Below, piece after piece: positions 1 through 64,000 of a stretch of 64,000 nucleotides of DNA; the stretch's first letter is position 1, and the number at the start of each line of letters is the position of its first letter. A program made the position numbers and the translations under genes. This stretch comes from Antennarius striatus (Eukaryota > Chordata > Actinopteri > Lophiiformes > Antennariidae), in contig NC_090778.1 in NCBI RefSeq assembly GCF_040054535.1, positions 11,997,501 through 12,061,500 of the forward strand. The letters run 5' to 3'. The notes under the pieces were generated by a model. The model saw only the letters and a list, made by a program, of their open reading frames with translations, had not been told where the DNA came from and ran no database searches.

Positions 1-179
1 GGGCTGGAGTAGGCTAGCGAAGGCGTTCACATGGTTAGCTGAATAATCTGGCAGTGAGTCAATTGATGAGATCAGGTATGAAACACAGTCAGACACATAA
101 TGGGGAGAATGACAACAGGAGGGGTGAGGAAAACCCTCTCAGTGTGCCACAATGTGCAAATGTTTTTCAATGAATGCTC

Positions 180-305
180 AAATTTGTTGGGCAAAGTTTC
201 TTTTATTGGATGCCCTTCCTGCAGCAAGCCTCTGCGTTTATCCGGGTTTGGGACTGGCCTACTGTTGACACTGGCTTGTGCTCCCGTAGGGTTGCAGACG
301 GGTTA
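180..305. repeat. Fragment resembling the 5' UTR of the window's RTE LINE
   Basis: The stretch GGATGCCCTTCCTG, followed by TTTATCCGGGTTTGGGACTGG and CTGGCTTGTGCTC, closely parallels 58732-58810. There the same block forms the 5' end of an RTE element bounded by a target-site duplication. The copy is diverged and isolated from any RT sequence. Confidence 0.5.
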
Positions 306-469
306 GGATAACATCTCTTTTTCCATTCATGTCTTTTAAACATATAAAAGTTTAATTATTTTTAAACCTATAGTAACCTTATAGTAAATTTAAGTAATGT
401 AAAAAATATGAGTAAATAAAAAATACATTTTCCTCTGGACTGGGGTAATGAGCACAGTGTTTTCCGCGC

Positions 470-640
470 TATTATGGCGCATCTAAAAGCCATTAGTTTT
501 CTCAAAAACTGACAGTGCGCTTAATAATCCACTGCGCCTTACTTATGAAAAATATTTAAAACACCCCATTCATTGAAGGTGTGCCTTATAGTTCAGTGTG
601 CCTTATAGTGCAGAAAATACTGTAATAAAGTAGGATAGCA
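470..640. repeat. Teleost interspersed repeat with repeated GCGCCTTA-type motifs
   Basis: The block carries several variants of GCGCCTTA and GTGCCTTATAG (near 532-540, 578-590, 596-610) and ends in AGAAAATACTGTAATAAAG. This pattern is common in fish genomes as a non-autonomous DNA-transposon-derived repeat. It sits just upstream of the first visible ppef2 exon. The family name is not resolved. Confidence 0.45.
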
Positions 641-756
641 TGGAAAATAGCATCCCAAAATGGAGTTTGTAAATATGTGTAGTTTCTATAATTTTACTTT
701 TCAGTACAGTTTACTCTCTGCAGTGAGGCGGTGTCTGATTGGTTCTCTTTCTTCAG

Positions 757-3700
757 CCATTAGAGCTGCTGTCCTGATTCAGCAATGGTACCGTCAGTAT
801 GTAGCACGTACAGAGATGAGAAGGAGGTACACCTGGCACATCTTCCAGTCCATCGAATACTCTGGGGAACAGGCTCAGATAAAGGTGAGAAATTACCAGG
901 GATGGTACAATGTATTCCCGATTACCTCAGAGGAATAATTTAAATCTCTTCTGTCACATCTCCTTCTTGCGCAGCTTTATAATTTCCTTGGTTACCTCAT
1001 GGACAATTTTACACCATCAAGCAGTGAAAGTAGGATTTCCATTTTGGTCGACAAACTGCAGTTATTTTTGCTGTAAAACTAAATCTCTGAGTTTGAAATG
1101 TCTTGATTTCTTTCCTCCAGGAAATCTGATCTCACACATCTTCCGAGAAAATGAGGTTTGTCGTGATGTGGAGTGGGAGAGGTACTTCTGCTACAAGAAC
1201 ATTGAGGTGCCCGATATTTACTCCGGACCTCACCTGACCTTCCCTCTGACGGCGGAGCAGGCCGTCGGGTTGGTGGAGGCCTTCAGAAACAAGAAAGTAG
1301 GTGCACACTACTGTATCATGGTAGAGTCTGAAATGCGTTTGGGTGAGCTTATCATTCAGTGATCTTGTGTCACAACATCAAATGAGATGGAAAGGATTTC
1401 TAAGATGCTCCTTTATGTCATTCACCGGACCGGAAATAATAAGACCAAAAATGTACATCTTAATGCTACGCTTCAGTTGGAAATATTAATATACAGACAA
1501 AGAAATAACAGACATTTTTGTTAATTCTCCATGTTTGATAGCACAATTTGAATATTTTCCAGACTAAAAATTTTAATTTCAAATCAGAAATAGCAGGAAA
1601 TTGATTTTGAAGATTTAATCAGACAGCTGATATTTCAGTTGTGGATGATTGAGGCACGTTTTCCCAGATAATCTCAGTTTAACACGTACAGCATATTCTC
1701 TAGATTTACTGTATTATGTTCTACTTTACCTGCAAATCAATATACTTGGGCTCATTTGCATGAGAACAAGTATCTTGTTGACAAAATAAGACGTTAAGCA
1801 TACATTAATCACAATACCATCACACATTGCGGTATGACCTGCTTACTTGTTACTAAATCCTTCTTGTTAACCAGCGTCTCTCTCCCAGTAGCAGCTGCAC
1901 TCGCGGTACGTCCTCCAGCTGCTGCTTGAGACGTGGAAACAGCTCCGGATGTTGCCAAATATCAACCGAATCTCCACCTGCCACAGCAAAGAAATCACCA
2001 TCTGTGGTGAGCTGAAAGAAATTAATGTTCATCAATAAAAAAGGTTAAAATGAATAAAAGGGAGATGTCAGAGAAGTGATCAGAGGGAAGACAGATCAGG
2101 TTGATCTCCAACAAGGAACTTTGCGGTCACATGGTTGGTATCTCAGTCAGTCATCTTCAGATTACCACCGCTATGGTATCTCATCTATTGTTTATTCAAC
2201 TAACAAATGACTGAAAAATTAATCAGCAGCAAATCTAATGTATGGATTCAATTGCTTTGATATTTCCACATTACATTTAAAATTGCACTTGGTTAAATTG
2301 TAATTTTTTTGTCTTAAAAATTGCAAAATCAGTTGCAGTAAAAAAATCATTAGTTCCACACAGAAAGGTACGCCATTTATTTTTGTTTGTTGTTGACAAA
2401 CTGTTAATTATACGACAGTAATCCTTTTTGTTACAGGTGATTTGCACGGACAACTGGAAGATCTGCTGCTCATTTTTTATAAGGTCAGTGCCCGATCTGA
2501 TAATATGCTGTTATTTCACAAAGACTGAATTCCCTCAGACTTAAGTTGTCACAATGAATTTACAATCGACTCTTATAATTCCCTTTTAAAATTATGTGAA
2601 TCAGTTGCTTACATTCACATGTGAAGACTCTTTGACAAAACTTTCCTTGCTGTTGTTTACAGAGTGGTATGCCATCCTTGGAGAAGCCCTATTTATTTAA
2701 TGGAGACTTTGTAGATCGAGGCAAAGACTCCATTGAGATCCTTATCATCTTGTTTGCATTCCTACTCGTCTACCCAAGTGACATCTACCTCAACAGAGGA
2801 AACCACGAGGACCATATTGTCAACCTGAGGTAAAACAAAATCTAAAAAAGGCATACATTTTCATCATTAGCAGGTGTTATCAAAAACCTCAGGTTCTACG
2901 TATCTCATGTTTCTCTGCCTGATGTAGGTACGGCTTCACAAAGGAGGTATTGACAAAATACAAGGTAGGGCTCTATCAAGGAAACCTGAAACCCACCACA
3001 CCCATTTTCTTTTGTTTACTGGCTGATATTAAGTCCTCATTCCTGCATATCCAACCTGCCAACAGTGCCACAATGTGTCCCCATTGCATTGAAAGTCCAT
3101 TACCTGAGAGAGCTCTGGCTAACCAATCTGGACAAACCTGTAATTGACAAGAAAACAGTTTGAAAAGTGGAGCATTTTCTTTACTTGATGCTTTTCAAAA
3201 GATACACGTAAATAATGTGTAATTGTACAGAAAAAATAATTTGGCCCCTTTTTTTTGCCGCTTTTAAATTAAACCGTTTTGTTAAAAATGCGCATCGATG
3301 TATTTAGATGTTCAGATTTTACATGATTATGCCTTAATGTGTGTGTTGGTGTTGGAATTCATATTTAGTGTGATTTTGTTTAGAAGCAGTAAAGAACAAA
3401 CTGTTCAAGTTAGAAGTGAAGAACATCAGTTCCAATAAACCCAAACGATAGGGAGTATAATGTCTCTCTCTTCTCTTCAGATGCATGGAAAACGGATCCT
3501 TAGGCTGCTGCAGAAGATCTTCAGCTGGTTGCCGTTAGCAACTGTGATTGACCAGAAGGTGCTGGTTCTCCATGGAGGGATCTCTGACGTCACAGACCTT
3601 GCTGTCCTAGCCAGACTGGACAGACATAATGTGAGGAGACAGCACGTTTAGCTGTGGCTGATTTTCTGTCATACCCAGTTAGGCTCAAATTCATTTTCAT

Positions 3701-6700
3701 ATCTCTTTAATAATTAACTTGAATTTCAATCTAAAGGTCTGTTGTTTGTTTTTCCTAGTATGTTTCAGCTCTCAGGCCTCCAAAGAAGAGACACCAGAGC
3801 TCATCTGGGTTGTCCATAGACTCGGACATGGATGACGATGTTTTGTCCAACAACAAGATCTTCCAGCGCCGGGCATCCCTCACATTTCCCAAAGCCTTTG
3901 GAACCCGTGACAGCTTCCAGAACCGCTCGCTGCAGGATTTTTCCGAACGGATCAAAACAAATGTAGGGGAAGAGATCAAGAGGAAACAGTCCATCTTTAT
4001 TTTTGACACAGCAGAAAAAGACACGTGTCCGTCTGCATCCTGTGAGTCGGTGAACAGCGACAATTCAAAGGACGAGTGGAAACAGGTAATGAATTCAGGT
4101 GTTCGCTTACAAAAACCCAAGACCACACCCAGAGAAGCTGGAACCAATCAATATTTATTCAGTAATTAGTCCAATGATGAATTGTTTGAACTTACTCTAC
4201 TGGATTTGTTTTGTCCCTTCTGATGCTCGTCACATGAATAGGGCAACAGTTTGACGACTGGAGGTGAGGTCACACGGGTGTCCAAGAGGACGTCTGTCTG
4301 TGATGGTTTTGGTTCTATCAGTGAATTAGTCTGCTGTTGTTCCTGAATTGTGGTTAGTAGCCTTTGTGGCTCAGCCCGATTCACACGACAGAGGAGGCAC
4401 TGAGGATTGTTGGGTGTTAACATGCTGTAATCCACCACTTCATTAATCCCTCTGCCATGAATTCAATCTGCTTTCCTAACTGGCCATTGGTGATTTAAAC
4501 ACAGGCTTTATTAGTCAGTGGGCTCCTTTGGTTCTGGTGTCTGGTGGTGTGTCAGGTCATGTCCGACATGATCAAATTGAAAATGTCTCATTATAAGTGT
4601 GTCAGTAAATTTACTGATGAGATTTGCAGCTGCTGAAAAACAAAATAACTCGCATATAATGAGTATGACCTCCTAAAACAAGGTTTTATTTTTCACCCAT
4701 TTCTGTTTGTTGGCTTGTCTGTTGGGATTAAGCAAAAGTTAATGATTGACTTCAGTCAGCTAAAGCTCCCAAATGTGTTAATAGGTTAGTCCAATGCTTA
4801 AATTACTATAGCTGTTTAGGACTATGATACTATTGAATCCTATTGTCCAGGAAATGTTCGCTCAACAGCAGTTAATCCTATTACACAGACATTCTGATCT
4901 GTGTGTGCAGTAGAATCAATATGGAAACAACAAAATAACAGTGAAGTTTCCACATTGTCCTCTGTGCTTCAGCACATCCAGCAGTGGCAAATTTATAATC
5001 ATGTGGCAGCTTTTGACCTGATGGTGGCGCTAGACTGAGAGTTCGTCAGCCAATCAACACTGTTATAGAGGAACCATAGAGAAAATTTAACGCCTGATTC
5101 AAAACCACAAATGTGAAGTTCATATTTTCTGTTGCGATGTTTTTCAGTTAGAATTTAAAAATGTTCCTCCTGGTATTCTTGTGCCTCAGATCCTCGACCT
5201 GCTGTGGAGCGATCCCATGATCCAGGATGGCTGCATACCCAACGAGGTGAGGGGCGGAGGCTGCTACTGGGGTCCTGACGTCACTGAGGACTTCCTTAAC
5301 AAACACAATCTGCAGCTCATCATCCGCTCACACGAGTGTAAACAGGATGGTTATGAGTTCTGTCACAATCGTAAGGTGAGACAAAAAGGAATCCTAAGGG
5401 GCCCTAGATGGGGTTCTTAGGGGTCCCCAAGGATGACATAAATTCCACCCAATGATCACTGGTGTGGTCATTTCTAAATGTCCTGATAAAAGTTCCATTA
5501 AAATACTGACAGATTCTTTTCACTCAGGTCCTCACGCTGTTCTCGGCCTCAAACTACTATGATGTGGGAAGCAACAGGGGGGCTTACGTGAAGCTGGGTC
5601 CAGACCTCGTGCCTTACTTGATTCAGTACCAGGCCAGCAGCATGACCCGAGAGCTCAGCATGAGACAAAGGTACTGAAAACTACCAGAACACGTTTACTC
5701 CAGCAATGTGACATTCAACAAGGAGAGCGCATGTTTCACAAAGTGGTGAAAAAATATATCTGCTCCTAAATCTTAAGACAATATATTCAAAACTGCAAAA
5801 TTTAAAATATGTAAAATGTTTAACACGGTCAAATCCACGAGACAGACAGAATAAAATAACCGATAAAACTGTAAAGGCACCTCACTTTGTTCAAAGGTAA
5901 TAACATCCGCCTGCCAACACATTTAAATCTCACCAACACATTAATCCCGCGTATTTAATCTAAGCTAACAATCTGCCACAATTTGTATGTTATGAGAATG
6001 GTTGGGTGAAAATGTGTTACCTGTGCTCCACTCTGCAGTACTTGTTCATCAAGTAAAATTGGACAGAGGCAGAAAGTATTTTTTTCTGATATCTGTGGTA
6101 TTTTGCATAACGTGTCCCTACTGAACTTGACAGGACAGAAAACATTACCTGATAAAATGATAGATTGAGTCAGCTGTCAGTGATTTCACAACTATGACAA
6201 CATGTGTGCACATCTATCCACACTAATGATGCATGAATGTCTCAGTATAAACATGGTAATGTTTCAGCGTCTGCAGCTGTTGCTGGATTAAACAAGAACA
6301 CTTTCAATTTGACAGTTTTGCCTTTGTAAATTGAACACCATTCACTACACTGTTCTGCCTGTAATTATGTTTATTGTCTGCTCCATGTTTGTCGTTGCTG
6401 TCTGGACTGCAGTGTCGGACGAACCGAGCGCTCGGCCCTTAAAGTCCTGCGGGAGCAGTTGTTCGCGCACAAATCTGACCTCGTCTGTGCCTTCAAGAAG
6501 TATGACAGCGAGAACACAGGTGTGTCCCCAACATGACGCAACGTCCCCTTCCTGATCTCAGTACACTGTAGACTGATGCTACACTGCAATTGGTCAGTCT
6601 GGATTCAAGGGCGGGGACTTAGTGGGTTATGTGTTCATAAGAGGAGAAATTATCTGAAATCTAATGTTATAATAGAATCAGATTATAGATCAGGTGTCCT

Positions 6701-8041
6701 CCTTCCTCAGGTCTGGTGTCCATGAGCGACTGGGCGTCTGCGGTGGAGAGTGTGATGCACCTGGGTCTGCCCTGGAGGATGCTGTGCTCTCAGCTGGTCG
6801 CCTCCAAGACCAGCGACGGCCTGATCGACTACCAGGAGTGGTTCAACGAGCTTGCCATCAAAGGACACAACATGGACGTAAGGATTCAGCTCCAGCTTAC
6901 ATGTCAAACCGATAGTTACAGAAATATTAGAAATATTTCTGTATCAGTGTGTGTTATATACTGTATTTAGATTGAAGTTTTTTCAGGACCTTTCTCACTT
7001 GTTGCCATCGTTTCTCCCCTTGCAGCACATCGACCAGAGCCTTCTAGAGACTTTATACCGCCACCGCTCCACCTTGGAAACCATCTTCCGAATTGTAGAC
7101 ACTGACAACTCAGGTAAAGCAATTTATTCATTGCTATCTGACACTACATCTATGTTTACATATACACACACACACCTCTAGCTTCTTTCCTTTCATGGAA
7201 TTTTTTTGTTCTGGTGTCCTTTGATGAGAAGACAAAAGCATTGGACACAAACAGGATGTTTTACTAAAAATTCTACACTGGAATGATTGATTTTTCAAAA
7301 TAGCTGTAGACAGATGGTACGGTGTCAGACTGAATAAAAGCGATCAAGTGTTTTAGTGAAGCTCTGCTGCTTCAGTTTAGACACTTTTTTAATGTGTTCC
7401 TCTAGAGTTTATAGAAATGCTTAGCATGGGGGTAAGTTTTTTACTAGATAACAAGGACTCGACCACTGTGCCTGGTGAATTGGTGGTGGGAAGTGAGTCA
7501 GAGCTGTGTAAAGTGTTGCCGTGTCCAGATCGACTCTTATGCCTCGTGAGCTTCTGTTAATCCACCAGTAGCGTGCAAACGAGTCACAGCATGTTTCTAC
7601 TGCCTGAAATCTCCCAGTTAAGACAGGGATTGAACCACTGATCTACTGGCCTCCCCCTAAGATGACCGCCCCCCTGATCATACTCTTTCATTCTTGCTTG
7701 GTCCACTTGTTTCATCCTTCACTCTTCACCTCCTCCGCCTCATTATTGATGTGTAATCGTTTATTTTCTGCCCTACATCTGTCCCAGGTTTCATCACAAT
7801 CGAAGACTTCCGACAAACCTGGAAGCTGCTGAGTGTCTACCTCAAGATGGCGATCACAGACGAAGCCATCTCTGACCTGGCTATCACCATCGACAGCAAC
7901 AAAGATGGTAGCATCGACATTGATGAGTTTATGGAAGCCTTCCGCCTCACGGACAAGAAGAGCCGGTTGGAGCGAGGGCGCAGCATGTTCATGGGCACGG
8001 CCACTGACCTCACCAAGCTGGAGGGAGACCCTAACATCTGA
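757..8041 (+). CDS. ppef2: Protein phosphatase with EF-hands (PPEF2), 5' end missing
   Basis: Calcium-binding PPP-family serine/threonine phosphatase; in vertebrates PPEF2 is mainly a photoreceptor and sensory-cell enzyme. Fifteen exons join in frame: 757-884, 975-1023, 1121-1296, 1892-2006, 2437-2483, 2663-2829, 2928-2964, 3481-3630, 3759-4085, 5190-5375, 5528-5670, 6413-6519, 6711-6877, 7026-7113, 7788-8041 (stop TGA). They encode about 713 residues. The order is an IQ motif ([12 protein letters not shown]), the PPP metal and catalytic motifs GDLHGQ, GDFVDRG, RGNHED, HGGISD and RSHEC, then EF-hand loops. Two loops are canonical (DTDNSGFITIED and [12 protein letters not shown]), and one weaker loop lies around YDSENTG. 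Every PPP metal ligand motif is present, so it should be active. The exon at 3759-4085 is a 109-codon Ser/acidic insert within the catalytic domain, typical of PPEFs. The short first coding exon with the start Met was not found and may lie upstream. PPEF2 rather than PPEF1 is inferred from its neighbours. Confidence 0.93.
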
Positions 8042-9310
8042 ACACGGAAAGCAAAGACTGACAAAAAGAGAGCAAACGCTGCTCAGACGCCACGCCAGCA
8101 CGCAGATGGGAGGGTTAGGAGATGACGCCAACACAAGCTGCTTTAATGACGCACATTAAGACGTATGACGCCACTGAGCAGCAGCCCCTCATGGACAGCA
8201 GCAGATTAGGAGGAGTTTAAAGTTAACAGTATTCGACACCAATCATTGTGAAACATTTGTTTTAGGCATGTATGAAACACAGTTGCATTAGGAGGAACTT
8301 ATTTAATCATTAAATTCTGGAAAAATCCACAAACACTGAAACAAAAAGGCATCCTGTTCAGGCTACTTGATTCTTAAGAGGATATGTGATACAGTAATCA
8401 GTCATTATCATGACCTTTTCTACCCATATCCTACATTATAAAACACCACACAATGTTTCAGGTAATTAGATGACAAATTTAAACTTCATTTCAACTAAAA
8501 ATGTATTACTTTATTAATCAATTACTCCAGTTTCTTAAATACTGAAATGGTGTCCTCGGATGTCCAAAACCTAGAAATATTTAACTTAAATCTACGATGT
8601 TAAGATTATAAAAAGAACTCCTCTTCTGAAGATGATCTCTGAGTCTGTATCCAGTGTTTTGCTGGTATTCGTCTCCCATGTTTAGCCGTATGCTAAAGCC
8701 CCCTGTAAGCCGGTGTGCAGGCGTTACTGACCTCAGCAGCCTTTTATCCACACATGATGTGAGAATAACTAAAGTTAAAAACTAGGTACTAGGATGTGTT
8801 AAAAAAAGATTTTGAAAGGCAGTGAAATAATGAATGTAAACTCCATATCAAGCTCTGTAAGTATTTGCAACTAACTATTGCTGGTGCCTTATCAGCAGAA
8901 CTATTTCCATCTCCAGAAAATAAGTTAAGAGGACTCTTGCTTTTATTTACTTGACTGCTAAAATGTCTTTCTACAAAGCTGAAGTGTCGCTCTATTTTAA
9001 GGGTTAAAAAGGGATGGATTTATGTTTTGGGAAATAGGACAAAGACTGGAAATAAGGGGAAACAAATAACCCAGCTCTTCTTCTCAAAGGTAAAAAAAGA
9101 AAAATCAGGTGAACAGAATTAAAAGCTCAAAGGCTGAAACATTGAATCTGTTTTTAAATGGCTTTTATTTTTTTTATCTGGCTTTAATTTAACTTTCAAC
9201 ATCGCAGACCCCCTCTTTTCAATTTTTGTGTTCAATTTATTCAATTCTAAGATATTCTAAATATAAAACTACAGCCTGGAGATAGGAATAAAAGATGTGT
9301 CAGCTTTGTC
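8042..9310 (+). other. Probable ppef2 3' UTR
   Basis: AT-rich non-coding sequence directly downstream of the ppef2 stop codon. AATAAA signals occur at 9287-9292 and 9716-9721, and either could end the transcript. The boundary is inferred and no conserved element was recognised. Confidence 0.4.

Positions 9311-12156
<2,846 letters not shown>

Positions 12157-12185
<29 letters not shown>
12157..12185 (+). repeat. (CA)n microsatellite
   Basis: About 14 CA units next to the SINE at 12190-12462. Confidence 0.95.
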
Positions 12186-12188
<3 letters not shown>

Positions 12189-12189
12189 G

Positions 12190-12462
12190 GGGCCTTTTCA
12201 CATGCAGAGGAGGTAGAGTGGCGGGTAGCTCCTTAGTGAAGCGCCCATATGAGCAGCTTATAAGGGAGACGACGCATTGCTCAAGGGCGGCTTGGAAGTG
12301 CTCCGGAGGGTGAGGTGCTCCGGAGGGTGAGCTGACACCTCCCACCGTCAGCTCACACTGCAGGTGTTTTTTGGGCGGGAGCAGGAATCGAACTGCCGAT
12401 CTTTGAAACATTGGACGACCCGCTCTACAGCACGCTCTACCACTGAGCCACCGCCGCTCCTC
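12190..12462 (-). mobile_element. tRNA-derived SINE-like repeat
   Basis: Read on the minus strand, the head carries an A-box-like TGGCTCAGTGGTAGAGCG and a B-box-like GGCAGTTCGATTCC, the RNA polymerase III promoter layout of tRNA-derived SINEs. The body contains a direct duplication of GTGCTCCGGAGGGTGAG around 12298-12332. It cannot fold as an intact tRNA. It is followed by a CA tract on the plus-strand left side. Confidence 0.6.
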
Positions 12463-14018
12463 ATGGCATGTATGGTGAGAATAGTAAGAGGCTGAGGTCG
12501 TTTCTCAGGAATAAGATCTTCATAACTGATATAAACCTTTAAATGACATCTGAAATGTGACGAAGACCAAAGAGACTGAGAGTCACTGGCTTGTTGATCA
12601 ATGTTTTGTTAAAGCTGTAGCAGCTCTAGATTCAAAATGGAAAGCGTGGCCAAGTAAAGACAGGATGTTACTTGAAGAGTCTCTTATTACAGTAAACAAA
12701 AACTGGTTTGTTACAGAGCTAATCTGATTCCTGGCAAACAATCCAAAGGAAAAGGTAAAGTCCAAAAAAGCAGGAAGAGTCAAAAATTGAGCAAACTATC
12801 TGAAACACTGAGACAAAGGCTGAAACATGAGAGACTAAAGCAAACTGGCACAGAAAAGGGGGCAAAGGACACACTGAGCAAATACTCCAGGAAGAAGGGA
12901 AAATGAGACCGAGGTGACAGCAATCAAGGCAAGAGAGGATGACAATGGCAGGAAGTCGGTCCAGGAGCAGGACGACGTCTGGAGGTACGCTCTGGACAGA
13001 GCACCAGGTCACCACAGGGTCAAAACATGGATGCTGCACAACCGTTCATGTTCAAATACACATTCATATTAATACTTACAGGAAATATATTTCATGTTTT
13101 TGGACAGTGGGCCAAAACCGGTGCACCTGGAGAACTTCCACACTGACAGGAGGAGAACACCCAAACTCTATACCCTTGGTTGTGAACCCAGAACCTTCCT
13201 CCTGGTGTTAAGGGACAACATGAACCTCTGTGTCTTCCCCGGAGACAATGAAACATGATAATCTTCCTTCAATCAAAATTGTCAACGGTTATCTTAGCCT
13301 ATCATTAAGATCTAAATTTTTTTATTTAAATAGCATTTTTGTAAATGCATGTTAAAGGGATTTACATAAAACAAGAACATAAAAATTGTTACATAACAAA
13401 AGTGGAGCTCCAGAAAATGACTCCAGGACTGTTGTTACGATCAACGACAGGACTGACAGGGGTTTCAGTCCTCACCCAGTGGAGAGTGTTTTAGATTTTT
13501 CATAAAATTTTCCACGCTTTTATTGAAATGCAAGTCTGTTCAAGTCAAACAATGAAGACAAACGCAGTGTTTAACATGTTCTATGGTTTCTTACTGTAAA
13601 AATGGAATCCGAGCACATTTCTATTATTTTTCAGATTGCTTGAAAGAAATTACTAAAAATACTGTCTCACAAAATGACTTGTCCCGTTAAATGTCACGAC
13701 ATATGTAGAATTAAAATGATTGTCGTTGGGTTTAATTCTCCATCTGAATTTTTAGTTTATATTTTTCATATTTATATAGTAGATTCACTAATCCATCCCT
13801 TAAGAAAACAACCTCAATTTAATTGACGACAGGTTTGGAAGAATTCAAGTTAAAACATTAAACCAAGTCTTGATATTAGATTCCAGTTTGTGTAAAAAAT
13901 AGAATTTATATAATGAAAAAAAAATCATTGTTTAAAGTTCCTCAAAATCAGCAGCGTTGTCACAAAATGATATTTTCATTTGACACTTCGAAAAAATAGA
14001 CAACCTCTGAGCTTTGCA
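12463..14018. other. Gene-free spacer, right part
   Basis: No supported gene. A degraded fragment at about 13105-13215 (CACCTGGAGAACTTCC, GGAGGAGAACACCC, GAACCCAGAACCTTCC) resembles the SINE at 60510-60873 in the same orientation. The remainder is AT-rich and runs to the inferred scarb2 poly(A) site. Confidence 0.5.
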
Positions 14019-17000
14019 TTTTGCAACTTTTATTTTTTTTGCAAATACACTAGAAATGTTTACAAAAGCACTGTATAAACATCTGTGCAGTGTAAATTAT
14101 CAAAACTAAAAATGTATATTACGTTAAATTCATTTTGCACCTGAAATGACAGATGGGATTGTCATTTTCGGCAGCAAAACAAACTGGTACATCTTAAGAG
14201 TAAACTTTTTTTAATGACTTCAGAACATTGAAATGGGGAGACGCGGTTTTTACACCAAAAACCTATTTAAAAGGAAATATAAGAGGAAGGCATGGCAGTA
14301 GTGCACATCCCTGAAGGAGGGCTTCATTCATCTAGACAGGCTACACAGCATCAAAGCTTTACTTCATTCAGTCATCCAGATCATCAGCCTTCCAGTATAA
14401 ATCAGTCCAGTTTGACACAAAGTGGCTCCACAAACACAAATCCATACAGTTTCTCATTCCAAAACAACCACACTTAACACACTCTTAATAAACACTTAAC
14501 ACTCTTGACACACATTTACAGGAATCTGGCATATTCCATTGTGGCATACTAGTCCATTTTGTGCCTTTTTCAAAACATATTTTGAAATGATTGAAAACGA
14601 AATGTGTTGAATACAACTGAATAAGACTAATTTACTGTACTGATAAAAAACTTCTACCCAAAATGAAAAAAAAAAAGCAAGAGACATAAATACTGTAGTG
14701 GCCCCTTATAAAACATCCACAATTAATTTCATACAGTTCTGTATTGCTTTGTCTTATATAATACTGAGATCTGCTCTCAAAGAGCATACCTTTCATGTTT
14801 GATTTTGTACTGGGTTAACAATGATACCAACTAAACCACCATCTTCTAAAAATATCCCTTTGTTTCAATTGCCTTGATGAAAAAGGCACATACAGAATTC
14901 CATTTACAACACTGCACACAAATACGTAAGGTAAGTGGTGGCACTTTTTTCAAAGTGGATAGTAGGTGGTTTGTGGTATGGATGTTATCAGAGAGGAAAG
15001 CAAACACAGCACTGGGGAAGGTCCAGGTGGGTTATCTTTGGTCAAGCTGGGATGAGCCAATGGGTTTGAAATACTGGACTCCGAGGTCAGTGCAGTTGAA
15101 GTCAGACAGTGGAGGAGTGATTGCCGAGTCGCGTGTTTGAACAGATACCATACATGCAAACACACATGACTCTAGTTTAACAACTCATGTTCAAGTAAAG
15201 ATTTTTTAAAAAGGTTTATACCTATAAAAAGGCCTCCAGTGAATTGATTCAACTTATGAGGAATGCACTCCACCACCGTGGTAATAATCATAGCATCAGA
15301 CTTCCTACACCATTATTAGACAGTCTTGTGGAAGTGGCTCATCTTTATTTGTAGACCTCCAACCAACTAAGTTTATTATTCCTATAACAACCCCAACTTT
15401 GCATTTGATATGGTCAGATCATCTGCTAATAGTGTGAAAAAACGTGACAACTGCTAATACCAATAATTGGCAGAAAGCTTTTGGCTTTGTATCTTGTGCT
15501 CAGGTGTAAAAAGGGTTGGCAACACAGAAAGCCTTCAAGAGCTTTGAAGTGAACTTGAAGAAAAAAGCCTTTGTGAGTCGACTTGAATAGGAGCACAGTA
15601 TGGCTAATATTCACATATACAAATATAAGTCCATATGTTATGGCATTTTTAGCAGCAGTAACAAATACAAAAGTATATCAAAGAAGACACTCAATGTGCT
15701 GAGTGAACAGCACAGAGGCGTGGATGTCTGCCGTTATGTCCAACAGCCATCGTGGTGAAAACTAACCATTGAAATGTAATTAAAATATGAACCACTGGCA
15801 TTGAAATGGCCAAAACAAGAATAACGCAACAACAAAAAAACACGAAAATACACAGGGCACAATTTCCAGTGAAAGTGCCTGGAATTTTTCTCTGACAGTA
15901 TTGTGATCTTATAGCAATTTCCCACTGGGTTCACTGATGAGACAAGTACGCCAGACAAAATAATGAAGAGACAACGTGAAACGTAAGACGAACAGTGATT
16001 CAAGTGCTGTGTGCTGTGTTCTTTCCTGAATGGCTTCAGCTACTTGGCAAACTGCACAGTGGCAGGTGGTGAAGAGGGCTTCCTCAGAAGCCCAGGGATT
16101 CCACTTTTTCTTACAAAACCCCCCCCAAAACACAGCACTTGTCAGTGTCTTTGACAGTTCGGCCATAAATATTTGATAATAGGACAAAAAACCTGGTAGT
16201 TTTGTGTGAGGATTGAATTTGGCAATCCAAATTGTGCTTTCTTTAGTAGGTAACAAAAGATGTGAAAGAGCAAAATCTTCAAGCCCACCTGTGAGGACTT
16301 TAGTCTGGATTTGGTCAGAATCTCAGCTTTCCCCCCCTTACATAGCTAACAGCCAACTAGAACAATGAATGAACATTAAAAACACTGATTTTTTTTTTTC
16401 GTAAGGCAGAAAGCAGGTGAATTCTGTTTTTTTGTTGTTGTCTTTTTAGTGTGATGGAGCCTGAAAAGGTGCATCTTTGTCAGGCTACAGTTCCTGATTC
16501 CTAGTCATCTCCTCATCCATGAATGACTAAAAAATGTAGCTTAATACTTCTGCTTTCCTAACTAGTGTTCTGTAACAAAAAAATAATAAAGATAATGATA
16601 TTAGGAAATTAAGAGGGGGTGAGTGGGCGTCAAAATAAGAAGTGTTCCAGGTGTTGCACTACACTAAGCCTGCAGATAGAAGATCTAAAACAGGACACTA
16701 CAGTGTGAGACAGAAGTGCACACACATCTATTATCTGACTGTGACAGTGCAGTTATGTGGATGCATGTATTCATCTTAGGAAGAGAAGGCAAAAACGTTT
16801 TAGTTTGGCTCATTCAATTTTGTTTTTTTCTTATTCTAGATTTTCTTCAGCAAAACCATTTCTATCATCTGACCGATCAGAGAAATTTGTCCTTTTATTT
16901 GTTTTTTGCTGTTTGTTTGTTTGTTTGTTTTTTTTAATATGGATGACTTCAAGTACTCTTCAGGCAACACTGATAGAGAAAGAGCAAGGATACAATGACA

Positions 17001-17389
17001 TCCTTTGTTGTTCAGGCGAATATCTAGTGCTCTGCTCCATGGACCTCTGAAGCCCATTCCGAGTCCCGTCATCTTTAAGGCCAACCAAGACAGAAATGAG
17101 ATATAGAGCATGGTGGTTTGCTTGTGTTGCACTACGGCAGGCAGTGAGGGTCATGCTCAGCAGGTAGTCGGGGAGGATCGACAGACATAAGAGGGCTGAG
17201 GGGGATGAGCAAAGTCTTTGTCGTCTATATATTTACTGGAGCTTGTGTCTCACCCCATGTCCTCCCCACCCTCCCATAATAAATGAAAATGAGCCCACTG
17301 TGTGACTAAACCCCCACCAGTGGTAATGTAACACCCATGTGCTGCTCCCTCAGCCCCACTTCCTGAGCTCCACATTTTTTGATTCTCGA
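14019..17389 (-). other. scarb2: scarb2 3' UTR (inferred)
   Basis: A 3.4 kb stretch without a long open frame follows the scarb2 stop codon. A minus-strand AATAAA at 14033-14028 is a plausible cleavage signal. Mammalian SCARB2 also has a long 3' UTR. The boundary is inferred from the signal only, and shorter forms are possible. Confidence 0.5.
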
Positions 17390-20300
17390 TCAACATTTTT
17401 GGGCATCCACTGGAGACATGGCGATGTAGGAGCCGTTCCTTGTCGGCTGGGTGGAAGCCGTCTGCGATGGATCATCGGGTTTGTCACTGACCTGAGTGTA
17501 GGCTGTGTCATCTTTAGCCGTCTGAACAGGAAGAGCATGGACAATGTTAGTACAAATGACCAAAGTGGAAATGTATCCAAATCCAATGGTAAAAAATGTT
17601 TTGAATGAAATGATGACAGAAAAATAAATGATCTAAATATGCACATTACAAATAAGCTCAACTTAAAAATAAAGAAAATTACACTGTGAGGTGAGAACTT
17701 AAATGGAATGTCCCAGAAAAATAATTACAAATGATAGCACAAATTGATGCATACATTATAAATTAAAACAAGGCAAAAATTAAGACTTACAGCAAAAGAA
17801 TGAAAAGCTTCAGTAAAATCAATACGTTTTACTTCATTCTAAAACGGAAAAGGAAAAAAGGGGGGTTACAGAAAATTGAAATTAGAACATGGTTAATATA
17901 ACATATTCACATTGCAATTAAGCATTTTTAACGTTTTCGTAATGCTAAGCCAAAGAACTAATCTTTGGCAAATATGTTTGGCTTTCTTGTGAGAGTTACA
18001 TGGAAAGATCAACACCCCTATGGAATTGATATTGATTCTTTCCATTTACTCTAACATCCAACAATTCTTTCACATGTTGCAAAGATCTCAACTGATATGA
18101 TCTAATCTGAGCTCAGTAAAGTTACGGTTCGGATCTATAACCCTGACATAAAGAGACAAGCATGTTCCCAACATCACTCTCAGCACTTCGTTACGAGACA
18201 GCACCTCAGCAGCTCATCGGGGAACAAAGATACCCGTTCTTTACCATAGACGCACCAACTATCAGGAAACATTCAGCATGAAAACAATAGACCAGTTGAT
18301 CCACAATTGTGCTGTTCATGCAGACTGCTACGCTCCAATCATGCAATGTGTTAGTGAACATGCTTGTAGCTCGAGGTTAAACCTGTTGCTACTCAGGAAA
18401 ATAATAAGATTGCAAAAAAAACAGCGAGGCTTCGAGATAGCAGCATTTACTGGGGCAAATGACTACTATCTGTGTCTCATGTATGTGAGCTAATGTCAGC
18501 GGGCAGCACTGACTGGATTAATGCTACTCGTCTACAGCTACAGGGGCAGTTCCTACCTTCTTCTGGCGGCTTCTGCAGAACAAGATGACAAGCACCAGCA
18601 GGAGGATGATGCCCATGCCCACGATGAGCACAGGGAAGTTTGACACCAGTGTGACTATGAGGAGCAGCGTCTTCATCTGGGACGCAGACTCATCGTCAAT
18701 GGTCGCCGTCTATATTCGGGAGAGAGAACTTTTTTGATTTAGTTTCACTCTTGTGGACAGGTTTGAATCAGACGGCATTAAATGAAATCCTCACCTCATT
18801 GACGAACATGATAGGGAAAATAGTCTCATTGAGGAATTTTGTTCTTCTGCACAGAGGGAAGAGGAAGAGGTGCAGAGGTCAGTGAAATTTGGGCAACAGA
18901 ATGTGACAATATCCAAATATGTTGAAGCTTCACTTACGGGAAGCCTGGGACTCTCTTTAGGATGATATTCAGCTGCGCTCTCTTGCAGGCTCGAATTGGA
19001 ACACCAGTGGTCTAAAAATAAAAAGAATACCGTCATTTTCGGTCTTTTCAATTTACTTTATACAAATTATTTTAAATGTGTCTGCTCTTTTTTCTCAAAC
19101 TTTTCTTCCTTTACCTGTTTGGTTTTATATCCATTTAGAACCTAGATTAAAGCTAAACATGACTAATGTTTCCTATTATCTGTATGGAAATGAGGTAAAT
19201 GAAACTTGATAAGGAAATATGACAGTACTGTAGTAGAAATCCATTCATTGAAATACAGATTCAGTCTCAAGCTGAAATCAGATTGAATATTAACTGAGGC
19301 AGAAGCAATTATCATGTGTGCAGGTTATGTTTTGAATATTTTTATAAGTGGATTCTTGTTTTCATGTAGTTTTTAACTCTTCACTTATTTTCATAATAGT
19401 AAAAGTTAAAATAGTGTATAGAAAATGTTACAAATTCGAATAATACTAAATTAATGAAAAACACTGTTAAGCACCGTTGCATAAAGAGTATTAAAATAAC
19501 CTGGATTATTGTGACAGCTGCACATACAGACAGCTTGAGGTTAAGCAATTTGTTCTGTGATGTGTGCAGATATGAATATGAACTGAAAACAAAAACAAGG
19601 ATAGTTATTACCAAGAAACATAACAGCTAATTCTCATTTAGATAAAAGCAGCCATAAACTAAGATTAAGGTTCAACACAGACTCCTGCTCATGCCGTTGT
19701 TTGCAGGGATAACAAGGCAGTCACAGACTACAACATCCCCCAAAGGGTAGGTCAGGGTACCCTGAAAGTAGTACCTGACAAGGGCATAGCTTTGACCTTT
19801 CAGGGTACGTCAAAGCTATGCACTAGCTTTGACCATGTATCAAAGCTAGGGCATAGGTAGATCAAAGTATTAACTTTGATCTACGGATTTACTCACACTG
19901 CATTCTCCCTCGTCTATCTTATTTGGTTTCTGAGAGTGCTAAAGTTGAAATTTGACCTTGATCTAGTTTTCTTAAGGTCAATGCCATGATCTCATTTTCA
20001 TCCCCTTTGCTGCCCGAGTCATGTAATTTTTGTTTCATCTTTCTATCTGCAACGATTGCAAAGATATTTGGTGGACTAACGAACGAATGGACGATCAAAC
20101 AAACACTAACAATTACAATACATCACCGCTTTGAAGTGGGAAGTAATTAATAATAACATTACCGGCTGCAGGTCCAGGTATGTCTCATGTTCCTCCTTAT
20201 TGGGGTTGAGGCCCTCCACAGCGTTAATGTACTTTGGGTCAGCTTGATAAAAGTGGGGAAAAGACACGACGATGGGGGCGCCTGGAAAAAAACAAGTGAG

Positions 20301-23300
20301 GACAACCCATGTTTAGAGAGATGACAAGAAACGTGAGACAAAAGAACTATCCGGTGTTTACTGGTGTTGTGAGTGGGTGCAGCTGACAGCATATTCAGTG
20401 ACTGCTTCAGGCCAAGCTGTAATGACTGGCGGAAACATTACTCTTAACATTTCACAGCTTGCCTTCAACATCCCTTTCAACATCTGTCGATACCTCATAA
20501 TAAAACTAAATGGAATTATAAGTTTATTTACATTTATTTTATTGGCTGTTGAATCAACTGGTCAGCTACACACCTTCATTAAGCGATGCATTTAAAAACG
20601 TGAAGTTCAAATAACAAAAGCGAAAGACTTCAATGAAGGCAGATCATTCCCTCCAAAGAGTCTCTTCCAAAAAGTTACATTCCTTTGTTCATTCAAACAT
20701 CTATACAAAAGGTTCTTTCACCATGCAATTATGAACTTAGATCTTGGCCATAACTTTTGGTGCAGGATAAATCTCTGTAACAGACGCCTTCCCTCTTCCA
20801 CCAGGCAGATTGCTGCCAAAATGTAATCACCTGTTCCCATTCCTGATGTCTAGCTCTGATTAAACTTTCATGTAAAACTGCTACAACATTTTGAGCTAAT
20901 GGCGGCTATTGGGTCTTCCACACTGTTAAAGTGAGGGGAGATAAATATATTTCTGTCTATATAAGTTAATAATTTATTTTCTGCCACATGTGAGACACCA
21001 CCACTACTGTTGCTAAAGCTGAAACAATTCAAAGGAAACTGAGGCTTTTAAAAAAGTTTTTGGCTACAAGTTTATCCATGTCTCTTGGCAATTTAACATA
21101 ATTATGGTTTAACTTGTGGATTATACAATGCCTACATCCTGTGGTAACAGCAGCCTGTCTGTCAGTGACACCATGTCGAGCTCTTATCAGAGAAATCACT
21201 GTCCACTCAATGACCACCATAAAACACTCCAATGGCCTCTGCACAGTCGGCACAGTTAATCATTGGACCGTGTATTGATCACACAGTTGGTATGTCAGAC
21301 ACCAGCCGAGGACATGGCTGCCAACTGAAAGGACAGTCTTGGTGGGTGGGTGGGGGGGGGGGTTGCGATAAGGGGAGGGGGGATTGTGTCAGGGGGTTTA
21401 TTTGGATTCAAACAGATGTAGGTCACGCTCTGCAGCAAACTGAGGGTGTCTGGGCAGTCCCGTACCTTCTCGACAAACGCTGACTTTAAGCACTCCTGTG
21501 CCGAGGCACTGACCAGCCGGAACACAGAAGCCTTCGTTTGTCGGGTTTTCTTTGGGACTCATCAGAACATCCATCGGGGGTGCGAAGCGGTACGCCTGGA
21601 TGCCTTTCACCTCCACGTCTTCCACATAGGCCAGATGGATAGACCTGAGGAGAGGAAACAAACACAGCATCTCCTTTAGGAATTCATGCCAATTCAAGGT
21701 CAAAATTAAGCAAGACTGAAAGGATTAAAAAGGACACACAAGTCAGTCAGGACTGCAATAAAAAATGATTATTCCCATATAATGTTCTTTGACTTCACCG
21801 CTTGTGTCTCGAGTTTATCTCAGTCTTATTAGAAAGTGTGATGACCACACACTCAAGCCCTTATCGGTATTTGTGAGTATATTGTGTATGAATCAAGTGT
21901 AATCTCCTTAACGACTTGAAGGCCACTTGAGGTTGTAATGCTCGCCTTGCCAGATTGCTTTGAGTGTAAACAAACTGACAAACACAATACCAACATGTGC
22001 ATACCTGCAGAGATCAGCGGCAAAGATGTAGAGCACCTCCTTCCTGTTTATCAGAGGGTGGAACACTGCTCCGTCCGTGCCGTTGATCATGTTGCTCTGG
22101 TTGGAAGACCACCAGGACATCTTACTATTGGTTGAAAAGAAAACAAGAAGATGGTATCATTTAATATTTTCTTTATTCATAGTTGTACTCTGCTTAAATA
22201 TTTTACTTTTATTCCACTGCATAAAAACACCCCAAGCAGTTTATGATGAACTTCTCGTTTAATCTTTAACAATGTGAGTTTAACAAACGGCTTGAAAATC
22301 TAATTGAGTCGGCTACACTTTGCAGTTGCAGAGAATTGGGTTTCACGCTTCAACAGAAAAATACATCCAAAATTTGAAAAAGATTCAGTACAGATTCAAG
22401 AGATTTTTCGAAAGGGATGAGACCCACAGGTTTGAAACCACTGTATGAGTTCATGTAGGTAAAATAGGTGCAACATCAAGCCACACATCCAAAATAGAAT
22501 GTTATTTACACATTGTTGATTAATTTCACTTTAGTCTTTATATTTTTTAAGTGCTGTGTTTTTTCTTTAGTACATGCTTTACACGACTGTGCTGATACTT
22601 TATAAGTAACAGATGTGAAAACTCACTGGACCAGCCAAACACAAACACATCCTGAACATATTCAAAGTGCAAAGTCACTTTGGTTATTCAAACATTCATT
22701 TAGCAATCATGTTCTACCTAAAAACCGGGAGCAAAGCTTTCCTCTGGGGTTTTCTATCCAAGATGAGTAACAAGGTAAATACTGTGATAAATATAAACTG
22801 GAAACAAGTTCAGAGACACTTGACATTGCCTGATCTTTACCTCAGGCCATTCCATGTGTCGATCTTGCCATAATCCATGTAGTTCTTCTCACCAGTGTGG
22901 AACACAAACTCTCCCTCATGAGTTCCATTTTTCTGTGGAAAACCAAGATGAAACGGGTTCAGGCAAGATTTCAGTGATGGATCACAGTTCAGAGTTCGAT
23001 AAAACAACAATGTTTAAGACTGCTGACAAAAAACTTCGGCAATGATGACACAAATATTACCTTGTGAATGGCATTCACATGCCCAGTAAAATAGTTTTAG
23101 ATTGTTTTTTATCTTCCATTACTGATGTAGTTCAAACAAACAAACATTGGTTTGATTGTTAGGCACTTAAATATAAACTCTGGGACCTACAGAAAAACGA
23201 CTGATATTTTATTGGGTTTTCTTCATTTTTTGTGCAGCAACTTACAATTTTTGAATAAGCATTCTAACTATTTGAGAATACGTAATTGACTGATAGTCTA

Positions 23301-26300
23301 TTGAATGTCATCAAGTAGTGAAAAATATCAATTTACTACTTATTTCATCCAGTCAACAGTCCAGATACCACAGATATTAAATTTAATATCACATAAGAGA
23401 AAATCCCCTAATTCGCGTTATTTAAGGTTGAAAATGGTGACATTTTCTCATAATTACTTGAATCAATTACCAAATAATTCAATTTTTATCCATCAACTAA
23501 TGTGTTAATAGACCAAAAGTCTGAAGTTATCCGATACTAAACTCTGGTCACAAGGCTGAACTCATCACACAGCATGCAGAATTTGCCCTAAAGAGGAAGT
23601 ATAAACGTCTTCTCTCAGCATATGGCCGATATCACTTCTCTAACGTGACATCATCACAGACACTTCCAGTCTGTCTCAGTCACTCCAGATAGAACGTTGT
23701 GTAACAGATTTAAGGTTTTGGGACTAAAATAACATTCATCTTGCATCTAAAAATACAGCATGAATGCCAAAAAGCCTACCTTCCACATCAGCCCAAAATA
23801 TTCATCAACGTCAGGCTTCAAGCTATGGACCTTTGTCAAAAGTGGGTCTTTGAAGCCCCACAAAACTTCGTGGACAGTGGGGGTGATGAATATCTCGACA
23901 CCCATATTTTTCACGAACATAGAAACTAATGTTCGCAGTAAGAAGGAGTAGGTGCTCAGCTGATTCATCACGGCCTGAGGACAGAAGACAGTGGAGAGAC
24001 TAGTTCACATCACGCTAATAATAAATACATGGGGCCTTTAGTTATATACAAGTGACATCATTAAGTAAAAGTACAGCTGAGTGAAGGTCATAGACACACA
24101 TCTTACCACAAATGGGATGTTGACTGTCCTGACAATGTCGACTTCAGGGTCACCTACTGACTTCTCAGGCACAAACACAAATGTTTTGGGGTTGAGGGCA
24201 TAAATCTTGGTGCCATTCTCGAGGAAAGTCACATTTTCCCTTGGTCGATACTCCCTGTTTTCAGAGAAGAAAATGGTCAAGTTAGTTCAGACGTTCTTTG
24301 GTTTGATTTCACACTGCAAATAATCTCTTAGCTGCAAAAAGGTTTCAAGGGAACATGTTTAACAATGTGCTCATTTCTCTTTGCCATCATTTTGTTTTAT
24401 TACAAGCATTTACAGCCAAAGATTTTCAGGCTCGTTTGTCAAACCTACCTGTAGGTATAAGGTCCAATCTGTTTAACAGCTGCCTTTCCACCTGACAAGA
24501 ACTCTTGAGGATTAGTCACATTGAAGAAATAATACTCCATGTAAACAGGCGGGGGTGGATTCTTCCATGACTCAAACACTCTGCTGGTCTCTGACAAAGT
24601 AATTTCCTGTAGAAAAAAGATTTAAAAAGACATTGCTTAAAAAAAATTAGAGGATTTTTTTAAAATCAGAGTATAGCAACCTATCAGTCAAACTTCTGGG
24701 ATATTGACCTGGTCAGTTAAGTAGCAGAAGGAGTTATCAGTTTCAGTTGCTTTGTTGTTAATGAAAGCAACAACAGGTGCATCGGGGGCCAAAAATGAGA
24801 CGGCCACCAAAACAGGAATGGTTTTCCAGGTTGAGGCCACTGATGCTGTTTTTTCCTCCTCATCTCTTTTGGCTGATTTTTACTGAGTGACTTTCTACTG
24901 CTGTAGTTTTTCATTTGGCTTGGATAAACATCTCTGGATAACATGGTGCAGTACCTCGCACCCTGACTGCTATTGGGATGAAATCCTTGGGCCCTTTGTC
25001 AGAACCTACACTGGTGCAGTGGGACCTGGGTTCCTCCTGATCCATGACAATGCCTAATGTGGCTAAAGTATGAAAGGAGTTCCTGGAGAATGAATCATTT
25101 TGAGTTGCTACAATGACAATTTGGCAAAATGGATCAGTCATCTGCATCATTTTTTAAAACTTTTTTTTGGGGGGGGTGTCTTTGATATCCCCCTTGTATC
25201 AGGTGATCATTTTCATTTCTATCAAAGTATGTGGTATCATTTTGATACTAATACATCACCTACTTATTATCAAGAAAGATATTCAAGATCCTTTTTCCCC
25301 TGTATAAATGTGATGTGTTTTTGAAGTGTTCCTCTAATTTTTTTTGAGCAGTGTATATACAAATTCAAATTGTACAGCGTTTTCAATTAGAATTCTTCTT
25401 TCAAAGTGCTGAAATGTGAGTTGTTCTATCCGAAGTGCCCATCATTCTAAATGACTGCCATCTGGGACAGAACATGACATGTTCTGCAAGAACATACAAG
25501 GATAGCTTTGGGCCTAGACCTCAAAAAAGCAGAAAAAATCTCCTTTATTTCTGAAAGAAAATGCAGGACTTTCTTCACTTAGTCTTTACATGGGCATGAA
25601 TCTGACTGACTCCACTAGTCAGTACATCAGTGTTGCAATAATAAGAATGTACAGCGGCTCCATGGGATTAGCAAACTGAATTAGGAGAAGGGTGACATAC
25701 AAGCCAGTCCAACACGAGGTGGAACATGACCGTGATTTAATGTGTGAAGAAGCAACTCTGAAAACTGCTGTCAGTAGTAAAAGTCCAACGCAAGTTTAGT
25801 TGCAATGTGTCTAAACATGTGCAACAGTAACCTTTAATCGGACCATACAACCGTATGACACAACAAGTGTTTTGTTGACTGAAGGTGCATGAGAGCCAGG
25901 AAGATTATTTTTCAATTCTTGGAGGTGTATTTTTAAAGTTTGGGAGGGCGAAATGACCCAGTTCCTGAAAAGCGTCTCTCCCAAGTACAGCGGGGTGCCG
26001 TCAAAAGGCTTTACATTGTCTTCTGCTGTCAAAAGCACTCGCTGTTGAGAAAATATAGCTTAGGGTGTGTGTGGAAACTTCCTGTTTGGGTTTTAATTTC
26101 CAATCTTCAAGCATGTTTTGCTCTATAGCATTGTTTCCCATGTTCTGTTGCAACACGTCTCCTTTGCTACCTGGAGAAGACCTGAAACTGACCTCAGATG
26201 GGGTTATGATAGTCTCAATAAGAAGGTGGTTAAACCAAGCAGAAAGTTAAAACTCAAACACACTGCTGATAAAGGGAAGGTGGTTCATCTAGAGTTGTGA

Positions 26301-28550
26301 ATTACACCTCATCTTGTGTCATTTTTGAAATATTACAAGAATTATTTGAGCATTTAGGGGCTGCTAGTAACTATTATTTTCACTGTAACTATTATTTCCA
26401 CTATCCTTTAAATTACTATTTTTCCCAGCACCTTTTGATAGTTCAGGAGATACAATCTACAAAAAGGGAGAAATATGAACTCATATATCAAAGAGTCCAA
26501 ATATCTTGTTTTGTGAGACCAAAACAGACACGATCACAATTTTAAGCATTTAAGTAGTTGTTCTCTGCTGAGTGTTGATCAAAAGAAACATGTGATCCAG
26601 GGAACCATAGACAGGCTAGATGAAGTTGCCTAATCTGTTTTTGAGACGGGCTTTTTGCTTGACCTTTCACCTAAAGACTGACATGTGTCTGAATCGCCTG
26701 TATTTAAAAACCTTTAATGAAAGACCTTCATTACAGTTATTCAAACATCATTTATCTTCCAGGAAAAACCTTGATCTGTAACAAAAATGGTGTGAGTGAC
26801 AAAGTAGGGAGTTATCAGCGAAATCAAAATATTGAGTTGATCAAGGGTGAAGGGCACAAAAGACAGTCAGATAATCTGCACCCAGCCTTAGTCAAATAAC
26901 TGACTAAGGCTGGGTTAACAGCTTTTTTAAAATGGTCAGAAGAAAAAAGCTATAATCAAAAAAAGAAAATTCTTGATCCAGTGCCTCCAGTGTTGAAGAA
27001 TCAGCATTTCAGCTGTGAGTCATTTCCACATTTTGAGATAAAACATACTGTGTTCTACCAAAACGACCTTGTTCTCGATCGCTTGAGTCTCCGTCACGCT
27101 ACCTTGAAAAGTCTCCTCTTACACACAGGGTGGAGAGGAGTGGCAGGAGTAGGTGTTTCTTTCTACTTTCTACCTCCCTTCTCTGAGCAAAGCTACTCAT
27201 GATAGGCCGACGTGAGAAAAACAAGGCGAAAATCATGCCCTCCAGGCTAAGAATCTGTCAAATTCCTCACGGAGCTTTTGCAGTCTCCTCCCTTTACACC
27301 CAGAGGCGGCGTCCTGCAAGGAGCTTTTAACTTGTCCCAAACAACTCGGCAAAATATCATTATTAAGAAGGAGCCAAATTCAAGCATCAGATTAGACGTT
27401 TGGAGTCAATTCAGCATGTCTGGCCCACCTAATTCATCAGGAAGACTGCAGCGAAAGAGCTTTAGTCTTGCTGTCAAGCCATGTAATCGTCAGCAGCATC
27501 AGAATTAGGTCCCCTGCTGACGAACTTACACCAACACTTTTAATTTGGGATACTGCTGTGATTTGGAATGAGAAAAAAATTTGGCCCGGACCTTAATTTG
27601 ATACAAGGAGGAGTAAAATCTGTGTTAGTAATGAAGCTGTTTGCCAGTGACATACTTGGACAAATAACAAGCTGAGCTTTTCTTCTACTTATTAAATAAA
27701 TTACACTTGTTAAGAAGCAGGGGGATTATGAATTGCCCAGAGGATCCAACATGGATGTCCGTTGACTGGAATGTGAAGTATTCTTAAAGCGTCTGCAGGG
27801 TGGGACAGAATGTTTGTTGACTGGTTACCCCCACAGTAAAAAGCAGAAACGATCAAGTTCAGTTTGACTCACTGATGACCCACCAATCCTCAGGAAAAAA
27901 AGCAGTTTTATATGTTCTTTTCATTTCTCTAATTTCAAATCAAAACGGATAAGAAGTGATCCTCAGTACGCTCCAGCACAAATATAACAAACGAAAATAT
28001 TGCAGGAGTGTGAGTGTGGATTTGCTTTTAATCAGAATTCATGGAAAGAACTCGAAAAGCACATCAACGTTAATTAAAACTAATTTGGACAACAAGATCA
28101 GCACATATAGGACAGATCTACACCCTCTATTCTCAGACCTGTGATCTATCTCTGCAAGACAGACTCTATAAGGACAAATGAGCCAAACAAACACACTTTA
28201 TCTGCTCATTGATTCTTTTTTCTACACCATGTGAAACTTGCTGTAAGTCCACGACTCTTCTGTCCACTCTCTCCCTTCCCCCCATTCCCCAAGACTCGGA
28301 CACCTCCCCCCTACCCGCCATGTCCCTGCAGCCTGACATTTCTACTGTTATCACCCCCTAGAACAGACAACCTTTAAGAAGTCTGGATGTAGTGAAAGAG
28401 GACACAAAGGTACTGTAGTTGGTGCGAGAGAAGAGGATGCAGAAGACAGGGTTAGATGGAGGCAACTGATTCACTGTGGTGACCCCTGAAGGGAAAAGCT
28501 GGAAGGAGAAGAAGCTATGACAGCAGTACCAACAGAACCGGGCCCCCGGA

Positions 28551-28649
<99 letters not shown>

Positions 28650-29337
28650 AACATAAAGTGTTACAGCATCAGTCTGGAGGAATGACATGATGCCTTCATC
28701 CCTCTGTTCTGGCCAGTTCAACTTCTTTGAAGTGGGAATAATGTCTCAACGCTGGAGATCCATTAGGTTTGAAATGAGGACATTTAACATAAATCAGAAG
28801 AGGTCCTGATCGAGTCAACTTTGAGATCCACCGCGGATTTAGGCAGTCGGTGGGGAAGTTTATAAGAATTGCAGGTGTTTTGAGTCCGCAAGCTGGTAAT
28901 CATCTGTCTTAATGCAGGTCTGGTGTACAGCTATGTCATGTCACGTCATGTCATGGAACTTGAAAGGTGCATAAGCTCGGATCACGAGAATTCGTGCAGA
29001 CTGTTCCTGAACACTTATCACAAATGACCTAAACAATGAAAACAAATGAAGACAATTACAACGAACCCACCGATGACCCGGAGAGGTGCTGGATGCGCAT
29101 GAAGTGTCCACTGCGGATGGAGCGGAGGACAACCCGTTTCAACAGCTGAAGTGTGACCGCAAAGAGAACCACCAGAACCTCAGACAGCTTGACGTGGGGC
29201 ACAAAACGACTCACCTTTTTAAGCCGGTCATGAATCATTGTTTGGAAGACTTGAGCCACCAGCAGGGCGATCCCCACGATCAGGAGGTGAGCGCACACGA
29301 TCCCGGTGGCGTAAATGGCACAAGATCTCCGAGTCAT
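17390..29337 (-). CDS. scarb2: Lysosome membrane protein 2 / scavenger receptor class B member 2
   Basis: CD36-superfamily type III membrane protein; mammalian LIMP-2 carries beta-glucocerebrosidase to lysosomes. Twelve coding exons keep frame: 29337-29215, 24606-24449, 24254-24107, 23974-23780, 22932-22841, 22124-22005, 21644-21466, 20281-20163, 19011-18938, 18846-18795, 18709-18557, 17521-17390. They give 514 residues against 478 in human. An N-terminal membrane segment (about residues 8-31) and a C-terminal one (about 434-465) flank the lumenal domain. That domain has NMINGTDG, GFCVPAGQCLGTGV and the four cysteines expected for two LIMP-2 disulfides. Family-typical YFFNVTNP and SFPHFYQAD are present. 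The helix region around residues 144-165 differs strongly from human LIMP-2. The tail of about 48 residues lacks the DERAPLI-type dileucine signal but has YTQV and YIAM. The fish a/b/c paralogue was not assigned. Confidence 0.93.
18715..18794 (-). other. Short scarb2 intron 10
   Basis: An intron of 85 bp (18710-18794) separates two coding exons and shows the compact intron style of percomorph genes. GT and AG borders are intact. Confidence 0.7.
19709..20138. repeat. Interspersed repeat with internal hairpin cluster
   Basis: The segment shares blocks with 60140-61075: GCAGTCACAGACT..CAACATCC, GAAATTTGACCTT, ATCTCATTTTCATCCC, CTTTCTATCTGCAACG, AAGATATTTGGTGGAC and TACAATACATCACCGCTTTG. The second locus shows it is a dispersed family. 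It lies in the scarb2 intron between exons 20281-20163 and 19011-18938. Three perfect hairpins sit within 19784-19884. No coding capacity is visible, so it is probably a non-autonomous DNA element. Confidence 0.6.
24630..25356 (+). mobile_element. Internally deleted Tc1-type DNA transposon
   Basis: The left end (CATTGCTTAAAAAAAATTAG from 24631) is a near match to the reverse complement of the right end (CTAATTTTTTTTGAGCAGTG, about 25334-25353), as expected of terminal inverted repeats. Between them, around 24951-25060, is a decayed transposase piece reading DEILGPFVRTYTGAVGPGF then LIHDNA, a Tc1-family DDE segment. Most of the transposase is deleted and the frame is broken, so it is inactive. 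It sits in scarb2 intron 1, with its left end about 24 nt from the exon 2 acceptor. Confidence 0.8.
26880..26915. repeat. Perfect 15-bp inverted repeat, 6-nt loop
   Basis: Arm ACCCAGCCTTAGTCA (26880-26894) is followed after AATAAC by its exact reverse complement (26901-26915). It lies in scarb2 intron 1. Confidence 0.95.
28385..28514 (+). mobile_element. 5'-truncated RTE LINE, 3' end only
   Basis: The sequence aligns to the last 130 bp of the RTE copy ending at 42833, including AGATGGAGGCAACTGATTC, the GACCCCTGAAGGGAAAAG tail and the GAAGAAG end. Point differences and small indels show it is an older copy. It lies in scarb2 intron 1, beside a CA microsatellite. Confidence 0.85.
28552..28645 (+). 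repeat. (CA)n microsatellite
   Basis: About 47 uninterrupted CA units in scarb2 intron 1. Confidence 0.98.
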
Positions 29338-29720
29338 GGTACTTCACTGAAGTCGGTTCTATCTTTACTCCCTAAAACTTGAAAGAAGTCGATTTTTTTT
29401 TTTTTACCCCGTAAAACACAAAGCGACTAAAAAGCGGGGTTTTGGACTTCCTTTTCAAAGCTCAGGAGCGATTTCTTCTGGGAGGCTGAGGGCAAAAATA
29501 ATTGTACCAAAAAATGATTGGCACTTTTCAATCTAGCAGCCGGACCAGAGAGAAACCTGGGACCTGGGGAGGAGGACCGGGTCGGACCGAGCAGCTCGGT
29601 AGCGGTGTGTACAAGTGAAACAGCAGCTCTCAGCACGTCGGGGCGTAGAGGAGCTGACACCCCCTCCCCTCCCTTTACGCATTAATGGACTCGGTCAGGC
29701 GAAAAGCGTCCTCCTGGGGA
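29338..29720 (-). promoter_or_regulatory. scarb2: scarb2 5' UTR and proximal promoter
   Basis: The stretch upstream of the scarb2 start codon is GC- and CpG-richer than its surroundings (for example 29570-29650). No TATA box at a fixed distance and no full CLEAR element (GTCACGTGAC) was seen. The transcription start is not defined. Confidence 0.5.
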
Positions 29721-30129
29721 GGATGCAGGGGCGGTGCGTGTGTAGAAGTTCATCAAAAAGACAAGACATGGCCTTTTCTTGCAAACATTATAGGATTAGA
29801 ATAGGACACGTTTTTGTTTTAACGTTTTAATTTTGGGAACCTTTACACGCATCTTTTTTTTTGTCATTTTCTATTAGTGGTTGAGGTGTAGCTATAACGC
29901 TACTAGTTTAGTTCTGATCACATTTGAAGCCACTTGCATGTATTGGTTTGTGATAAAAGAATCAGAAAGGTGAGAACCGTGAGTGGAGCCGCTGGAGCAG
30001 CAGCGTGGTCTCATACGTGACGCGCTCGTGGAGTGTCCCCCCCCCCCTTGAATGAGTTTATGGGGCTGTTCTGATGCTCATGTGAGGGGATATTATTCGT
30101 GTCACTGTAACAACAATGCTAACACATCA

Positions 30130-30445
30130 TGCGTCTGTCGCCATGAGAACAGCAAATGCCAGTGCGGCGGAATTCTGTCCTCTTTATAAGGATGCCGGTA
30201 TCTCGCCTTATCGCGTCACCTTAAATAAGAGCAGCTGGACATGAATAATGCGCCATTCAAGCGACCAACGATCGTTGACGCGAAAGCCTTTGTTCGACCA
30301 ACTCGAACGCTCATTGGCTACTGCCATCACGGACCACCATCTCGAGACCACCCCCTAGCGCGATGATTGGTCAGACGCCGTTGAGTACGACTATGAATTT
30401 GATCGACTGATTTCTGGGCGGGGCCTTATTAAAGGAGGAATGGCG
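30130..30445. promoter_or_regulatory. Promoter-like patch upstream of scarb2
   Basis: Within 320 bp there is an RFX X-box-like GTCGCCATGAGAAC (30137-30150), two ATTGG (NF-Y core) motifs (30313-30317 and 30366-30370), a GGGCGGGGCC Sp1-type box (about 30416-30425) and TTATTAAA just after it. The patch is CpG-rich against an AT-rich background. It could be a distal scarb2 promoter or the start of an unannotated plus-strand transcript. Confidence 0.4.
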
Positions 30446-33400
30446 TGATGCTCTTCACGAGGCAGAGCGTGGATGTTGAAGGGCTGCTGCAGGTTCTTGT
30501 ACCAAGTGTAATTTTGTGGAATTAAAAGAATAAAAGTGGACGATATAAAGTAAATATCGATGAATATACAAACTACGGAGTGTAGAAAGTCCTCTACATA
30601 AAGGACAATTATGAAAATAGAAGACAGGAGGACGTTGTGTTTGACAGTTCCTGTACTGCAATGGATCTTTTAGTCATAAAGATATTTTTTCCACTGGATT
30701 CATGCTGATCAAGTAATTCTATGAAAACAATTATTCAATAACATGGATCAGTCTTGTGAAATAAATGAAAAAAAAAACACAGCTCAGGTTAGAGCGGGGT
30801 TACCTGGTCACGTTTTAGTTAAATTAAGTAGAAAGAATATTACAGCCAAGACATCTACTTGTTGAGGGTGAATTTGTTGGCATGATATCTATAATATAAT
30901 TCATAACTTTTCTCAGGTGACAGAGATGATGTGATTCTTGATGCAACACACCGAGGGATAAACAGCAACGACATTAACTTTGTAACTGCATTACATGAAA
31001 TTCCTCTTGTTATGTAAGAAGCAAACCTGTGCTATGCTGCATTTGGGTATTGATCACACAGATTTGGTCATGTGAAATGGGGAAAATTCTGGAAAATGAC
31101 AAAGCTATGAAATGCAATTAAGATTTAATGAAGTTAGAAATGTATATATGATAGTGTGAAAATGTTGGCCTTGACAAGCCTTTGAAGCCACTTAAAACAA
31201 TGAAAAATGAACTGAAACATCAACCAATACAGTCAAGAAGTTGATGTTTCACACATTGAAATTGCATCAATCCTTAACAACAAACGTCAAGTTCATGAAT
31301 GTGTTACCAGGTGTTGGTTGAAATATAGTCATCCATTAATGTCACAAAACGTCAAGGGTGACATTTGGATTCTGTCTCTTTTAGAGGCATTCGGTTGGCA
31401 AAGGACACTGAAATCAAACAGTGGGAATTGTGTGTAATCTCCCTATTTACAGAAAAGACAAGCTGTTTATCTCAAGAACAGGCCTTTACCCATAATTCTA
31501 GAGGACAAGATGCTGTTCAAGAGACCAGGTCACTCAAGAAGAAGACAAAACCAAATAAAGGTCTACACTCCCTAACTAGCTCAATCAGTCATTTCCAGAA
31601 GTAGCCAACGTTTTGATTGAAGTCTTTGGAGGCTGACATGTTTGGGTTCATTCTGCTCTAAAATGCTTCATGTGCAGTAATGGATTGACCAAGAGGTGAG
31701 CGCGGTCATGCAGCCACCTCTTTCATAATCCATTCATAAATAAAGTGGGACAAAAGACTACAAATTTTCCTCAGGAAGTGATATACATCATGTTGTTTGA
31801 TGTTGCTTACTGGAAGGAACTGGCTGGGCTGGACTCTTCACATTAATGTAATTGGGTGTTACTTCATTGTACTAAGCCTAATGGCAATCCCAGAGGATGG
31901 GGCTGCAGGAGGGGGGCGGCATCTGTTCAAACAAGAGAAGTAAAAAATGCTAAAGAAAATCATCAGGGGGGAAGGACAACACTCAAATAATACAGCAACA
32001 TTGTTCCTGCCAAAAGAAAGAGCGGGAGGTTGAAGAGGGGTAAAACAGTTCAACCTTTGTAATGGTTTCTTTTTATGTTTGGTCAGCAGAGCGACACTGA
32101 CTTTTTGTTTTTTTGTTGTTGGACACTCAGACAGCCAGCTTTGAAGGCTCACACAAAGCTATTTGATGACTAGAGATTGTTTTTTATGTGAATATTTCTG
32201 TGCACAGCTCCATTGAAAGGATTCATGTTGGGAATAAGACAAGCATTCATCTTTATCACAACAAGGACAATTTTCCACAGGCCAAATCATTTTGGTCAAG
32301 TTTTTCAAACCAGTGTCCCCACAAATCCTTCATTGTGTTCTAACAACAACTTGCACCAATTTCTGTTTTCACTTTGATGGCATGGCTACAGTGCACATGA
32401 GGCTAAACAGTGAGTACATTTATTTGGATACAAAAGTTCCTTCATGCCTTTGGAAAACAAAGTATTTTGTGAATGCTTGATAGATTCTGTACCATCAGCT
32501 GTGCAAAATGACATGCATTAGTACGTAACATACATTAGTTACGTACTAATGCATGTGATTTGGGTAATTTAGGGTCATCATTCTCACCCAGTACTGTAAT
32601 TAAAAGAGAATCACAACTTATTTGTTCTTTTTTTCTTTTTAATTAAAAGGCTTTTGTAGTACAATTTTAATGCCACACATTTTACTTTTTTTGTTTTTTT
32701 TTGCATTAACCAAAACTTCCCCTCACAAACCTTCACTTGGTGATTCCGAGTTGGTGTTGGAGTGCAGTTTGACTGCAGACATGGTCGCAACTGAAGAACT
32801 GTTTGAAGTGAGATGGGTGGATCCAATGTGGACCTTTTAGGAATCAAATGTAAATCCATTTATATGGGGAATAAGAATGGTGTTCAAACAAGGTGTTCAA
32901 ACAATCATTCATATCTTTCAGACTCACATATCAATTAATTTTTTATTTGTATTTGTTGCATTGTACCAATAAACATAGCTAACGCCCTGGTTATGTTAAC
33001 AGTTCCACAGGGCTTCTAAGAACATTGGTGTTTTAAACTGGTGTTCTCATACCCATAAAGACAGCTAATATTTAGCTGGCTTAAATTGTGTTGATACAGC
33101 CGTGGCTGATGTTAATCTTTTTAGTTTTGTAATGTACCATATTTCATACAGGCAATAAATGAACTGTTAATCACAGTATCATGATCAACATCAGCTTCAA
33201 ATGTTGCAGTTTATTTTATTTTGGCTAGCTTCATTATAGAAAAGCTTTTCCACCCTCTGATTAAACTAGACAATCTCAAAGCCGCAAAGTAATAATTTAC
33301 TAATCAAAGCTGCTTTTGTTCATCAGCTCTACCCTAAACCAACCATCCACTTTCTGCAGAGTGGAGAAATATATAAGAAACAACCACATAGTCTACTAGT

Positions 33401-33480
33401 AACATTCCATCATGTGTACTCCTTATCTGCAGATCCCAACTTGTATCAACATAAGAGAAACAACATTAACTCTTTATGTA
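30446..33480. other. Gene-free AT-rich spacer
   Basis: No supported gene was found. A perfect 19-bp palindrome at 32511-32556 is annotated separately. Confidence 0.55.
32511..32556. repeat. Perfect 19-bp inverted repeat, 8-nt loop
   Basis: Arm ACATGCATTAGTACGTAAC (32511-32529), loop ATACATTA, then the exact reverse complement (32538-32556). It lies in intergenic DNA. Confidence 0.95.
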
Positions 33481-33521
33481 AATATCACACACCAGGGTAA
33501 ATGGTGTTCTTCACCCCACAG

Positions 33522-33685
33522 GCACTGCACCAGACTGCAGCCTGGTACCGAACATTAAGTCACTGTACTTTCAAGGCTCAGACACTCTTTGTGAGGCCAG
33601 AGACCGATACCCAAGCATGGCTGTGGGAGTGGAATCTAGTGAGGAGTGGCAGACCTTTTCACTGGAAGTGATTAATGCAAACTAA
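33522..33685 (+). other. Exon-like open frame of unknown origin
   Basis: A pyrimidine-rich acceptor (TTCTTCACCCCACAG) precedes 54 open codons ending in TAA. The translation has balanced composition (for example DTLCEARDRYPSMAVGVESS). I recognise no domain. There is no clear partner exon or poly(A) signal nearby. It may be a terminal exon, a gene relic or chance. Confidence 0.25.
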
Positions 33686-36600
33686 GTCATTAAGTATTAT
33701 GCAAAGAATACACTACCCTGAATTTATTTCTGGGACAATCTATTACTTGTTCTCCTTGGAGAGGATCACAGTGACCAAAAGAACTCACTGTGTTGTAGCA
33801 GACAAAGAAATGTTGGATTATATGAGAATTCCAAAAGGTGTGGCCAGAAGAAAAGCTGAGAGTTTGATTTCAGTGTCCTGTGGTTTAATAAGTATGTAGC
33901 AGTCGCTTAATTATTGTCTGATTATAGTTTAGGATAATTTTACATTATGTGAGTATTTCTACTGTCTATTTCCAGTCCACCAATTCAGATATAAATGTTA
34001 GACTTTCCAGTTCATCATTTATCTGCCAACTACTAGTACCTTAATCTTATAATATACACATATTTAAGTTGAAACCTTGGATTTTCAGCATTTGATGACG
34101 TTTCGTAGAAAGGTAATGTGTCTCTTGTCATGTTTCACATATTTTAATCTTGGCAAAAGTGGAAAAATTGGAATGCCACTTAAAATAATAAACATGTAGA
34201 TAAAGCTGGACAAAAATGAGGTGTTTGATTTAATATTTTAACTGAAGAGTCTGCTCGTACGAGAGGTGAATGCAATGTTCTTCACCATGCGCAAAACTGT
34301 TCATATTTTAAGAACTACTGTTCATTACTTTGCATGTTCCTTTGCAAATATTAGGAACATTTTAGCTAAATTTGAATTGAGACTTGACTATGAGCTTTGA
34401 GACAAAATTATCAATCACTATACAATTCACAAAATGCAATGAATATGAAAAAATACAAAAATCTGCAGCGGAACAGAACTCTTATTTTCTCTGCCCCACA
34501 TAAGAGCAACGTGCAACCTCTTGAAAGGTCCCCACACTCAGATAAGGTGCCACAAATTACAACAGGTCTTTTCATATGATATGACATGAAGCATATTGAA
34601 ATGAAGGTGTTTAGGGGTATTTTTATTTGTATTATATATATGGAGCATGAATACATTCACTTAAGTACTCTGCACTGTCATGGCATGTACTGCTTGTGAA
34701 TTCTCATGGTGAGACTCTTTTGTTTATTTATTCAAAAGCACTTAAGTGATGGACTGACCATAGCAATCCTTTGTCCACATAGGTGTGGTTCCTTTCCCAC
34801 CATTCAGCCAATGTGTGTAACAGGAGACTCCTTGTTCCTACATCCAGTGACGTCCAAAAAATATTGTGTTAATTTAGGAATTCTGGAAAGAAGCACTTTC
34901 ACACAACATAACAGTAGAAGGAAAATAATACCAGCCTCCAAAGAAGTGCATATTTAAAATATGGAAACTGTTTGGGGGTGGGGATGTGTGTGATTTAAAT
35001 ATTTTGAATGACCCTGCTTAACCCTGTTGTCCACTAGCTTGTAAGGACAAGTACTGTATACAACAATGTATGCCTTGTACATAGTCTGAAATAGTCAGTG
35101 TATACTGTAACTATAGTTCCCATCATTGTCATAGTGTGAAAACTGCAAATCATGCTGTCTGAGAGAGGCTAGCTAAAAGCGGGAAATAATAGCAGAATAA
35201 ATAATGGAGAATAGACATTTTAAAACATATCATTTCTGAATTAAGAAATTAGGAGGTTGCATTTCATTTGGCAGCAGCTAAATATAAAATAAAAAATGAG
35301 GGGGTATCAAATCAAATATCAAATATTCTCTTAATATTCTAAAACGTGAGAATGTTTATTCATCCATCCATTTCTTGTAGACGAGTGGACCGTAATCATC
35401 TTGTGTACAGCCCGTTATCCAACCCAGAGATCAAGGGTTACGCTGGAGAACTATGTGAGGGATGGGGTACACCCCAAAAAGTTTGCTGGGCTGAGAATGT
35501 TTTTTTTTTTTTTAAATAATTTTGAACCGTATAGCCTTTTGGCTGTGTGGAACAAATTTGATTGTCAGATGAATTTTTGTTCTTTATCTTTATTTAAACA
35601 TAGAAATGCAGGTCAACTTAAAATAAATACTCAGATAAGGGAGGCAACTTCCACAACTGGAGGAAAATCCTACACAGAACGATGAAAAACAAAAACATGG
35701 CCTGCCAAAGGGAGTGAAAACCTTGACTCAAAAGTTGTGTACAGAGAGCATGTTGTACATCCTCTGTTGTATTGTTTTCTCTAGTTGCTCAATGTCTTAG
35801 AGGTTATAAAGACTGTTAAAAATGGCAGTGAACTTCTTTTTCCTGCAAAGCCTGCATACTCCTAAACTCTCGGGTTTTACCATAAACAAAGCCATTTCTT
35901 GTGTATTACACCATTTCCCCGAATTGTACTCATCTTGTTGATGAGAATTAGAAAGTCTCTGGAGGAAAATTAATGCTGTCCTGTTGTGTTTTGTTTCCTA
36001 ACTTTATTGTGAATGTGTGGAGCAAATAAACAAATAAAAGAATAAATGTCATTAAAAAATATTTTAAAAAATTACAACCCTTTACAGTTAACCATTCCAG
36101 ATGAAGAAAAATACAGCGCTGAAATATGCAATTGAAATTATTACAATACAAACTGTATCAATTCACATCATCCAGTCCATTGCCTTATCCACCTCCTGGA
36201 ATTTACTCTTGGAAAGGGGTGGGACCATCAAGTCAGGCTATGTAAGTCCAACCATTTAGAAAGGAGCTTGTAGACAATGGCCAATTACATAGGTGTCCTA
36301 TTTCAATATTTATACACCAGGATGCTTGAGAAGGAAATCCTCTTGAAGGGGAAAGAAAAGTGAGGAGTATACACACAAGTTTCAAGCATTTCCTTGCTGC
36401 AGTCAAGAAGATGGATGAGAAAATGAGACCACGTCCAAAAATAAAACTTGTATTGTATCTCAAGTTTTGTGCTAAATTTGAAGTTAGATTATTGAGTTTC
36501 CTGATTTACCTTAATGCTGTTTTAATAAAAATGAAATGCACGGTAGGTAGGTCCAAACATGAACAAATAAAGTTATTCCAGGAGTACTAGTTTTGGTACA

Positions 36601-38044
36601 ACAAAGTTTTAAGAAATAACTATTTCAGGTCCTCAGCTCACTCAAAGGGAGACTGAAATGCATAATCGCCTGACTTTTGGCCCTCACAGTTCACGGAATG
36701 CCACGACTTTGGTATGTGGGAGAAAGCTGGTAAAAACTTTGTTGGGAGACTCAGTCATGTGAGGAAAGTCCAATCTCCAGTTCCAAATTTAAAATTCCTC
36801 TGTGAACTGGCACCACAATGAGGTAACATGATCGTAACAACATCCTCCATTCATAGAACCCTATTGGCGCTGCTGCATCATGAGCACCAGAGCAGTCCCG
36901 TGACAGCACGAGAAAACTATAGGCAAGAGGAAGAGGCTCAAGACAACTGGAGTGATAAACAAACCATTAAACAGTACACAAGCTCCAAACACTGGACGCT
37001 GTTATTTTACTGAAATCAAAATATGGATCAAATTATTTTAATGCAGCATGACTACAGTATTGGAATTTCTTGGTTTGTAAAAGACAAGAAGATCAACAAT
37101 TAGTATCTAGAACATCATATGAAGTAAATATTTACATCTGCTTTTACAAATCAGCAATATATACTGTTAAGGTAATTTTATAAAATGTAATACAGTACTG
37201 ACAATTATGACAATTAAAAAGGTGTCTAAGATATTCAAATCTCAAATGTGCATTCAAGTGTAACTGCTTCATGGGTACAATCAAACTAAATACACTGCTG
37301 GCAAACAAACTGCAAGTGCATTAGACAGTTCACTGACTTTATAGAAACTGGTTACTAAGTTAGTTTGTGGCTGTGAACAGATAGAGATCATCAGTGCTGA
37401 ATGAAGGGAAACAGCAATCTCCCTGTCCTACTGGTGTTTTCCCTGGTGTTGGAACACCAGGAGAGTCCAGGGACATAAACCAAGGCTAATTAATTAATTC
37501 ATCAGCCCTCAAGGGAATGACGTGATTAATCTCAGAGAACAAGCAAACAAGTCAGAGAAAAGGTCATTAAACCCTCTAAAACAGTTTCAGACATCACAGT
37601 AAGAGAGCACTTTATAAGAAATATAAAATCATTCTCGTAACATAGGAAAATATTATGATGTTATAGTGGAAAATAAGTACTGGAAAGTACATTTACTTAA
37701 GACACTGTCCAAGTTTAAATTGGAGTTACATATATTTACATTATTTTCCATGTTATTGTGATAGATTTAAATTTGAAAAATATTTTGTTTTACTTCATTA
37801 CATTGACTCCACAAAGTTTGTTAATGAAAATTAAAAAAGAAAATAAATGATTTTATTTAATCTTACTTAATATTTTGGCTCTTACAATATCTCAGAATAG
37901 GCCTGAGTACATAGAAGTTCATAAAATAGTAGTTCCACTTCAACCAATATGAAAACCTGTTAGAACATTGCCCCACCTGTGTATATGAAAAAGCTCACTT
38001 GAAAGTCTCATGCTGTCACCAACTCCACCCACTACCTGTCAATA
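33686..38044. other. Gene-free spacer
   Basis: No gene is supported. A short fragment at about 35355-35490 (TTATTCATCCATCCATTTCTTG, GGGTACACCCC) resembles a widespread fish repeat. The remainder is AT-rich unique sequence. Confidence 0.5.
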
Positions 38045-38140
38045 AAGCTGCCAGCCAATCACGGCGCCCAACCAATCACGGCGCATCTCCCAGGAAGAAT
38101 CACGTGAGCAATATGGCGTAAGGCATCTGCTGTGTTAGGA
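38045..38140 (+). promoter_or_regulatory. Tandem CCAAT boxes with E-box
   Basis: Two direct copies of CCAATCACGGCG (about 38054-38065 and 38070-38081) are followed by an E-box in ATCACGTGAGC (about 38099-38109) and ATATGGCG. CpG-containing promoter-like sequence like this is unusual in this AT-rich interval. No downstream plus-strand open frame was recognised. Confidence 0.4.
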
Positions 38141-38332
38141 GAAGAAATAACTATACATATAACTATAATTATGTTAACTGGACTTCCCAGTTGACATAAT
38201 TTTACAGTATCATAACTGTACCAGTGTCATAACAATTTTCATGTTTTTTAGTGGAGAGCCCAAACAGCAGGAACGACACAGAAAACAGCAACAAATTCTG
38301 AAACTCTGACTGAGAGGAAAGGATTGCATCCA

Positions 38333-38339
<7 letters not shown>

Positions 38340-38399
<60 letters not shown>
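38340..38399. repeat. (AT)n microsatellite
   Basis: About 29 AT units preceded by an A tract. Confidence 0.97.
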
Positions 38400-38403
<4 letters not shown>

Positions 38404-38689
38404 CTTAGCCAGAGTCAATGAATGTGGGATATACAAAAAGTATGTCTGTTTACACAATGACTGCTTCGGCCAAAAAGGAAACGCTTATATTTGTGACGTC
38501 GGTCCGTTTGCGAACAGCAGGGTGTGAAAACTTTTCTAAATGCTGTTGTACCATCGTCAAAAAAATGGGCAAAACTCAACTGAAAAAGATTAAATCAAAG
38601 CTTCACTTTGCACGTTTATTAAGTTTCCTTCCAGCCTTGCTCATGTACGGAATCGACAACCAATCGATGGCGTAAACAAGGAAACATTA

Positions 38690-38915
38690 TCAGACTGCCC
38701 AGTTGTTTCTGCTGCAGACTGTTGAGTTTATCAGTGCTCCTCCGATGAAGACGAGCTGAATCCCTACTGTGATCCCATTCTGGACAGATGATTTTGAAAA
38801 GTCTCTCCACCAGATTACAGACTCAACAGAGGTCAGGATGGCGTCGGCACCGTAATGGACGTCCTGCTGGTTTTGGTTCCTGGTGTCCAATGCTCGCAAC
38901 AGGATGTTTCCAACT
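38690..38915 (-). other. Candidate terminal exon of an unidentified gene
   Basis: On the minus strand an acceptor (CTTTCAG, ending at 38916) is followed by about 74 open codons ending at a stop at 38690. A minus-strand AATAAA lies 70 bp downstream (38620-38615). The peptide reads like real protein (NILLRALDTRNQNQQDVHYG) and has a hydrophobic stretch (GITVGIQLVFIGGALI). I recognise no family. Upstream exons would lie above 38920 but were not found. It could be a gene relic or a retrocopy. Confidence 0.35.
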
Positions 38916-40006
38916 CTGAAAGTTACATCATCAAAAACTTCAACTTTTATTGTTCTAATAAAATGAAGAAATCACTGTTAGGGTAGTAAAGTAATCTAGA
39001 AGGAACATGCACTAGCATACATGACATCACCGTGTCTCACATTGTGTTGCAGCAAAAGCTCGGCTAGCATCAGTTGGCTATATCAGTTGGTTGGAGCTCT
39101 CTACATTAGCAGTGTAGCGTTAGCTCCATAGAACAAGATAGCTATTTATTCTTTTCATATGTTTGGTATGAAGTGTGATATTATTGTTTTATTGGAGAAT
39201 TTCCATGCGTTCCCGCTGGTGACATATAACAATATAACACATGATCACATTTAGCACATCTGGATGAAGATGCTAATGAATTTTCAAAGTTAAAGTCTGA
39301 GCAAAGGGTTTTCAGTATATCGTACTGTAAATACTCAAACAAATACATTTTCCAATTAAGTTGTATTTAAGAAGTATATTAGTCTTTTAATGTAATATAT
39401 TTTAATCAGCAGCATTGACAATGAGTATAGTATTACATGTTCTGTGGTTCAGTTAATAGTACAACAGGGACAGCCCCCTAGTGCCCAGATACTCAAATAG
39501 GAGGGTCTGCAAAGAAGGGTTTCAATTGTTGCCGTTCCGTCAGATGACACAATCATCTAGAGTTGTGTTGTAAACTACAAAGCCACACTATATCATCACC
39601 TTCTGGGTTACTTCTGTTTAATTCTTTACTGTAGCAACCACCACTCAAACCACACAACAGCTGTCACATAGTTAAACAGGCTATAAATGCACTGAGGTAA
39701 CCAAATATTACCAATGGTGGAATGGAACCGAGAACGTATAGGCAAATTTTACTCAGGTCAACATTAGGTGCTTGAATTTGAGAATTCTCATTTTACATTG
39801 TTTTGCGTTTCAATTAATTACAATTTCATTAGGAAATAATTTACTGCTAGTCGTCTTAAATATCTGACAACTTTTGTAAGTGGCTATGTTTATGAATGGG
39901 ATTTTATATAAAAACATTATCGCAATACCTCCTGTGTTTTTTGCACAAAATACATTAAACTACCAACAGCAGCATATATAAAATAATCAACTAGAACAGT
40001 AGCATA
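38916..40006. other. Gene-free spacer
   Basis: No supported gene, and no repeat was recognised. Confidence 0.5.
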
Positions 40007-40345
<339 letters not shown>

Positions 40346-41532
40346 GGTAAAAAAACACAACAACATAAAAACTTGTACAACTTAAGTCAGACAGAAATAC
40401 AATTAATTTTATTTCTGATGCTTATTCACTGATAAATGTCATTTAGCATGCTTGTCTGCTTAAATATTTTTGGTGTGATATTTATAGTCCTGTCAGTAAA
40501 GGATCCCAAAAGTTCTTTCATCTTAAATATTGGCACTCCAAAACATTGTTGGCCAAGTTTCTTGGATATTTATATAGTCATGCATGCCTAAAATGAATCA
40601 GAATAATGCTGATTTAAAATTAAGACACATGTCTGACATAAATGTATGCAGTATATTAGTTTAACAACACATGTAACAGTTTTGAAAAAAAAGGCTTTAA
40701 AGATTGTTTATAATTTGTATATATAACATAAATTTAATATCTTCTCATTTCTCACAAAATTCAGTGAAATTCTCCAAAAAAGTATCAGCATTGTCAAAAC
40801 TGTAAGTGAGATACCATTGAAGTTTGTACTTTTTTTCCTAAATAGAACTGATTAGAAAAAACTACCGGTGAAATTTAGCATCTTTTATGTAAACTGCTTT
40901 ATGTTTGAGTAAATAAATTCACACTCCTTTAGGTTATTGTGTAACTGTATACCAGTTAAGGCTGGAGCTCATTTAAAACTTCCACAACAATTTAGAATTT
41001 CATATCCACTAGTTACATTGTAGTCAACATGATAGACCTTCAACCAGCATTACTTTTGTTAGCTTTATAATGTTAAACTAGAGAAAATAGTTTTTAATTG
41101 CAGACTGTGTCTTTAATCTGGTGGAAATGGAGAGGACTACTTATTGCTACACCCAGTATTACTACTAAAAGACTCAGTGACACTGATGTTTGATGCTATC
41201 AAAAAATAATTAAAGAAAAAAATTCATCATGAATAATCCTTTAGGGGTCTATTATAAAAAGCAATTTAGTTTTTTTCATGGAGGAAAACATTTTAAATTT
41301 TATCTTAGTCACAGCACAAAAACATATTACCCAGTGCTGTCCATCTATCTGACCCCAACAACATAAACCAAGCATGAAGAGATATCATATCCATAATTAT
41401 GATCAGGCCTTCAATAGGATTTATCTCCCGTGAAGGACAGGCAAAGAAATCGCTGATACCAAAGTCTTGTGAGGTGCTTTGTCCTGTCATTAATTCAATG
41501 TACAATATAATGTAGTTCATTTTCATATGATC
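40346..41532. other. Gene-free spacer
   Basis: AT-rich sequence with no supported gene. Confidence 0.5.
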
Positions 41533-41548
41533 AGGTTTCCCCAAGTCA

Positions 41549-42807
41549 TTAAGAACAAGGGAGATGTGCAGAGTTGTGGCAACTACAGAGGAATAAATCT
41601 GATGAGCCATACAATGAAGTTATGGGAGAGAGTAGTGGAAGCTAGACTAAGGGCAGAAGTGAGCATTTGTGAGCAGCAGTATGGTTTCATGCCGAAAAAG
41701 AGTACTACAGATGCAGTATATGCTTTGAGGATGTTGATAGAGAAGTACAGAGAAGGCCAGAGGGAGCTGCATTGTGTTTTTGTAGATATGGAGAAAGCTT
41801 ATGACAGGGTGCCCAGAGAGGAACTGTGGTATTGTATGAGGAAGTCTGGAGTGGCAGAGAAGTATGTTAGAGCGGTGCAGCACATGTATGAGGACTGTAA
41901 GACAGTGGTGAGGTGTGCTGTAGGTGTGACAGAGGAGTTCAAGGTGGAGGTGGGACTGCATCAGGGATCAGCTCTGAGCCCCTTCTTTTTCGCTATGGTG
42001 ATGGACAGGCTGACAGACGAGGTTAGACAGGAATCTCCATGGACTATGATGTTTGCAGATGACATTGTGATCTGTAGTGAGAGCAGAGAACAGGTGGAGG
42101 AGAAGCTAGAGAGGTGGAGGTTTGTCCTGGAAAGGAGAGGAATGAAGGTTAGCCGCAGTAAGACAGAGTACATGTGTGTGAATGAGAGGGACCCAAGTGG
42201 AAGAGTGAGGTTACAGGGAGAAGAGATCAAGAAGGTGGAGGATTTTAAGTACTTAGGGTCAACAGTCCAGAGCAATGGAGAGTGTGGAAAAGAGGTGAAG
42301 AAGCGTGTACAGGCGGGATGGAATGGGTGGAGGAAAGTGTCAGGTGTGATGTGTGATAGAAGAGTTTCAGCTAAAATGAAAGGAAAGGTGTACAAAACTG
42401 TGGTGAGACCAGCGATGTTGTTTGGTCTAGAGACAGTGTCACTGAGGAAAAGACAGGAGACAGAGCTGGAGGTAGCAGAGATGAAGATGCTGAGGTTCTC
42501 TCTGGGAGTGACCAGGAAGGATAGGATCAGGAATGAGTACATCAGAGGGACAGCACATGTTAGAGGTTTTGGAGATAAAGGCAGAGAGGCCAGACTGAGA
42601 GGGTTTGGACATGTCAAGAGGAGAGATAGTGAATATATTGGTAGAAGGATGCTGAGTTTTGAACTGCCAGGCAGGAGGCCTAGAGGAAGACCAAAGAGGA
42701 GGTTTATGGATGTAATGAGGGAAGACATGAAGGTAGTTGGTGTGAGAGAAGAGGATTCAAAGGACAGGGCTAGATGGAGGCAACTGATTCGCTGTGGCGA
42801 CCCCTGA
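41549..42807 (+). CDS. RTE reverse transcriptase fragment (retrotransposon ORF)
   Basis: About 419 codons of RNA-dependent DNA polymerase from a LINE of the RTE clade, without the apurinic-type endonuclease. The frame runs in from genomic flank at 41527, so the first eight or so codons of the longest open frame are not element sequence. The GKP-like PKKSTTDAV motif, the DMEKAYD catalytic aspartate, and FADD in place of YADD are visible. The same protein, heavily broken, is encoded on the minus strand at 57218-53470. Confidence 0.9.
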
Positions 42808-42833
42808 AGGGAAAAGCCGAAAGGAAAAGAAGA
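41549..42833 (+). mobile_element. Recent 5'-truncated RTE-clade LINE with open RT frame
   Basis: The insertion is bounded by a perfect 16-bp target-site duplication, AGGTTTCCCCAAGTCA at 41533-41548 and 42834-42849. It encodes one uninterrupted frame from the reverse-transcriptase fingers to the stop at 42805-42807. Motifs are YGFMPKKSTTDAV, DMEKAYDRVPRE, LHQGSALSPFFFA and the FADD catalytic box, followed by a C-terminal region ending in RWRQLIRCGDP. The upstream endonuclease is missing because of 5' truncation. It ends with the family tail GACCCCTGAAGGGAAAAG and a GA-rich end. The exact duplication and clean frame point to a young insertion. It is probably not mobile by itself. Confidence 0.93.
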
Positions 42834-42849
42834 AGGTTTCCCCAAGTCA

Positions 42850-44300
42850 AACAAGCTAAGATTTAGCTCCTTTCTCAGTTTTACATCCTATTTTTAGCCC
42901 TGTGATAAGCAGGTGATCAGTTTAAGGAGCTCAGTGTGGTTCTCAATGGTAACAATAATTGACATTACGACATAGGCCATTGTTGTTTCAGGTATCCAGG
43001 TGTTCTGTTTATATTCATTGCACGAGCATCACAAACCAGATAAAAACCTGAAACTTATAAAATTTGTCAACTTCTATCTTTTCCTAAATCCACAACAATG
43101 TACAGGTTGCAGATCAAATATGACAAAAATTAGAAAAAATAGATTCCCTGTTAGCTGCCTGCTTGAATCTAGATAGGTAATTGCTCATATTTTCCATGGC
43201 AGTCAACTTCTCTGAAGAGGATGCTTGCTTGTCAAAGCAGATGATCCAATAGGCAGATCTGCAGAAGTGGGTGCTTAGGAGCAAATGCTCAGTCATCCTA
43301 TGGCAATGTCCCAACAGTATACATAGTTCTGATTTTAAAGGTGCTTTTAGAACTTGACATGTGACTTAACAGCAGCTCTACATTTCCTTAACATATAGCA
43401 GTTCATGTGGACGAGGAATTGAAACTGTACTAAGTCAAGGGAGGAAGCAGCGAATGTAATAATGTGAAATAATATTACTGTCCAGTATTTTATCCAGTAT
43501 TTTACTGTACTTTGATATACCATACCTGCAAAAATGAAGTACAATAATACACTGTATATCTTGCCTGTAGTAATGCTACAAGTCAATCACTTCATGATCA
43601 AATGAATGGAAATGGTATCAAGAAAAGCAGGACAGTTTGAGTGAAAGGGAATCAGAGACCGCTGATAAAAAGCAACTGCTAACCTTTTAAAGTAGTCTGG
43701 TTCTGGAATAAGACAAAGCAGTGTTAGGAGGCATTAAAGAAACTTAAGAGGTAAAAATGTTAAACACCATTTACAAACAAATTCCCCAAATATTAAAACG
43801 GTGATAAATTGAACATACAGTATGTTCTACATTTGAAGAACAAGGACTTACATTTCATTGAATCTGCGATAACAAACAAGATAGGTCAACTAAAGTTTAT
43901 CAGGTCGAGAATGAAGAACTGCTGCAGTAATAACCAGATAAAGTAGTTTTGTCAAAAAAAGCCTCTGAGCCAAATAAAGTGAGAATACTTGACCCAACTA
44001 TTAACTAAACTGATTACAAAATTCAAGAGGAAGGCCCTGGACTTGTGGCATGTTAACGACTGTCATCTGACAAAAAATCTCATGACAATTCATGACCTGC
44101 AACAGCAGTTGTCTTGTTAACAGAATGAGGAGCTGAAACAGATGTATGTAACTTTAGCTGCAAGGAGTTATGTAGTAAACAAATGACTATGACTGGCAAC
44201 GGTAAACTGCAACAGTTTCAAAAGGCCTGCATACTATGAACATGTGAGAAAAAAAGACAAAGCACAAATACCTCAAACTCAGCCAAGATTAAAAATTTAT
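42850..44300. other. Gene-free spacer downstream of ccdc158
   Basis: No gene was recognised. The ccdc158 transcript is predicted to end within about 30 bp of its stop codon. Confidence 0.5.
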
Positions 44301-44303
44301 TTA
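44294..44303 (-). terminator. ccdc158 stop codon overlapping poly(A) signal region
   Basis: On the minus strand the TAA stop (44303-44301) is followed at once by ATAAAT, giving an AATAAA hexamer that overlaps the stop codon. The 3' UTR would be only a few tens of bases, if this signal is used. Confidence 0.45.
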
Positions 44304-47300
44304 AATGATAAAATCTGAAAGTACAAGATTTGTGATTTCATAAACCAGGTCTTTGACAACTTCATCCATGGAGGCTTTCGAAATAAAAAAGGGACCTTTC
44401 TGAAAGACAAAAAACAGAAATTAAATAATTCTGGAGAACAAGACCAAAAGTTACACCCAAGGGACTTTTTTGTCTTGGTGAAATACAGTTTTGAAATGTA
44501 TTGAAAGACAACTGTAAAAGGGAAATCCTATTGCTTCATTGGACTTCAGTTGGCCCATCACATCTCCTTGACTCTAAGCTGTGACGTCCAGTTAAAGTAC
44601 CTTAATTTCTGAGAGAACATTCTTATCATTTATTGATCAACTACATTTTACATATTGGTTTATGTTGTTCACCATTGCCCCTCAGTGGATATACAGTGCA
44701 GCATGATGCTGTCATGTAAAGCTGAAATAGCGTCTTGAAGAAAAGCCCACCAACAGGTCGGTCAGTGTGAGGAGATGGTTCTGAGTCACTCACTGAGATC
44801 TCTTCTAATCACTGTACTCTCTGTACAATGTGTATATAATGTACAATATTAACTACTTACTGATAAGAGGAGCCACCCTCTGTCTGTGATGTCGTATTGA
44901 TCACTTTTGGCTGTTTGGGTCAGAGGTCAGGAGAGAGTGGACAGGAGACCTGCGCCCTGGTGACAGCAGCTGTGTGGCAGAAATGTACCTCCCTGCCAGG
45001 ACTGCACTCGATATAACTGGACCTGGAGAAGTCACATCTATGTTTGAGAATTCTATTTAATAATTAATGTTTTGTGGAATTTAATCAAGAGTCTCATGCT
45101 CTACTGACTGAGACTAATCGACTAATCAGTCAATCTTGAGGAAAGTTGAAAACAATTATTTATGTAACCAAATAATGTGTGCCTTTTTTACCAATTGCTT
45201 AGTTAAAAAACAACAACATCTGAAACAAAAAAAAGCTTAAAAATTCAAATGAACAAAGCAGTTTTTGAAATAATAGATTTTCTCCTTGATTGACTAGGTG
45301 TGACAAAGGGCAATCTTATGTTGTGAAGTGTAAATGAGCAGTAATGAAGACTTACGCTCACTGAGGGATGTGTCGATTATTTCCCCCCTCAGCTCAGATG
45401 TCTTTGGAAAAGGCAATTCACTGTACAAAGTTTATGCATAGAAAGACATGAAAAGCGTCAAATTACATGTCCTGTAGGCTTTTACCGCACCCGAATATTG
45501 CACGGTAATAAATCACTTGGGTACAAGGTGTGATTATCTATTAGCCTCAAGGCAAGTCTTTCACAAATCAAGCTCTTAAAGACACTCACATGGTCATGTT
45601 AGGGCATGCTCCCTACCTGTTGTAGATTTTCCTTCTAAATTTGGAGACAGCTTGTACTTCTTCATCCATGTCAGCAGTCCTGTAAGTAGCAAAGTATGAA
45701 AATGATCATATCACATTTCATGAATCCACAGGCCCTTATTTATGAATTGTTTTCAAGGACATGCTTTGCTGTGCACCAAAGAAAAAAATTATTTATGCTG
45801 ATGTGGATAAAAAAAACAATGACATAATCTTCAAATATACCTAAGATATAAAAAATAAGAAGTAAATTTGAGATGTAAAACAACCTCAGAGGCAACACAA
45901 ATCATATATGAATTTTCAAGTTTTTAATTTTTGAACAGAAGCAGAAGCATTTATATTTGACCATAGTTGGAAGATAATTTCTGTCAATTCCTAAAATATG
46001 CTGAACAAATCACAAATTCTAAGAATCCTATTTGTAACCAAACTAGTGATCCATAAATCCCAAATGAAATTAAAATAAGACGCCTGTCGTGTGATTTCCC
46101 TGCACATAATGCCAGAACAATGATTGTTTTGTCAGAAACAGCAATGGATCAAAACTTTTGGTGAAACCAAGTTCAAGAAAGAGGTACTAAGTATTATCTG
46201 GAGGACTAAATGGTGAGCTTCCAAGGTATAGTCAAATACACAATTTGGCATGTGTCACCATGGACTTCGACAGATATGGATCTGTACCTGAGAAACCAGT
46301 AAGAAAGTCACTTACATCAAGTCCAGACCTTCAATTCCTAACCACAGTAAGTGTTTATGAATAACATCCCATATTTTACTTCTGTCCAGTGTATACAAAC
46401 AATGCTTAACAAAGGAGGGGCTTAACACATTTTTGAATTACACAAGTCAAAATCATTAATAGATTTAAGAAAAGCAGTTCGGGGCACTTAATGAAAGCAC
46501 TCAAGTATGGACACCACCCTCCCCACTCCAATGACTTCTCGCTCATTTAGAGTCATGGTTTTCACAGATGTGACTGAAGCTAACCTAAGAGCAAAACTAA
46601 TCCTTCTAGTGTGTGGGAACGCAGCCAGACGTACAGTTTGGTTCTGTGAATGTTCTCCGGAGCGGACCTCCTTCTGTGGAAGCTGCTGATTGTGGCGTTG
46701 TTGTCCAACTGTGGTCTGTGCCCATTCTCTGAAATCACCGCTTGCAACTCTTTGACCAGAGACTTGAGCTCTCGGGTGGGGCTCTCCTGCTGCCTCTTTG
46801 GCTTTAACAGCTCAAGAAAAGGGGCAAAAGACAACATAAATACACTGCTGTGAAAAAGAAGGAAGGTGAGATGTCCATATTTCAAGTAGCTTATCTGATA
46901 GGTTAGCAAATGAGCAGACAATCCGAGGAAAATAGAAGAATCCAAAGAGATCAATTTGTTGGTTTTCTCATTAGCAAGTACATAACTATAAGAAATTTTG
47001 TGTCAGTGTCGGATTGATCTAGCTTCAGCATTTCTCTCATTTCCACAGAAATGTATTGACATCTGTATTTTATTTAAGGACTGTGCCTGTGCAGCAAAAT
47101 AAACTATCATTCACAGCTGCCCTTGATGGGCTTCAACTGTAGAAGATAAAAAAGATAAGAAGTTCCTGACTGTACCATGTTCCAGGTGTTGGAGGTATGC
47201 TGGATGGAGTGTGGATCAATGAGTGCAGATGGGGACACGAAGGTTAGTTCATGCAAAGGCACGTTCAAAACTGTGTGCATATTTTGACCTTGGATTTCCT

Positions 47301-50300
47301 GAAGTGAAGATAATGTAGGCTATAAATCAGGAGTTGTTAAGTTGTTGTTAAAGTTTGTCTAGACATTACTATCAGATTTGAAAAAGATAAAGAAGCCATG
47401 GTGCCTAGCACAAAGCAGCTAAATAAATAATATTTTCACACAAATAGACAAACTGGGATGTCTACGAGGTCAGTAAGCCTCATTCGTTTTAAATAAGATG
47501 TGTGAATTCAGCTCTACCTTCAAATCCAGGGCATGTCGGAGTTTCATACGGTAAAAGTCCTGCTCCTGCAGCTGGATGAAATCTTGACAGTCTGCAAAAC
47601 TCTCTGACATCTTGAGGAAGGTATGTAAGACATGAAACAATAACACAAACAGCAGAACAGGACTGACAAGGTTCTGTTTTGTCCGACTATATAAATGTAA
47701 ATGTTTATTTTTTTGCAGAGAGCTAACTGGGGAAAGGTAACCCAAAACCTTTGAGACAGTTGATGATCATGAACATTTTCAATAGCTGTTTGTTCTTGTT
47801 TTGTTTCAAAACAGAGTATATATTTCATTTATGACTATTGCTCTATTTCTTCGTTCCTTATTCTTTTACAGAAAGTGTTGTTCACTCTTGACTTGACTGT
47901 GAATGGCCTATATAATGTAGTGGTGATATGATGACTGGAATAACGGCCAACTGAGTGTTACCTTGTGAAGGATCGTATCCAGCTGGCCAATTCGGGCTCT
48001 CAGCTGTTTATCTTTGGAGTGGAGGGCCTCCAGCTCATTGCTAAGCTGTCTCTTCTCCTCTCTAACAAAAGCAAGTTCCTCGAGCTGATGCTGGTACTGT
48101 AGGTTCTGATGGAGCTTCTCCTGGACAGAACACGAAAGTTGACAAAGAAATAAAATAAATGCTGCTGACGTGTGAAAATCAATTCAATCTATATTTGCTG
48201 GTTAGGGTCATCTTTATAGATCAAATTGAAACAACCTAAACAAAAAATTGTCTACTTAAATAAAATGATAGTATATAATAATAATATATAATGATAGCTA
48301 CTCTGCTTCAATGTTTAATAAAAATGATCTAAGTGATATCAGTGATGAAAAGTAACTGCTTGCTGTTTTCAGTTCTCGTCGAGTCAAAAAACAGCTTTCA
48401 TTTAAAATATTTTAAGAGCGAAATTTTAAATTATATGTGAGAAACATTATGATTTACATAAGGTCGAAAAAACCCCAGAACATTTTAGAGCCATAAAATA
48501 TTTATTCAAAAATTTATTAAATAAATTCTGAAAATTTTTAATTAGGTAGTGTATGTTTACTGGTACATTCAATTCAAACACTGATTTGAGTGACAGATGG
48601 TACACATACTTCATAAACTTAATGTCAAAACAAATAGGTCTTAACTACCAGGTTACACAGACACTGGCACATTTAGCTTTTCACCTGGTACAGTTTGTTC
48701 ATCGTCTCCTCTAAATGCTGGATTTTGCCCTGTAAGCAGTCGATCTGCTCTCTTCTGGCAGTGATCTTCTCCTGCATGCTCCTGGCTGCTTGGAGGCCTG
48801 AAAGGGAAGGGAAACCACACAAAGACAGATATGCAGAAAGGGTTAGAGGGCAGGGAGTTAATCAAAACCTTGCATATTTCATGTAAAGAAGTTCTTGATT
48901 ATAATGTCAAATAATAACTCTCACACTGGAATTTAGCAGGAGGAGGAGAATATTTAGTAGCTGAACTTACACTGAACCATACTGATAAACTGGTTTTTGA
49001 AAATTGGCTTCACTCCGAGATTTCATTAAGATTCCAATAAATAAACGTATCCGACACTTGATCACAAACTAAATGAGACTCCTCTGATGTTTCTTTGTAC
49101 ATGAGGTCTTTCAATTAAGTTTCAGTTTAATTCAATAAACCATGTCCATCGGCTCCTTCCCAGGTCCTCAGGGTCCTCCTGACCTGGTCCAGCTCATCAT
49201 GGACATTCCTGAGCTGACTCTGAAGCTGCAGCACCACACCCTCCTGATCCTCCTTCTTACAGCTGTGGAGCTGTTGCAGCTGCATGTGCTCATCTGAAAT
49301 CGGGCCCGTACAAACACATACATTATATCCACTGAGAGGAATACACTTTCAATCATACACAACAAAAGGGCTAGGTTGACAATGAAAACATACCAAACAT
49401 ATGTCTCTTTTTAAACACAGCATGACAAGACGATCATTTGCCTGTGAGAGCAGAAATCTTTCTAGGAACAGCACAGCACATGACTGGTGAATGCACAGTT
49501 TAGTAGTTTGCTGCTTGCTCAAACAGGGAATATAAAAAATAGACACAAGCTTCATTATTTACATAAGTTCCAGACTGATTTTAAAATATCAACTTGGATT
49601 ACTCAGTATGCATACACTTTTACCATTATGTGGTATGTACTGAGAGCTGTGATGATATTCCCTCCATGGACCCCATACTGTATGTAGGGTATTCAAATTG
49701 AGATTGTCCTTGTTAGCTGTTGGTGAGTTAATTGAAAAAATAATTAATGCCGCGCTGATAAAGAAAGGTTGTAACTAATGCCATGAAGCTGTGGGCATGA
49801 CCACATTTGAAATAAAAACTACCCATACACTTGTATTTCCACAACGATGAGTTTGTCCATGAATTGATATATTCTGCTAAATATTAGTTGATTCATAAAA
49901 AGAGAAGGTCTACCTACTTTTGAGATTGAGTAACTCGATGCGCTGGAGCTCCAGCTGGATGGTGAGCTGCTGCTTCTCTAGACTTTCCTCTTTGAGAAGC
50001 TGAGTTTGTTCAGCCACAGAGGCTTGTAGCCGCTGCTTCTCATGCTCCACAACAACCAGGTCTGACTTGTGTTGGTCTAAATTCGCCTAATCAGCAAATG
50101 GCACAGAAAGGGGAAAAAAGACAATTGGGAGGACAGTGAGCCCGGGTCCAAACAATTTACCTTAATGCTCTCATGATAACTCAGATAAGTTTTCAGCCTC
50201 CTGACTCTGAGCTGTTGATTCTCCATCTTTTGCTGGTCTAGCTGGTTGCTGAGGAGGCTGTTCTCCTGGCGAAGTTTGTCAATGGTGAGGCTATGCTGCT

Positions 50301-53300
50301 CCATCATCTGGGTGCTGCTCTCCATCTGCGACCTTAAAATATTTATCACTTTCTCACAGTCATCCAGCTTATGCTTCAGTGTCTCTCCATCTGCATGTAG
50401 GGTCTGGCATCTCCTCTCAGCCTCTTCCAACATGGTAAGATGCTAGAAAAATAAAAGAGCTTGAAGTTGTATGAACCTTGAAAACAGACAGGTAACAACA
50501 TTATATTTAATCTAAACATAATATGTCATGTATGATCCCTTCTAGAAGGGTTTACACACACACCCTATACTTAAATACCTGCTGAGCTTTTTGCTGCCTC
50601 AGCTGGACTTCCTGACATTTTTCCTCTAGGAGTTCTTTGAATTTTCTGCCCTCCTGGGTCCTCTGTTCCAACAGAATTTGTAGGGAGGTTTTCTCCTCCA
50701 CACCTCTGTAGAGATGCTCTTCTGCCACCTCCAGCCTTCCTCTCAGGGCCTTTAGCTCCTCTTTGAGCTCACACTGCTGCCGTTTATCACAACTCTGGGA
50801 GGATAAAGAACATTTTGACAATGTCAAGAAAATTGAACAAAAGCCAAGGACCAAATGTGCGATTTACTTTTCTGATAAGTCACCAAATTTTTTGCCCAAT
50901 GACGCAGATGCCCCTACTGGTAATGTAATGCACAGTAGTGAGGAAAGGTTGTATCATTTCAGTAATTAAAGCAGCAAACTCTATCCCGCAACAAGCACTT
51001 CCATCTGAGTCAGAAAACCCTGTCTGATTCCTCACGCCAGTGCTTTCAGCTCTTCACCCAGCAGAGTACACACCACCAGCTCTTGACTTTACTCCACCCT
51101 GAACAAGAGGCCCCTCAATAAATCCAAACACAATAACCTAGGAGCCTGAGATGGAAGTCTTCGATGTTAAACATCCAATTTCATATTGCCAATGAAAAGT
51201 AACTGAAGATACTTTGGGAAAAATACTGAAAGATTATGTTTTTGATGTTTCGATTGTGCTATTTTTTGTCATGTTTGTGGATTTCCTATTTCACACTGAG
51301 GTTGGATGGGAAGGCTCGACTCTCAGTCTCTACTCTCATCCCCAAAGTGTTCTATTGGGTTGCAGTCAGGACTCTGTGCAGGCCAGTCAAGTTCATTCGC
51401 ACTAGACTCTGTCTTGTATATCTTTATGGACCTTGCTTTGTGCACTAGTGCACAGTCATGTTGGAACAGGAAGCGGCTAGCTTCAAACTGTTCCCACAAA
51501 GTTGGGAGCAAGGAATTGTCCAAAATGTCTTGGTTATGCAGAAGCAATTAGAATTCCCTTCACTGGAACTAAGGGACTAAGCTCAGCTCCTGAAAAACAA
51601 TCACAGACCATAAACACAGACCATATGTAAGATAAATGTTGGTACTCAACAGACATAACCTTCTTATATGTTTTCATGTATAAAGTCGAGTTTCAAAATT
51701 TTCAAATAATGACCTTTTGCGAACCTGCATCTGTATAAATACATGCATCTGTACGATATGAAGGACAAGTGACAAAATGCCGGATTCACAACTATTTATT
51801 TTGCCCAACCTTAAATTGATCAAGCTGAGCGTGAAAATCTGCTGCCTGTTGTGAAGATTTCTCCTTTTCTCTACGGGCATCCACCAGCTGGGACTGAACC
51901 TGAATGAGCTGCTGCTCCAGGCAGCCAACCTGCATCACAAATCAATCACAAATCAATCAAATGAAAAGAGATCTTTGAATATTCAGTCAAATTTGGAAAT
52001 ATCTGCTATAATAGTAAGTCAAGAATTCATCATATTCATAATGATGTTTGGAATTTTAGATTACCCTGACAAGGCTACTTGTTGACCATTGTGTTTATCT
52101 AAATTTTACGCCACTTTGGTTTTATTGTTCTACACATGTAGTGACATGGATAAATATTAACTTTTACCAACCCCAGTGTATCAGTGTGTACAAGTGCAAA
52201 ATTACTCATAACATAATTACATTCTTCTTTATCTTTATGCCTGAAGAAGGTTGACACAAGTTCACTGACCTGACACTGATGATGTAACGTCTGTCTCTCT
52301 GCAAGTTTACTGGACATATAAATTAGAGAAATTTTTTGACATGTAAATCCCCCTAAAAATCAAAATGCAACAATTTCTAATCATTTAGTAAGTGTCTGTT
52401 TATATGATCTGAAAAGTTAAACATGCACAAAACTATTTAGGAAGTAGGAACTCTTACTTGAGAAACTCCAGCTTGATACCTAAGCTGACGCTGTTATTTT
52501 TTGAGGAACACAGTTTGTCAGTCAACATTGCCATCTCCTGGCCAAGACTTGCAATCAAGTCTTCCATTCTAGAAGTGGAAACTTCTTAGTGTCAATAGGT
52601 TAGACATAGTGATCTATTTTCCGCATTTTAGTCAGTTGTTCTGTTTTAATGTCACTTAATAAGACATGAAAAATGGCACCATGATTACTGAAAAGGACGA
52701 TAAACATAAAATGAACACACTGACAAGCAAGAACTTCAACAGACTGTAAATACGCTTGTGGTTCATTGCGTGCAACACCCACTTGATTTACTAGTTAGGA
52801 AATACTCGATAACTGAGGGAGGTGACAGATGAGACCTCATGACATTTTATTCATACAGTCACATACTTTTTAAGCTGTGGCTTTTACGGAATGAGAGAAA
52901 ATCTGCCCCAAAAAAGGCAAAAAAAGTGTAATGTATGAAATACATAGAAACGCTGAACGGATACAGAAACATCTTTTGAAATGATTAATTTCAGTTTATA
53001 TTAATGTGATGCTCAATAAAAAATATGAATGATTTAGTGTTTAAATAAATACTAGCTAACAAGTCCAAGATGATATCTCCAACGTCATTTTTATAAGGAG
53101 TTTCCATCATTTACAAAATAATATAGCATCATCATATAGTAGCAAATAGTCAAAAAGCAAACCAGTGAATACCTTGCATTTGTGCTTGCAAAATAGCTAA
53201 TTTTTTCACAATATTTGCTGCGAGACATTCTGCCAACTAACAGTTGAAGCAAACATCAGCTAATCATTGAAGCTGTATTACATTACCTGTCTTTTAGTTC

Positions 53301-56300
53301 ATTGAACCCACAGTATTCCTCATTCCTCTGATGTTCTGCTGACTGCTGTAAAACAGACAAAATGAAAATCAGGCCTAATTGTCTGAAAAAGATAAATCTA
53401 AGTATACAATATTTTGAACTTGATTGGTAAATGTTTCTACTCTTCTTCTTCTCCTTTCGGCTTTTCCGTTCAGGGGTCGCCACAGCGAATCAGTTGCCTC
53501 CATCTAACCCTGTTTTCTGCATCCTCTTCTCTCACACCAACTACCTTCATGTCCTTTTTCGCTACATCCATAAACCTCCTCTTTGGTCTTCCTCTAGGCC
53601 TCCTGCTTGGCAGTTCAAAACTCAGCATCCTTCTACCAATATATTCACTATCTCCTCTGGACATGTCCAAACCATCTCAGTCTGGCCTATCTGACTTTAT
53701 CTCCAAAACCTCTAACATGTCCTGTCCCTCTGATGTACTCATTCCTGATCTTATCCATCCTTGTCACTCCCAAAGAGAACCTCAGCATCTTCATCTCTGC
53801 TACCTCCAGCTCTGTCTCCTGTCTTTTGCTCAGTGACACTAGATCAAACAACATCACTTGTCTCACCAGTTTTGTACACCTTTCCTAGCTGAAAGGTGTA
53901 CAAAACTAGCTGAAACTCTTCTATCACACAAGACCAGAAGAACTCAGCTGGAGGCAGAAACCACTGAGTACATCTACAGAAAAGGCACAAGACAGATGGG
54001 TGAGGAATCTATCAGACAGAGAACTCACCCAACCAGAGAAGGATGTCCTCACCAAAGGATTGAACTTCGCTATCACCCCACAGCATGTACCGGTAGTGGA
54101 CCTCATTACCGCCACGGAATCAGCAATCAAAAAGAATAACCTTTCCGCAACAGAAGCAGAGGGACTAAGGCTAAAAGTAACAGCAGCCCTTTCTGAAGCG
54201 AAGGTCCCCCTTCCAACCAACGGAAGGCAGTGACGACGCTGAGTAAGGACCAAAACATCACCATCCTTCCAGCAGACAAAGGAAGATGCACGGTAATCCT
54301 CAACACAACGGATTACCATAGCAAGGTTATGTCCCTACTCAGCAACAGCACGACCTATGAGACCCTGAAGCGCGACCCAACCAGCAGCTACAAAAAGAAG
54401 GTTGTGGACTGCCTACAGGAGCTACAGAAGGAGGAAACTTTAAACCGCCTGCTCTACTTTCGCCTGTACCCTGGGGAGGCTATACCATGCATATATTGCG
54501 TCCCCAAAATTCATAAAGAAGGAACCCCACTCAGACCCATCGTCAGCAGCATCAATTCTGTCACTTAGAAAATTGCCAAGCATGTTGCAACCATCTTGGC
54601 CCTGCTAGTGGGTAACAACCCCTATCATATAGAAAATTCCATGGACTTTGTGGAAAAGGTGAGAGGACTGAGATTGGATACAGATGGGACCATGGTATCC
54701 TACGATGTCACCTCCCTGTTCACATGTGTCCCCACAACGGAGGCTGTGGAAGCGGTGAGACAACGGCTTTCACAGGTCACCACCCTCAGCGACAGGACAA
54801 ACCTCAACCCTGACCAGATCTGCAAACTTTTGGACCTCTGCCTCAGCACAACTTACTTCCAGTACAGAGGGAACTTCTATAGGCAGAAACACGGATGTGC
54901 CATGGGCTCGCCGGTATCTCCTATCGTGGCCAATTTGTACATGGAAGAGGTGGAACACAAGGCCCTTACCTCGTTCAACGGAACACCACCAAGCCAATGG
55001 TTCCGGTACGTGGACGACACATGGGTTAAGGTAAAAATCCACGAGGTGCAACCTTTCACCGAACACATCAACTCGGTGGACAGCAACATCAAGTTTACCA
55101 GAGAGGATGTAAAGGACAACAGTTTGCCCATTTTGGATTGCAAGGTCGGCATAAAAGATGACAGAAGTCTGTATGTTGGGGTATATAGGACACCAACACA
55201 CACGGACCACCCACCACCCACTGGAGCACAAGCTGGGCGTCATCAGGACCCTGCAAGACAGGGCTGATAAACTACCAACCAGTACTCAAGACCAGGTGAA
55301 AGAACACCAACACCTGAAAGGGGCACTAAAAATGTGTGGATATCCTGACTGGACCTTCGTGAAAGCTCACACAAGATCCAGAAAGGAGAACAACCCAGTG
55401 AGGACGGAAGAGAGCAAGCGCAATGGTATAGTGATCCCGTATGTGTCTGGAGTGTCTGAAAAGCTGAGGAGGATCTTTAACAAACACAAGGTCCCTGTGT
55501 ATTTTAAGCCGGGAAACACCCTCCAACAACGACTGGTCCACCCAAAAGACCCCACACCACACAGTCAGAAGAGTAATCTGGTGTATGCAGTTAAATGCAG
55601 CGAGGAATGCTCAGATGTCTACATAGGGGAAACCAAACAACAACTACACAGACGTATGGCTCAACACAGAAGAGCCAACACATCAGGACAGGACACGGCA
55701 GTCTTCCTTCACCTCAAGGAAGTGGGACACTCATTTCGGACAGATTTTCAGATCCTGGACAGGGAAGTTAAATGGTTTGAGAGAGGAGTGAAAGAGGCCA
55801 TCCACGTCAAAGTGGAGAAGCCATCTCTGAATAGAGGGGGTGGTCTGTGACATCACCTTTCTCTCATTTATAATCATGTCCTTTCGAAACTCCCAAAAAG
55901 ATTGTCTCAGCGGATTGACCCAGGTGATGGGTCTCATGCTAATGACCCTCATTAGCATACAATGGTGTAACTCACATCTTCACGACCCCCTTTGACACCC
56001 CCACCAACAATCATTGAAGAGCCAGACGGGTTTAATGACGGTCGTTGGAATGTGAAAAGCATTGACCACACCCCACAGGGTTTATAAGCTGGGAAATTAT
56101 CAGCCATTCTCTGAACTGAAGAAGTCTCTTGGATGAGAGACGAAACGTCTTCAAGAACTTTATTAACGTCCAGTGGATTGACTCAACAGCTTTTGGATAA
56201 CCATGACCTGGATGACTGAGAACCTACACAGACATCACACATCACATCTGACACTTTTCTCCAACCATTCTACCCTGCCCGTACATGCTTCTTCACCTCT

Positions 56301-59300
56301 TTTCCACACTCTACATTGCTCTGGACTGTTGACCCTAAGTACTTAAAATCCCCCACATTCTTGATCTCTTCTCCGTGTAACCTCACTCTTCCACTTGGGT
56401 CCCTTTTATTCACACACATGTACTCTGTCTTACTGCGGCTAACCTTCATTCCTCTCCGTTCCAGGACAAACCTCCACCTCTCTAGCTTCTCCTCCACCTG
56501 TTCCCTGCTCTCACTACAGATCACAATGTCATCTGCAAACATCATAGTCCATGAAGATTCCTGTCTAACCTCGTCTGTCAGCCTGTGCATCGCCATAGCG
56601 AACAAGAAAGGGCTCAGAGCTGATCCCTGATACAGTCCCACCTCCACCTTGAACTCCTCTGTCACACCTACAGCACGTCACCACTGTCTTAAAGTCCTCA
56701 TACATGTCCTGCACTACTCTAAAATACTTCTCTGCCACTCCAGACTTCCTCATACAAAATCGCAGTTTCTCTATGGGCACTCTTGTCATAACCTTTCTCC
56801 ATTAGTACAAAGACAAAACTCAGCTCCCTCTGGCCTTCTCTGTACTTCTCTATCAACATCCTCAAAGCAAATACTGAATCTGTAGTACTCTTTTTTGGCA
56901 TGAAACCATACTGCAGCTCACAAATGCTCACTTCTGCCCTTAGTCTAGCTTCAACTACTCTTTCCCATAACTAATTGTATGGCTCATCAGCTTTATTCCT
57001 CTGTAGTTGCCACGGTTCTATACATCTCCCTTGTTTTTAAAAATGGGCACCAGCACATTTCTCCTCCATTCCTCAGGCATCTTCTCACTATCTAAGATCC
57101 TGTTGAACAACCCAGTCAGAAACTCTGCTGCCACTTCTCCTAGACACTTCCATACCTCCAAAGGTATATCAGGACCGAGTGCCTTTTCACTCTTCATTCT
57201 CGTCAATGCCCTCCTCACTTCATCCTGACAAATCTTTGCTACTTACTGGTCCACAACAGCCACCTCTTCTAGTCTTTGTTCTCTCTCATTTCCTCGTTCA
57301 TCAAGTCTTCAAAGTACTCTTTCCATCTTCCCATCACAGTACTGGCACCTGTCAATAGACTTCCATCCCTATACTTAAATCACCCTGACCTACTGCACAG
57401 CCTTCCCATCTCTGTCTCTCTGTCTTGCCAACCTGTGTAGATCAGTCTCTCTCGTTTGGCCTTCGCTATCTCTAGTTTCACCTTACGCTGCATCTCCCTG
57501 TACTCCTGTCTACTCTCCTCAGTGCTCTCAGTGTCCCACTTCTTTTTAGCTAACCTCTTTCTCTGTATACACTCCTGTACCTCCACATTCCACCACCAAG
57601 TCTCATTATCTACTTTCCTTCCAGATGACACACCAAGTACTCTCCTACCTGTCTCCTTGATCACATTAGCTGATTAGTTGTCTGGAAAAACCTCTTGACC
57701 ACCCAGAGCCTGTCTTAATTCCTTCCTAAAAGCCATGCAACATTCTAACCTTTTTCAGCTTCTACCAATTTTTCCTCTGCTCTGCCTTTGCCCTCTTCAT
57801 TTTCCTCACCACCAGAGTCATCCTACACACCACCACCCTATCCTGTTTGGCCACACTCTCACCTACCACTACTTTGCAATCACTGATCCCCTTCAGATTA
57901 CACCGTCTACACAAGATGTAGTCTACCTGTGTGCCCCTACTTCCATTCTTATAGGTCACCTTATGTTCCTGCCTCTTCTGGAAGAAAGTATTCACTTTAA
58001 CCGTTTCCATCCTTTTTGCAAAGTCAACCACCATCTGTCCTTCTGTATTCCTCTCCTGGATACCAAACCTGCCCATCACCTCCTCATCACCTGTTTCCTG
58101 CACTAACATTTCCATTGAAGTCTGCACCAATGACAAATCTCTCACTTCTAGGTATACTCTGCATCATGTCATCAAAGTCCAACCAGAATTTCTCCTTCTC
58201 CTCCAGCTCACATCCTACCTGTGCAGCATACCCACTAACAACATTGAACATCACATCTTCAGTTTCTAGCTTCAGACTCATCAATCTGACACTCTTTTTA
58301 CCTCCAAGACATTCCTAACAAACTCCTCCTTCAAGATAACTCCTACTACATTTATCTTCTTATCTACACCATGATAGAATAACTTGAACCCTGTTCCTAA
58401 ATTTCTAACCTTGCTATCTTTCCACCTGGTCTCCTGTACACACAATAGGTCTACCTTCGTCCTCTGCATCATGTCAACCAACTCTCTAACTTTTCCTGTC
58501 ATAGTTCCAACATTCAACGTCCCAACTCTTCAGTCCTACACTCTTGGTGTTCCTCTTCTCTCTCTTCCTACAAACACACTTTCCTCCTCTACTTCTTCGA
58601 CCAACAGTAGTCCAATTTCCACCGGCACCCTGTAGGTGAACAGCACCTATGGCAGTCGTCAACCCGGGCCTCAACCAATGTGGTATGGAATTAATAGATT
58701 TGATTTGCATGTTTGATTTGGCAAAAGTTTTACGTTGGATGCCCTTCCTGACACAACACTGTATTTATCCAGGCTTGGGACCGGCACAATAAGACTCTGG
58801 CTTGCGCCCTCTTGTGGCTACATTTGGTAAATATTTCTACAACTTACCAAAAAATGTTCCTGCTGCAGCCTGTCAGTGTCATTGTCAAATTGCTCAGTTA
58901 ATTGAGCTGGGAATACTTGTCTTGAGTTAATGGCAACTTTAGGGCTGGTGATGATACTATCCCCATATTGTTTATCATGAGACGACAGTGAAGAACCTAT
59001 TTCCTTCACACTTTGTTCCAGTGTTTTCATTCTACTGTTAAGTGTCAACACTTGATCCTCAGTCTCCTGCAGCTTCTGGTCCTTGAGTCTTTTGATATTT
59101 TGGAGCTCCTCCAACATACACAGCATCTTTTCCATCTGATCAAGGTGTTTCCATGAATCACTCAATCTACAAGCAAAATCTATAGGTCAAAATATTTTCA
59201 AACACTTTCTTTACACAGGTACATTTGTACTCATATGGTCACCTAAGATCAGACACAATGTCCTTCTCCGTCTGGACCTGATGCAACTCAGTTTGCAGAT

Positions 59301-61423
59301 TCATGATGGCTTTGTCAGAGTTGATCAAATCTTGTTTAGGTTGGTCATGTGTCTGTGTTGGAGAGGGAAACATTTAATTGTCATTCAGACAACATCAAAA
59401 CAATATGACTATGACTATAATAAATGCATGAACCTTATTGACCTGAAAGCCAGAAAGCTGTTGCAGACAGTCATCTATTGCTGTTCCAAACACCTCCTCT
59501 TCAGGACAACTGCAATCTCTTTGAGTCACTTCCCGGTCTGAACTATTCAAATCATAGACTGAGGGTTGAGTTGCTACCTGCTGAAGGATTGGAACAATGG
59601 TGGGATCCACGGGTGAGTCATCTGTTAAACAAGCAAAAGAAATTCAAAATACTCATCAATGTTGCAGAGTTTTAGGGTTGCCAGAAAATTCCTTTCTATT
59701 GGCTTTTTCTCATCTAAAACACTTGAAATAATAGTTTTCTCTCCTATGCATGTTTCTCCTACACATCTGAAAACTGATATTTACATAAAATTTCTTCCAA
59801 AATGAAAGCTTAGAAGAACCATCATCTTTCCCATATCATTGGGCTTTCAGGCGTTACACCATAATGTGGATGTTGTGAAAAGTGAAACTTGTTACAATCT
59901 TGTTCCACAACAGTTTTCATCTTTGCGGCTCCAGCTACGTAAACAAATTGCTGGGTGACAATGATAATACTCACAGTCATTCAATCTGTGGTTGTGGCAG
60001 CTTTGTCCAGGGGGCTTGTGGATATCATATGTGTAACCAAACTTCTCCATTGTTAGTTTGGTAGCATTGTCCACTTCATTCTGAAGCCTCTGGGTTTCTC
60101 TGGTCCGCCGATCGAGCTCTTCACTGCAAAAACAATTGAAAGCAAGCCAGTCACAGACTGCAACATCCTGCGACACCCCTGAATTCAAAATTTTACCCTG
60201 ACCTACTTTCATAATGGTCGCAGCAATGAATTCTATATTGTACTATCCAGTATTTGGCTTTTCACCAAAGGTTGAGGTCATGATCACATTTTTTGTACCT
60301 CTGGCTCCCTGAAAATGTTGCTTTTTGTTTTGTGATTATATCTCATCAGGTTTCAGAGATGTGTACCTAAAAAGATATAGACGTGAAAATTGACCTTGAC
60401 TTAGTTTTTCAAGGTCAAAGGTTGTGATCTAATTTTCATCCCTTTGCCTCCCTGAATATAACACCTTTTGTTTCGTCTTTCTATCTTATCCGATTCCTGA
60501 GATTCATTCATTCATTTTCACTGCCCTCTTTAGCAGGGCATTTCACTTCATCCGTTTACGTGGGGAGCTGGAGTCTAACCCAGCTGTCTTGGGGCGTGAG
60601 GCCGGGGGAAACTCTGGATGTGACGCCAGTGCACCGCGGAGCCACACAAAGACAGACAAACATGCACCAACACACCCACTCCTATGGACTGGACAATTTT
60701 TAAAGGCCAATTAACCTGAAGCAAATGTTGTTTGGAGGTGGGAGGAAGCCAGAGAACCCGGAAAGAACCCACAGAGACACGGGGAGAACATGCAAACTCT
60801 GCACAGAGCGGGACTCGAACCCGGACCGCCTTGTTGTACGGCGACAGCGCTACCCACTGCACCACCGTGTCTGACATATGTGCAAAACAATGTACAAAAG
60901 TTGAAATTTGACCTTAACCTGGTTTTCTCAGGGTCATTATCTCATTTTCATCCCGTTTAACACCCGAGTAATGTGATTTCTCTTTCATCTTTCTATCTGC
61001 AACGGTTGTGAAGATATTTGGTGGACGGACGAACACACTGACAAACACTGACAATTACAATACATCACCGCTTTGCCGAATGTAAAAATGACAGACTATG
61101 GTTCATGCTTGTATTGCAGCACTACTGTCTTCAATTGAACATCAAATGGGAAAGGAGTGAGGGTACATTACTGGAGTCAGGTGACAAGATTTGCATTTTT
61201 AGTCCACATATGTGTGAAATGAAAGCAACTGAATGGTTTTACAGGGTTTACTTTTACCTCAATTCATCCAGAGTCAGTCTGTTAAATCTCAGCTCACTGC
61301 TCTCTGCAAGCAAAGTTACACAAAGACTCCAAGTTAGCGCAAACTGGCTGGGGAGATACTTCGTAAACGCAGCTCATTGTAACTTACCATTTGTTCCAGC
61401 TTCTGTCTGTGTTCGTTTTTCAT
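44301..61423 (-). CDS. ccdc158: Coiled-coil domain-containing protein 158
   Basis: Long coiled-coil protein of poorly known function. Twenty-three coding exons join in frame: 61423-61388, 61301-61258, 60123-59975, 59621-59443, 59352-59243, 59166-58848, 53345-53287, 52568-52458, 52309-52270, 51929-51810, 50794-50579, 50442-50161, 50086-49918, 49293-49141, 48797-48685, 48120-47962, 47610-47518, 47298-47176, 46810-46635, 45679-45617, 45420-45356, 44910-44861, 44399-44301. The product is 975 residues against about 1113 in human. Glu/Gln/Leu-rich heptads dominate. Diagnostic matches to human CCDC158 are ADCQDFIQLQEQ..RMKLRHALDLKEIQG, MQEKITARREQIDCLQGKIQ and DDCEKVINILRSQME. The last four exons have no recognised human match and are joined by frame and splice sites only. 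The start uses the first ATG of the first frame-compatible exon. Exon 2 needs the second of two tandem acceptors. Confidence 0.85.
51310..51615 (-). mobile_element. Tc1-family transposase remnant
   Basis: On the minus strand the fragment encodes FLFQHDCALVHKA and DWPAQSPDCNPIEHFGDE, matching the C-terminal DDE region of Tc1 transposases (usual form QHDCAPVHKA and DWPAQSPDLNPIEHLWDEL). It is short, with damaged residues and no inverted repeats recognised. It lies in a ccdc158 intron between 50794 and 51810. Confidence 0.8.
53424..53440. repeat. Target-site duplication, left copy, of the RTE insertion
   Basis: TTGGTAAATGTTTCTAC here pairs with TTGGTAAATATTTCTAC at 58824-58840, 16 of 17 positions. 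The two copies bracket the whole RTE plus Penelope block. Confidence 0.88.
53868..53907. repeat. 17-bp perfect inverted repeat with 6-nt loop inside the RTE
   Basis: AGTTTTGTACACCTTTC (53868-53884), CTAGCT, then its exact reverse complement (53891-53907). The intact copy at 42380-42400 has only one arm here, so the second arm is a new templated insertion in this copy. Confidence 0.93.
53934..55850 (+). pseudogene. Broken Penelope-like reverse transcriptase / GIY-YIG protein
   Basis: Three frames are needed to read it. Frame 1 runs 53934-54233, a shift occurs near 54220-54230, then 54230-55205 carries a single in-frame TAG at 54566-54568 just after SSINSVT. A deletion and shift near 55205 follows the YRTPTHTD motif, and the last part runs to 55850. 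The deletion removes a few residues usually found before HHPLEHKLG. The RT catalytic YVDD and the GIY-YIG VYIGET motifs are intact, but the protein cannot be made as one chain. The amino terminus is missing because of 5' truncation. Confidence 0.88.
56110..56165 (+). other. Hammerhead-ribozyme-like segment at the Penelope end
   Basis: The tail contains GGATGAG, then AGACGAAACGTCT, which can fold into a short hairpin with a GAAAC element. Penelope-like elements are known to carry hammerhead ribozymes in terminal repeats, but here the CTGATGA core is written TTGGATGA, with an extra base, so activity is doubtful. Confidence 0.25.
58824..58840. repeat. Target-site duplication, right copy, of the RTE insertion
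   Basis: TTGGTAAATATTTCTAC matches 53424-53440 except at one base. It lies 8 nt inside the intron from the ccdc158 exon ending at 58848. Confidence 0.88.
60140..61075. repeat. Dispersed repeat, same family as 19709-20138, split by a SINE
   Basis: Shared blocks include CAGTCACAGACT..CAACATCC (60149-60170), GACCTTGACTTAGTTTTTC, and GAAATTTGACCTT through CATCACCGCTTTG (60903-61074). The second part repeats blocks already seen in the first (ATCTNATTTTCATCCC), which suggests two adjacent copies or an internal duplication. It lies in a ccdc158 intron between 60123 and 61258. Confidence 0.6.
60510..60873 (-). mobile_element. tRNA-derived SINE (V-SINE-like)
   Basis: On the minus strand CACGGTGGTGCAGTGGGTAG (A box) and GGTCCGGGTTCGAGTCCCGC (B box) form a tRNA-like head at 60873-60800. 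A conserved body follows (CATGTTCTCCCCGTGTCTCTG, GGCTTCCTCCCACC). The arrangement is that of vertebrate tRNA-derived SINEs with a conserved central region. It is inserted in the repeat at 60140-61075. Confidence 0.65.
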
Positions 61424-61760
61424 GGCTAGGCGATGATCTCAATTTGAAAGTATGAGCGCCACCAATGCAGGTGAGTTGAGGAACAACCCCCGATGACATT
61501 TCTGTTCGCGTTTGTGTTCAAGCTTTGGTTCTGCTGGTCATTAACGAGCTAACGAGGTTAAACATCATATCTACACCTCAATGCGAACAGCAGCTAGCTG
61601 TTCTAATAGCCTCCGTTATCGCTAAACGTTACATTCCGTCTCTATGGAAACAGCTCCGCGACCCTTCGTCACGCGCCCAGCGCCCTTCAGGATGTAAGGC
61701 GTTTCCGTTGTGTATCCCGTGGTGCATGATGGTTAATGTCGTTTATAAGGACGAGTAGCT
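61424..61760. promoter_or_regulatory. Head-to-head promoter region of ccdc158 and ccng2
   Basis: CpG-rich DNA (for example 61660-61700) lies between the ccdc158 start codon at 61423 (minus) and the ccng2 leader. A site GTCTCTATGGAAAC at 61638-61651 fits the RFX X-box pattern (GTYNYY, 1-3 nt, RRNRAC). The two genes are divergently transcribed, so a shared promoter is likely. Transcription starts are not defined. Confidence 0.6.
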
Positions 61761-61922
61761 GTTGTTCGTAGAGACAGGCTGGGAGTGACCCTCCCTGTCC
61801 AACAGAGAACAAAGGTCTTATTTTTAACTTTCTTCGCCCACCATTAGTTATCAAGTAGAAGTATGAGGAACTGGTTGGTGTAGTTAAATTGCAGTGATAT
61901 TTTTGTCTTGCTCCTGGAAAAG
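61760..61922 (+). other. ccng2: Putative non-coding first exon of ccng2
   Basis: The stretch ends in CTGGAAAAG followed by a strong donor GTAAGAAG at 61923. It precedes the coding exon by about 510 bp of intron. The left edge is a guess. CCNG2 genes normally have a leader exon. Confidence 0.5.
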
Positions 61923-62431
61923 GTAAGAAGACCGTTGCAAGCTAGCTGCTATATAGGGTTCTGTTATATTATTTATCGAGCTTTGGGCGTTCATGGATGG
62001 ATGATCGTTATTCAGGGGTCGAATTAAAGATCTGCTTCTATTAAATCATTTTCTGATGAGGTATAATGGCGTCCCTCGTTATTTGTGTGTGTAACGCTGA
62101 ACAATTAATTGCGTGAACGCAACCCCATATAATAATAAAACAGTAGTGTTGATTATGTTTGCTTCATCTCACTCATTATATTCTACCAACAGTGTTATGC
62201 TAAAAAAAAAAAAAAGCTGGAATTTGCAGGCTCGTCTGTCAGACTGCCGTGTCCGTGTGTCGGTGCTGCGGGTGGATGTCCTCCTGATACCTGACACCGC
62301 GTCGTGGGGGTCTGCTAGACTCCCAGACCCTGTTCCTCTGACTGTGGGACAATGTCCTGTGTTTTCCTGCTTTACAACGTTCTTGTGCTGTTGGATGCCC
62401 ATGCAGACTGTTATATGTTCTTTTTTTAAGG

Positions 62432-63985
62432 ATGAGGGATCATCAAGCCATTGACAGCTCGCTGTTGAAGGAATTGAAGTCATGTTGTGCAAAAGAGGAC
62501 AACTTTCTCCCCAGAGAGGCTGGCCTGAAGCTGATGGAGTCAGCCTCCACAGAGGTAACCCGCTGACCCATTTTACACTTCTACTTTTAGCTGTGAGTGT
62601 TTCCATCCTTCAGCAAATGGAATGCAGTCATACATCTCTGCTGAAATAAAAGGTGCTGCAGACTGTTACCACCAGTCTTTAGTAGTTTTGAAATGTCTGA
62701 CCCATCATTTCTTCAACAACAAAACTGAACTTTTAAAATCTTTTTTTATTTGTAAAACAAGGCTTGAAACTCATCTCTTTGATCCAGCCTTTAACTAACT
62801 TTTACTTTGCCAAGACTTGCTTTGAGCATTATCTCTCTACACTTGTGCTACTTCTGAAATGTCTTTTATGTTATATATTCTGCAAATGCTATTTCTGAAC
62901 TTCATGTTAATGGTTTAGTTTTCATCATTCAATTGTATTTCATGTTCAATTTATTGGTTTTCTACTGAATATTATTATTATCAGTAGTAGTATCATTATT
63001 TTTATTAAGATTTTTTCCAAGGTTTTCATTTATTTTCTGTTTCTAAATCCTTTCTGAATATTTTAAGCACTTGTTGCTTCACATTTCATTTGCATTTCTA
63101 TGTATGAAAATTGCCATTCTGGAAGAATTATTGTTCTGACTGTATTGTACAGATACTATTTCAAAGTGTATTCTACTGATCAATGATGCCTTTTTAGAAC
63201 TACAGTGGGGTGTCTGCAAAATGCAGAGACATGAAGGTTGAAGAATTGTGGGGCCTGACCAGTTTTTTTGGCTACAGCACCCAGACTTTTGTTCAGGCTG
63301 TCAGTTTGCTTGACAGATTCCTCACAACTATGAAGGTAGGAAATTATACAAAACATTGAAGTGTAATTTGAGCTTTGCTTCCTTGTATTGCTGTAAATTC
63401 AAATTTTCCAGTTTGGAATTAATTAACTAAATATCCTATATTTACTAAACTTTCCATGCTTGTTTGACTTCAAATCATGAGATTCTGACTTAAAGCTATT
63501 ACTGCTGTGTTGTTGCGATAGGTGCAGTCCAAACACTTGCCCTGCATTGGAGTCAGCTGTCTTCATATCGCAGCAAAAATGGTTGAAGAAGACAGCAACA
63601 TCTCGCCCATCCACGAACTCATTCGCATCAGTCAAAGCAAATTCACTGTGTCAGATCTGTGCCGCATGGAGAAGATCATTTCAGAGAAGCTCAGCGTGGA
63701 GCCTGAAGCAGTCACTGCCTTAACATTTCTTCACCTCTACTATTCAGCCTTCTCACACGTGTCTGCTGGAAGGTAAATGTTTCATTTTCTCTTGTCTACT
63801 TTTGCCGTCATTGCTCATGCACAGCTTAAGTTTGCATGGCGTTGGTTAGACTGATTCTGCTTCGCGAGGTTTGTACTGGCAGATCAACTTCCCTCTATAT
63901 TTTAAGGGAGGAGATCCCAAACATTGGGAGTCTGGAAGCCCAGCTTAAAGCCTGCTTATGTGGGCTTGTTTTCTCTAAAGCCAAA
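62432..63985 (+). CDS. ccng2: Cyclin G2, 3' end beyond window
   Basis: Unconventional cyclin linked to cell-cycle arrest and the DNA-damage and FOXO responses. Coding exons in frame: 62432-62554 (ATG), 63198-63335, 63522-63772, 63907-63985. They encode 197 residues, nearly the whole cyclin fold. The order is an N-terminal segment (FLPREAGLKLMESAS), cyclin-box helices (DMKVEELWGLTSFFGYST, TFVQAVSLLDRFLTTMKVQ, IGVSCLHIAAKMVEEDSNI), then RISQSKFTVSDLCRMEKIIS, and EAQLKACLCGLVFSKAK. MVEEDSNI and MEKIISEKL fit CCNG2 better than CCNG1, as does its place beside ccdc158. The C-terminal region is off the right edge. The start ATG lies one base after the splice acceptor. Confidence 0.92.
62555..63197 (+). 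other. ccng2 intron
   Basis: AT-rich intron between the first two coding exons, with no additional feature recognised. Confidence 0.6.
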
Positions 63986-64000
63986 GTAAGCATTGTTCAC

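Follow-up and report, generated by a model that had tools for sequence, protein, structure and literature searches.

Probable two-step enlargement of a minimal fish intron by an RTE-type LINE with a damaged twister-like motif and a nested Penelope-like element

RESULTS

Host gene and its small introns

We analyzed a 64,000-nucleotide stretch of the Antennarius striatus genome (contig NC_090778.1, positions 11,997,501 to 12,061,500; hereafter the window), in which open frames and splice sites placed five exons of a host gene on the minus strand: exon a (60123-59975), exon b (59621-59443), exon c (59352-59243), exon d (58848-59166; 319 bp) and exon e (53287-53345; 59 bp). As shown by splice-site reading, exons a to e share one open frame and are separated by predicted introns of 353, 90, 76 and 5502 bp, all of the GT-AG type, and the frame stays open from these exons into exon g, with GT-AG sites throughout. 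Exon d, upstream of the enlarged intron, ends in CATTTTTTG directly followed by the donor gtaagt, in phase 0, and the acceptor of exon e, downstream of it, is an in-frame NAGNAG (CAGCAG). A further candidate, exon f (53229-53173), is doubtful, because accepting it would give an intron of 57 bp, which is under the usual minimum.

The initial annotation had named this gene ccdc158. The joined exons a to e plus g matched the Pfam family CCDC158 (PF15921) with an E value of 4.5e-5 and 22.0 bits, and another protein, encoded by exons farther along the gene, matched the same family with 22.7 bits, the two segments being collinear. Both scores fall below the curated cut-off of 27, so that the identity gains two collinear matches while the name itself is only probable.

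An RTE-type LINE next to the donor site

The intron between exons d and e (53346-58847, minus strand) contains an RTE-type LINE at 53441-58823, a span that includes a nested second insert and lies on the same strand as the gene. Its reverse transcriptase domain was clearly recognized (RVT_1 at 56270-56677, minus strand; E 4e-17, 63 bits, cut-off 29.6), for the apurinic-type endonuclease of such elements the match, to an endonuclease/phosphatase family, was just under the cut-off (Exo_endo_phos; E 6e-5, 23.4 bits versus 24.5), and of the five scanned RTE pieces the remaining three had no family match. Read on the minus strand, the element has its 5' terminus next to the donor and a short GAA-type tail at its 3' end; without the nested insert and the 8-bp duplication that accompanies it, it measures 3072 bp and is full length at its 5' end. 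RTE-clade LINEs are about 3 kb long, end in a short repeat tail without poly(A) and are flanked by a target-site duplication of variable length. The length, the GAA-type tail and a duplication of 16 to 17 bp were all found in the window copy, the one copy to which this statement applies, and the clade name is one that we presume from such general sequence features together with the initial annotation.

We compared the element with 30 loci selected with a query that lies downstream of the 5' end (2903 candidates, 40 of them scored); one of them (L063) is the window itself, leaving 29 others, and another (L084) is the same copy as a locus (L014) of the motif search described below. In this sample, picked downstream of the 5' end, the alignment starts at the same first base in 20 of the 29 other copies, and the base preceding that start varies among the 20 (T in 8, G in 5, C in 5 and A in 2), which identifies this position as the family's own end.

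Flanking the element, a 17-mer on the donor side (58824-58840, minus strand; intron +8 to +24) and a 17-mer on the acceptor side (53424-53440, minus strand) agree at 16 of 17 positions and enclose 5383 bp. RTE copies elsewhere start with AATGTAGCC, so base 58824 may be the first base of the element, which leaves a duplication of 16 or 17 bp. The initial annotation, which had described a 17-bp duplication with one mismatch around 53441-58823 and a first insertion about 7 to 24 nt inside the 5' splice site, is borne out on both points, the length now being given as 16 to 17 bp. By subtraction of the insert and of one duplication copy (5502 - 5383 - 17), we obtained an intron of 102 bp, corresponding to 54-fold growth and in accordance with the earlier estimate of about 102 bp and about 50-fold. 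For size comparison, the two introns that precede the enlarged one measure 90 and 76 bp.

A Penelope-like element nested in the LINE

Within the LINE, we found a Penelope-like element of 2303 bp at 53931-56233, on the plus strand and hence antisense to the gene, with interrupted frames. It matched RVT_1 clearly (E 2e-8, 34.6 bits, cut-off 29.6) and T5orf172, which we take to be of the GIY-YIG type, marginally (20.2 bits, cut-off 20, E 9e-4); one of the three pieces scanned gave no family match. The pairing of a reverse transcriptase with a GIY-YIG domain that marks Penelope elements was thereby found, with its second member as a marginal match.

On the plus strand, ATCACACA stands on the left (53923-53930) and on the right (56234-56241) of this element as a perfect 8-bp duplication. 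The window contains a second RTE copy (41549-42835), which aligns across the insertion point and carries ATCACACA once, without an insert; this fixes both the limits 53931-56233 and the 8-bp duplication, whose length the initial annotation had given as about 8 bp. Further comparison used 30 loci out of 40 scored matches (from 2334 candidates) to the 3' part of the element, one being the window. Among the 29 other copies, the 3' end at 56233, which the query covers, recurs exactly in 23 and is at most 5 bp off in 6. RTE sequence flanks 7 of the 29, and in one of these loci (L042) the Penelope element is clearly nested in an RTE. The copies are 5'-truncated, and some contain inverted fragments.

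Two other candidate features of the intron were rejected. A hammerhead ribozyme, which is not universal in Penelope-like elements, gave no Rfam match up to an E value of 5 within 52800-59500. MicroRNA matches at 53859-53917 each lay far below the gathering score, and their source is a local 17-bp palindrome.

Order of the insertions

The Penelope-like element is younger than the RTE because it is nested in it, and nesting alone fixes the order, as originally proposed. The uninterrupted RTE copy concurs, as do terminal branch lengths of the window copies: the RTE gave 0.068 (1 kb, 20 sequences) and the Penelope-like element 0.028 (1 kb, 12 sequences), and with shorter stretches the values were 0.046 (30 sequences) and 0.028 (29 sequences), respectively. 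The sequence counts include the window, and the values shift with the copies sampled, which were picked for similarity to the window; read in this way, the branch lengths agree with the Penelope-like element being the later insert.

If the two duplications had arisen by chance, the long intron could be ancestral and the element fragments unrelated to its length. The single mismatch in the RTE duplication would be compatible with such coincidence. However, agreement at 16 or more of 17 positions has a chance probability of about 6e-9 for a single fixed pair of sites, and each duplication abuts an element end that recurs in other copies, making coincidence a scarcely credible account. A history in which the RTE was followed by the Penelope-like element is instead supported by the two duplications, the uninterrupted RTE copy, the family ends and the relative branch lengths.

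Splicing signals lie outside the inserts

The donor (TTG followed by GTAAGT) and the acceptor (TTTTACAG followed by CAG) are intact, as had been noted before, and the frame crosses the junction continuously in phase 0. The RTE sits after intron base +23 or +24, leaving the first 23 bases of the intron and its final 95 unchanged; the latter include a branch-site-like CTGAT motif, the pyrimidine tract and the acceptor. U1 requires just the first few intron bases. Because all of these signals are outside the inserts, the intron is most likely still spliced. After growth from 102 to 5502 bp, the splice sites would be expected to be recognized across the flanking exons (319 and 59 bp) instead of across the intron. 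The initial annotation had regarded splicing here as tolerating an insertion almost touching the donor; with the first 23 and the final 95 intron bases intact, and with insertions into short introns already known (PMC9438311), this emphasis is overstated.

We also searched the intron for four donor-like patterns, of which AGGTAAG occurred once and the three others were absent. On its sense strand, the intron carries poly(A)-type signals (AATAAA three times and ATTAAA once), on account of which premature 3'-end formation within the intron may occur. These signals would fit a decaying locus in which the intron is not spliced as drawn, the transcript either ending in the LINE or skipping the 59-bp exon; the shortness of that exon, as well as the predicted 57-bp intron that follows it and the doubtful exon f, point the same way. 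Against this, the frame is open across exons a to e into exon g with GT-AG sites throughout, and a transcript lacking the 59-bp exon would be out of frame. We therefore regard failed splicing as unlikely, and continued splicing of the enlarged intron as the preferred reading.

A twister-type motif at the 5' end of the RTE

At the 5' end of the RTE, we detected a feature absent from the initial annotation, namely a Twister-P1-like ribozyme motif with a damaged core (58752-58829, minus strand; Rfam RF03160). The first bases of the match, which make up the 5' strand of P1, belong to host DNA, and the element itself accordingly carries a P1-less form of twister. The window copy scored 34.3 bits against a gathering score of 67.2, with an E value of 1.2e-4 in a search of the region and of 1.2e-3 in a search of the whole window. 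In the genome, 62 matches were scored out of 36,109 candidates, the best reaching 59.6 bits (E 1.3e-10) and none of the 62 exceeding the gathering score. We fetched 30 loci from these 62 matches and found that all 30 overlap RTE 5' sequence. In 28 of the 30, the homology begins with the first base of the query, which corresponds to window base 58823; these 28 loci contain 30 such RTE ends, in each of which an A precedes the ATG (or a variant of it) of the element start. The loci are not independent, because they were picked by motif score and two of them (L012 and L013) have the same flank. The mean column identity of the aligned twister copies was 95%, and a scan of viral_contigs with RTE 5' ends returned 0 matches. 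P1 has been described as dispensable for twister cleavage (PMC6154101), and the predicted cut, of the U-A type, would fall at the first A of the element, here at intron +23/+24.

In the window copy, the GAGGG segment that follows the second strand of P2 is missing, leaving the RF03160 core incomplete at that point, and because of this loss ribozyme activity is unlikely. In the RTE sample described above, which is blind to the motif, GAGGG was kept in 19 of the 29 other copies and lost in 10, GTCCCAAGCC was present in 21 of 29, the 5' segment in 16 of 29 and all three segments in 10 of 29, truncated copies being scored as losses. Stricter patterns, which required neighboring bases for GAGGG, gave 15 of 29, 16 of 29 and 16 of 29, respectively, and all three segments in 9 of 29. 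Among the 20 copies aligning from base 1, GAGGG was present in 14 and all three segments in 10. Loss of GAGGG is a minority state yet common among RTE copies, and a broken core special to this intron is unsupported by these counts.

These figures bear on an alternative history, in which the insertion was initially costly, as an intact sense twister at +24 would have cut the pre-mRNA, and persisted only because the core had been broken beforehand or was lost shortly afterwards. Consistent with it are the motif carried by the RTE 5' ends of all fetched loci, the loss here of a segment kept by most other 5'-complete copies, and a report that fast intronic ribozymes reduce splicing (PMC10919898). 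However, with GAGGG missing in more than a third of the sampled copies (10 of 29) and all three segments present in as few, no selection is needed; ordinary decay suffices for the broken core, and a costly beginning is improbable. We thus prefer an RTE insertion whose twister has simply decayed and is likely inactive.

DISCUSSION

Our analysis makes it very probable that an intron of about 102 bp received first a sense RTE and then a Penelope-like element inside that RTE, that it is most likely still spliced, and that the twister motif of the RTE is likely inactive. Starting from a minimal teleost intron of the host gene, probably ccdc158, a full-length sense RTE-type LINE would have entered by target-primed reverse transcription at +8 to +24, duplicating 16 to 17 bp. 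Later, the Penelope-like element would have entered the 3' part of the RTE in the opposite orientation, with its own 8-bp duplication. With the splicing signals all outside the inserts, the intron would most likely have continued to be spliced, and its recognition now probably takes place across exons rather than across the intron. The RTE would also have imported a twister-type self-cleaving motif with a predicted cut at the first base of the element, and damage to the core has most likely left this copy inactive now. The locus accordingly offers a clean two-step case of the lengthening of a minimal fish intron, in which the splicing signals are untouched and the order of events is readable.

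The twister motif raises the question of whether self-cleaving LINE 5' ends constrain intronic position and orientation. One conceivable answer is that the RTE brings a self-cleaving twister to introns and that splicing filters the sense copies, those near a donor persisting only if their core is broken; this locus would then be one survivor of the filter. The idea draws on the report that intronic ribozymes lower splicing when they are fast but not when they are slow (PMC10919898, citing Fong et al. 2009), and we consider it a rather remote conjecture, somewhat less probable than either a costly beginning or failed splicing at this locus. A single damaged copy says nothing for or against such a filter. 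Among the papers listed by our literature searches, none dealt with host splicing in relation to RTE copies that bear a twister.

A study of 172 vertebrate genomes divides teleost introns into a long class and a short one that peaks near 76 bp, and cites element insertion into a short intron as an example of length change (PMC9438311). The growth seen here resembles those short-to-long transitions in its starting class and in its route, and is ordinary in kind for fish introns; what differs is that our description concerns one locus, whose inserts can still be dissected.

Twister motifs at RTE 5' ends are likewise not new as a kind, because such motifs are already reported in PMC7761336 and PMC11620745. 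The former, a 2020 review referring to work in preparation, describes a truncated, competent twister at the 5' ends of RTE-superfamily elements, proposed to release the element RNA from upstream transcripts; the likeness lies in the position of the twister at the element's 5' end, whereas the copy described here is a sense insertion in a host intron, with a broken core. Twister variants in non-LTR retrotransposons of Schistosoma mansoni (Liu et al. 2021, as cited in PMC11620745) share with our element a twister-type motif within a non-LTR element and come from another host. The intronic ribozyme of Cpeb3 is also a self-cleaving motif inside a spliceosomal intron, but it is HDV-like, conserved and active (PMC10919898), whereas the motif here is twister-like, transposon-derived and damaged. 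Finally, the inner insert resembles Penelope-like elements in its reverse transcriptase, its weak GIY-YIG type match, its 5'-truncated copies and its inverted fragments, and differs in that the window copy gave no match to the hammerhead ribozyme reported for such elements elsewhere (PMC7761336).

Inverted repeat and other RTE copies

The RTE-type LINE copy lying in the enlarged intron of the host gene carries a perfect, local 17-bp palindrome at 53868-53907. Relative to a second, 5'-truncated RTE copy in the window (41549-42835, plus strand; 89-93% identity to the intronic copy), a few bases at this site have been swapped for a longer inverted copy of the adjoining sequence. Judged from the sequence, such replacement by inverted neighboring sequence is the pattern that would be expected of template switching.

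Two further RTE pieces were found in the window, namely, an old 5' piece at 201-281 (75% identity), which retains remnants of the twister-like stretch found at the RTE 5' end, and a 3' end standing alone at 28384-28514, with a CA repeat close behind. Elsewhere in the genome, one locus fetched through its twister motif match (L003) carries two RTE 5' ends arranged head to head, with ~730 bp between them.

Among the loci matching the 3' part of the Penelope-like element, L042 holds another, strongly 5'-truncated Penelope copy nested in an RTE, and the copies at L036, L041, L051, L059, and L061 have an inverted element piece fused to the remainder.

Host gene

The exon directly 3' of the enlarged intron (53287-53345, minus strand) begins at an in-frame CAGCAG tandem acceptor (53343-53348), through which one glutamine could be gained or lost. 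Also within the host gene, an open frame at 51323-51547 (minus strand) resembles, by eye and by its motif, the end of a Tc1/mariner transposase.
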